Positions 1 through 34,396 of a stretch of 34,396 bases of DNA are shown one piece after another. The position numbers and the translations under genes were made by a program. The stretch covers positions 1 through 34,396 of the forward strand of contig JAFPWD010000025.1 in the NCBI GenBank assembly GCA_017395105.1, in the 5' to 3' direction. Numbering within the stretch: position 1 is the stretch's first letter; the number at the start of each line of letters is the position of its first letter. The notes below the pieces were generated by a model. That model had not been told where the DNA came from. It did not search any database and worked only from the letters and a program-made list of their open reading frames with translations. The DNA comes from Clostridia bacterium. Lineage in GTDB: Bacteria; Bacillota; Clostridia; Christensenellales; CAG-138.

Positions 1-1
1 A

Positions 2-1354
2 AATCGCACTTCCGCAAGAGCGGGCGAGGCATCAGCAAAACGAAGCGTACATGAATATGAGCTTTTCGGCAAGAACTATATCTCGTATGAAAATGTGCTG
101 AACGGAACCGATCTCATCTATGAAATGTTGAACGGCTGCCTTAAGGAGTACGTTCTGCTCAAGGATCGATCCGCACCTTCGGAGTGCACGTTTATTTTTG
201 ATGCCTCCGAGCTCGCGGCGCGGAAAACCGAAAACTGCACTGTTGAGTTTATTAACGCATCAAATGAAACCGTGTTTGAACTCGGCGCGCTCTTTGCTGT
301 GGATTCAAACGGAGAGTACACCGATGCTCTCGAATACACCGTAAGGGAAACGGGGCAAAAGGGCAGGTATGAAATAACGGTTTCCGTTTCAAAGGACTAT
401 CTGAATGCTCCCGAAAGGGCTTTTCCCGTGCTTGTGGATCCGTCGGTAAATATATATGGATCAAGCTTAACCTACGACAGCTTTGTATCAAACAAATATA
501 AAGATAAGAATTACTACTTGGATGACTATCTGTATACCGGAAATACTCCGCGCTACGGAATATGCAGAACCTATATCAAGTTCAAGCTGCCCGAATCTGT
601 TATGGGTTGCTCGATCTCAGATGCATATATTCGCCTCAAAATGCAAAGCGGCATCACGCCGAACGCTTATCTGTACCGCGTTACGCAGAGCTGGTCCTCA
701 AGCGGAGTTAAATGGGAGAACAGGCCAAACTACACAACGGATAAGTCCAGCAGGTTTTATTTAAATACAAACAATTGGTATAAATCAACCGTTACCGCTA
801 TTGTTCAGGATTGGGTAAATGAGGTTTATCCCAATTACGGTGTGGTCGTCAAGGAAGGGAATGAGGGAAGCGCTTCCGGCGGAACAGAGTTCTATTCCTC
901 TGATGCCCCTGCCCCGAACAGACCTGAGCTGCACATTATTTATTCCGCGGATGCGGTTATTCAACAGGATCGGCATTACTCCACCTACACATCGACTGCG
1001 GCTTATCGGGATAATCTGCAAGAGCTTATGAACTGCTACGGTTATGCGATCCATGTGTATTCGGAGAATAAGGCATACGAATACAAACTAACATGGTCGG
1101 AGGACTATGTTTTGGAATACAATTATGTTGTAGAACCATATGAACAGCAACCGGGCGAGTTTGCGCATACGATTGACTATGTGAAGGCTAAATGCGACGA
1201 AGCATTTAGCAAAACAAACGGCAATGATGCGTTGAATATTATTCAAACCCTGATATACGCTGATTTCAAAGCCTTGAGTCAAAGCACCGGATCCGAATGG
1301 ACTATTAAGGACACAACGGCAAGTGCGGTCGTTCCTTCGGGCTGGAGAAGATAG
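2..1354 (+). CDS. DNRLRE-domain surface protein, upstream part (5' end outside window; frameshift at 3' end)
   Basis: The frame is open from base 2, so the true start lies outside the window. Residues corresponding to about 440-960 form a DNRLRE/CBM96-like beta domain: a paired-Cys-free segment with RTYIKFKLP, WSSSGVKWENRP, IVQDWVN and the closing PELHIIYS. Such domains occur in large secreted or wall-associated proteins and are thought to bind carbohydrate or form stalks. Upstream of it is the spacer domain typical of these proteins (GTDLIYEMLNG, KEYVLLKD). The frame ends at a TAG at 1352-1354 just after GWRR, but the coding sense continues without a break in the next frame (1351-1983). One missing A near 1346-1350 explains this, since GWRKIAL would follow if it were restored. 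It is either a pseudogene or a sequencing error. The family call is from recognised motifs; the ligand is unknown. Confidence 0.7.
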   Translation, partial: NRTSARAGEASAKRSVHEYELFGKNYISYENVLNGTDLIYEMLNGCLKEYVLLKDRSAPSECTFIFDASELAARKTENCTVEFINASNETVFELGALFAVDSNGEYTDALEYTVRETGQKGRYEITVSVSKDYLNAPERAFPVLVDPSVNIYGSSLTYDSFVSNKYKDKNYYLDDYLYTGNTPRYGICRTYIKFKLPESVMGCSISDAYIRLKMQSGITPNAYLYRVTQSWSSSGVKWENRPNYTTDKSSRFYLNTNNWYKSTVTAIVQDWVNEVYPNYGVVVKEGNEGSASGGTEFYSSDAPAPNRPELHIIYSADAVIQQDRHYSTYTSTAAYRDNLQELMNCYGYAIHVYSENKAYEYKLTWSEDYVLEYNYVVEPYEQQPGEFAHTIDYVKAKCDEAFSKTNGNDALNIIQTLIYADFKALSQSTGSEWTIKDTTASAVVPSGWRR

Positions 1355-1983
1355 CGCTTGTCATTGGGCTGAAAAATAATGCAAATGACTTCCATTTCTA
1401 TCTGCGGCACAGCGATGGAACATGGTCACACAAGCGTGGAAGCAGTCCGGTCAAGGACACATCCATAGAGAGTGATGTGCTGCTTAATGACGGTAATATC
1501 AATACAGCGGCAAGGGAGGGAGGATATTCCGACGGCATAAGGTACTATCTTATCCGCAAATCTGCGGTTATTGATTATTGCCATAAGGCCGGTCATTATG
1601 GTGATTCCGATAACAGAAGGCCCAGTTCAACCCCGTTGCAAACGTCTCCCGCCTTTACCGACCGCGCCGGTGCAGAACCTAAAACAAGCCAAACCATCAG
1701 CGGAACGCTGACCGGCGCAAGATTCGATTATTCAAGTGATATCGACTATTATGCCTTTACTCCAACGCAATCCGGCACATATACAATAAAGACGAGCATA
1801 ACTTCTTCGGCTTATGATGTCGATATTGCAGTCAAAAATTCTCGCAATGTAACAGTTGCGGAAGCCATCGGATCAGGAAATGCTGTATTATCGGTAAGCC
1901 TGACTGCCGGCAAGACCTACTACATAAAAGTACGCGAGGTCAATAATAAAACACTGACCTACACCCTATACATCAATAAATAA
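1351..1983 (+). CDS. DNRLRE-domain surface protein, downstream part with pre-peptidase C-terminal domain
   Basis: This is the continuation of the preceding gene in the +1-shifted frame. Reading starts with KIALVIGLKNN immediately at the frameshift; the first ATG-like start (ATG or CTG near 1477) has no convincing ribosome binding site, so I do not think it is an independent gene. The first 70 residues contain a His/Tyr-rich segment (NDFHFYLRHSDGTWSHKRG and later YCHKAGHYGD) of unknown role. The last 100 residues are a bacterial pre-peptidase C-terminal (PPC) domain: the pattern DYYAFTPTQSGTYTI followed by VSLTAGKTYYIKV is characteristic. PPC domains occur at the C-termini of secreted proteins. 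The next gene starts 17 bases downstream. Confidence 0.65.
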   Translation: MALVIGLKNNANDFHFYLRHSDGTWSHKRGSSPVKDTSIESDVLLNDGNINTAAREGGYSDGIRYYLIRKSAVIDYCHKAGHYGDSDNRRPSSTPLQTSPAFTDRAGAEPKTSQTISGTLTGARFDYSSDIDYYAFTPTQSGTYTIKTSITSSAYDVDIAVKNSRNVTVAEAIGSGNAVLSVSLTAGKTYYIKVREVNNKTLTYTLYINK

Positions 1984-2000
1984 GATTGGAGACTTATCCT

Positions 2001-2861
2001 ATGAAAATCAAACTGACATTTATACTTACGCTTATACTCTGCTTAATTTTTATGGCGCCCGCCTGCACGGAGCGGCAGACTGCACCTGCCCCTATATCGG
2101 ATTCACAGTCGGATGTTTCCAAAATAACCCCTACTCCGGAACCAACAGCAGAACCCACACCCACTCCAACGATAAAGCCTACCCCGGAGCCCACGCCCGA
2201 ACGCACTCTCGAACCCTTCGGTGCCGAAATATGGGCGGAAATCAGAGCGAATGGCTTCACGGATATAGATATGGAACAAATCATCGGCTTGAGGTCAGCG
2301 CTTTATGCTGAATACAGCGAGGATGAGATTTCGGATTTGGTTAACGAAGTCGGCGGCACATCCGCAGATGATTATATCTTGCACCTTTATTATGCCGGAT
2401 ACAGGGAACTTCACGCCGAGCCGGAACCAACCAAATCCGTTGATGATATGTCCCTCTATGAACGAGCCTATTATTATGCCACGCCCGAACAGCGAGAAAG
2501 GCTTGAGAATATCAAAAAGCCAACGGGAGATTACGGCGATTATATAAGGCAGATAGGGATAATAACGGGCAAGCTTGCAGAAGATACACCCCGCCTAACG
2601 CTTGAGCAGGCGCGCGAGATCTGCGCCGATGCCATCGCCTTAAACAAGACCGACGATGATGCCATCATATATGTTGCGAATCGCTTTGCGAAAATTTGCG
2701 GCGCACCTGATTTTGATGATAAATCTGGCAGCTCACTGAGCTCTCGCTTCCTTTTTTACCTGGACGATGACGCAGCCGAATACATATCCGTATGCGATGG
2801 GCCATGCACTATATTTTACGTAAACGAAGCTGCCGGTATTAATGAACAGCTTCTGCCATAA
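2001..2861 (+). CDS. Lipoprotein with Thr-Pro-rich linker, unknown function
   Basis: A protein of 286 residues starting at ATG 2001, eight or nine bases after GGAG; an upstream in-frame TTG at 1986 is less likely. Residues 1-22 are a lipoprotein signal peptide with hydrophobic core LTFILTLILCLIF and a Cys at the end of MAPAC, a slightly relaxed lipobox. Residues about 45-75 are a Thr/Pro/Glu-rich linker (TPTPEPTAEPTPTPT), as found in surface proteins that must reach through the wall. The remainder is acidic and mainly helical with no family I recognise. It follows the DNRLRE gene by 17 bases and is probably cotranscribed with it; a terminator follows at 2895-2930. A surface role is inferred from the signal and linker only. 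Confidence 0.75.
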   Translation: MKIKLTFILTLILCLIFMAPACTERQTAPAPISDSQSDVSKITPTPEPTAEPTPTPTIKPTPEPTPERTLEPFGAEIWAEIRANGFTDIDMEQIIGLRSALYAEYSEDEISDLVNEVGGTSADDYILHLYYAGYRELHAEPEPTKSVDDMSLYERAYYYATPEQRERLENIKKPTGDYGDYIRQIGIITGKLAEDTPRLTLEQAREICADAIALNKTDDDAIIYVANRFAKICGAPDFDDKSGSSLSSRFLFYLDDDAAEYISVCDGPCTIFYVNEAAGINEQLLP

Positions 2862-2894
2862 AGGAAGATCATTTCTGTTTATATGCCGTACAGC

Positions 2895-2930
2895 GGCGCG
2901 AGCGTTTTTATGCGTTCGCGCCCTTTTCTT
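2895..2930 (+). terminator. Rho-independent terminator
   Basis: An 11-bp stem pairs 2895-2905 with 2912-2922, with two G-T wobbles and loop TTTTAT, followed by CTTTTCTT. It closes the surface-protein/lipoprotein transcript. Confidence 0.8.
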
Positions 2931-3046
2931 GTGTCAAAACCGCGGCGTTATGCGGCAAATTTGCGGCGCGAAAAAGCCTGCGGGCGGCGGTCGGATATAT
3001 TCGGGGGCAAACGGGCGAAATCAACGCAAATATATTCGTTTTTCGC

Positions 3047-3076
3047 TTTACATTTCTTGCCTTTTGGTTATATAAT
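3047..3076 (+). promoter_or_regulatory. Sigma-A promoter of the gcv operon
   Basis: -35 TTTACA at 3047-3052 and -10 TATAAT at 3071-3076 with an 18-bp spacer. Transcription would start near 3083, giving a leader of about 124 bases before gcvT. Confidence 0.75.
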
Positions 3077-3094
3077 GAGTGCGTATGGGTCTGC

Positions 3095-3173
3095 GGGTCA
3101 CGGCGCGCGGAAGGGGGCGAGGCTTTTGCCCGCTTCTGCGTGAAAAACTTCCTCGGGAGGGTGTGCGCGACCC
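3095..3173 (+). promoter_or_regulatory. Structured 5' leader of gcvT, possible cis-regulatory RNA
   Basis: The leader can fold. GGGTC at 3095-3099 can pair with GACCC at 3169-3173, or TCACG at 3098-3102 with CGTGA at 3139-3143. A hairpin pairs 3110-3118 with 3128-3136 with one mismatch. No T-run follows it, so it is not a plain terminator. I looked for the conserved glycine-riboswitch core and did not find it, nor a recognisable tetrahydrofolate riboswitch. A regulatory role is inference from position and folding. Confidence 0.35.
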
Positions 3174-3206
3174 CGAACCAAAGCTAATATTTTGAGGAGG
3201 CTTTTA

Positions 3207-4292
3207 ATGGAAAACTTCGATTCCCTCAAGAAAACACCGCTTTACGAGCGCCATATCGAGCTCGGCGGCAAGATCGTTGATTTCGGCGGCTGGGCGCTGC
3301 CGGTGCAGTACTCTTCCATTCTCGATGAGTGCAAGGCCGTGCGCGAGCGCTGCGGTCTGTTCGACGTTTCCCACATGGGCGAGGTCGATATCTACGGCAA
3401 CGATGCATTCGCATACGTTCAGAAGATGGTAACCAACGACGTCACCACCATGACTCCCGGAAGGTGCCGCTATGCCGTTATGTGCTATGAAAACGGCGGC
3501 GCTGTGGACGACGTTCTTATCTATAAGTTTGCGGACGATCACTATATGTTCATCGTGAACGCCGGCAACACCGATAAGGATTTTGAATGGATGAAGGAGC
3601 ATGTTTTCGGCGACGTTCGCGTTGAAAACAACTCGAAAAAATGGGGTCAGCTTGCGCTTCAGGGTCCCGAGCATCAGAAGGTTCTGGATGCGGCGGGCTT
3701 CGAGGGCGAGATCCCCGAGAAGTACTACACCTTCAACGATAAGATGATCGTTGCGGGCGTTCCCTGCCTCGTTTCGAGAACGGGCTACACCGGCGAGGAC
3801 GGCGTTGAGCTGTACTGCGCGGCGGAGGACACCGTTCGTCTGCACAAGGCGCTGATGGAAGCCGGCAAGTGCGTGGATATGCTGCCCTGCGGCCTCGGCG
3901 CACGCGACACTCTGCGCTTTGAAGCATCCATGCCCCTCTACGGCCATGAGATGAGCGCGGATATCAACCCCATGGAGTGCGGCCTTGGCTTCGCCATCAA
4001 GCTCAAGAAGGAATACTTCATCGGCATCGAAGCGCTCCGTGCGCCCCAGACCCGCAAGCGCATCGGTCTCAAGCTCGTCGGCAAGGGCGTTGCCCGTCCC
4101 GAGGCTGAGGTTCTGTGCAACGGCGAAGTCGTTGGCATCGTTACCTCGGGCGGCCCCGCTCCCGCAGTCGGCGGCAACTACGTGATGTGCCTTGTAAAGG
4201 CGGATGCGGACGAAGCCGGCAAATGGGCGGTTTCCGTTCGCGGCAGGGAGATCGAGTGCGAATTCGCGCCCATGCCCTTCTACAAGAGATAA
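3207..4292 (+). CDS. gcvT: Glycine cleavage system T protein (aminomethyltransferase)
   Basis: A protein of 361 residues, the usual GcvT length. It releases ammonia from the aminomethyl group carried on lipoyl-GcvH and passes the one-carbon unit to tetrahydrofolate. The start at ATG 3207 is seven bases after GAGGAGG. Family landmarks are clear: the N-terminal KTPLYERHIELGGKIVDFGGW, then CGLFDVSHMGEV, QGP, SRTGYTGEDGVELYC, and LPCGLGARDTLRFEASMPLYGHE, followed by the C-terminal GIVTSGG barrel domain. It is the first gene of the operon gcvT-gcvH-gcvPA-gcvPB, an order common in Clostridia. Its own promoter lies at 3047-3076 with a structured leader between. Confidence 0.97.
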   Translation: MENFDSLKKTPLYERHIELGGKIVDFGGWALPVQYSSILDECKAVRERCGLFDVSHMGEVDIYGNDAFAYVQKMVTNDVTTMTPGRCRYAVMCYENGGAVDDVLIYKFADDHYMFIVNAGNTDKDFEWMKEHVFGDVRVENNSKKWGQLALQGPEHQKVLDAAGFEGEIPEKYYTFNDKMIVAGVPCLVSRTGYTGEDGVELYCAAEDTVRLHKALMEAGKCVDMLPCGLGARDTLRFEASMPLYGHEMSADINPMECGLGFAIKLKKEYFIGIEALRAPQTRKRIGLKLVGKGVARPEAEVLCNGEVVGIVTSGGPAPAVGGNYVMCLVKADADEAGKWAVSVRGREIECEFAPMPFYKR

Positions 4293-4337
4293 TCAAACCC
4301 CAATCATAAAAGAACATTATAAATGGAGGAAACTAAT

Positions 4338-4715
4338 ATGATCCCGAACGACCGCAAATACACCCGTGAGCACGACTGGGTAAAGATCGAGGACGGCGTA
4401 GCCATTCTCGGCATCACCGACCATGCGCAGGAAGCGCTGGGCGACATCGTTTACGTTGAGCTTCCCGACGTTGACTCCGAGATCGCCATCGGCGACAGCT
4501 ACACCACCGTTGAGTCCGTTAAGGCGGCTTCCCCCGTTGACTCCCCCGTTGCGGGCAAGGTCATCGAGGTAAACGAGGCTCTGGACGAGCAGCCCGAGCT
4601 CCTCAATGAGGATGCCTACGGCCAGTTCATCGCCAAGATCGAGGTCACCGAGGTAAACGAGGATGCGCTCCTCACCGCCGAGGAATACGAGCAGCTTCTC
4701 GCAGAGGAAGAGTAA
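4338..4715 (+). CDS. gcvH: Glycine cleavage system H protein (lipoyl carrier)
   Basis: A protein of 125 residues, the standard size. It carries the lipoamide arm that shuttles the aminomethyl group from the P protein to the T protein. The lipoylated lysine is Lys62 in ESVKAASP; YTREHDWVKIEDG at the N-terminus and GDIVYVELP are typical of the family. I choose ATG 4338, seven bases after GGAGGA; the in-frame ATG at 4323 overlaps that ribosome binding site and is unlikely. It follows gcvT by 45 bases. A strong hairpin with a short T-run (4728-4760) follows its stop and may lower transcription into gcvPA. Confidence 0.97.
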   Translation: MIPNDRKYTREHDWVKIEDGVAILGITDHAQEALGDIVYVELPDVDSEIAIGDSYTTVESVKAASPVDSPVAGKVIEVNEALDEQPELLNEDAYGQFIAKIEVTEVNEDALLTAEEYEQLLAEEE

Positions 4716-4727
4716 TTCAGTTTGTGC

Positions 4728-4760
4728 GCAGCCGGCGCAAATGCGTCGGCTGCCGCTTTT
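4728..4760 (+). terminator. Hairpin/attenuator between gcvH and gcvPA
   Basis: An 11-bp stem pairs 4728-4738 with 4743-4753 (one G-T pair) with loop AAAT, followed by CGCTTTT. It has the form of a terminator but sits inside the operon, so it is probably leaky or a stabiliser of the gcvTH message. Confidence 0.65.
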
Positions 4761-4811
4761 ATACGCGATTGTTTTTTCATTAAAATAAAATAACAATAAG
4801 GAAGTTAACGC

Positions 4812-6146
4812 ATGAAAAGCTATGTTCCCAATACTTTGAAAGAGCGCCGTGAAATGCTTGAGGCGATAGGTCTAAAGAGCATGGACGAGCTCTTTTCCGA
4901 TATTCCGGCGGATCTGCGCCTTAACCGTGAACTCGATCTGCCCGCTCCCATGAGCGAGATCGAGCTTCGCGATCTGATGATCGGCTATATTTTGCAGAAC
5001 GATGAAGGCGGTCTGCTCTTCCGCGGCGCGGGCGCTTATCGCCACTATATTCCCTCGGTCGTTCCCCAGCTTGCCGCAAGGAGCGAGTTCTACACCGCAT
5101 ACACCCCCTATCAGGCCGAGATGAGCCAGGGTATGCTCCAGTCGATCTTCGAGTGGCAGACCGTTATCTGCAACCTCACCGGCATGGAAGCATCCAACGC
5201 TTCGGTTTACGATGGCGCGACCGCCGCAAGCGAGGCAATCCTGATGATGCGCGACTCAAAGCGCAAGAATAAGGTGCTCTACTCCGCAGGTCTTAATCCG
5301 GACGTTATCTGCACCATCAAAACCTATGCGCATTGCTACGGCATCGAGCTTGTTGAAGTTCCGCTTAATAAGGACGGCATCACAGATATGGATGCGCTCA
5401 AGGCGAAGCTTCCCGAATCTGCGGGCTTCATCGCCGCTCAGCCCAACTACTTTGGCTGCATCGAAAATATGGATGCGATTGCCGAAACTGTGCATGAAGC
5501 AAAGGCGCTGCTCGTAAGCTACGTCAACCCCATCAGCCTCGGCGCAATCAAGCGCCCCGGCGACTACGGCGCTGATATCGCCATCGGCGATGCACAGCCC
5601 ATGGGTCTGCCCCTCAACTTCGGCGGCCCCTACGTTGGCTTCATGGCAACCAGCGGCAAGCTTATTCGCAATCTCCCCGGCCGTATCGCGGGTGAGACCA
5701 CCGATGCCGAGGGCGGCAGGGCGTTCGTTCTGACCCTTCAGGCGCGCGAGCAGCATATCCGCCGCGATAAGGCTTCGAGCAATATCTGCTCCAACCAGAT
5801 GCTCTGCGCGATCATGAGCACCATCTATGCCTGCACGATGGGCCCCGAGGGTATGCGCGAGGTCGCCGAGCAGAATATCGCCAAGGCGCACTACCTTGCA
5901 AGCGAGCTCTGCAAGATAAAGGGCATCAAGCTTCGCTATGAAACCCCGTTCTTCAATGAATTCGTTATCGACACCGAGATCCCCGCCGAGCAGATCAACG
6001 AAGCGCTCAAGGATATGTGCATCGTTGGCGGTCTCGTGCTCGAGGATGGCGGAATGCTCTGGTGCGCAACCGAGATGAACACCAAGGAGGATATTGATTT
6101 CCTCGTAGATATGCTGAAAAATATTGTGGAAGGAGCGGAAGAATAA
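4812..6146 (+). CDS. gcvPA: Glycine dehydrogenase (decarboxylating) subunit 1
   Basis: A 444-residue N-terminal half of the P protein, the pyridoxal-phosphate enzyme that decarboxylates glycine. In Clostridia and Bacilli the P protein is split in two, and this length is normal for subunit 1. Typical segments are [59 protein letters not shown] and [12 protein letters not shown]. The start at ATG 4812 follows AAGGAAG. The stop overlaps the start of gcvPB by one base, which implies translational coupling and equal output of the two subunits, as expected for the heterotetramer. It lacks the lysine that binds the cofactor; that is in gcvPB. Confidence 0.97.
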
Positions 6147-7594
6147 TGAGAGAGTCCTATAAGCTGATTTTTGAACGCTCCCGCGAGGGAAGGCGCAGCT
6201 ACGATCTGCCCGCTCTCGACGTTCCCGCCGTGGATGCGATCCCCGCGAATATGAAAAATGAATCGAAGCTCGATCTGCCCGAAGTGGGCGAGGTCGATCT
6301 CGTTCGCCACTACACCAACCTTTCCCGCCGCAATTTCGGCGTGGATAACGGCTTCTATCCCCTCGGCTCCTGCACCATGAAGTACAACCCCAAGATCAAC
6401 GAGGAAGTGGCTTCAATGAGCGAGAATATGCATCCCCTTCTCGATGAGGACATGGCTCAGGGTTCCCTGCGCCTTATGTACGATCTTGAGGGCTATCTCT
6501 CCGAGATCTGCGGCATGGATGCTTTCACCCTCCAGCCCGCAGCGGGTGCGCACGGCGAGCTGACCGGCCTTATGCTGATCCGTGCCTACCACGAGAAGCG
6601 CGGCGATATGGAAAGAAAGACGATCATCGTTCCCGATGCGGCGCACGGCACCAACCCCGCAAGCGCAGTTATGGCGGGCTTCAAGGTGAAGGAGATCAAA
6701 TCCGCTCCCGACGGCGGCGTGGATCTTGATGCGCTCCGCGAGGCGGTCGGTCCCGACACCGCAGGCCTTATGCTCACAAACCCCTCCACGCTCGGCCTTT
6801 TCGAGCGCAATATAAAGGAGATTGCCGCGATCGTTCACGAAGCGGGCGGACTTCTTTACTACGACGGCGCGAACCTCAACGCGATCATGGGCATCGTTCG
6901 CCCGGGCGATATGGGCTTCGACGTTATGCACATCAACCTGCATAAGACCTTCTCCACCCCCCATGGCGGCGGCGGCCCCGGCAGCGGTCCGGTCGGCTTC
7001 AAGAAGCATCTTGAGCCCTTCATGCCCGTTCCCGTGCTCGTTGAGCGCGAGGGCATGATCGAGATGGATTATGACCGCCCCGACACCATCGGCAAGGTCA
7101 AGAATTTCTACGGCAACTTCGGCGTTATCGTTCGCGCATACGCCTATATCCGCTCCCTCGGCGGTGCCGGCCTCAAGGAAGCGAGCATGAACGCGGTTCT
7201 GAATGCGAACTACATCAAGAACGCGCTGCGCGGCGTTTTCGCCATTCCGCACGACCGCATCTGCATGCACGAGTGCATCGTCACCCCCACCGAGGAGATG
7301 ATGGAGAAAGGCGTTCACACCACCGATATCGCAAAGGCGCTTATCGACAGGGGCTATCATCCCCCGACCATCTACTTCCCGCTGATCGTGCATGAAGCGA
7401 TGATGATCGAGCCCACCGAATCCGAGAGCCGCGAAACGCTGGATGAGTTCATCGAGGCGATGAAGGACATTGCGAATGAAGCGCTGACGAACCCCGAATC
7501 CGTCCATGCCTGCCCGAAGAATACCCCGATAGGCAGACCGGACGAAACGACGGCGGCAAGAAAGCCGATAGTTCGCTACACGAAGCCCGAATAA
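6146..7594 (+). CDS. gcvPB: Glycine dehydrogenase (decarboxylating) subunit 2
   Basis: A 482-residue C-terminal half of the P protein, usual length. The pyridoxal-phosphate lysine is about Lys267 in [16 protein letters not shown]. Other family signatures are [46 protein letters not shown], and the closing APIVHE-like [17 protein letters not shown]. The ATG at 6146 shares its A with the gcvPA stop. A good terminator follows at 7627-7660, so this closes the operon. The L protein (dihydrolipoyl dehydrogenase) and a lipoate ligase, which the pathway needs, are not in the window and must be encoded elsewhere. Confidence 0.97.
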
Positions 7595-7626
7595 GGGTAA
7601 GGGATACCAAACAGCATAAACCGAGA

Positions 7627-7660
7627 GGGAGTTCTCTGAAAAGGGAGCTCCCGTTGTTTT
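7627..7660 (+). terminator. Terminator of the gcv operon
   Basis: A 10-bp stem pairs 7627-7636 with 7643-7652 (two G-T pairs), loop TGAAAA, followed by GTTGTTTT. Confidence 0.85.
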
Positions 7661-7701
7661 AAAATGCGGCTCCATCAAGCGAAATTTTTATACGGTTACA
7701 A

Positions 7702-7731
7702 TTGAAATTATATATGCAAAAATGATATAAT
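7702..7731 (+). promoter_or_regulatory. Sigma-A promoter of the small membrane protein gene
   Basis: -35 TTGAAA at 7702-7707 and -10 TATAAT at 7726-7731, spacer 18 bp. The next gene starts at 7826. Confidence 0.7.
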
Positions 7732-7825
7732 AAGATTAAGCTGAAGCCGAAGCGCAGAGGGTTCTATTGCGCTTTGTTGCCGCATTGGAAATGCAATATA
7801 TGCAGAAGGAGAAATAGGAAGTATT

Positions 7826-8092
7826 ATGGTAAAAACGCTGCGTATTCTTTCGTTTGTTTTTATGGGCATCGGCTTGGCAGCCCTAATCTACGATCTTCTG
7901 CCGGGTAAGAAGCTTGCTTATCCATACATCGGAATTCCTCCTATATTGAGCATAATTTGCTCCACGCAGTATCATAGAATGACACATCCGGAGAAGCTCC
8001 GGAAGCTGCCATGGAAATCAAGTGTGACCATTGCTGTTGCGGCCTATGTGCTGGTATTTGCGGCGATCATAGCCGTTCTCGTGCTGAGTTAA
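7826..8092 (+). CDS. Small two-TM membrane protein, unknown function
   Basis: An 88-residue protein starting at ATG 7826 after AGAAGGAGA and a closer AGGAA. It has two or three hydrophobic segments: about residues 5-25 (ILSFVFMGIGLAALIYDLL), a short apolar stretch around 35-46, and 66-88 (VTIAVAAYVLVFAAIIAVL), with a basic loop between (HRMTHPEKLRKLPWKSS). I recognise no family. It stands alone, with its own promoter at 7702-7731, between the gcv operon and a convergent minus-strand gene. A hairpin that probably serves both genes lies at 8138-8177. Confidence 0.65.
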   Translation: MVKTLRILSFVFMGIGLAALIYDLLPGKKLAYPYIGIPPILSIICSTQYHRMTHPEKLRKLPWKSSVTIAVAAYVLVFAAIIAVLVLS

Positions 8093-8137
8093 AGGCTTTA
8101 CTCAGCATGAAACAACGAAAATCAATACACAATAATT

Positions 8138-8177
8138 GCCGCCGTTTTGCGTAAGCGAAGCGGCGGCATAGCCTTTT
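8138..8177 (+). terminator. Terminator between convergent genes
   Basis: An 11-bp stem pairs 8138-8148 with 8157-8167 (two G-T pairs), loop GCGTAAGC, followed by ATAGCCTTTT. It lies between two converging genes and could work in both directions, though the minus-side tail is less T-rich. Confidence 0.6.
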
Positions 8178-8209
8178 CAAAAATACTGATAAAATGAAAA
8201 TCAAGCGAA

Positions 8210-8611
8210 TCAGAATCCGAAGCGGTATAGACCACTTGCATCGCTCCTGATGTAAACCGTAGTTTGACCGGGAGCGGATTGATAAACCGAGCATACATGT
8301 GGGTTTTGCTTGGCAAACAACACAAGCCTTTTTGCCATCGACATTTTTTTGCTTTTGGAGAATCCGTCCCATTTATTGGGAAACAGGTCGGCAACCGTGA
8401 AAGTAGCCTCAGGTTTCATGGAAAAAATCTTGGTTGTGGCAAGACCAAACTCTTCCATTTCCCAAAGCTCAACGCTTCGCGTAGTATTTTCAGCCATATA
8501 TACCATAACGCAGTAGCGCTGAAATGCCGAAAGCGATAGTCCTTTTTTCTCAGCTTCCGCCGCAATCGCTTCAAATTCGTATTCCGGATAATTGCTGTAC
8601 AGCCTTTTCAT
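8210..8611 (-). CDS. Probable RHH-type DNA-binding protein with DUF1413-like C-terminus
   Basis: A 133-residue protein. The start at 8611 (MKRLYSNYPEYEF) has GGAGG seven bases upstream; the longer frame to 8674 runs across the promoter and is not used. The N-terminal 40 residues (EFEAIAAEAEKKGLSLSAFQRYCVMVYM) have the strand-helix-helix pattern of Arc/MetJ ribbon-helix-helix proteins. The C-terminal 65 residues (TFTVADLFPNKWDGF, then a basic helix and a hairpin ending TTVYIRSDASG) resemble DUF1413 or a small winged helix. Both assignments are from pattern only. The promoter is a perfect consensus overlapped by a direct repeat (8636-8670), which fits autoregulation. No toxin or partner gene adjoins it. 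Confidence 0.6.
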   Translation of the reverse strand: MKRLYSNYPEYEFEAIAAEAEKKGLSLSAFQRYCVMVYMAENTTRSVELWEMEEFGLATTKIFSMKPEATFTVADLFPNKWDGFSKSKKMSMAKRLVLFAKQNPHVCSVYQSAPGQTTVYIRSDASGLYRFGF

Positions 8612-8635
8612 AGAAACCTCCGATATAGTTTTAAA

Positions 8636-8670
8636 GTAGCACCGTACTTTATCGCTATTATAGCACCATA
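8636..8670 (-). promoter_or_regulatory. Candidate operator: direct repeat over the start region of the 8210-8611 gene
   Basis: On the plus strand GTAGCACCGTA (8636-8646) and ATAGCACCATA (8660-8670) match at nine of eleven positions, 24 bp apart. One copy overlaps the -10 box and the other lies just downstream of the transcription start, a repressor-like placement. Confidence 0.45.
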
Positions 8671-8685
8671 CCATAGTTTTGTCAA
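8657..8685 (-). promoter_or_regulatory. Perfect consensus sigma-A promoter
   Basis: Reading the minus strand, -35 TTGACA (8685-8680) and -10 TATAAT (8662-8657) with a 17-bp spacer, both hexamers exact. Such strength in front of a small regulatory-type gene suggests it is normally held repressed. Confidence 0.85.
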
Positions 8686-8775
8686 GTACTGCACCCTCCG
8701 CATACTATGAATAGGGGAGTGGACAGCCCTTCCACAAGGGACTTCCGCTTTCAAATTCAAATTCGGGAGGTCAAT

Positions 8776-9627
8776 ATGGCAACCTTTTATAATCAGGCAA
8801 CGCTTTCCTACAAGGGCAAAAGCATCAGCTCCAATATCGCAGCGGGCGAGATACTTTCGGTGCTTTCGGCTTCGAAAACCGCCGTTACGGACACCTATTC
8901 TCCGGGCGATGAGATAGTTTACATCGTAACTATCTTGAATTCGAGCGGCTCGGATATCTCAAATCTGACCGTGACGGACGATCTTGGCGCGTATGAGTTC
9001 GACACGGAAACGCTTGTTCCGCTCACCTACGTCAGCGGCTCGATAAAATACTTTATCGACGGCGTTTTGCAGCCCGCTCCGACCGTTTCCGCAACCTCGC
9101 CGCTGACCGTGAGCGGCATCGAGGTCAGCGCGGGCGGCACGAGCATGCTCGTTTATGCGGCGCAGGTCAATTCCTTTGCTCCGCCCGAGGCGGGAGGCAG
9201 CATCACCAACACCGCCTCGATCACAGGCACGGGCGTTACCGAGCTGACCGCGAGCGAGACCGTAACGGCGGCCGCCGAGTCGCTTCTTGACATCACAAAA
9301 TCCATCAGCCCCTCGACCGTCAACGAGAGCGGAGAGGTGACCTACACCTTCGTTATCACGAACAGCGGCGGCGCGGAGGCGGGCGAAGCGGATAATGTTT
9401 CCGTTTCGGACACCTTTTCGCCCATTCTGTATGATATCTCCGTTACCTACGACGGCGCGCAGATCGAAAAGAACGTCGGCTACACCTATGATGAGGCGAC
9501 CGGCGAATTTGCCACCGTGCCCGGCGAGATCACCGTGCCCGCGGCGGCGTTCATTCAGGACGAAACGAGCGGCGAATGGAGCTGCGAGCCCGGCTCGGTA
9601 ACGCTCACCGTTACGGGAACGATCTGA
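8776..9627 (+). CDS. DUF11-repeat protein without signal peptide
   Basis: A 283-residue protein. ATG 8776 lies five bases after GGGAGG; the frame continues upstream to 8707 but without a ribosome site. Residues about 30-145 and 195-283 each form a DUF11-type beta-sandwich: the phrases YSPGDEIVYIVTILNSSG plus LTVTDDLG, and VNESGEVTYTFVITNSGG plus VSVSDTFSP, are typical. Such domains usually occur as repeats in large secreted adhesins. Here there is no signal peptide, no transmembrane segment and no sorting motif, and the N-terminus (MATFYNQATLSYKGKSISSN) resembles that of short stand-alone DUF11 proteins found in many Clostridia. Location and role are unknown. A terminator follows at 9650-9683. 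Confidence 0.75.
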   Translation: MATFYNQATLSYKGKSISSNIAAGEILSVLSASKTAVTDTYSPGDEIVYIVTILNSSGSDISNLTVTDDLGAYEFDTETLVPLTYVSGSIKYFIDGVLQPAPTVSATSPLTVSGIEVSAGGTSMLVYAAQVNSFAPPEAGGSITNTASITGTGVTELTASETVTAAAESLLDITKSISPSTVNESGEVTYTFVITNSGGAEAGEADNVSVSDTFSPILYDISVTYDGAQIEKNVGYTYDEATGEFATVPGEITVPAAAFIQDETSGEWSCEPGSVTLTVTGTI

Positions 9628-9649
9628 AAAGCAAAGGCTGAATGCAACA

Positions 9650-9683
9650 GCCCGCTTCGGAATCTGCCCGAGGCGGGCATTTA
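9650..9683 (+). terminator. Terminator after the DUF11 gene
   Basis: An 11-bp stem pairs 9650-9660 with 9668-9678 (one G-T pair), loop AATCTGC, followed by a short ATTTA tail; the T-run is weak. Confidence 0.6.
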
Positions 9684-9785
9684 AAATGGACGATCGGGTG
9701 CGCGTTTTTCGGCGCGAGGGAAGGGCTGCGCCGCCGAAGGATTATGGCAAAGTCCCAACTGTTTCATGAATATTTATAAAAATGC

Positions 9786-9814
9786 TTGACAGTTTTGGGC
9801 ACATTTTCTATAAT
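9786..9814 (+). promoter_or_regulatory. Perfect consensus sigma-A promoter of the SPFH gene
   Basis: -35 TTGACA at 9786-9791, 17-bp spacer, -10 TATAAT at 9809-9814, both exact. The roughly 95-base leader contains a hairpin with GCTCCGC/GCGGAGC arms (about 9829-9871). Confidence 0.85.
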
Positions 9815-9915
9815 ATAATAACGTGGAAGCTCCGCGTTTTCGGGCGCTATGCCCTTGTTTGCTGCGGAGCGAAAAAACCGAACAACAACTTAATCCCGAA
9901 AGGAGATAACTAAAA

Positions 9916-11253
9916 ATGGGTCTTATTTCAGCAGGTCTTGGCGCGATCGGAGGCACTCTTGCCGATCAGTGGAAAGAGTTTTTCTATTGTGACGCTATGG
10001 ACAAAAACGTGCTTATGGTAAAGGGTCAGAAGCGCGTTTCCGGCCGTTCCTCCAATACCAAGGGCAACGACAACATCATCTCCAACGGCTCGGTCATCGC
10101 CGTTGCGGACGGTCAGTGCATGATGATCGTGGAGCAGGGCAAGATCGTTGAGGTCTGCGCGGAGCCCGGCGAATTCGTTTATGACACCTCCACCGAGCCC
10201 AGCATCTTCTATGGCAAGCTCGGCAAGGGCATTCTCGACCTGTTCAAGACCATCGGCAAGAGATGGACCTTCGGCGGCGATCCCGGCAAGGATCAGCGCG
10301 TTTACTACTTCAACCTCAAGGAGATCATGGAGAATAAGTTCGGCACCGCGAACCCGATCCCCTTCCGCGTTGTGGACAGCAAGCTCGCGCTCGATCTGGA
10401 TGTTTCGCTTCGCTGCTCCGGCGTTTATTCCTACAAGATTACCAACCCCCTTCTTTTCTATACCAACGTTTGCGCGAACGTGACCAATCGCTTTACCCGC
10501 AATGAGATCGACACCCAGCTCAAGACCGAGTTCATCAGCGCGCTTCAGCCCGCTTTCGGCAAGCTCTCCGATCTCGAGCTCCGTCCCAACCAGATAATTC
10601 AGCACAATACCGAGCTTGAAGCCGCTATGAACGAGGCGCTCTCCTCCAAATGGGGCGAGCTGCGCGGCATCGAGGTGGTATCCGTTGCGCTCGGCACCGT
10701 TACCCTCCCCGAGGAGGATCAGGAGCTCATCAAGCAGGCACAGCGCACCGCGATGCTCCGCGATCCCAACTACGCCGCAGCCACCATCGCCGCCGCTCAG
10801 GCCGATGCGATGAAGACCGCTGCCGGCAATCAGGGCGGCGCAATGGCAGGCTTCATGGGCATGGGTATGGCGATGAATGCCGGAAGCAATGCTGCGAACC
10901 TCTTTGCAATGGGCCAGCAGCAGCCCGCACAGCCCCAGCAGCCCGCTCCTGCTCAGCCCGCTCCCGCAGCGCCCGCACAGGGCGGCTGGACCTGCTCCTG
11001 CGGCACCACCGCAACGGGCAACTTCTGCCCCGACTGCGGCAGCAAGAAGCCCGAGGAGAAGCCCGGCTGGACTTGCTCCTGCGGCAACGTGAATCAGGGC
11101 AACTTCTGCCCGAACTGCGGCAGCAAGCGCCCCGCGGCGGCGCCGCTCTATCGCTGCGACAAATGCGGCTGGCAGCCCGAGGATCCCACCAATCCCCCGG
11201 CATTCTGCCCCGAGTGCGGCGACAGGTTCACCGACGACGATAAAGTTAAATAA
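9916..11253 (+). CDS. ydjI: SPFH/band-7 protein with C-terminal zinc ribbons (YdjI-like)
   Basis: A 445-residue protein; ATG 9916 follows AAAGGAGA. Residues 1-300 are an SPFH (stomatin/flotillin-type) domain of the virion core protein/YdjI class: FFYCDAMDKNVLMVKGQKR, GSVIAVADGQCMMIVEQGKIVEVCAEPGEFVYDTSTEPS and the later helix with PEEDQELIKQAQR. A Gln/Pro/Ala-rich linker (about 335-360) leads to three zinc-ribbon modules: CSCGTTATGNFCPDCG, CSCGNVNQGNFCPNCG and CDKCGWQPEDP...FCPECG. The next two genes are homologues of Bacillus subtilis ydjG and ydjH, so the trio matches the ydjGHI set that works with the phage-shock protein PspA at the membrane. No pspA is present here. The function in membrane stress is taken from that system. 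Confidence 0.85.
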   Translation: MGLISAGLGAIGGTLADQWKEFFYCDAMDKNVLMVKGQKRVSGRSSNTKGNDNIISNGSVIAVADGQCMMIVEQGKIVEVCAEPGEFVYDTSTEPSIFYGKLGKGILDLFKTIGKRWTFGGDPGKDQRVYYFNLKEIMENKFGTANPIPFRVVDSKLALDLDVSLRCSGVYSYKITNPLLFYTNVCANVTNRFTRNEIDTQLKTEFISALQPAFGKLSDLELRPNQIIQHNTELEAAMNEALSSKWGELRGIEVVSVALGTVTLPEEDQELIKQAQRTAMLRDPNYAAATIAAAQADAMKTAAGNQGGAMAGFMGMGMAMNAGSNAANLFAMGQQQPAQPQQPAPAQPAPAAPAQGGWTCSCGTTATGNFCPDCGSKKPEEKPGWTCSCGNVNQGNFCPNCGSKRPAAAPLYRCDKCGWQPEDPTNPPAFCPECGDRFTDDDKVK

Positions 11254-11284
11254 ACAGTTTTCAACACAATAACCGACCATCAGA

Positions 11285-11320
11285 GCGGCAATGGCGGAAC
11301 CCACGCTCCGCCATTGCCGC
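11285..11320 (+). promoter_or_regulatory. Perfect 14-bp hairpin downstream of ydjI
   Basis: GCGGCAATGGCGGA (11285-11298) pairs exactly with 11307-11320, loop of eight bases. No T-run follows, so it is more likely a processing or stability element than a terminator. Confidence 0.5.
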
Positions 11321-11333
11321 CGCTTGAATAATC

Positions 11334-11403
11334 GAATAATGAAGAAAAAGAACTCCCAAAGGGATTTCAACCTAAACTTTTCAATATTCGCTCTTCATTA
11401 TTC
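11334..11403. repeat. 70-bp palindrome-ended intergenic element
   Basis: GAATAATGAAGA (11334-11345) and TCTTCATTATTC (11392-11403) are perfect 12-bp inverted arms around 46 bases. The arm resembles the GAATAGTGAATGATGAAG motif of the dispersed repeats at 32674 and 33521. Confidence 0.5.
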
Positions 11404-11433
11404 ACTAATTAAAGGAAAGAGGGAGAGGAACGA

Positions 11434-12522
11434 GTGGCAGGCTTACAGGAATACAAATGCCCATGCTGCGGCGGCGCGATAGCTTTTGACAGCTCGCTTC
11501 AAAAGATGAAGTGTCCGTATTGCGACACCGAGTTTGAAATGGAAACGCTGCAAAGCTACGATGAGCAGCTTAATAATGAAAAAGAGGACGACCTTACATG
11601 GGATACGAATGCCGGAACCTCGTGGATGGACGGCGAGACCGACGGCATGCGCGTTTACGTTTGCAAATCCTGCGGCGGCGAGATAGTGGGCGATGAAAAC
11701 ATGGCGGCGACCTCATGCCCGTTTTGCGACAACCCCGTCGTGGTGATGGGCAACTTCACGGGCAGCTTGAAGCCGGATCTCGTTATTCCGTTCAAGCTGG
11801 ATAAGGAGGCGGCGAAAGCGGCGCTGAACAAGCACGTTCAGGGCAAAAAGCTGGTTCCCAAGGTATTCAAGGATCAGAAGCATATCGATGAGATAAAGGG
11901 CATCTACGTTCCGTTCTGGCTTTTCGATGCCGAGGCGGATGCGGATATCCGCTATCGCGGAACCAAGGTTCGCTCATGGAGCGACAGCCGCTACCGCTAC
12001 ACCGAAACGAGCTATTATTCCATAAACCGTTCGGGCTCGCTCGCGTTCCGCGCCGTTCCGGTGGACGGCTCAACAAAAATGCCGGACGACCTTATGGAAT
12101 CCATAGAGCCCTACGATCTTTCGCAGGCGGTGGATTTCCAAACCGCATATCTTGCGGGCTATCTTGCGGATAAATACGACGTGGATGCAGAGCAAAGCGT
12201 TGAAAGAGCGAATGCGCGCGTTAAAACGAGCACCGAGCAGGTGTTTGCAAACACCGTGCATGGCTACGCTTCGGTTCTGCCCGAATCGAGCAGCGTTCGC
12301 CTCTACAACGGCAAGGCGAAGTATGCGCTCTATCCCGTTTGGCTTTTGAACACCAAATGGAATAACGAGACCTATACCTTTGCGATGAACGGGCAGACGG
12401 GCAAATTCGTTGGAGATCTTCCCGTGGATAAGAAGGAAAAGAGCAAGTGGTTTTGGATCTATGCGGCAATCGGCGCGGCTGTTGCATTCGGCGGCGCGAT
12501 GCTCGTGAATCTGCTGTTCTAA
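11434..12522 (+). CDS. ydjG: Zinc-ribbon membrane protein (YdjG-like)
   Basis: A 362-residue protein with GTG start at 11434 after a purine-rich AAAGAGGGAGAGG. Residues 6-35 hold a TFIIB-type zinc ribbon (CPCCGG then CPYCD) and residues about 75-105 a second one (CKSCGG then CPFCD). The middle part contains the basic and Tyr-rich segment FWLFDAEADADIRYRG and AKYALYPVWLLNTKWNN, which are usual in this family. The protein ends in one transmembrane helix (WIYAAIGAAVAFGGAMLVNLLF), so the ribbons face the cytoplasm. It lies between the SPFH gene and the TPM gene, as in the Bacillus ydjGHI group, and probably anchors or recruits the SPFH protein. Confidence 0.82.
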   Translation: MAGLQEYKCPCCGGAIAFDSSLQKMKCPYCDTEFEMETLQSYDEQLNNEKEDDLTWDTNAGTSWMDGETDGMRVYVCKSCGGEIVGDENMAATSCPFCDNPVVVMGNFTGSLKPDLVIPFKLDKEAAKAALNKHVQGKKLVPKVFKDQKHIDEIKGIYVPFWLFDAEADADIRYRGTKVRSWSDSRYRYTETSYYSINRSGSLAFRAVPVDGSTKMPDDLMESIEPYDLSQAVDFQTAYLAGYLADKYDVDAEQSVERANARVKTSTEQVFANTVHGYASVLPESSSVRLYNGKAKYALYPVWLLNTKWNNETYTFAMNGQTGKFVGDLPVDKKEKSKWFWIYAAIGAAVAFGGAMLVNLLF

Positions 12523-12536
12523 GGGAGGGCGAAGCG

Positions 12537-13802
12537 ATGAAAAGAAGAATTTTTGCGTTTATACTGCTTCTTGCGCTCCTCGTTTTGCCGAGTCTGACGG
12601 CGCTTGCCTCGGGCGGCGCGGATGCGTATATCATCGATGAGCGCGGCAAGCTCTCCTCGGGTGAGATCGAGCAGCTTACCGAGAAGTCAAGGCTGATCGA
12701 AGCCGAGCAGGGCTTCACGCCGATGTTCGCAATCGTTGAGGATGCGGGCGGCGACGTGACCGCCTACCTTGAAAGGCTCTATGCGGAGAACCACGGCGGC
12801 GAAAACGGCCTTATAATCGGCTACAGCAACGTTGAAAATAAATGGAGCGCCGCGGCCTTCGGGCTTGCGAAGGATTCCTTTACCGAAAACGATATCGATC
12901 GGCTTTGGGAAGCATATCAGAATACCGACACCTATATCGCGGGCGTGAACGCCTATCTGGATAATGCTTCAAGGCTCTACGCAGAGAGGGCGGGCGGCAA
13001 GGTTCCCGATCAGATCGCTAATGCGACCGAGGTGCCGACTGCGGTTCCCGCAACCGCGGCGCCGATCGTGACGGCCGAGCCTGCGGGAGAACCCGGTGCG
13101 CACGTGGTAGATCTTGCCGATCTGTTGAGCGATGGCGAGGAACGCTCGCTTCGCGAGAAGCTTGAAACGATCAGCGCAAAGCATAACTGCGACGTTGTGG
13201 TGGTAACGGTGAACAGCACGGGCAACAAAACCCCCATGGAGTTTGCCGATGACTATCAGGATTACAACGGCTATAAGCCCGATGGCATCCTGCTTCTTAT
13301 CAGCATGGCGGATAGGGATTGGTGGGTAACCACGAAGGGAAGCGGCATAGATGCGGTAAACAAGGATGCGCTGGAAAAGATCGAGGACGATATAGTTGAT
13401 GATCTTTCGGGCGGACGATATGCCAACGCATTCAATACCTTTGGCAATCTTTGCGATGATTTCCTTACGCTGGAAGAGAACGGAGAGCCGTATAAAAAGC
13501 CCAAGGAACCGCTTATCTCAACAACATTTGCGGCGATAGGCTCGGCGGTGGTCGGCCTTATCAGCGGCGGCGGAGTCGCGGGCAGCATGGCGGCGAAGCT
13601 CAAGAGCGTGCGCCATAAGACCAATGCTTCGGACTACGTTGAAAAGGGCAGCCTCCGCATGGTGGATCAGAGCGAGATATTCCTCTATACAAATGTGATC
13701 AAAACCGAGATTCCGCGCGATAACGATCGTTCAAGCGGCGGCGGAGGGGTACACATTTCGTCCTCCGGCTCATCGCATGGCGGCGGAGGCGGAAAATTCT
13801 AA
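12537..13802 (+). CDS. ydjH: TPM-domain membrane protein (YdjH-like)
   Basis: A 421-residue protein; ATG 12537 is seven bases after GGGAGGG. A signal peptide (residues 1-23, ending TALAS) leads to two TPM-like domains in tandem. The first (about 28-150) is diverged: YIIDERGKLSSGEIEQL, then GLIIGYS. The second (about 185-310) is standard: VVDLADLLSDGEERSLREKLETIS, DVVVVTV, DGILLLISMADRDWWV. A transmembrane segment follows near residue 325-345 (FAAIGSAVVGLISGGGVAGS), then a cytoplasmic tail ending in a Gly/Ser/His-rich stretch as in YgcG-type proteins. Most relatives have one TPM domain, so the duplication is unusual. The 3' end of this gene is copied at 14945-15181. Confidence 0.85.
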   Translation: MKRRIFAFILLLALLVLPSLTALASGGADAYIIDERGKLSSGEIEQLTEKSRLIEAEQGFTPMFAIVEDAGGDVTAYLERLYAENHGGENGLIIGYSNVENKWSAAAFGLAKDSFTENDIDRLWEAYQNTDTYIAGVNAYLDNASRLYAERAGGKVPDQIANATEVPTAVPATAAPIVTAEPAGEPGAHVVDLADLLSDGEERSLREKLETISAKHNCDVVVVTVNSTGNKTPMEFADDYQDYNGYKPDGILLLISMADRDWWVTTKGSGIDAVNKDALEKIEDDIVDDLSGGRYANAFNTFGNLCDDFLTLEENGEPYKKPKEPLISTTFAAIGSAVVGLISGGGVAGSMAAKLKSVRHKTNASDYVEKGSLRMVDQSEIFLYTNVIKTEIPRDNDRSSGGGGVHISSSGSSHGGGGGKF

Positions 13803-13858
13803 TATTGCAAAGCAGTACTTAAATGCAGCACTTTGGGAAATCCTGAGTGCTGCTTTTT
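13587..13858 (+). repeat. Direct repeat, copy 1: ydjH 3' end with terminator
   Basis: The last 71 codons of the ydjH-like gene and its terminator recur at 14963-15235. The first 51 residues of the copies differ at only four positions; the Gly/Ser tails are more diverged. Confidence 0.8.
13825..13858 (+). terminator. Terminator of the ydjIGH-like operon
   Basis: GCAGCACT (13825-13832) pairs perfectly with AGTGCTGC (13846-13853), followed by TTTTT. Confidence 0.85.
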
Positions 13859-13913
13859 AGCTGTATCTGCCGCCGCTCGGCGGAGCTGTAAAACCGAATT
13901 AGCCGATGCAAAT

Positions 13914-13950
13914 GAACCGCCCCCGGCAGAAGCTGTCGGGGGCGGGTTGG
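13914..13950 (-). terminator. Long GC-rich hairpin downstream of the minus-strand cassette
   Basis: AACCGCCCCCGGCAG pairs with CTGTCGGGGGCGGGTT across loop AAG (about 13914-13948), one of the strongest hairpins in the window. On the minus strand it follows the Cys-rich gene by about 15 bases, with only TTCATTT after it, so it is probably the cassette's terminator. Confidence 0.55.
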
Positions 13951-13963
13951 TTAATGGTTTGGC

Positions 13964-14110
13964 TTAGCGTTTTTTATGATACTTGCACTCTTTAACCTCA
14001 TCGGGATCTTCATAACACCCATAAAATGTGCAGTACCACTTGCAGCCCTTCCTCTCGGTGGGATCAATATGCACGCAAGTACTACATTTGCAATAGTAAT
14101 CTACCGCCAT
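13964..14110 (-). CDS. Cys-rich 48-residue protein, probable metal-binding
   Basis: A short gene on the minus strand from ATG at 14110 to TAA at 13964, with AGGAGG eight bases before the start. The 48 residues include seven Cys (positions 7, 9, 12, 23, 27, 32, 42) and two His (14, 45), arranged as CKCSTC near the N-terminus and CKWYC plus CYEDPDEVKEC later, and a basic end. This spacing suggests one or two zinc or iron sites, or a disulfide-rich fold. There is no signal peptide. It lies 24 bases after the 152-residue gene on the same strand and is probably cotranscribed from the XRE-controlled promoter at 14636-14664. I know no named family for it. Confidence 0.7.
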   Translation of the reverse strand: MAVDYYCKCSTCVHIDPTERKGCKWYCTFYGCYEDPDEVKECKYHKKR

Positions 14111-14134
14111 AGTCTCGTCCTCCTTTCTATGATA

Positions 14135-14593
14135 TTACTCTATCAGCGACATGAAGCAGTCGTGAAGAATCGTGTAGTAATTGTTCTCGTCCTCAAGCTT
14201 TTGCTTGTGACCGGTAGCCGAATTGATCAGCGATTTGAAGATCGCTCCGGTGCTGAAGCCGCTCGCCTGGTTCTCATTGCGGATGTTCTTGCTTGCCCCA
14301 AACTGGAATACGTCCAGGAATGCATAGGTACCCTGATACGACACTCTGATAATAAACTTGATATACTCGGGGTGCTGAGTGTTATAGAGTACCAGAACGT
14401 CCTCGCTCTGCTTGTTGAAAAGGGAACCGGTCTTGACTGTATCGGCGTTAAACGCAATGGGAATGCCATAGCTGTCGGCCTTGTCCTGAATGTAGCTTCT
14501 GATTACCTCAAGGGTAACGTTGCTTCCGTCTTGAAAGCGTACTCGGTCGATAAACCTGCGATCATCGGAAAGCCAATCTGCGCTAAGTGCCAT
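14135..14593 (-). CDS. Unknown protein of XRE-controlled cassette
   Basis: A 152-residue soluble protein. The start at 14593 (MALSADWLSDD) has GGAGG seven bases upstream; the longer frame to 14671 runs through the operators and is not used. It is alpha/beta in character: VRFQDGSNVTLEVIRSYI near the N-terminus, EDVLVLYNTQHPEYIKFIIRVSYQGTY in the middle with a beta-rich core, then SKNIRNENQASG and a helical end. No transmembrane segment or catalytic motif stands out. It is divergent from the XRE gene at 14719 and its promoter is covered by two palindromes, so it is almost certainly that repressor's target. The fold and role are unknown. Confidence 0.75.
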   Translation of the reverse strand: MALSADWLSDDRRFIDRVRFQDGSNVTLEVIRSYIQDKADSYGIPIAFNADTVKTGSLFNKQSEDVLVLYNTQHPEYIKFIIRVSYQGTYAFLDVFQFGASKNIRNENQASGFSTGAIFKSLINSATGHKQKLEDENNYYTILHDCFMSLIE

Positions 14594-14635
14594 AAAAATA
14601 CCTCCATGGATGATTGAGTTGATTGGATACATCAG

Positions 14636-14664
14636 ATTATACTCAATCTTTGAGTAAAAGTCAA
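14636..14664 (-). promoter_or_regulatory. Promoter of the minus-strand XRE-controlled cassette
   Basis: On the minus strand, -35 TTGACT (14664-14659) and -10 TATAAT (14641-14636), spacer 17 bp. One operator fills the spacer and touches the -10; the other abuts the -35. Confidence 0.82.
14640..14656. promoter_or_regulatory. XRE operator 1
   Basis: TACTCAATCTTTGAGTA, a perfect TACTCA-N5-TGAGTA palindrome within the promoter spacer. Confidence 0.75.
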
Positions 14665-14681
14665 TACTCAAATAATGAGTA
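14665..14681. promoter_or_regulatory. XRE operator 2
   Basis: TACTCAAATAATGAGTA, the same TACTCA-N5-TGAGTA palindrome, centred 25 bp from operator 1 and next to the -35 box. Confidence 0.75.
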
Positions 14682-14718
14682 TGCTACCATCGGCATATAC
14701 TTTATTTGAGGTGGTAAA

Positions 14719-14943
14719 ATGGATTATCGGGAAAGGCTCAGGCAGGTGCGCGAGGATCGCGATCTTACGCAGGCGGAGATAGGCAGGCTTTTGAACAAGT
14801 CCCAGCAGGGATACAATCATATCGAGGCGGGGCGTGCGGAGCTGAAAATAGATGATCTGAAAAAGCTTTGCCGCTTTTATGGGCTCTCGGCGGATTACCT
14901 TATCGGTCTGAGCGATGAAATGAAAACGGAAATGCAGAAATAA
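14719..14943 (+). CDS. XRE-family repressor of the adjacent cassette
   Basis: A 74-residue single-domain helix-turn-helix protein. ATG 14719 follows GAGGTGG. The HTH is residues about 14-35 (LTQAEIGRLLNKSQQGYNHIEAG), and the remainder completes the five-helix lambda-repressor-like fold (LKKLCRFYGLSADYLIGLSDE). It has no sensor or cleavage domain, so induction must come from a partner or from dilution. It is divergent from the 14135-14593 gene with a pair of palindromes between, a classic repressor layout. A possible own -10 is TATACT at 14696-14701 with a poor -35. The duplicated ydjH tail begins right after its stop. Confidence 0.85.
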   Translation: MDYRERLRQVREDRDLTQAEIGRLLNKSQQGYNHIEAGRAELKIDDLKKLCRFYGLSADYLIGLSDEMKTEMQK

Positions 14944-14944
14944 G

Positions 14945-15181
14945 CCGAGCGCGGCGGGAGGCATGGCAAGCAAGCTCAAGAGCGTTCGCCATAAGACGGG
15001 CGCTTCGGACTACGTTGAAAAGGGCAGCCTTCGCATGGTGGATCAGCGCGAAATATTCCTCTATACAAATGTGGTCAAGACCGAGATCCCGAGGGATAAT
15101 GACCGTTCAAGCGGCGGCTCGAGCGGCGGCTTCACCTCGTCCTCCGGCTCAAGCTGGAGCGGCTCGAGCGGAAAGTATTGA
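14945..15181 (+). pseudogene. Truncated copy of the ydjH-like gene 3' end
   Basis: This is a partial duplicate of the tail of the gene at 12537-13802. From codon MASKLKSVRHK (14963) the protein follows the parent closely through GSLRMVDQ, EIFLYTNV and KTEIPRDNDRSSGG, and a few codons of similarity (AAGG against VAGS) lie upstream of that ATG. The Gly/Ser tail has drifted (SGSSWSGSSGKY), yet no stop or frameshift has appeared. The signal peptide, TPM domains and membrane segment are missing. GGGAGG lies too close to the ATG for good initiation, although coupling to the XRE gene 20 bases upstream is possible. I treat it as a remnant; a translated 72-residue tail peptide cannot be excluded. Confidence 0.7.
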
Positions 15182-15235
15182 TGAATTGAAAATGAAACAA
15201 AAGGCAGCGCTTCGAAAAACCGGAGCGCTGCTTTT
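14963..15235 (+). repeat. Direct repeat, copy 2: ydjH 3' end with terminator
   Basis: The partner of 13587-13858. Even the terminators match in place and design (GCAGCGCT here, GCAGCACT there). The repeat offset is 1,376 bp; the intervening DNA holds the XRE cassette. Confidence 0.8.
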
Positions 15236-15241
15236 CAATTC
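15183..15241. terminator. Bidirectional terminator with outer inverted repeat
   Basis: GCAGCGCT (15204-15211) pairs with AGCGCTGC (15224-15231), followed by TTTT. An outer inverted repeat GAATTGAAAA (15183-15192) / TTTTCAATTC (15232-15241) encloses it and supplies a T-run on the other strand. Confidence 0.75.
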
Positions 15242-15358
15242 ACCATTTCCGTTCAAAACGGTGTTGACATAGTACACATCGCTTGCAGCATTCCTTGGGA
15301 TCGAAAAGCAGATGATACTATTTGTTCGGCGAATCTGCATATGAAATAAAAACAAAGC

Positions 15359-15574
15359 CTATTTATAATACCTTTTCGGATCGTCCGTTTGATCGAGCAG
15401 ATAATCTATGCTGACACAGTAAAAATCGGCAAGCTTTATCAAAACCGCCGTCGGAATATCGTTTTCGCCGGTCTCATACTTGGAGTACCCCGTTTGGCTC
15501 ATGCCGAGCAGCCTTGCGAGTTTGGTTTGGCTCAGATCGTGATCCTCACGCTGATCGCGGATATGCTTATACAT
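15359..15574 (-). CDS. XRE-family repressor of the 15736-16170 genes
   Basis: A 71-residue single-domain helix-turn-helix protein. I choose the start at 15574 (MYKHIRDQRED), which has GAGGAAG five bases before it; the frame extends to 15613 without a better site. The HTH is about residues 14-35 (LSQTKLARLLGMSQTGYSKYETG), followed by LIKLADFYCVSIDYLLDQTDDP. It is clearly related to the XRE at 14719 (shared RED-DL-Q, SQ-GY, L-KL--FY--S-DYL). It is divergent from the small ORF and lipoprotein at 15736-16170, with two 17-bp palindromes over the promoter between, so repression of those genes is the likely job. Confidence 0.82.
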   Translation of the reverse strand: MYKHIRDQREDHDLSQTKLARLLGMSQTGYSKYETGENDIPTAVLIKLADFYCVSIDYLLDQTDDPKRYYK

Positions 15575-15620
15575 CTTTACTTCCTCGCTTCCGGTTATAA
15601 TTATCTTTCCCAATATAACT

Positions 15621-15637
15621 TAACCTGAAACAGGGTA
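15621..15637. promoter_or_regulatory. XRE operator 3 (imperfect)
   Basis: TAACCTGAAACAGGGTA, one mismatch from TAACCT-N5-AGGTTA, abutting the -35 box. Confidence 0.65.
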
Positions 15638-15666
15638 TTGACTTTTAACCTGAAATAGGTTAGAAT
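15638..15666 (+). promoter_or_regulatory. Promoter of the lipoprotein cassette
   Basis: -35 TTGACT (15638-15643), 17-bp spacer, -10 TAGAAT (15661-15666). The operator pair occupies the same positions as in the cassette at 14636-14681. Confidence 0.8.
15646..15662. promoter_or_regulatory. XRE operator 4
   Basis: TAACCTGAAATAGGTTA, a perfect TAACCT-N5-AGGTTA palindrome in the spacer, centred 25 bp from operator 3. Confidence 0.75.
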
Positions 15667-15735
15667 TGGTTTGCAGGATAAGTGCTTGTGCCTCTTTCTG
15701 CTATGAATTACAGTTTAATGGGAGGTGATAAATTT

Positions 15736-15786
15736 TTGAATATGGTTAATCTGTTTGAAATTTTTGTTGTAATAACGCCACTATAA
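15736..15786 (+). CDS. Possible 16-residue hydrophobic peptide
   Basis: A very strong ribosome site GGGAGGTGAT (15720-15729) precedes TTG at 15736 by seven bases, opening a frame of 16 residues (MNMVNLFEIFVVITPL). An in-frame ATG at 15742 would give 14. The peptide is hydrophobic, and the AGGAGGTGAT-start layout recalls the short holin-like type I toxins of Bacillota, but it is shorter than those. It may instead be a leader peptide or a decayed toxin. It lies in the XRE-controlled leader, 18 bases before the lipoprotein ATG. Confidence 0.3.
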   Translation: MNMVNLFEIFVVITPL

Positions 15787-15804
15787 GTCTTGGAGGAAAA
15801 CAAA

Positions 15805-16170
15805 ATGAAAAATTTTAGAAAAGCAGTATGTATGTTCCTTGCTTTGGTAACAATCGGTCTTGTTGTTGTAAGCTGTTCATCGTCAAAAACCGATCCGATA
15901 ATCGGCGAGTGGGTATGGAAATTTGATGATAAAAATATTCTTACGCTGTTAGAAAGCGGAAAAGCTTATTTGAGCCGCGGAAGTAGTAATAGTAAATACG
16001 ACGGAGATGGAACTTGGGAGAAAGTATCGAACGGCAAATATGTAATTATTATTCATGATACCACATGGGGTAATCTAAAGTTTGATGTTGTTCTTAATGG
16101 CAACACTATAACGCTTACAAGGGATGATGGAAGTACAAACGGTTACAAACAAGAATTCACACGAAAATAG
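15805..16170 (+). CDS. Small lipoprotein with lipocalin-like domain, XRE-controlled
   Basis: A 121-residue protein from ATG 15805, eight bases after GGAGG. Residues 1-25 form a lipoprotein signal with lipobox VVSC. The mature part is a small beta-rich domain: IIGEWVWKFDD, YDGDGTWEKVSNGKYVIII, LKFDVVLNGNTITLTRDDG. This alternation of short strands with a GEW opening is seen in lipocalin-like and similar lipid-anchored domains of Bacillota, but I cannot name the family. It is under the promoter at 15638-15666 and so probably under XRE control. Base composition is lower in GC than in neighbouring genes, which may mean recent acquisition. A terminator follows at 16241-16276. Confidence 0.75.
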   Translation: MKNFRKAVCMFLALVTIGLVVVSCSSSKTDPIIGEWVWKFDDKNILTLLESGKAYLSRGSSNSKYDGDGTWEKVSNGKYVIIIHDTTWGNLKFDVVLNGNTITLTRDDGSTNGYKQEFTRK

Positions 16171-16240
16171 GATTGCATCCGTCAATAAGAATTTCGATTT
16201 GTTGATACTGAAAAGTTGTAATCCATCAACACATAATTTA

Positions 16241-16276
16241 GAGTGTCGCTCGTATGGGCGACATTCCTTATGTTTT
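16241..16276 (+). terminator. Terminator of the lipoprotein cassette
   Basis: GAGTGTCGC (16241-16249) pairs with GCGACATTC (16258-16266), one G-T pair, followed by CTTATGTTTT. Confidence 0.65.
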
Positions 16277-16357
16277 CATTTGCCTCTACGCGGATGTTTC
16301 CTAATCAATTATTATGGCAAACGCATATTATTAGCTCTATTAAATCTTGTGTAAGTA

Positions 16358-16366
16358 TGGTATAAT
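16358..16366 (+). promoter_or_regulatory. Extended -10 promoter of pepT
   Basis: TGGTATAAT at 16358-16366 is an extended -10 element (TG-N-TATAAT). No good -35 is present. pepT starts 34 bases downstream. Confidence 0.6.
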
Positions 16367-16399
16367 CAACCCAAGAAACCAACCCAACGGAGGCAACCC

Positions 16400-17623
16400 A
16401 TGAAAACCCATGAACGCTTTTTAAACTACGTTCGCATCCACACCGCGAGCAGCGAGGATTCCACGACCGTTCCGACCACGGCGCGGCAGTTCGACCTTGC
16501 GAAAATGCTTGTAGAGGAGCTTCACGCGCTCGGCATCGAGAATGCGCGGGTGGACGATAAATGCTATGTTTACGCTTCGATCCCCGCCACGGCGGGCTGT
16601 GAAAATGCGCCCGCGCTCGGCTTTATCGCGCACATGGACACCGTTCCCGATTTTTCGGGCGAGAGCGTACAGCCGCGCATCATTGAAAACTACGACGGCG
16701 GCGAGGTCGTGCTCGGCGAGAGCGGCAGGACGCTTTCCCCCGAAAAGCTGCCGCATCTTCCGATGCTCAAGGGCAGAACGCTTATCGTGACCGACGGCAC
16801 GACCGTGCTCGGCGGCGACGACAAGGCGGGCATAGCGGAGATAATCACCGCCGTGGAGCGCATCCTTTCGGAGAATATTCCGCACGGCAAAATTTGCATC
16901 GGCTTCACGCCAGATGAGGAGGTCGGCTCTGGCGCGGATAATTTCGACGTTGCGGCTTTCGGCGCTGATTTTGCGTACACCGTGGACGGCGGTATAGAGG
17001 GCGAAATAGAATACGAAAACTTCAATGCCGCGAGCGCAAAGGTGGTTGTAAACGGCTTCAATATCCACCCGGGCGACAGTAAGAACAAGATGATAAACGC
17101 GCTGCTCGTGGCTATGGAGTTCAATTCGATGCTCCCCGCCGAGACCCCTTCGAACACCGAGGGCTACGAGGGCTTTTTCCACCTTACCGATATGGGCGGC
17201 AGCGTTGAAAAATGCGAGATGAGCTATATTCTGCGCGATCATTCGAGCGAAATTATGACGGCGCGAAAGGCGAGCATGGAGCACGCCGCGAAGATACTGA
17301 ACGAGAAATACGGCGCGGGCACGGTGGAGCTCAGCATGCGCGATCAGTACCGCAATATGAAGGAGAAGATCGAGCCCTGTATGCACCTTATCGAAAACGC
17401 GATAGCGGCGGCGAAGGAGCTCGGCATCGAGCCGCGCGTTCAGCCCATTCGCGGCGGCACGGACGGCGCAAGGCTCAGCTTCATGGGGCTGCCCTGCCCG
17501 AACCTCGGCACCGGCGATTTCGCCTGCCACGGTCCGTATGAACACGTTACGGTCGAGGGCATGGAGAAGTGCACCGAGCTGGTGATAAAGTTTGTGGAGA
17601 AGTACGCGAAGCTCAAAAAGTAA
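16400..17623 (+). CDS. pepT: Peptidase T (tripeptide aminopeptidase)
   Basis: A 407-residue M20-family metallopeptidase, the normal PepT length. It removes the N-terminal residue from tripeptides in the cytoplasm, using two zinc ions. The metal and catalytic residues known from E. coli PepT fall at the expected positions: His78 and Asp80 in HMDTVPD, Asp140 in GGDDKAG, Glu173 and Glu174 in TPDEEVGSG, Asp196 in YTVDGG, and a late His (about 377) in ACHGPYEHV. RGGTDGA is also typical. ATG 16400 follows CGGAGG. It appears to be transcribed alone, from the extended -10 promoter just upstream to the terminator at 17639-17681. Confidence 0.95.
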   Translation: MKTHERFLNYVRIHTASSEDSTTVPTTARQFDLAKMLVEELHALGIENARVDDKCYVYASIPATAGCENAPALGFIAHMDTVPDFSGESVQPRIIENYDGGEVVLGESGRTLSPEKLPHLPMLKGRTLIVTDGTTVLGGDDKAGIAEIITAVERILSENIPHGKICIGFTPDEEVGSGADNFDVAAFGADFAYTVDGGIEGEIEYENFNAASAKVVVNGFNIHPGDSKNKMINALLVAMEFNSMLPAETPSNTEGYEGFFHLTDMGGSVEKCEMSYILRDHSSEIMTARKASMEHAAKILNEKYGAGTVELSMRDQYRNMKEKIEPCMHLIENAIAAAKELGIEPRVQPIRGGTDGARLSFMGLPCPNLGTGDFACHGPYEHVTVEGMEKCTELVIKFVEKYAKLKK

Positions 17624-17638
17624 GATCGATTTTTAAGT

Positions 17639-17681
17639 AAAGCGATTCCGGAACGGCCTATGGCAATATCGGATCGCTTTT
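17639..17681 (+). terminator. Terminator after pepT
   Basis: AAAGCGATTCCG (17639-17650) pairs with CGGATCGCTTT (17670-17680) with one bulged T; a short T-run is part of the 3' arm. Confidence 0.6.
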
Positions 17682-17798
17682 ACAATTGCCTCGCCAAGCA
17701 GTGCAGGGCGATTCCGCCGAGGGAAGCGGTTTTCATAGCTTTTTCACGGTTTTTTATGAAATGCAATCTGTACGTGCGCGATTGTAAAGCGGATTTGA

Positions 17799-17827
17799 TT
17801 GACCGTGGCGGCGGGAAATGGTATGCT
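17799..17827 (+). promoter_or_regulatory. Promoter of the membrane XRE gene
   Basis: -35 TTGACC (17799-17804), 17-bp spacer, -10 TATGCT (17822-17827), with the TGG of an extended -10 in front. Confidence 0.65.
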
Positions 17828-17838
17828 TTGATCGTAAA

Positions 17839-17850
17839 GGTGTCAACACC
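17839..17850. promoter_or_regulatory. Candidate operator for the membrane XRE protein
   Basis: GGTGTCAACACC, a palindrome with 5-bp arms, about 12 bases after the -10 and 30 before the start codon. Its position suits autorepression. Confidence 0.45.
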
Positions 17851-17879
17851 CCATTAGTATTTGAAAGAGGTGAATGCTT

Positions 17880-18956
17880 ATGTTGTTCAATGAAATGCTG
17901 CTGAAGCGGCGGAAGGAATTGGGAATGACTCAGGACGAGCTTGCCGCGAAGCTCGCCGTCAGCCGCCAGTCCGTGAGCCGATGGGAAAACGGCGAATGTA
18001 TGCCCGATGCCGAAAAGCTTATCAGGCTTTCTGAAATACTTGAAACGAGCCTTGATGAGCTTGCGGGGCGGGAGGTCAGAATGGAGCCCATAGTATTGGA
18101 AGCGCCCAAACTGCCGAAGGCGAAAAGGCAGCTCTTTATTCGTGCCGCTGCTGCGGCGGCCTGTCTGCTGATCGGAGCTGCGGGATTTTTGATCGGAAAA
18201 TATACTTCTGGACATAACGATTCACCGTCCGCATTTATGACCGAAGCGCTGACGTTGGAGGATCTGGAGCTGAACTCCTATGATGCGGCGAAGGGAAAAT
18301 ACTCTTTATTATTCAACTCCAACTCGCCCGTGGACGGCACGATCCGCTTTTATCGCAAGGGCAGCGACGTTGCCGCCGTATCAAAACAAACTGTTTCCTG
18401 CGGAAACGGCCTTTATGCCGTTGATATCGAGCTTGAGCCCGGCGCGAGATACGATAAGGCCGTGTTCACCGTCAACGCAGGCGGCTGCATACAAAGCGTT
18501 GATTTTTTAACGCAGATCAGCGTTTATGAAGACGGTATTTCATACTGCGATCATTCAACGATAACGGACAGAAAAATTGCTTCGGCAGAAAGCCTCGGCG
18601 CTTCTCAACCGAAGGACGGGATCGCGGTCGGTTCCGATGATTCCGAAGGCAGTGAAGGCGTTTCCCAACTTCTGGAAACGACCACTTATCCGGATACGCC
18701 CCATATAGTTCCGTTCGACCGCGAGAAATTGTTCGGCGTGATATATGAACACGTTCGCAAAACGTACACGGAGCTTGGCGAGGAAGCCGCCTTGAAGCTT
18801 GCCGAACAGATCACGGACGGCATGGAAGGGGCGAATACAGCTTGGCTCGAAAACGGCCGGGAAGGCTTGAACTATACTCTGACCGAGAACGGCGCAGCGA
18901 GCTATGAGATCGGAAAAGTGGTTGACGGCGTGTTTGTGGAGCTGTGGAACGATTAG
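17880..18956 (+). CDS. Membrane-anchored XRE regulator with extracellular domain
   Basis: A 358-residue protein. I choose ATG 17880 (MLFNEMLLKRR), seven bases after AGAGGTG; the ATG at 17874 is too near that site. Residues 5-62 are an HTH_3 DNA-binding domain (MTQDELAAKLAVSRQSVSRWENG). A linker leads to a single transmembrane helix at about 85-107 (FIRAAAAAACLLIGAAGFLIG). Residues 110-358 are predicted outside: a beta-rich part (about 130-235) with VDGTIRFYRKG and AVFTVNAGG, then a helical C-terminus with VRKTYTELGEEAALKLAEQITDG. This is a one-component transmembrane regulator: a signal outside would be passed to DNA inside. The ligand is unknown. It stands alone, with a strong terminator after it. 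Confidence 0.8.
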   Translation: MLFNEMLLKRRKELGMTQDELAAKLAVSRQSVSRWENGECMPDAEKLIRLSEILETSLDELAGREVRMEPIVLEAPKLPKAKRQLFIRAAAAAACLLIGAAGFLIGKYTSGHNDSPSAFMTEALTLEDLELNSYDAAKGKYSLLFNSNSPVDGTIRFYRKGSDVAAVSKQTVSCGNGLYAVDIELEPGARYDKAVFTVNAGGCIQSVDFLTQISVYEDGISYCDHSTITDRKIASAESLGASQPKDGIAVGSDDSEGSEGVSQLLETTTYPDTPHIVPFDREKLFGVIYEHVRKTYTELGEEAALKLAEQITDGMEGANTAWLENGREGLNYTLTENGAASYEIGKVVDGVFVELWND

Positions 18957-18978
18957 CGATCCGATAAAACAAAGCAAC

Positions 18979-19023
18979 CGGGAGCGCGAAAGGTATATCT
19001 GCCTCTGCGCTCCCGTTCGTTTT
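18979..19023 (+). terminator. Terminator of the membrane XRE gene
   Basis: CGGGAGCGC (18979-18987) pairs with GCGCTCCCG (19007-19015), followed by TTCGTTTT. Confidence 0.8.
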
Positions 19024-19028
19024 CATCG

Positions 19029-19361
19029 CTACGGGCTTTGCTCGATTTTTTTATAGTATGCGCCGTCCTTAAAGATGAGCGCGTAAACGTATTCGCTTTC
19101 GTTTTCCCCGCTTGCAGGTATCGCTTGGAAGATCAGTGCCTTTTCGCTGCCGTATGGAAGCGTTCCGAGAAGCGCACCCCTTATCAGCGGCTCGTGATCG
19201 GTGCAAAGCGCGTACTTTTCGCCATCGAGAATGAGGTATTCGTACTCTGCGCCGCGAAATTCGCCGTCAAGAGTCGTAAACAGCGGGATGATCGCGCATA
19301 TCGGCAGGGCGGCAAGCAGGATGATGACTGCCGCTATAACGAGTTTTTTTCTTTTGTTCAT
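19029..19361 (-). CDS. Small membrane-anchored protein, unknown
   Basis: A 110-residue protein; ATG at 19361 with GGAG seven bases upstream. Residues 1-28 form a signal anchor (KKLVIAAVIILLAALPICAIIPL), and the rest is exported and beta-rich: EYEYLILDGEKYALC, EKALIFQAI, EYVYALIFKDGAYYKKIE. I do not recognise a family. It starts 22 bases after the decayed gene at 19384-19901 and was probably made from the same promoter (19958-19985). Its frame is intact while its upstream neighbour is broken. Confidence 0.65.
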   Translation of the reverse strand: MNKRKKLVIAAVIILLAALPICAIIPLFTTLDGEFRGAEYEYLILDGEKYALCTDHEPLIRGALLGTLPYGSEKALIFQAIPASGENESEYVYALIFKDGAYYKKIEQSP

Positions 19362-19383
19362 ATTTCATCTCCAAATCGGTGTA

Positions 19384-19901
19384 TCAATACGAAGAAAAAT
19401 AATAGTAAAAGTGCCCCGTGATACTCTCGGTGTAGAAGTAATTGTCGCCATCCTCCTCGCGCACTTCAAGCCCGCTGCCGCTTTCGATCAGTTCCGAGTA
19501 TGCGCAGCCGCTCATTGCGGAAAGGGCCTTTTTTCGTTCTCCGAAAGCGCATAGAAGAAGCCCCAATAGGAGGTGTTCGGCCCGAAGCCGGAGCCGCCGC
19601 AGGAGAATTCGATATAATCATCATGCGCGTTTATCTCCTCGATTATGCCGGTATTTTCAAGCTCCATAAAGCTTTTTTCACGGATATGCTTGGTAAGATC
19701 GCTTTCGTTTTCAAGCACGTAGTCGAATACGCGCTTTTTAGGTGATTGCGGATCCCGCACCTGAAAAAACTAGCAGGACGAGGCGCATGAAGCAAGAAAC
19801 AAGAGCAAGGCGAGCGCTGCTGCAAGCACGCTGACGGCGAAAGGCTTTTTTTCGCCCCGACGAGAAGCATCGCGGCAAATCACGCTTTCATAGATGTTCA
19901 T
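19384..19901 (-). pseudogene. Decayed lipoprotein gene (in-frame stop and frameshift)
   Basis: Reading the minus strand from ATG at 19901, the protein opens with a cytoplasmic stretch (MNIYESVICRDASRRGEKK), a hydrophobic segment and a perfect lipobox LASC. A TAG at 19772-19770 then interrupts the frame; beyond it the sense resumes in frame (FFQVRDPQSPKKRVFDYVLEN) down to NTSYWGFFYALSENE. There a run of six A (plus-strand T run 19529-19534) is one short; with seven the frame would run on through MSGCAYSELIE and DGDNYFYTESITGHF to the stop at 19384. Two separate lesions argue for a real pseudogene rather than a single read error. The promoter at 19958-19985 is intact. Confidence 0.72.
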
Positions 19902-19957
19902 TTAAACTCACCGCCTTTCGTTGGTTTGATGGAGAAGTGAAAAAGCATTACAAAATA

Positions 19958-19985
19958 ATTATACTTTTTTTTCAATGGCTGTCAA
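19958..19985 (-). promoter_or_regulatory. Sigma-A promoter of the decayed lipoprotein gene
   Basis: On the minus strand, -35 TTGACA (19985-19980), 16-bp spacer, -10 TATAAT (19963-19958), both exact. Confidence 0.75.
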
Positions 19986-20085
19986 CCGTGCTTGCTGCCG
20001 TCTTTTGCATAGCATTTTCACAACGGCACATAATTGTTTTGGGAGAAAAGCGTTTTTCCCGAAGTAAGTTGAAACGGAGAAACCG

Positions 20086-20220
20086 ATGCGTGAAACAATG
20101 TTTTTGATCCTCGGAATGCTGATAGGCGGTGCTGTAGGCATATTCGTAATGTGTGCGCTTCAGCTCGGCGCAAGGCATGAGCTTCAGCTTAAAAACGAAA
20201 ACGATGAAGCCCGGCGGTGA
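20086..20220 (+). CDS. Small single-TM protein, DUF3789-like
   Basis: A 44-residue protein, ATG 20086 six bases after GGAG. Residues 5-27 form one transmembrane helix (MFLILGMLIGGAVGIFVMCALQ), and a hydrophilic charged tail follows. The ILG-x-x-IGG-x-x-G-x-FVMC pattern is that of DUF3789, a family of tiny membrane proteins common in Clostridia and their phages and conjugative elements; its function is unknown. The stop codon lies within the loop of the terminator hairpin. The assignment is from pattern. Confidence 0.65.
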   Translation: MRETMFLILGMLIGGAVGIFVMCALQLGARHELQLKNENDEARR

Positions 20221-20236
20221 GCCGGGCTTCGGTTTT
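20206..20236. terminator. Bidirectional terminator
   Basis: GAAGCCCGGC (20206-20215) pairs perfectly with GCCGGGCTTC (20221-20230) around GGTGA, followed by GGTTTT; the other strand continues into T-rich sequence, so it also serves the minus-strand gene at 20241. Confidence 0.85.
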
Positions 20237-20240
20237 GCTC

Positions 20241-20648
20241 CTATTTTTTCAGAAGCTGCTTTATCAAAAGTGATTTCAAAAGCAGATATCTTTCGTATTT
20301 ATCCGCATCCGCAAAATGCGCCTTGCGGCTCTGCTCGGGCGTGTTTTCATAGTCGAGAACCCTGTCGTCGCCCTCGAACTGCTCGCTCGTGAGGTCGAAC
20401 TTGATGCCGCCTATCTCGTTTATGCAGTGGTACGCGCCGTCGCCGAGCGAAACGCCGAGTACCCTGCCGCCAAGAAGATCCTGAACTATGAACGCGGTTA
20501 TCGAGCATTGGCCGAGGGTTTTATTCGCTTCGCTCCACTCGGGGCGAAAGCGCGGCGCGCAGGTTTCGGCGCACCAGCATCTATCGAACGCATCGTATAG
20601 CGCCCTTATTTCCGAAGGAACTGTTTCGTTTCCGTAAAACTTATACAT
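20241..20648 (-). CDS. YunG-like protein
   Basis: A 135-residue soluble protein; ATG at 20648 follows AAAGGAG. The phrase LGQCSITAFIVQDLLGG with HCINEIGGIKFDLTSEQF is the signature of the YunG family of Bacillota (Bacillus YunG). Cys48 in LGQC, His74 in YHC and Asp85 in KFDLT could form a Cys-His-Asp triad of a papain- or transglutaminase-like fold; this is inference from spacing, as the family's activity is not established to my knowledge. It is 26 bases downstream of the ZIP transporter gene on the same strand and probably in one transcript with it. Confidence 0.72.
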   Translation of the reverse strand: MYKFYGNETVPSEIRALYDAFDRCWCAETCAPRFRPEWSEANKTLGQCSITAFIVQDLLGGRVLGVSLGDGAYHCINEIGGIKFDLTSEQFEGDDRVLDYENTPEQSRKAHFADADKYERYLLLKSLLIKQLLKK

Positions 20649-20674
20649 AGCCTGCTCCTTTCAACTAAACCGCA

Positions 20675-21463
20675 TCAGCCGAGTGCCACGTCCAGCGCCA
20701 TCATCAGCGCAAAGCCGAGCGCAAACAAGATAACGCCTATATTCGAGTGCTCGCCCTCGCTCATCTCGGGGATAAGCTCCTCCACAACTACGTAGAGCAT
20801 AGCGCCCGCCGCAAATGCAAGGAAATACGGCATTATGGGCAGGAAGAGCTTTGCAAAGAATATCGTCAGAAGCGCGCCGATCGGCTCAACGGCGCCCGTA
20901 AGAGTGCCGTTGCCGAAGGCCTTATGCCTGCTCATGCCCTCGGCGTGAAGGGGCAGGGAGATTATCGCGCCCTCGGGGAAATTCTGAATAGCAATTCCGA
21001 GCGAGAGAGCGAGTGCTCTGCCCGCCGTGACCTCGGGCAGCCCTGCGATAAGACCTGCGTAAACGATGCCGAGCGTCATGCCCTCGGGAATATTGTGCAG
21101 CGTCACGGCAAGCACCATCATAGTGGCTCTCTGAACGCGGCTTCGCGGACCCTCGGATTGGGCGGCGTTCATGTGCAGATGGGGTGTTATCCTATCGAGC
21201 AGCAGCAGAAACGCTATGCCCACAAGAAAGCCGATCACGGAGGGAATGAACGCGAGCTTTCCGAGCCCCTGCTGCTCCGAGAGATTCATTGCGGGGATTA
21301 TGAGGCTCCAGATCGAGGCGGCGACCATAACGCCCGCCGCAAAGCCCGTCAGCGCGCGCTGAACGCTGCGCTTGAGCTCGCGCTTCATGAAATAAACGCA
21401 GCCCGAGCCGAGCATAGTTCCGAGGAAGGGGATCAAAAGCCCTAAAGCAACCTTGCCTGTCAT
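20675..21463 (-). CDS. ZIP-family divalent metal transporter
   Basis: A 262-residue membrane protein of about eight helices. It is expected to bring zinc or other divalent metal ions into the cytoplasm. The two metal-site helices are plain: HNIPEG (residues 123-128) and QNFPEG (160-165), as in ZupT/GufA-type ZIP proteins. HLHMN at about 95-99 in the loop before helix four may be a His-containing metal relay. The start ATG at 21463 follows AAAGGA at ten bases. It lies downstream of the PIG-L-type gene by 44 bases. No Zur or MntR-type site is obvious. The ion cannot be told from sequence. Confidence 0.88.
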   Translation of the reverse strand: MTGKVALGLLIPFLGTMLGSGCVYFMKRELKRSVQRALTGFAAGVMVAASIWSLIIPAMNLSEQQGLGKLAFIPSVIGFLVGIAFLLLLDRITPHLHMNAAQSEGPRSRVQRATMMVLAVTLHNIPEGMTLGIVYAGLIAGLPEVTAGRALALSLGIAIQNFPEGAIISLPLHAEGMSRHKAFGNGTLTGAVEPIGALLTIFFAKLFLPIMPYFLAFAAGAMLYVVVEELIPEMSEGEHSNIGVILFALGFALMMALDVALG

Positions 21464-21507
21464 TGTTGATTCGTCCTTTTAAAGTGTGGAATAGTATTTT
21501 TCGCTTT

Positions 21508-23124
21508 TCAGCGGCGTTTTCGTTTTAATAGAATTATACTCAGCGCGATCGCGCCCGCGAGCAGCAGAAAAGTCGGCATCACTATCGGCGGCAAAGCCGT
21601 TGGTGCTGCACCGCCTCTTTCCGCCTGCGGCTGTGACGGCACCTCGGTCTCCGGCTGCGCCGTCGGCTCGTTCGTTACCTCGGGCGTGGGAATCGGCGTG
21701 GGAGTCGGGGTCGGGGTCGGAGCCGGAGTGGGCGTTGGTGTGGGCGTTGGTGTGGGAGTCGGCCTTACGATCGGCAAACGCGTCGGCCTTGGCGTGGGAG
21801 TCGGTGTTGGCTCCGGCGTGGGAGTCGGCGTGGGAGTCGGCGTGGGAACGGGCGTTGGCGGGGACGTAGTTGCGGGAGCCGCCGTGCTGGAGGGAACCGT
21901 ATGCGCATCGCCGTAGAAGCTTATATTCTCGTAAAAATGCTTCTTAACGCTGTCCTCACCCACAAGGCTGCGCCAAAGCCCGTAATAGCGGGGCGAATAC
22001 TGCGGGAAGCCGTAGGAGTTCGTGACAGGGTTAGCGGGGGTGCCGAGCAGCCAATAGCGGTAGCGCGTGCTCATCTGGGAGATATGGCAGCGGAAGGCAT
22101 CCTGCGATACCTGATAGGCGGTCTTGCCGCCAAAGTACGAAAGGGGAGTGTCGATCTCGAAATTTATCTCATTATCCCAATACAGGTGGATATAGATCTT
22201 CGGAACGTCCCAAGTGCCGTGCGCCAGCGCAAGATCGGGATAGCGGGAAGCATCGTTTGAAACGAGCGCCGCATCGCGCAGCGCGTGGGAGTCGATGATA
22301 TGCGCGCTATGCCCGTATTCGCCGAGAATATCGTGCGCAAGCACCACCTGCGGCTTGTATTTGCGCAGAAGCATGGTCTGGTGCTTAACCATATCGTCGT
22401 AGGTGAAGCCGAGATAAGCAAACAGCCTAAGCCCCTCCTCCTCGCTGTAGCCCCTGCCCGTGTCCATGAATGGGCCGATAACGGGGTAGCGCGTAAGTCC
22501 GCAGGTCCAAAGCCCGTTCAAAAGCTCGTGCGGCCTTGTGTGCGTGTTCCAATGGTTTGTGAAGAAGCATACCTGCACCTCCGCTCCGCGCGCCACCGCA
22601 TCGGGCACCGCACCCGCGAAGAAGAGCTGATCGTCGTCCGAATGGGCGGCAAGCAGCATCATATCGCAGCGCCCCGAGGCGGGCCGCCAAACCTGAACGT
22701 TTGCAGGGGGCTTCGTGCCGAGTGAAAAAAAGAAGATATCGGCTATGCTGACCTCCTTGGAGAAGCTCAGCGTAAGCTGCGAGGCGCTCGTGGAATCCAC
22801 CTTTTGAAACTCGTGCAGAAAGCCGTATGCGCCGCAGCTCTGAAACATTCCGTTGAACCAAAGCTTCCAGCTCGGCGGAGTTCGGTCGAATTTGATGTAG
22901 ATGCCGCCGATCGGCTCGACTGCGCGAACCGTGATAACCGCCTGCGAGTATTCAAGATAGGTGCTCTCGCTGTTGTCGATGAGCATACCGTTTATCGGAG
23001 CGCCGTTGAGCTCGATGGAGCAGCTCGCAGTGATATCGCGCATAACGCTTTCGCCGAGCGCGGAGGGAAGGGGAATGCACGCGAGCAGAAGCGCAAAAAC
23101 CATAAAAACAATGAGTTTTTTCAT
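21508..23124 (-). CDS. Surface-anchored PIG-L/LmbE-family deacetylase
   Basis: A 538-residue protein. A signal peptide (1-24, ending SALGE) is followed by a beta-sandwich region (about 28-145, galactose-binding-like) and a PIG-L/LmbE deacetylase domain (about 150-395). The catalytic AHPDDE motif appears as AHSDDDQ (His161, Asp163-165), and the second metal-binding part is GHSAH (His272, His275). These zinc enzymes remove N-acetyl groups from sugars. Residues about 415-500 are a Thr-Pro repeat stalk that would span the wall, and the C-terminus has a membrane helix (TFLLLAGAIALSIILL) with a basic end, so it is membrane-anchored outside. No LPXTG is present. Start at 23124 follows AAGGA. The substrate is unknown, perhaps an envelope or host glycan. 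Confidence 0.85.
   Translation of the reverse strand: MKKLIVFMVFALLLACIPLPSALGESVMRDITASCSIELNGAPINGMLIDNSESTYLEYSQAVITVRAVEPIGGIYIKFDRTPPSWKLWFNGMFQSCGAYGFLHEFQKVDSTSASQLTLSFSKEVSIADIFFFSLGTKPPANVQVWRPASGRCDMMLLAAHSDDDQLFFAGAVPDAVARGAEVQVCFFTNHWNTHTRPHELLNGLWTCGLTRYPVIGPFMDTGRGYSEEEGLRLFAYLGFTYDDMVKHQTMLLRKYKPQVVLAHDILGEYGHSAHIIDSHALRDAALVSNDASRYPDLALAHGTWDVPKIYIHLYWDNEINFEIDTPLSYFGGKTAYQVSQDAFRCHISQMSTRYRYWLLGTPANPVTNSYGFPQYSPRYYGLWRSLVGEDSVKKHFYENISFYGDAHTVPSSTAAPATTSPPTPVPTPTPTPTPTPEPTPTPTPRPTRLPIVRPTPTPTPTPTPTPAPTPTPTPTPIPTPEVTNEPTAQPETEVPSQPQAERGGAAPTALPPIVMPTFLLLAGAIALSIILLKRKRR
21670..21860. repeat. Hexamer-like repeats encoding the Thr-Pro stalk
   Basis: Units of GTGGGAGTCGGC/GTTGGT type repeat many times within the coding sequence, giving the (TP)n stalk. 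Such tracts tend to change length by slippage. Confidence 0.75.
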
Positions 23125-23159
23125 CGCGTTTCATCCTTGCTGCATAATATTACAGCATA

Positions 23160-23188
23160 ATTATATCATGCTAACCGAAACTTAACAA
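23160..23188 (-). promoter_or_regulatory. Probable promoter of the PIG-L/ZIP/YunG-like transcript
   Basis: On the minus strand, -35 TTGTTA (23188-23183), 17-bp spacer, -10 TATAAT (23165-23160). The -35 matches four of six. Confidence 0.55.
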
Positions 23189-23387
23189 TACGGCGCAAGC
23201 AATATAATCGGGCGAAGAACAGACGGTATGCAGTAAAAAATGCGGTGCTTCCGAGAGCGGGGCAGGCAAGCGCTTTCGGGCAAAAGCGCTTGGAAAAGCG
23301 GTTTTTCTTACCGCCGAAGCGACAAAGGCGCGGCGGGATCCGTGGTATCCTTCGATTGGATATACTTTTCATAAGGAGATTGACCGT

Positions 23388-25187
23388 ATGGAGAAAACGA
23401 AATGCCTTTTCTATCGCGCGCTCGAAACTGTGCGGCTGCTGCTGCCGAAGCGGTATTTTGCGCGATGGGTGCTTCCGGCTGCGGCGGCAATGCTGCTTGC
23501 CTGCGGCCTGCCCTTCAACTCCGCGCTCTATTCCTCTTCATCTGCGCCCATGCTCCCCGCTGCGGCGCTCGCCTTCTGCTGCGCCTGCCGCTGCTCGCTC
23601 GGAGTGCAGAGCTTTTTTGCATCGCTGCTCGGCCTCTGTGCGGGAAGCGCCGCTTCGGGCGTTTATTCGGGCTGCATCGCTTCGGCAGCAATGCTCGGGC
23701 TTGAGCTGATTTTCGGTGCGGTGCGCGGGAAACGGGGCTTGAATACGCTTATGAAATATGCCGCACTGCTTGCATCCGGCATAATCACGCTGCCGATAGC
23801 GGCCTTATTGGGGCTGTGGAAGGCGCCGTCCGTTTCTGGCCTTATAGAGCACTTGCTCATCTGCTCGCTGTCGGTCTCGCTCGCGGGCTTTCTTGCCTGC
23901 GGCCTGGATTTTGCCGCGCCTTCGCCGCTAAAAAGAAAAGCGAAGGCCTCGGCGGAGGTTCGCATTCTCTCGCTCGCCCTGCTCGGCGGGCTTGTTTCGG
24001 CTTCGTTTGCCCATACGCGCATATTCGGCCTGAGTATCGGCATGGCGGCTGCGGCGTTCTGCTGCCTTGCATCGGCGAGAAGCTGCGGCCTTTCCGCGAT
24101 CGCCTGCGCGGCGGTGGTCTCCTCGGTGCGGGCTTTTGCGCTCGGCTCCGATATGCTGTTTATTGCCGTCCTCTGCGTTTGCACGCTTCCTGCGGCAATA
24201 CTGCGCCCGCTCGGAAAATGGGGAGTTTTGGCGGGCTTTTTCCTGCCCTCGCTGGCGCTTTTTTATTTTCTTGGCGGTGCGGGCGGCCCATCCCCTGCGG
24301 AGCTGATACTGAGCGCAGCCGCTTTCCTTCTTGCGGATGACGGCATGGTGGAGCTTGACGGAACCGGCGCAAGGGAGGCGGAGCTTGAACGGGAGCTTGA
24401 TAAACGCAGCCGCCGCCTCGGCATGCTCTCGGAGGTGCTGCTTGAAATGTCCAGGCTTTTCGACGGCGCGGATAACGGCGCTTCGGGGCTTGTGAATATG
24501 CAGCTTTCGGGCGTGGCAAGGAGCTTAGCGCGGCTGGCCCTTCCGGAGAGGGAGCAGCGCGAGAGCTACAGTATCGGCATCGGCACGGCGGAGCGCGCGG
24601 GCAGGGATGGGAGCCAAACGGGGGATGCCGCCTGCATACGCGAGCTGGACGGGCTTTGCCTTGCCGCGATAAGCGATGGCATGGGCATGGGTGCTGCGGC
24701 GCGGCGCGAGAGCGAGCAAACGGTGAACATGGTTGCGGACCTTGTTTGCTGCGGCTTTGATATAGACTCGGCGGCGGAGCTTGTGAACAGGCTTTTGCTG
24801 CTTCGCGAGGGCGGGGAGAGCTATGCAACGCTCGATGCGCTTGTTTTCGACAGGCGCAAGGGCAGCGCGATCGCGGCAAAGCACGGCGCGCCGGCAAGCT
24901 ATATCGTTCGCCACGGCAGACCCAATGCGCTCTGCGCGGAAGCGCTCCCCGTTGGGATAGTTGAGGAGGCGAGAACGGCCGTTTTCAGCCTTAAGCTCAA
25001 GCGTGGGGACGTGATAATAATGATGAGCGACGGCGTTTCGGATGCGCTCGGAAATGAGCTTGATTCGGCGATCGTGAAAACGGCGCAGAAAAGCGATCCC
25101 AAGGCAGCGGCAGCAGAGCTGGTGGAATGTGCGCGAAGCATGGGGGGCGAGGATGATATGACGGCGATAGTGGCACGGGTGAGCTGA
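23388..25187 (+). CDS. spoIIE: Stage II sporulation protein E-like phosphatase, short form
   Basis: A 599-residue membrane phosphatase; ATG 23388 follows AAGGAGA. Residues about 25-315 hold some ten hydrophobic helices, as in SpoIIE. Residues 325-390 are a helical linker, and 393-599 a PP2C-type phosphatase domain with ISDGMGMG (Asp430), MMSDGVSDA (about 546-552) and GGEDDMTAIV (586-595), all metal-binding motifs of the family. In Bacillus subtilis SpoIIE is 827 residues with a central region of about 270 between membrane and phosphatase; here it is about 75. SpoIIE dephosphorylates SpoIIAA and so activates sigma-F in the forespore. The architecture supports that call; a general membrane PP2C is the alternative. 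Confidence 0.82.
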   Translation: MEKTKCLFYRALETVRLLLPKRYFARWVLPAAAAMLLACGLPFNSALYSSSSAPMLPAAALAFCCACRCSLGVQSFFASLLGLCAGSAASGVYSGCIASAAMLGLELIFGAVRGKRGLNTLMKYAALLASGIITLPIAALLGLWKAPSVSGLIEHLLICSLSVSLAGFLACGLDFAAPSPLKRKAKASAEVRILSLALLGGLVSASFAHTRIFGLSIGMAAAAFCCLASARSCGLSAIACAAVVSSVRAFALGSDMLFIAVLCVCTLPAAILRPLGKWGVLAGFFLPSLALFYFLGGAGGPSPAELILSAAAFLLADDGMVELDGTGAREAELERELDKRSRRLGMLSEVLLEMSRLFDGADNGASGLVNMQLSGVARSLARLALPEREQRESYSIGIGTAERAGRDGSQTGDAACIRELDGLCLAAISDGMGMGAAARRESEQTVNMVADLVCCGFDIDSAAELVNRLLLLREGGESYATLDALVFDRRKGSAIAAKHGAPASYIVRHGRPNALCAEALPVGIVEEARTAVFSLKLKRGDVIIMMSDGVSDALGNELDSAIVKTAQKSDPKAAAAELVECARSMGGEDDMTAIVARVS

Positions 25188-25193
25188 AAAGGA

Positions 25194-25222
25194 TTGTTTT
25201 ATCGCCCCGCATTTGGTATAAT
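25194..25222 (+). promoter_or_regulatory. Promoter of the solute-binding protein gene
   Basis: -35 TTGTTT (25194-25199), 17-bp spacer, -10 TATAAT (25217-25222), preceded by TTGG. Confidence 0.7.
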
Positions 25223-25260
25223 TGAAGCGATAACACCACCGAAAGGCAAACTCAAAAGGC

Positions 25261-26178
25261 ATGAGAAGGCGGCTTGGAATTCGCAGAGGAACGAGGAGCA
25301 CGGGGCTGACACTGCGCGGCGAGCGCGGCAGACCCCTTAGAATACTGCTCATTTCCGCGCTTGCGCTTGCCGCCGCTTTTGCGCTTTTCAACTATCTAAA
25401 GCCCGAAAAGCAGCTAAAATCCGCCGCCGAGGTGAAGCGGATAACGGATAAGGGCATACTGACCGTTGGCATAAGAAACGATATACCGGGCTTTTCCCTG
25501 AACGGAGAGGGGCTCGAGGTGGAGCTTGCGGAGCTGTTTGCGGAGTATATGCTTCCCGAAAGCGGCGAAAAGCCTGTGAAGCTCGTTTTCGTTACCGCCC
25601 AAACCGCCGAAACCAAGCTCTCGGACGGCAGCATAGATGTGGCTATAGCCCTGATGCAGAAGGGCGCGAGCGGCAAATTCGAGTATTCATACCCGTATTA
25701 TACCGATGCATGCCGCGTTATAATAAGAAAGGGCGCAGCGAAAAAAACGCTCGATCAAATGCTGATAGGCTGCGTTCAAAACACCTCGGCATCGAGCGTG
25801 CTGAATAAATACATAGGTGCGCACGAAACCAAGGTTGAAAGAAACCTTATCGACAGGCTGCGCGGCATTGAAAAGGAGCTGCCCGAAAACGCCGTCACGT
25901 TCGATAAAAAGGCGTTTGCATCCTATCCCGATCTTCTGACCGCGCTTGAAAAGGGCAGGATAGACTGCGCCGTGCTGCCCGAGGTTTACGCGAAGCTGTA
26001 TTCGGAGAGCTTCGAGTTTGATATGACCCGCGACAGCATCGGCAGCATCAGCTACGCCATCGCCGCTTCGGCGGATGAGCCTGCGATAGCCCGCCTTGCG
26101 GATGTGTTCATATATGAGCTGCGCGAAAGCGGCAAGCTCGGCGAGCTTCTCAAAAAGCATGCGCTTATCGATCCGTAA
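25261..26178 (+). CDS. Membrane-tethered family 3 solute-binding protein
   Basis: A 305-residue protein. A basic N-terminus (MRRRLGIRRGTRSTG) precedes one helix at about 28-42 (ILLISALALAAAFALF) that acts as an uncleaved signal anchor; there is no lipobox. The remainder is a type II periplasmic-binding fold of SBP family 3: RITDKGILTVGIRNDIPGFSL, GLEVELAELFAEYML, SDGSIDVAIALM, and LEKGRIDCAVLPEVYAKL. These normally catch polar amino acids for ABC importers, but no permease or ATPase is nearby, so it may be a sensor or an orphan binding protein. The ribosome site is poor (AAAGG, close to the ATG). It sits between spoIIE and a ParB-like gene. Confidence 0.75.
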   Translation: MRRRLGIRRGTRSTGLTLRGERGRPLRILLISALALAAAFALFNYLKPEKQLKSAAEVKRITDKGILTVGIRNDIPGFSLNGEGLEVELAELFAEYMLPESGEKPVKLVFVTAQTAETKLSDGSIDVAIALMQKGASGKFEYSYPYYTDACRVIIRKGAAKKTLDQMLIGCVQNTSASSVLNKYIGAHETKVERNLIDRLRGIEKELPENAVTFDKKAFASYPDLLTALEKGRIDCAVLPEVYAKLYSESFEFDMTRDSIGSISYAIAASADEPAIARLADVFIYELRESGKLGELLKKHALIDP

Positions 26179-26356
26179 GGAAGCGATCCCGCCCGATCAT
26201 CAAAGACCCTTTTCCCATAGCTAAAATCAAATATAAAGCCGATATTCGGCATTTGCGACAGGAAGCTCCAAAAGCTTCCTTTCTTCGCTGTTGCGCCGAT
26301 TTCGACAGGGGATTATAATTGAAATAAGCAAATTGCGGCGAATGCGAGGGAACTCA

Positions 26357-27211
26357 ATGGCATTATTCGGTTTTTTGAAGAATAAAAAGGTGGGGCAGAG
26401 GCTCGAGGAGCTGCCCGTTTCGCGTATCGTTACGCCCGAGAACCGCAGACGTAAGCTTGCGGACGACGGGAGCCTTGATGAGCTCGCCCGCTCTATTGCG
26501 CATTCGGGGCTTTTATGCCCGCTTTCGGTGCGCAAAAAGGGAGCGTGGTATGAGCTCGTTTCCGGCGAAAGGCGGCTTAGGGCGGTAAAACGGCTCGGGT
26601 ATAAGCGCGTTTTATGCATAGTGAACGCAGGCCCGGCCGAAAACGCCGCCCTCGTTGCGATGATAGAGGACGTTCAGAGCGAAAGACCCGATTTTTTCGA
26701 GGTCGGGGAATGCTGCCTCAAGCTGATGAACCGCCTGCATCTCAGCGGCGAGCAGCTCGCGGTTCGCCTTGGCAAAAGCAGCAGCTTCGTTGAAGAAAAG
26801 CTTGCCCTGCTCGCGATAGAGCCAACGGTGCGCGACGGGATACGGCGCTACGCGCTCTCGGAGAGGCATGCAAAAGCGGCGCTCGCGCTCGATGAAACCG
26901 AAAAACGCCTTGAGCTCGTGCATCGGGCGGGCGAGGGCGGACTCGGCGCGGAGGAGACCGAGCTTCTTGCAAGGCGCATGCTCGGCGAGGCTTGCGAAAC
27001 CACCGAGGAGCAAAGACCGCGCCGCACGGTGGTGCGCCTCGTTCGCGATTACCGCGTTTTTCTGAACACCGTCAGCATCGCCTGCGAGCAGCTTCGCTCG
27101 GGCGGGCTGAAGGTGGATATGGACAGCAGCAACAGGGAGGACGGACTGGATCTTGTGATAAGCGTTACAAGGGAGCGGGCGAAGAAAAGGGGAGCGGTGA
27201 ACAGCGAATAG
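26357..27211 (+). CDS. ParB/Noc-like DNA-binding protein
   Basis: A 284-residue protein; ATG 26357 lies seven bases after GAGGG. The N-terminal ParB CTPase/nuclease-like domain has the box SRIVTPENRRRKL, LDELARSIAHSGLLCPLSVR, the hallmark GERRLRAVKRLGY (GERRLRA at 70-76) and EDVQSERPDFFE, followed by a KorB-type HTH (LHLSGEQLAVRLGKSSSFVEEKL). The C-terminus (about 215-284) would be the dimer domain. ParB and Noc bind parS- or NBS-type sites and clamp on DNA using CTP. No parA (soj) adjoins, and no gidB or rnpA neighbours are present, so it is an orphan; whether it is chromosomal ParB, Noc or a regulator cannot be settled here. Confidence 0.85.
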   Translation: MALFGFLKNKKVGQRLEELPVSRIVTPENRRRKLADDGSLDELARSIAHSGLLCPLSVRKKGAWYELVSGERRLRAVKRLGYKRVLCIVNAGPAENAALVAMIEDVQSERPDFFEVGECCLKLMNRLHLSGEQLAVRLGKSSSFVEEKLALLAIEPTVRDGIRRYALSERHAKAALALDETEKRLELVHRAGEGGLGAEETELLARRMLGEACETTEEQRPRRTVVRLVRDYRVFLNTVSIACEQLRSGGLKVDMDSSNREDGLDLVISVTRERAKKRGAVNSE

Positions 27212-27255
27212 CGAATAGTGAAGTGTTGAGATTGAAATTCCTGCGGAATTTCCAT
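27203..27255 (+). repeat. Dispersed 3'-end repeat, copy A
   Basis: Contains GCGAATAGTGAA and the hairpin GAAATTCCTGCGGAATTT. Its 5' end overlaps the stop of the ParB-like gene. Copies B and C are at 32674 and 33521. Confidence 0.6.
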
Positions 27256-27262
27256 AAAAATT

Positions 27263-27310
27263 AAACAGCTTTTCCGATACTGTCGGGAAAGCTGTTTGGC
27301 TTTTCTTTTT
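27263..27310. terminator. Bidirectional terminator
   Basis: A 15-bp stem pairs 27263-27277 with 27283-27297 (one G-T pair), followed by TTTTCTTTTT; the opposite side continues AATTTTT. It separates two convergent genes. Confidence 0.88.
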
Positions 27311-27948
27311 TAGGCGAGGAACTCGCTTCCAAGCTCCTTCAGGCGGTGCTCATAGGGTGAAACGGGCATATCCTTCTTCAAAATATTTTCGATTATCCAC
27401 CGCTTCACCCGAAGCAGGAACAGCTCGAAGCGAAGCCTGAGCTTGTGCTTGCCGTAGTAGATGCGGTCGTACTTAAGGCAGTTGAATTCGTAGTCCTGAA
27501 CGCTCTGCCCCGAAGACGGAGCGATGAACGCCACGCCGAGCTTCGCCGCCTCATCGGTAGTGAGATCGTGTCTCATTTGCAAAAGGCCGGGCAGCGCCTC
27601 GGACTCGCAGCCGTCCGTGCCGTTCATGTGCGCCGAAACCTTGCGCCAGCGGTAGAGCTCCTTGCGGTATTCGAGCGGATGCTTTTTGAAAAATTCCTCA
27701 TCGCCCATCAGCGCGCGGCGCTTGCGAAGAAAGATCGGGCGGTAGACCGCCACACCGAAGATGGGGATAATGGAGAAAGCGAGCAGAGAAAGGATGATGA
27801 AAACGGGCGTGCTCATCTTGTGGGAATAGGTAAAGACGAGCGCGAGCGGAAGCCCGCCGAAGCATACGAAAAGCACCTTCGTGAGCGTTGTGAACAGCAT
27901 GGTGATAAAGCTGAAATTATTGACGGTCTGCTTTTTGAATAAGCGCAT
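27310..27948 (-). CDS. Two-TM protein of uncharacterised repeated-domain family (one copy)
   Basis: A 212-residue protein; ATG at 27948 has AGGAGG five bases before it. Residues about 15-70 form two membrane helices (LTKVLFVCFGGLPLALVF and FIILSLLAFSIIPIFGVAV). A cytoplasmic part follows with GDEEFFKKHPLEYRKELYRWRKVSAHMNG, LPGLLQMRHDLTTDEAAKLGV, KYDRIYYGKH, and the ending PYEHRLKELGSEFLA. The same domain occurs twice in the gene upstream on this strand. I know no family name or function for it. An extended -10 (TGCTATAAT at 28010-28002) suggests it has its own promoter, inside the terminator of the upstream gene. Confidence 0.7.
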   Translation of the reverse strand: MRLFKKQTVNNFSFITMLFTTLTKVLFVCFGGLPLALVFTYSHKMSTPVFIILSLLAFSIIPIFGVAVYRPIFLRKRRALMGDEEFFKKHPLEYRKELYRWRKVSAHMNGTDGCESEALPGLLQMRHDLTTDEAAKLGVAFIAPSSGQSVQDYEFNCLKYDRIYYGKHKLRLRFELFLLRVKRWIIENILKKDMPVSPYEHRLKELGSEFLA

Positions 27949-28001
27949 AGAACCTCCTTTTCCGCCATAAAAAGCGGAGCCTTCGGCGCATTTTAAACGG
28001 C

Positions 28002-28010
28002 ATTATAGCA
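28002..28010 (-). promoter_or_regulatory. Extended -10 promoter for the 27310-27948 gene
   Basis: TGCTATAAT on the minus strand at 28010-28002, with no recognisable -35; it overlaps the T-run of the preceding terminator. Confidence 0.45.
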
Positions 28011-28052
28011 AAAAAACGAAGGGGCGTATCCTTATGCGGATGCATCCCTTCG
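28010..28052 (-). terminator. Terminator of the 28063-29382 gene
   Basis: On the minus strand a 15-bp stem with two mismatches (28052-28038 with 28031-28017) is followed by seven T. Confidence 0.8.
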
Positions 28053-28062
28053 GGCAGTAAGC

Positions 28063-29382
28063 TTACGCGGCCTCTTCGGCAAGGAATTCGTCCTTCAATT
28101 CATAGAGACGGTTCTCGTATGAGGACTGCGGAGTGCTTTCGTTTTTGAAGATGAGCGAGAATGCGCGCTTTACCTTTATGGAGCGAAGCTCCTTTTCTAT
28201 CCTGCGCGGGTGCTTGCCGTAGTAGATGCGGTCGTATTTCTCAAGGTTAAATTCAAGCCCGTTTTCATAGGCAAGCGAACCGTCCGCCTTGCTCATGGCC
28301 ATGTTTACTCCGAATCTTAGAGCATCCTCTGCGGTAAGCTCGCGCTTTATCTGCAAAAGCCCGGGCAGAAGCTCGGAATCGTCGCTCATAGCGCCGTTGA
28401 TCTGGGCGGAAACCTTGCGCCAGCGGGCGATCTCCCTGCGGTATTCGCGGGGATGCCTTAAAAAATACGCTTCTTCGCCAAGCATATAGCGCTCGGCACG
28501 CTTAAATATGGGCTTTAAGCAAATGAAGGCGGCTATCAGTATCAACGAGAAGGCGAGTGCTTTGAGAATAAGATAGACGGGGGTGGAAAGGGCATGTGCA
28601 TGGATCGTTATGTAGCCATACGGGAAGCCGATGATGGGTATCAGCGAAAACAGCAAACAGTATTTGCTCGCAGCTCTAACAAAGCTGTAATCGGTTGAAG
28701 AATTCTTCTTCGGCTTTTCCTCCTTTGCAAGAACGCGGCAGCCTGCGGCAGCGTACTCATCGCGAAGCTCGATCAGGCGGCGCTCGTAGGGATCCACCGG
28801 CATATCGCAATTTTTAAGAAGAAGGAAGAGCGAGCGCTTGATATTGAGCCTGCGAAGCTCACGCTTGAGCATGCGCGGATGCTTGCCGTAGTAGATGCGG
28901 TCGTATTTTTCGCAACTGAATTCAACGTCCTTAAAGGCTTCTTCGAATTTGGAACCGCCATGCACAACGCCGAGGCGCGCCGCATCCTCGGTTGAAAGCT
29001 CGCGCCTGAGCTGCAAAAGCCCGGGCAGTAGCTCGATGTCGCTGTCGTTTACGCCGTTCATAAAGGCGGAGACCCTGTGCCAGCGCGCAACCTCGCGGCG
29101 AAATTCGCGCGGATGCCTTTTGAAGAAGGCTTCATCGCCAAGCAGGGTGCGTTCGGCGCGCAGTATGGACGGGCGAACGCAGATTTCGCCAAGCACGACC
29201 AGCCATGCAAAGCCGAGTGCCAGCAGCAGCTGGAACATGGTTGCGGAAAGCCTGTGTGCGTACATGAGAACAAGCGCGGGAGGAAAGCCCATGAGCAGGT
29301 ACGATGAGATGACGAAGAGCGCGTGAAACAGGGCGCGGGGCAGGCTGTAGTGATTTGCGGAATTTCGTTTGGAAAATTTCAT
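28063..29382 (-). CDS. Membrane protein with two copies of the uncharacterised repeated domain
   Basis: A 439-residue protein. I choose the start at 29382 (MKFSKRNSANH), with GGAG eight bases upstream; the longer frame to 29523 lies in the leader. It contains two tandem copies of the domain in the 27310-27948 gene, residues about 10-210 and 225-435. Each has two membrane helices, a GDEAFF/GEEAYF-(K/L)RHPREFR stretch, AR-WR-KVSA-NG, LLPGLLQ, EDAARLGV/EDALRFGV, KYDRIYYGKHPR and a closing PYERRL-ELRDEY or SYENRLYELKDEF. A Lys-rich linker (KEEKPKKNSS) joins the halves. It looks like an internal duplication plus a separate third copy. Function unknown. The promoter is at 29548-29576, with a leader of about 150 bases. 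Confidence 0.72.
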   Translation of the reverse strand: MKFSKRNSANHYSLPRALFHALFVISSYLLMGFPPALVLMYAHRLSATMFQLLLALGFAWLVVLGEICVRPSILRAERTLLGDEAFFKRHPREFRREVARWHRVSAFMNGVNDSDIELLPGLLQLRRELSTEDAARLGVVHGGSKFEEAFKDVEFSCEKYDRIYYGKHPRMLKRELRRLNIKRSLFLLLKNCDMPVDPYERRLIELRDEYAAAGCRVLAKEEKPKKNSSTDYSFVRAASKYCLLFSLIPIIGFPYGYITIHAHALSTPVYLILKALAFSLILIAAFICLKPIFKRAERYMLGEEAYFLRHPREYRREIARWRKVSAQINGAMSDDSELLPGLLQIKRELTAEDALRFGVNMAMSKADGSLAYENGLEFNLEKYDRIYYGKHPRRIEKELRSIKVKRAFSLIFKNESTPQSSYENRLYELKDEFLAEEAA

Positions 29383-29547
29383 TTCGATCTCCTTTCGTTG
29401 TATGCCATGACAGGCAAAGCGAGGTGTTTTTTCGGCAATTAGCCGCGCTCGAACGGATTGTGAAAGGGGAAATAAGTGCTTCCGCTGCGAACGGCCGCAG
29501 GCAAGAGCGGGTACAACAAACAAACGCTCTTGCGGAGTGGCGAGTAT

Positions 29548-29576
29548 ATTATAACATTATGCAGAGCTGATGTAAA
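29548..29576 (-). promoter_or_regulatory. Promoter of the repeated-domain gene
   Basis: On the minus strand, -35 TTTACA (29576-29571), 17-bp spacer, -10 TATAAT (29553-29548). Confidence 0.78.
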
Positions 29577-29662
29577 GTGTTTTTATTATAAACTATATTC
29601 AATTTGCATATTTTTTGCTATTTTGGAGCGAAGAAGTACACGAACCCGTCACCTCCGCGCCA

Positions 29663-29690
29663 TTGACACGGCGGAGGGCTGTGGTATAAT
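29663..29690 (+). promoter_or_regulatory. Promoter of the ABC transporter operon
   Basis: -35 TTGACA (29663-29668), 16-bp spacer ending TGG, -10 TATAAT (29685-29690). Confidence 0.8.
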
Positions 29691-29750
29691 TGTTAAGAAT
29701 ATACCGCGCAGCAGAAAGTGCGCGGAGCATAAAGGAGCCGAAAAACAAAA

Positions 29751-30635
29751 ATGCAGGCGATAAAAACCGAAAAACTGACAAAATATTACGGCAAAAAGCG
29801 CGGAATAATCGATGTTTCGCTCGAGGTGAGCGAGGGCGCGGTGATGGGCTTCATCGGGCCGAACGGTGCGGGCAAGAGCACCACCATAAGAACGCTGCTC
29901 GGACTGCTTTTCCCAACGGGCGGCGGAGCGAGCGTGCTCGGCATGGATATTTTAAAGGATAAAACGCGGATTCTCGAAAGCGTGGGCTATCTTCCTCCCG
30001 AAACGGCGTTTTATTCGGGTATGCGCGCGCATGAGGTGATCGAGCTTTCGGCGCGGCTTCGCAAAAAGGATTGCGCCGAGGAAGCAAAGCGGCTCTGCGA
30101 TAGGCTTGAGCTGGACACGAAGCGCAGGGTGCGCGAGCTTTCGCTCGGCAATAAAAAGAAGGTCGGCATAGTTTGCGCAATGCAGCATAGACCCCGGCTC
30201 TACATCCTCGATGAGCCAACGAGCGGGCTCGATCCGCTGATACGCCGCCGGTTTTTCGAGCTTTTGGCGGAGCGAAACGCCGAGGGCGCAACGGTGCTTC
30301 TCTCCTCGCACGATCTCTCCGAGGTGGCGAAAAGCTGCACCCATGCCGCGATGATCCGCGAGGGAAGGCTGCTTGCTTCGGGCAGGCTCAACGAGCTTGC
30401 GGGCGCGGGCGCAAAGCAGGTCGCGCTGCGGGGCGTTCGGGATGCTTCGCCGCTCAAAAAGCTTGAAAATACAAGCGCTTTTGAGCAAAACGGCGATGAG
30501 CTATCCTTCCTGTATTCGGGAAGTGCGAAGGAGCTGGTTTCGGCGCTTTCGGTGCTCGAGTTCAGCGATATAGATATCCGCGAGCAGGAGCCTGAGGAGG
30601 TTTTCATGCGCTATTATTCGAGTGAGGAAAAATGA
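29751..30635 (+). CDS. ABC transporter ATP-binding protein
   Basis: A 294-residue ATPase of the ABC-2 exporter type. Walker A is GPNGAGKST (36-44), the signature is LSLGNKKKVGI (about 134-144), Walker B is LYILDEPTSGLDP and the switch His is in LLSSHDLSEV. LSLGNKKK in place of LSGGQ-type signatures is a frequent variant in BcrA/YxlF-like exporters. The C-terminal 80 residues are an accessory domain typical of these subunits (GRLNELAGAG, EEVFMRYY). ATG 29751 is preceded by AAAGGAG at an unusually long spacing of about 13 bases. The partner permease starts one base after its stop. Substrate not evident; drugs, peptides or lipids are all possible. Confidence 0.92.
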   Translation: MQAIKTEKLTKYYGKKRGIIDVSLEVSEGAVMGFIGPNGAGKSTTIRTLLGLLFPTGGGASVLGMDILKDKTRILESVGYLPPETAFYSGMRAHEVIELSARLRKKDCAEEAKRLCDRLELDTKRRVRELSLGNKKKVGIVCAMQHRPRLYILDEPTSGLDPLIRRRFFELLAERNAEGATVLLSSHDLSEVAKSCTHAAMIREGRLLASGRLNELAGAGAKQVALRGVRDASPLKKLENTSAFEQNGDELSFLYSGSAKELVSALSVLEFSDIDIREQEPEEVFMRYYSSEEK

Positions 30636-30636
30636 T

Positions 30637-31419
30637 ATGACGGTATTTTGGCATGAGATAAAGCGTGGGCGCAGGGCGCTCATTATTTGGACGGCGGCTA
30701 TCGCGGCGATGCTTGCGATAAGCGTTTTCGTGTATCCCCAGATGCGCGAGCAGATGGAGGGCATGAACGAGATGTTTGCCGATATGGGCGCGTTCACGGC
30801 GGCATTCGGCATGGATAAGCTGAATTTCGGCGAATTCAAGGGCTATTTCGCCGTCGAATGCGGAAACGTGCTCGGTCTCGGCGGCGCGATGTTCGCAGCG
30901 GTGCTCGGTATCGCCATGCTCGGCAAGGAGCAGAAGGACAACACGGCGGATTTTCTTCTTACCCACCCCGTAACGCGGAAAAGAGTTGTGCTTGAAAAGC
31001 TGCTTTCGGTTTATGCGCAGATACTCGTTTTGAATATCATCGTTGCGGCAGTTGCGGCGCTTTCGATACTCGCTATCGGCGAAAAGCTTGAGATAAGGCT
31101 CTTTTTCCTGCTTTTTGCGGCGTACACACTTATGCAGCTCGAGCTTGCCTCGATCTGCTTCGGCATTTCGGCATTCTTGAGCTCGGCGGGCTTCGGCATC
31201 GGCATAGGCATCGCGCTTTTGATGTATTTTCTGAATATCCTTTCCAATATCACGAAGGATGCGGAGTTTTTGAAGTTCATCACGCCCTTTGCCTACGCGG
31301 ACGGCGCGGAGATAGTTACGAATGCGAAAATAACGCTCAAATACCTTGCTTCGGGTATGCTTCTTGCGCTCGCCGGCGTGATCGCGGCGTTTTTGAAGTA
31401 CCCGAAAAAGGATCTGTAA
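30637..31419 (+). CDS. ABC-2 type transporter permease
   Basis: A 260-residue membrane protein with six predicted helices: ALIIWTAAIAAMLAISVFV, then VLGLGGAMFAAVLGIAML, ILVLNIIVAAVAALSIL, a Phe/Leu-rich helix, IGIGIALLMYFLNIL and the last ASGMLLALAGVIAAFL. GKEQKDNTADFLLTHPVTRKRVVLEKL in the cytoplasmic loop is the usual coupling region of ABC-2 permeases. I choose ATG 30637, with GAGG nine bases upstream, rather than the GTG at 30622 inside the ATPase gene. It forms the exporter with the preceding ATPase. Confidence 0.9.
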   Translation: MTVFWHEIKRGRRALIIWTAAIAAMLAISVFVYPQMREQMEGMNEMFADMGAFTAAFGMDKLNFGEFKGYFAVECGNVLGLGGAMFAAVLGIAMLGKEQKDNTADFLLTHPVTRKRVVLEKLLSVYAQILVLNIIVAAVAALSILAIGEKLEIRLFFLLFAAYTLMQLELASICFGISAFLSSAGFGIGIGIALLMYFLNILSNITKDAEFLKFITPFAYADGAEIVTNAKITLKYLASGMLLALAGVIAAFLKYPKKDL

Positions 31420-31466
31420 GCGTTCAAACCGATATTTCTTTTTGATATTGCTTTCGGAGGAAGTCT

Positions 31467-32375
31467 ATGCGATATTTAACACGCGAAATGGACGGAAAAA
31501 TGCAAAGGTCCGGTGCATTCTACGACTTTGAGTCCATCGAGGATCGGGAGTATTCCGAGGCGGAGATACGCGCATTTTACAAAAAGAAGCTGGATGAAAG
31601 GCTTGCGAGCGAGCTCGAGTACTATGAGTATATGAAGAGCGTATCTGCGGGCGATATCGCATTTTGCGCCGCAAGCACGGAGGACGGCGAGCAGGTGCTG
31701 AGCGAGGAGGATGCCTCGGCGCTCAACGAACAGCTTGCCGCGGCTCTTGAAACGCTGAAAGACGCTCCGCCGCCCGATCCCAAGCGGGTGGAGCGTGAGT
31801 TTCGCGCCTCATGCAGAAGAATGATAAGGCTGATCGGCGCATACTATCCCGAATGGCTGCGCGAGCTGGGCGATCTGCGGCTGTTTTCATACGGCTATCT
31901 TAATAAAAGCGCGTACGACCGCCTAAAAGCTGAATGCGAGCAGATGGAGCGCGAGTTCGAAAATATGAAGCGCGAATATCGCGAGGAATGTGAAAGGCAA
32001 AACATACCCGAGCGCATAAACAAAGCCTTCTATACCCATGACGACGAGCTGCTCGGCATACGAAAGCGGGGCAAGGCGCTTGAAATGTATCTGCGGCGCT
32101 GCGGCGGTTTTGACGAAAGCGAGGAATATCGGCGCATAACCTTCAAGGATGCGCAGGTATTGGAAAGGGATCGAAGCCTTGCTCCGAGGCTTTCATTCGA
32201 TGAGGACGGCAAGCCAAGCTCCAATATAACTTTTCTGTATTTCGAGATCTTTAGAAGCGAGCGCGGTTATGAGGTTCATACGATGTTCTTTAAATACGGG
32301 AAGGACAGCCTTAAGTATCTGACCGTGGACTGCGCGGACGTGGTTTATGAGGACGGGGCGGGGTTTAATTTATGA
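31467..32375 (+). CDS. DUF4085 family protein
   Basis: A 302-residue soluble, strongly charged and largely helical protein; ATG 31467 follows GGAGGAAG. The opening MRYLTREM-(x)-MQRSG, the stretch YYPEWLRELGDLRLFSYGYLNKSAYDRLK, and the C-terminal beta part (FLYFEIFRSERGYEVHTMF, KYLTVDCADVVYED) match DUF4085, which is widespread in Bacillota with no known role. A coiled-coil is likely at about 145-180 (ECEQMEREFENMKREYREECE). Its last four bases overlap the start of the DUF1905 gene, so the two are translationally coupled. Confidence 0.75.
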   Translation: MRYLTREMDGKMQRSGAFYDFESIEDREYSEAEIRAFYKKKLDERLASELEYYEYMKSVSAGDIAFCAASTEDGEQVLSEEDASALNEQLAAALETLKDAPPPDPKRVEREFRASCRRMIRLIGAYYPEWLRELGDLRLFSYGYLNKSAYDRLKAECEQMEREFENMKREYREECERQNIPERINKAFYTHDDELLGIRKRGKALEMYLRRCGGFDESEEYRRITFKDAQVLERDRSLAPRLSFDEDGKPSSNITFLYFEIFRSERGYEVHTMFFKYGKDSLKYLTVDCADVVYEDGAGFNL

Positions 32376-32668
32376 GCGAATCCACCAAAAAACACAGATT
32401 TGAATACTCTTCTCCCCTCTGCGTGATGCCCGACGGCGGCGCATTTGTCGTTTTCCCGTGGAACGTGCGCGAGGTTTTCGGGCGCGGCAGGGCGCAGGTT
32501 CACGCGCTGTTCGATGGTGTTCCCTACGACGGCAGCATCGTCAATATGGGGCTTAAAAACGAGGACGGCTCGGTGTGCTATGTTATCGGCGTTTTAAAGT
32601 CGATAAGAGCGAAGATAGGCAAAGGGGACGGGGATATTATTCATGTTGTGATAGAGGAACGGAGCTGA
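32372..32668 (+). CDS. DUF1905 family protein
   Basis: A 98-residue protein. The ATG at 32372 overlaps the preceding TGA (ATGA). GGAFVVFPWNVREVFGRGRAQVHALFDGVPYDGSIVNMG followed by YVIGVLKSIRAKIGKGDGDIIHVVIEE is the standard DUF1905 sequence, a small beta-barrel domain often found alone or joined to an OmdA (YdeI-like) helix. Here only the barrel is present. Its role is unknown. Repeat copy B begins six bases after its stop. Confidence 0.88.
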   Translation: MSESTKKHRFEYSSPLCVMPDGGAFVVFPWNVREVFGRGRAQVHALFDGVPYDGSIVNMGLKNEDGSVCYVIGVLKSIRAKIGKGDGDIIHVVIEERS

Positions 32669-32673
32669 AATCA

Positions 32674-32735
32674 AGCGAATAGTGAATGATGAAGAGTGAA
32701 TAGCTGCGCAGGAAATTCCAATGGAATTTTAAAAG
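32674..32735 (+). repeat. Dispersed 3'-end repeat, copy B
   Basis: GCGAATAGTGAATGATGAAGAG is identical to copy C; GGAAATTCCAATGGAATTTT replaces the hairpin. Confidence 0.6.
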
Positions 32736-32769
32736 AAATAATATTGTTTTTTGCCATAAGGAGTGGAAT

Positions 32770-33528
32770 ATGGATTATCAGGATATAAATGCGAAAACCA
32801 TCGACCGCTGGATCGAGGAGGGCTGGGAATGGGGCATCCCCATCTCGCACGAGGTCTACTTGAGCGCGCTTCGCGGCGAATGGAAGGTACTTTTAACGCC
32901 CACCAAGCCCGTGCCGAAGTCATGGTTCGGCGAGCTTAAAGGAAAGAAGCTGCTCGGGCTTGCGAGCGGCGGCGGTCAGCAGATGCCGATATTTACGGCG
33001 CTCGGCGCAGTTTGCACGGTGCTCGATTATTCGGATAAGCAGCTCGAGAGCGAGCGGCTCGTTGCCGAAAGGGAGAATTATCAAATTGAAATCGTAAAAG
33101 CGGATATGACGAAGCCCCTGCCTTTTGCGGATGAAAGCTTCGATATCATCTTTCATCCCGTTTCGAATTGCTATGTTCGCGAGGTCGAGCCGATCTGGCG
33201 CGAATGCTTCCGCGTTTTGAAAAAGGGCGGCGTGCTGCTTTCGGGGCTCGATAACGGAATGAATTTCCTTTTCGGCGAGGATGAAACGCGGGTGGTGAAC
33301 TCCCTGCCCTTCGATCCGATAGCAAACCCCGAGCAAAGGCGGCAGCTTGAAGCGGACGACTGCGGGATGCAGTTTTCGCATACGCTCGAGGAGCAGCTCG
33401 GCGGGCAGCTCCGCGCGGGGTTCACCCTGACCGATCTCTACGAGGATACCAACGGCGAAGGCTTCCTGCACGAGATGAATATTCCCTGCTTTGTCGCCAC
33501 AAGAGCGGTGAAGGGAGTTGGCGAATAG
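32770..33528 (+). CDS. Class I SAM-dependent methyltransferase
   Basis: A 252-residue protein; ATG 32770 follows AAGGAG. Motif I is LLGLASGGGQQ (SAM binding), followed by CTVLDYSDKQLESE for the ribose, KADMTKPLPFADESFDIIFHPV (motif II/III) and ECFRVLKKGGVLLSGL, which is the methyltransferase 11/25 fold. The N-terminus (ARTIDRWIEEGWEWG-like) fits the small-molecule or ubiquinone-type subgroup common in gut Clostridia. The substrate cannot be told. Its stop codon lies within repeat copy C. No promoter is obvious and it may be read from the operon upstream. Confidence 0.85.
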   Translation: MDYQDINAKTIDRWIEEGWEWGIPISHEVYLSALRGEWKVLLTPTKPVPKSWFGELKGKKLLGLASGGGQQMPIFTALGAVCTVLDYSDKQLESERLVAERENYQIEIVKADMTKPLPFADESFDIIFHPVSNCYVREVEPIWRECFRVLKKGGVLLSGLDNGMNFLFGEDETRVVNSLPFDPIANPEQRRQLEADDCGMQFSHTLEEQLGGQLRAGFTLTDLYEDTNGEGFLHEMNIPCFVATRAVKGVGE

Positions 33529-33575
33529 TGAATGATGAAGAGCTGTGGTTGAAATTCCTGCGGAATTTTTGCCGA
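33521..33575 (+). repeat. Dispersed 3'-end repeat, copy C
   Basis: GCGAATAGTGAATGATGAAGAG matches copy B and GTTGAAATTCCTGCGGAATTT matches copy A, so this copy joins the two. The stop codon of the methyltransferase is inside it. Confidence 0.65.
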
Positions 33576-33647
33576 ATAAAACCATAGCCGCACCGTGTCA
33601 TAGGGAAACTATGTGACAGGTGGGTACGCCGATACGCGAAAACAATT

Positions 33648-33691
33648 AAAAACAGTTCTGTGCATATCAAAGGTGCATGGAGCTGTTTTTG
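33648..33691 (+). terminator. Terminator after the methyltransferase gene
   Basis: AAAACAGTTC pairs with GAGCTGTTTT around a central part containing TGC/GCA, ending in TTTTT. Confidence 0.6.
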
Positions 33692-34010
33692 CTATGCTGA
33701 TAATGATACAATTATTCCATGCTCGCTCCATCAAACCTTAGCTTAAACAATTATGTAAGGGCTGTTTAGCTTCGGTTATCAGGATCACTCATTATCAACA
33801 AACCTTGAGCTATCAAAACCTGTGTTGTCACGCAACGAAGTCATTATAGCATATGCATATTGAAAATGCAGCTTTAAGAAAACGCCGATATAGTAAGAAA
33901 ACCTTGACAAAGAATGTGAATCTATTTATTGGTGATGCTGCTGAAAAATACAAGTAACAACAGGTGAAAATAAGGAATGCGTTACGAAACCAAACGGGAT
34001 ATTATTTTGC

Positions 34011-34041
34011 TTGACAAACGGGGGGGCGGATATGCTATACT
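34011..34041 (+). promoter_or_regulatory. Promoter with G7 run in the spacer
   Basis: -35 TTGACA (34011-34016) and -10 TATACT (34036-34041) with TGC before it. The spacer is 19 bp, two more than ideal, and includes seven G at 34020-34026. Confidence 0.7.
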
Positions 34042-34099
34042 GATGCTGTTGCAGAGCGAATAGCTTTGTGATACAATAAATATTAAAGGAGGCATGCTT

Positions 34100-34396
34100 A
34101 TGAAGAAAACGCTCTCCCTATTTATGGCAGCTGTTATGCTGTTGCTGTTGCCTGCCAATATGCTTGCATCAGGTATATTCGGCGCACAGAACGAGCCCAC
34201 GCGGGTAAAGCAGTTGGACGAGTTGCGCGAAAGCAATTCGGACACCTATCTTTTGTCCGACGGCTCGTATGAATGCGTTGTTTACGCGGCAGATAAGTAT
34301 TATAAGGACGATTCCGGCAAATACGTCGAGATCGATCATTCCATCGTAAGGGCGCAGAGCCTTCGCTTCGGCAAAAGCTATGCTTATAAAAATGCA
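34100..34396 (+). CDS. Surface protein of the DNRLRE type, N-terminal part (runs off window)
   Basis: The first 99 codons of a gene; ATG 34100 is seven bases after AAAGGAGG. Residues 1-23 are a signal peptide (KKTLSLFMAAVMLLLLPANMLAS). The mature N-terminus, DTYLLSDGSYECVVYAADKYYKDDSGKYVEIDHSI, is the opening module of large clostridial wall proteins that carry DNRLRE and RHS-like repeats. The sequence opening this window is the matching later part of such a protein, including a similar FGKNYISYEN to the FGKSYAYKN here. So this is a paralogue, or the same repeated gene at a contig end. Confidence 0.8.
   Translation, partial: MKKTLSLFMAAVMLLLLPANMLASGIFGAQNEPTRVKQLDELRESNSDTYLLSDGSYECVVYAADKYYKDDSGKYVEIDHSIVRAQSLRFGKSYAYKNA

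What the first reader, a model, noticed from the sequence alone, without database searches (positions are those of the whole stretch)
13587..15235. XRE cassette set between two copies of the ydjH-like 3' end and terminator
The last 71 codons of the TPM gene plus its terminator recur 1,376 bp downstream with only 4 differences in the first 51 residues. Between them lies a self-contained module: a repressor, its paired operators, a 152-residue unknown protein and a 48-residue Cys-rich protein. This is what remains when a mobile or recombining module enters at the end of a gene, or when a duplicated operon end is overwritten. Recombination between the repeats would remove the whole module cleanly and leave ydjH intact. 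I see no integrase. It is the best candidate here for an undescribed system.
Basis: partly seen in the sequence, partly recalled or inferred. Interest (0 to 1): 0.75.

Follow-up and report, generated by a model that had tools for sequence, protein, structure and literature searches.

The report
Swappable gene slot beside fixed repressor
The duplicated gene end marks a small cassette in which a repressor gene stays the same while the gene it faces is replaced again and again, a layout found at dozens of sites in gut bacteria and, in the papers we could search, not described.

Summary
The 3' end of a TPM-domain gene recurs 1,376 bp downstream (87% over 165 nt), with a Cys-rich ORF, a 152-aa ORF and an XRE gene between. 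The wider picture is stronger. The gene it faces differs almost everywhere: 67 clusters among 92 called ORFs. In six compared locus pairs (five sites) and in window versus G002, homology resumes 4-18 bp outside the operator pattern while the cargo is unrelated or partly so. Flanking direct repeats are enriched (12 of 67 versus 2 of 75 same-genome controls). At one site a congener lacks the cassette and has one terminator copy across a continuous flank. Tail 2 is not a copy of the window's present gene end but of the other end type in the genus, the type G002 carries. I read this as a repressor-anchored slot whose cargo is exchanged by recombination and which can enter at gene ends. No integrase was found in 26 window ORFs scanned. 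Repression, recombination route and cargo function are inferred.

The parts
12537..13802 (+). YdjH-like TPM-domain protein (421 aa), last gene after an SPFH protein and a zinc-ribbon-like protein
   Evidence: PF04536 at 2.8e-33; SPFH/Band_7 at 9916-11250; no Pfam family for 11434-12519, zinc-ribbon by eye
13578..13804 (+). tail 1: present 3' end of the gene, SHGGGGGKF type
13825..13859 (+). terminator-like hairpin after tail 1
   Evidence: read by eye; repeat D5
13870..13945 (.). about 75 bp with a GC-rich hairpin at the 3' end of the cargo; also in G002, after tail 1 and again after tail 2
13964..14110 (-). cargo gene 2: 48-aa Cys-rich protein; 57% identical relative in G002
   Evidence: no family at E up to 1 in Pfam, NCBIfam or PHROGs
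14138..14593 (-). cargo gene 1: 152-aa protein of unknown family
   Evidence: no family; own genome plus one weak relative among 103 family genomes
14636..14664 (-). cargo promoter: -35 TTGACT (14664-14659), 17-nt spacer, -10 TATAAT (14641-14636)
   Evidence: sequence; same layout in 75 related loci (the TTGAC part is fixed by the search pattern)
14641..14655 (.). operator 1, ACTCAA-N3-TTGAGT, within the promoter spacer
14666..14680 (.). operator 2, ACTCAAATAATGAGT
   Evidence: second palindrome in 69 of 75 loci (its first half is in the search pattern)
14719..14943 (+). XRE (HTH_3) repressor, 74 aa; identical protein in G002
   Evidence: PF01381 1.8e-14
14633..15034 (+). block shared with G002 at 395/402 nt, against 996/1089 for a neighbouring gene
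14954..15181 (+). tail 2: displaced gene end of the SWSGSSGKY type; open here, a stop codon inside it in G002, only the last ~10 codons left in G008
15203..15236 (+). terminator-like hairpin after tail 2
   Evidence: read by eye
15359..15613 (-). XRE of the neighbouring second cassette
   Evidence: PF01381 9.4e-15; relatives beside other genes in L276 and L278
15622..15666 (.). paired operators AACCTGAAA(C/T)AGG and promoter TTGACT-N17-TAGAAT of the second cassette
15802..16170 (+). cargo of the second cassette: 122-aa protein, lipoprotein-like start by eye
   Evidence: no convincing family; GC 0.363 against 0.53 for the window

Best explanation
The feature is one example of a repressor-anchored, exchangeable gene cassette. 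The constant part is a small XRE gene plus two palindromic operators. Operator 1 lies in the 17-nt spacer of a near-consensus sigma-70 promoter that reads the other way. The variable part is the gene or genes that promoter drives. The XRE probably closes the strong promoter, so a newly arrived gene is silent at once and is released only when the repressor is relieved. Cargo is exchanged by recombination: one breakpoint lies at the cargo's -10/operator 1, the other beyond the cargo's 3' end, so XRE and site persist while the cargo changes. Whole cassettes also come and go, often beside a gene's terminator, and can leave a second copy of that gene end. In the window the duplicated end reaches back into the gene (tail 2). 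Tail 1 now has the other end type, either because the incoming DNA supplied it or because the upstream gene later took another allele; its mosaic match to G002 favours the second. Shown by sequence: constant XRE and operator, variable cargo, same site with different cargo, patchy presence, one clean empty site, repeat enrichment, mosaic tail in G002. Inferred: repression, RecA-type recombination of incoming DNA as the route, any benefit of the cargo.
For: Related XRE right beside it in 75 of 80; four loci end too soon, L153 has none. The cargo -10 box, not part of the pattern, is exactly TATAAT in 53 of 75 and at least 5/6 in 74 of 75. First cargo ORFs form 67 clusters among 92 called in 96 sites. 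Same left flank and XRE, different cargo, at three sites: L127/L192, the CNNM site (L132, L135, L139) and L147/L202. L150/L163 and L177/L193 share the XRE and only more distant right-hand DNA (0.5-3.5 kb off). Homology resumes at -4 to -18 from the operator pattern in all six pairs; window versus G002 starts at 14633, 10 bp outside it. The CNNM site holds three unrelated cargo sets in seven places. Repeats at score 15 or more: 12 of 67, against 0 of 128 mismatched pairs and 2 of 75 same-genome controls (p 0.003); by blastn 14 of 80 loci against 41 of 730 other positions. Empty site: G475 matches the joined L130 flanks as one 949-bp hit, with one terminator copy identical to L130's right-hand copy. 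G002 tail 2 is a mosaic: first part 78/81 to the window, 66/81 to its own tail 1; second part 141/144 to its own tail 1, 128/147 to the window.
Against: No transfer, excision or repression was observed. 55 of 67 cassettes show no repeat at the chosen score, and of 14 family loci tested only the window's and G002's do, so end duplication is not a required step. Of the 12, one match (L201) lies inside the XRE gene and L158's forms no stable hairpin. At the ydjH site no clean empty site exists: the downstream gene differs in most congeners and G008 is a relic. Both end types of the gene occur across the genus, so which tail is older is not settled. Cargo clusters are inflated by ORF calling: L124/L167/L197 and L189/L190 share cargo DNA though counted apart. 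At the CNNM site only 7 of 20 places show the operator, and the G011 empty site rests on short right-hand matches (35-116 bp) near a contig end. There the XRE may be vertically kept, which is cargo turnover rather than movement of the cassette. Window and G002 share one of two cargo genes at 57%, so their cargo is only partly different. L130's two terminator copies differ, so a simple recent target duplication is not proven.
Confidence: 0.64

Rival explanations
1. Degenerate remnant of an integrase-type element (prophage, ICE/IME or CIME) whose attachment site was the ydjH 3' end, as e14 in icd: tail 1 supplied by the element, tail 2 the displaced host end.
For: Same anatomy as e14/icd, where a 165-bp copy with 12 nt exchanges lies beyond the element (PMC11148124, passages). 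An XRE 77% identical, with the same operator and a divergent Cys-rich ORF, lies on a viral contig, L119 (terminase- and capsid-like ORFs there by eye). CIMEs are integrase-less relics that keep both att ends (PMC5704250, passages).
Against: No recombinase in the cassette or among 26 window ORFs scanned. Among 116 flanking ORFs from 75 related loci, no integrase is in the 25 of 127 families shown. No viral contig was confirmed to encode the tail. The SHGGGGGKF-type end also occurs in G003 and G007, where no operator was found, so it need not have come with a cassette.
Confidence: 0.17
2. Tandem duplication of ydjH whose second copy decayed; the XRE module replaced the 5' part of the second copy.
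For: Tail 2 is an open gene end here, and G002 has a second full ydjH on another contig.
Against: No genus genome examined has two ydjH genes in tandem. No 5' ydjH sequence was found between the tails. The G002 tail 2 is a mosaic joined to the XRE block. Repeats, mostly hairpins, flank other cassettes with no ydjH.
Confidence: 0.07
3. Ordinary autoregulated XRE genes with ordinary neighbours; cargo differences are normal gene turnover, and the repeats are similar terminators that arose by chance or local slippage.
For: XRE-divergent gene pairs are common (general knowledge); 55 of 67 loci show no repeat at the chosen score.
Against: The same operator, spacing and -10 box recur with unrelated cargo. 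Breakpoints coincide near the operator in six pairs. Repeats exceed same-genome controls. An empty site was found.
Confidence: 0.12

Closest known systems
Prophage e14 in E. coli icd (PMC11148124, passages seen)
   Same: partial copy of the gene's 3' end beyond an inserted stretch, the upstream gene intact with a different end; copy length 165 bp
   Different: about 1.1 kb, no integrase found; at related loci the repeats are mostly plain hairpins; whether the insert supplied the new end is unsettled
CIMEs (PMC5704250, passages seen)
   Same: no integration genes, flanked by repeats at a gene end; a second cassette lies next door
   Different: constant XRE/operator with cargo exchanged up to the operator; no ICE or IME partner seen
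Displaced C-termini of Rhs/CdiA polymorphic toxins (recalled, no call)
   Same: an old 3' end kept as an orphan downstream
   Different: the gene end here is a short Gly/Ser tail, not a toxin domain; cargo is unrelated and divergent
Autoregulated XRE/Cro-CI type switches and type II toxin-antitoxin XREs (general knowledge)
   Same: small HTH_3 regulator with paired palindromic operators at its own promoter
   Different: one regulator type faces dozens of unrelated genes; cargo is divergent, not co-transcribed; few PADLOC hits
RstR family repressors (NF041951)
   Same: partial profile match (42 bits)
   Different: below the 80-bit cut-off

Membership tests
Integrase-borne element at a gene 3' end (e14-like, ICE/IME, CIME) | direct copies of the target gene end on both sides | tested here: met
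Integrase-borne element at a gene 3' end (e14-like, ICE/IME, CIME) | recombinase gene in the element (absent by definition in a CIME) | tested here: not met
   26 window ORFs scanned with Pfam, none a recombinase; not every window ORF was scanned
Integrase-borne element at a gene 3' end (e14-like, ICE/IME, CIME) | phage or mobile element carrying the tail as attP | tested here: inconclusive
   0 of 58 pattern matches confirmed in viral contigs; no ICE collection was searched
Type II toxin-antitoxin system | XRE co-transcribed with a conserved toxin partner | tested here: not met
   divergent first cargo in 67 clusters of 92 ORFs
Anti-phage defence system | cargo matches known defence families | tested here: not met
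   72 of 92 cargo ORFs scanned: 13 PADLOC families with hits, each in one member, one a type II methyltransferase
Decayed tandem ydjH | tandem complete second gene in relatives | tested here: not met
   none in the 10 of 11 genus genomes with a ydjH match, the window's own included
Integron gene cassette | attC site and IntI | not tested
   no attC search was made
HTH_3 / XRE regulators | HTH_3 domain above Pfam cut-off | tested here: met
   53.9 bits, cut-off 23

The most novel reading that the evidence does not exclude
A widespread class of recombinase-free exchangeable gene slots in gut Clostridia: one XRE and its operator form a landing pad into which foreign, mostly membrane-type, genes are swapped under a strong but repressed promoter, so any arriving gene is silent from the start. 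Several operator types exist (ACTCAA-N3-TTGAGT and AACCTG-N3-CAGGTT, both in this window). Shared repressor and terminator sequence supplies the homology for exchange between species.
Probability: 0.45. Interest if true: 0.78.

Novelty: new variant of a known kind. Interest (0 to 1): 0.65.

Why it matters
Small foreign genes often appear in genomes with no mobile element around them. A slot with a fixed repressor, a strong promoter it can close, and a cargo replaced at a near-constant breakpoint would explain how single genes can spread and be tolerated without a recombinase. It also gives a DNA signature that finds such genes, many of unknown function, directly in gut genomes.

Tried and rejected
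Tandem ydjH decay: not seen in relatives. The ~75-bp hairpin stretch as a dispersed repeat: in four genomes it occurs only beside these tails, plus one 33-nt match in G002. Prophage origin via a tail-bearing phage: none confirmed. Defence-system reading: PADLOC nearly empty. Relatives of the 152-aa protein: a weak match in G070, in a longer ORF; none confirmed in viral contigs. Operator of the second cassette in viral contigs: two hits, no XRE ORF seen beside them. Literature: seven searches were answered; none of the titles and abstract starts listed in them describes such cassettes. Of the papers, I saw passages of two (PMC11148124, PMC5704250) and only listings of the rest. Most subscription papers are not held.

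Limits of counts: cargo ORFs were called by a simple rule, and at least seven sites are held twice (as window, genome contigs or G-handle loci). Of 92 ORFs, I dropped 20 (12 duplicates or near-duplicates, the window's own among them, and 8 doubtful) before the Pfam and PADLOC scans. XRE pairs at 90% identity or more shared a cargo family in 1 of 29, but three pairs (L124/L167, L124/L197, L189/L190) share cargo DNA, so about 4 of 29 is fairer. Right-hand neighbour convergent with the XRE in 50 of 65 rests on longest-ORF calls and may be biased by antisense ORFs. Repeat searches covered 67 of 75 loci with enough flank. Pfam summaries list only 25 of 49 and 25 of 127 families.
Full report
What is there. 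The window is one whole contig (G000:C27) of an uncultured bacterium. The TPM-domain gene at 12537-13802 (PF04536) follows an SPFH gene and a zinc-ribbon-like gene (by eye). Its 3' end recurs at 14954-15181. Between lie, in order, a ~75-bp hairpin stretch, the Cys-rich ORF, the 152-aa ORF (both minus), the operators and the XRE gene (plus), whose stop codon is 10 bp before the repeat.

Relatives. Ten of 11 genus genomes, the own one included, have the gene. G002 (996/1089 nt in the neighbouring gene) has tail, cassette, tail, but with a 232-aa membrane-like protein instead of the 152-aa one, a 57% identical Cys-rich protein and an identical XRE protein. G008 (1057/1089) has tail 1 of the window's type, then 440 bp without an XRE, then only the last ~10 codons of tail 2 before the same pepT-like gene. 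Seven others show one tail. In 103 family genomes the 152-aa protein occurs only here, plus one weak match.

The two end types. The window's gene ends SHGGGGGKF; tail 2 ends SWSGSSGKY. Both types are spread over the genus: the first in G000, G008, G003 and (one change) G007; the second in G002 twice and G006, and with one change in G001 and G009; G004 has neither and G010 was not read in frame. So tail 2 is not a plain copy of the present gene end. Two histories fit. Either incoming DNA supplied the new end and pushed the old one aside, as in e14/icd, or an ancestor had the second type on both sides, as G002 does now, and the upstream gene later took another allele. The second is favoured by the gene itself: against G002 its 5' part differs at 4-12 of 75 nt per bin, its middle at 29-38.

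In G002, tail 2 is a mosaic: its first part follows the XRE block of the window (78/81; own tail 1 66/81), its second part its own tail 1 (141/144; window 128/147). A crossover or conversion inside the tail is the simplest account. Tail 2 is not maintained as a gene: it has a stop codon in G002.

The cassette family. The promoter/operator region was turned into a pattern with 21 fixed bases. It hit one viral contig and 115 stretches in genome contigs, where the scan stopped at its limit; 80 loci are held. Seventy-five carry a related XRE directly beside it. The -10 box of the opposite gene, 17 nt from the -35, was not searched for and is exact in 53 of 75. The gene it drives differs nearly everywhere: zinc-ribbon, TM2, lipoprotein, BspA-repeat, MACPF and an EcoRI-type methylase are among the 25 of 49 Pfam families shown. 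By a crude hydropathy rule 55 of 72 have a membrane segment. The operator is rare and patchy: 4 of 396 genomes drawn from the order, 13 of 103 in the family, 2 of 11 in the genus, at up to 2 mismatches.

Exchange. Six compared pairs of loci from five sites share the XRE but not the cargo; homology begins 4-18 bp outside the operator pattern in each. At three of the sites the left flank is shared too; at the other two only more distant right-hand DNA is. Window and G002 behave the same, though they share one of two cargo genes at 57%. In genus g2 the site beside a CNNM-like gene (name recalled) holds three unrelated cargo sets in seven of 20 places; 13 places show no operator in the DNA held, which is short at several. 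G011 seems to lack cargo and XRE, on short right-hand matches and with its contig ending 311 bp on.

Entry at gene ends. Direct repeats flank 12 of 67 cassettes at the chosen score, against 0 of 128 mismatched pairings and 2 of 75 same-genome controls, one of which (L183) is itself a flanking block. By blastn it is 14 of 80 loci against 41 of 730 other positions. By eye and by folding, about nine of the 12 are hairpins, G002's is the gene tail, L158 is no hairpin and L201's match lies inside the XRE gene. For L130, a congener (G475) has both flanks in one match at 90% identity with a single terminator, identical to L130's right-hand copy; a second (G481) also has a single copy but lacks the left-hand neighbour. 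Among 116 flanking ORFs the families shown are mostly housekeeping or transport, with no integrase.

How it probably works. Inferred: the XRE dimer binds both palindromes, closes the strong cargo promoter and controls its own. Incoming DNA recombines in the XRE/operator on one side and a terminator or gene end on the other. Shared XRE sequence would give both homology and immediate silencing. What relieves repression, and what the cargo does, is open.

Second cassette. 15359-16170 has the same design with another operator (AACCTG-N3-CAGGTT class), an XRE of another subtype and an AT-rich cargo gene; XREs of that subtype face other genes in G021 and G032.

Verdict. The interest lies less in the scar than in the class of loci it leads to. 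Confidence in the best explanation was lowered from 0.68 to 0.64 after and after two of the six pairs proved to share only distant DNA.

Noticed in passing
window 15359-16170: A second XRE-operator-divergent-cargo module of the same design but another operator sequence lies immediately downstream; absent from G008, where pepT follows.
   Followed up: partly
window 12897-13496: The central part of the TPM gene differs from G002 at 29-38 of 75 nt per bin, the 5' part at 4-12: the gene looks mosaic, as if its TPM part had been exchanged.
   Followed up: no
L119:1-1200: A viral contig carries a 77% identical XRE, the same operator and a divergent Cys-rich ORF, near ORFs that look by eye like a toxin-antitoxin pair, terminase and capsid: a possible carrier.
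   Followed up: partly
L031:11680-12150: In G008 a 79-codon ORF with membrane-like stretches runs in frame into the last codons of the displaced tail.
   Followed up: no
L170:122-1176: Two successive blocks are repeated on both sides of the cassette in the same order, as a single-crossover integration would leave.
   Followed up: no
L139, L246: Cargo of one cassette starts like an EcoRI-type adenine methylase and is followed by a DUF262-like ORF (names partly recalled), a possible defence pair.
   Followed up: no
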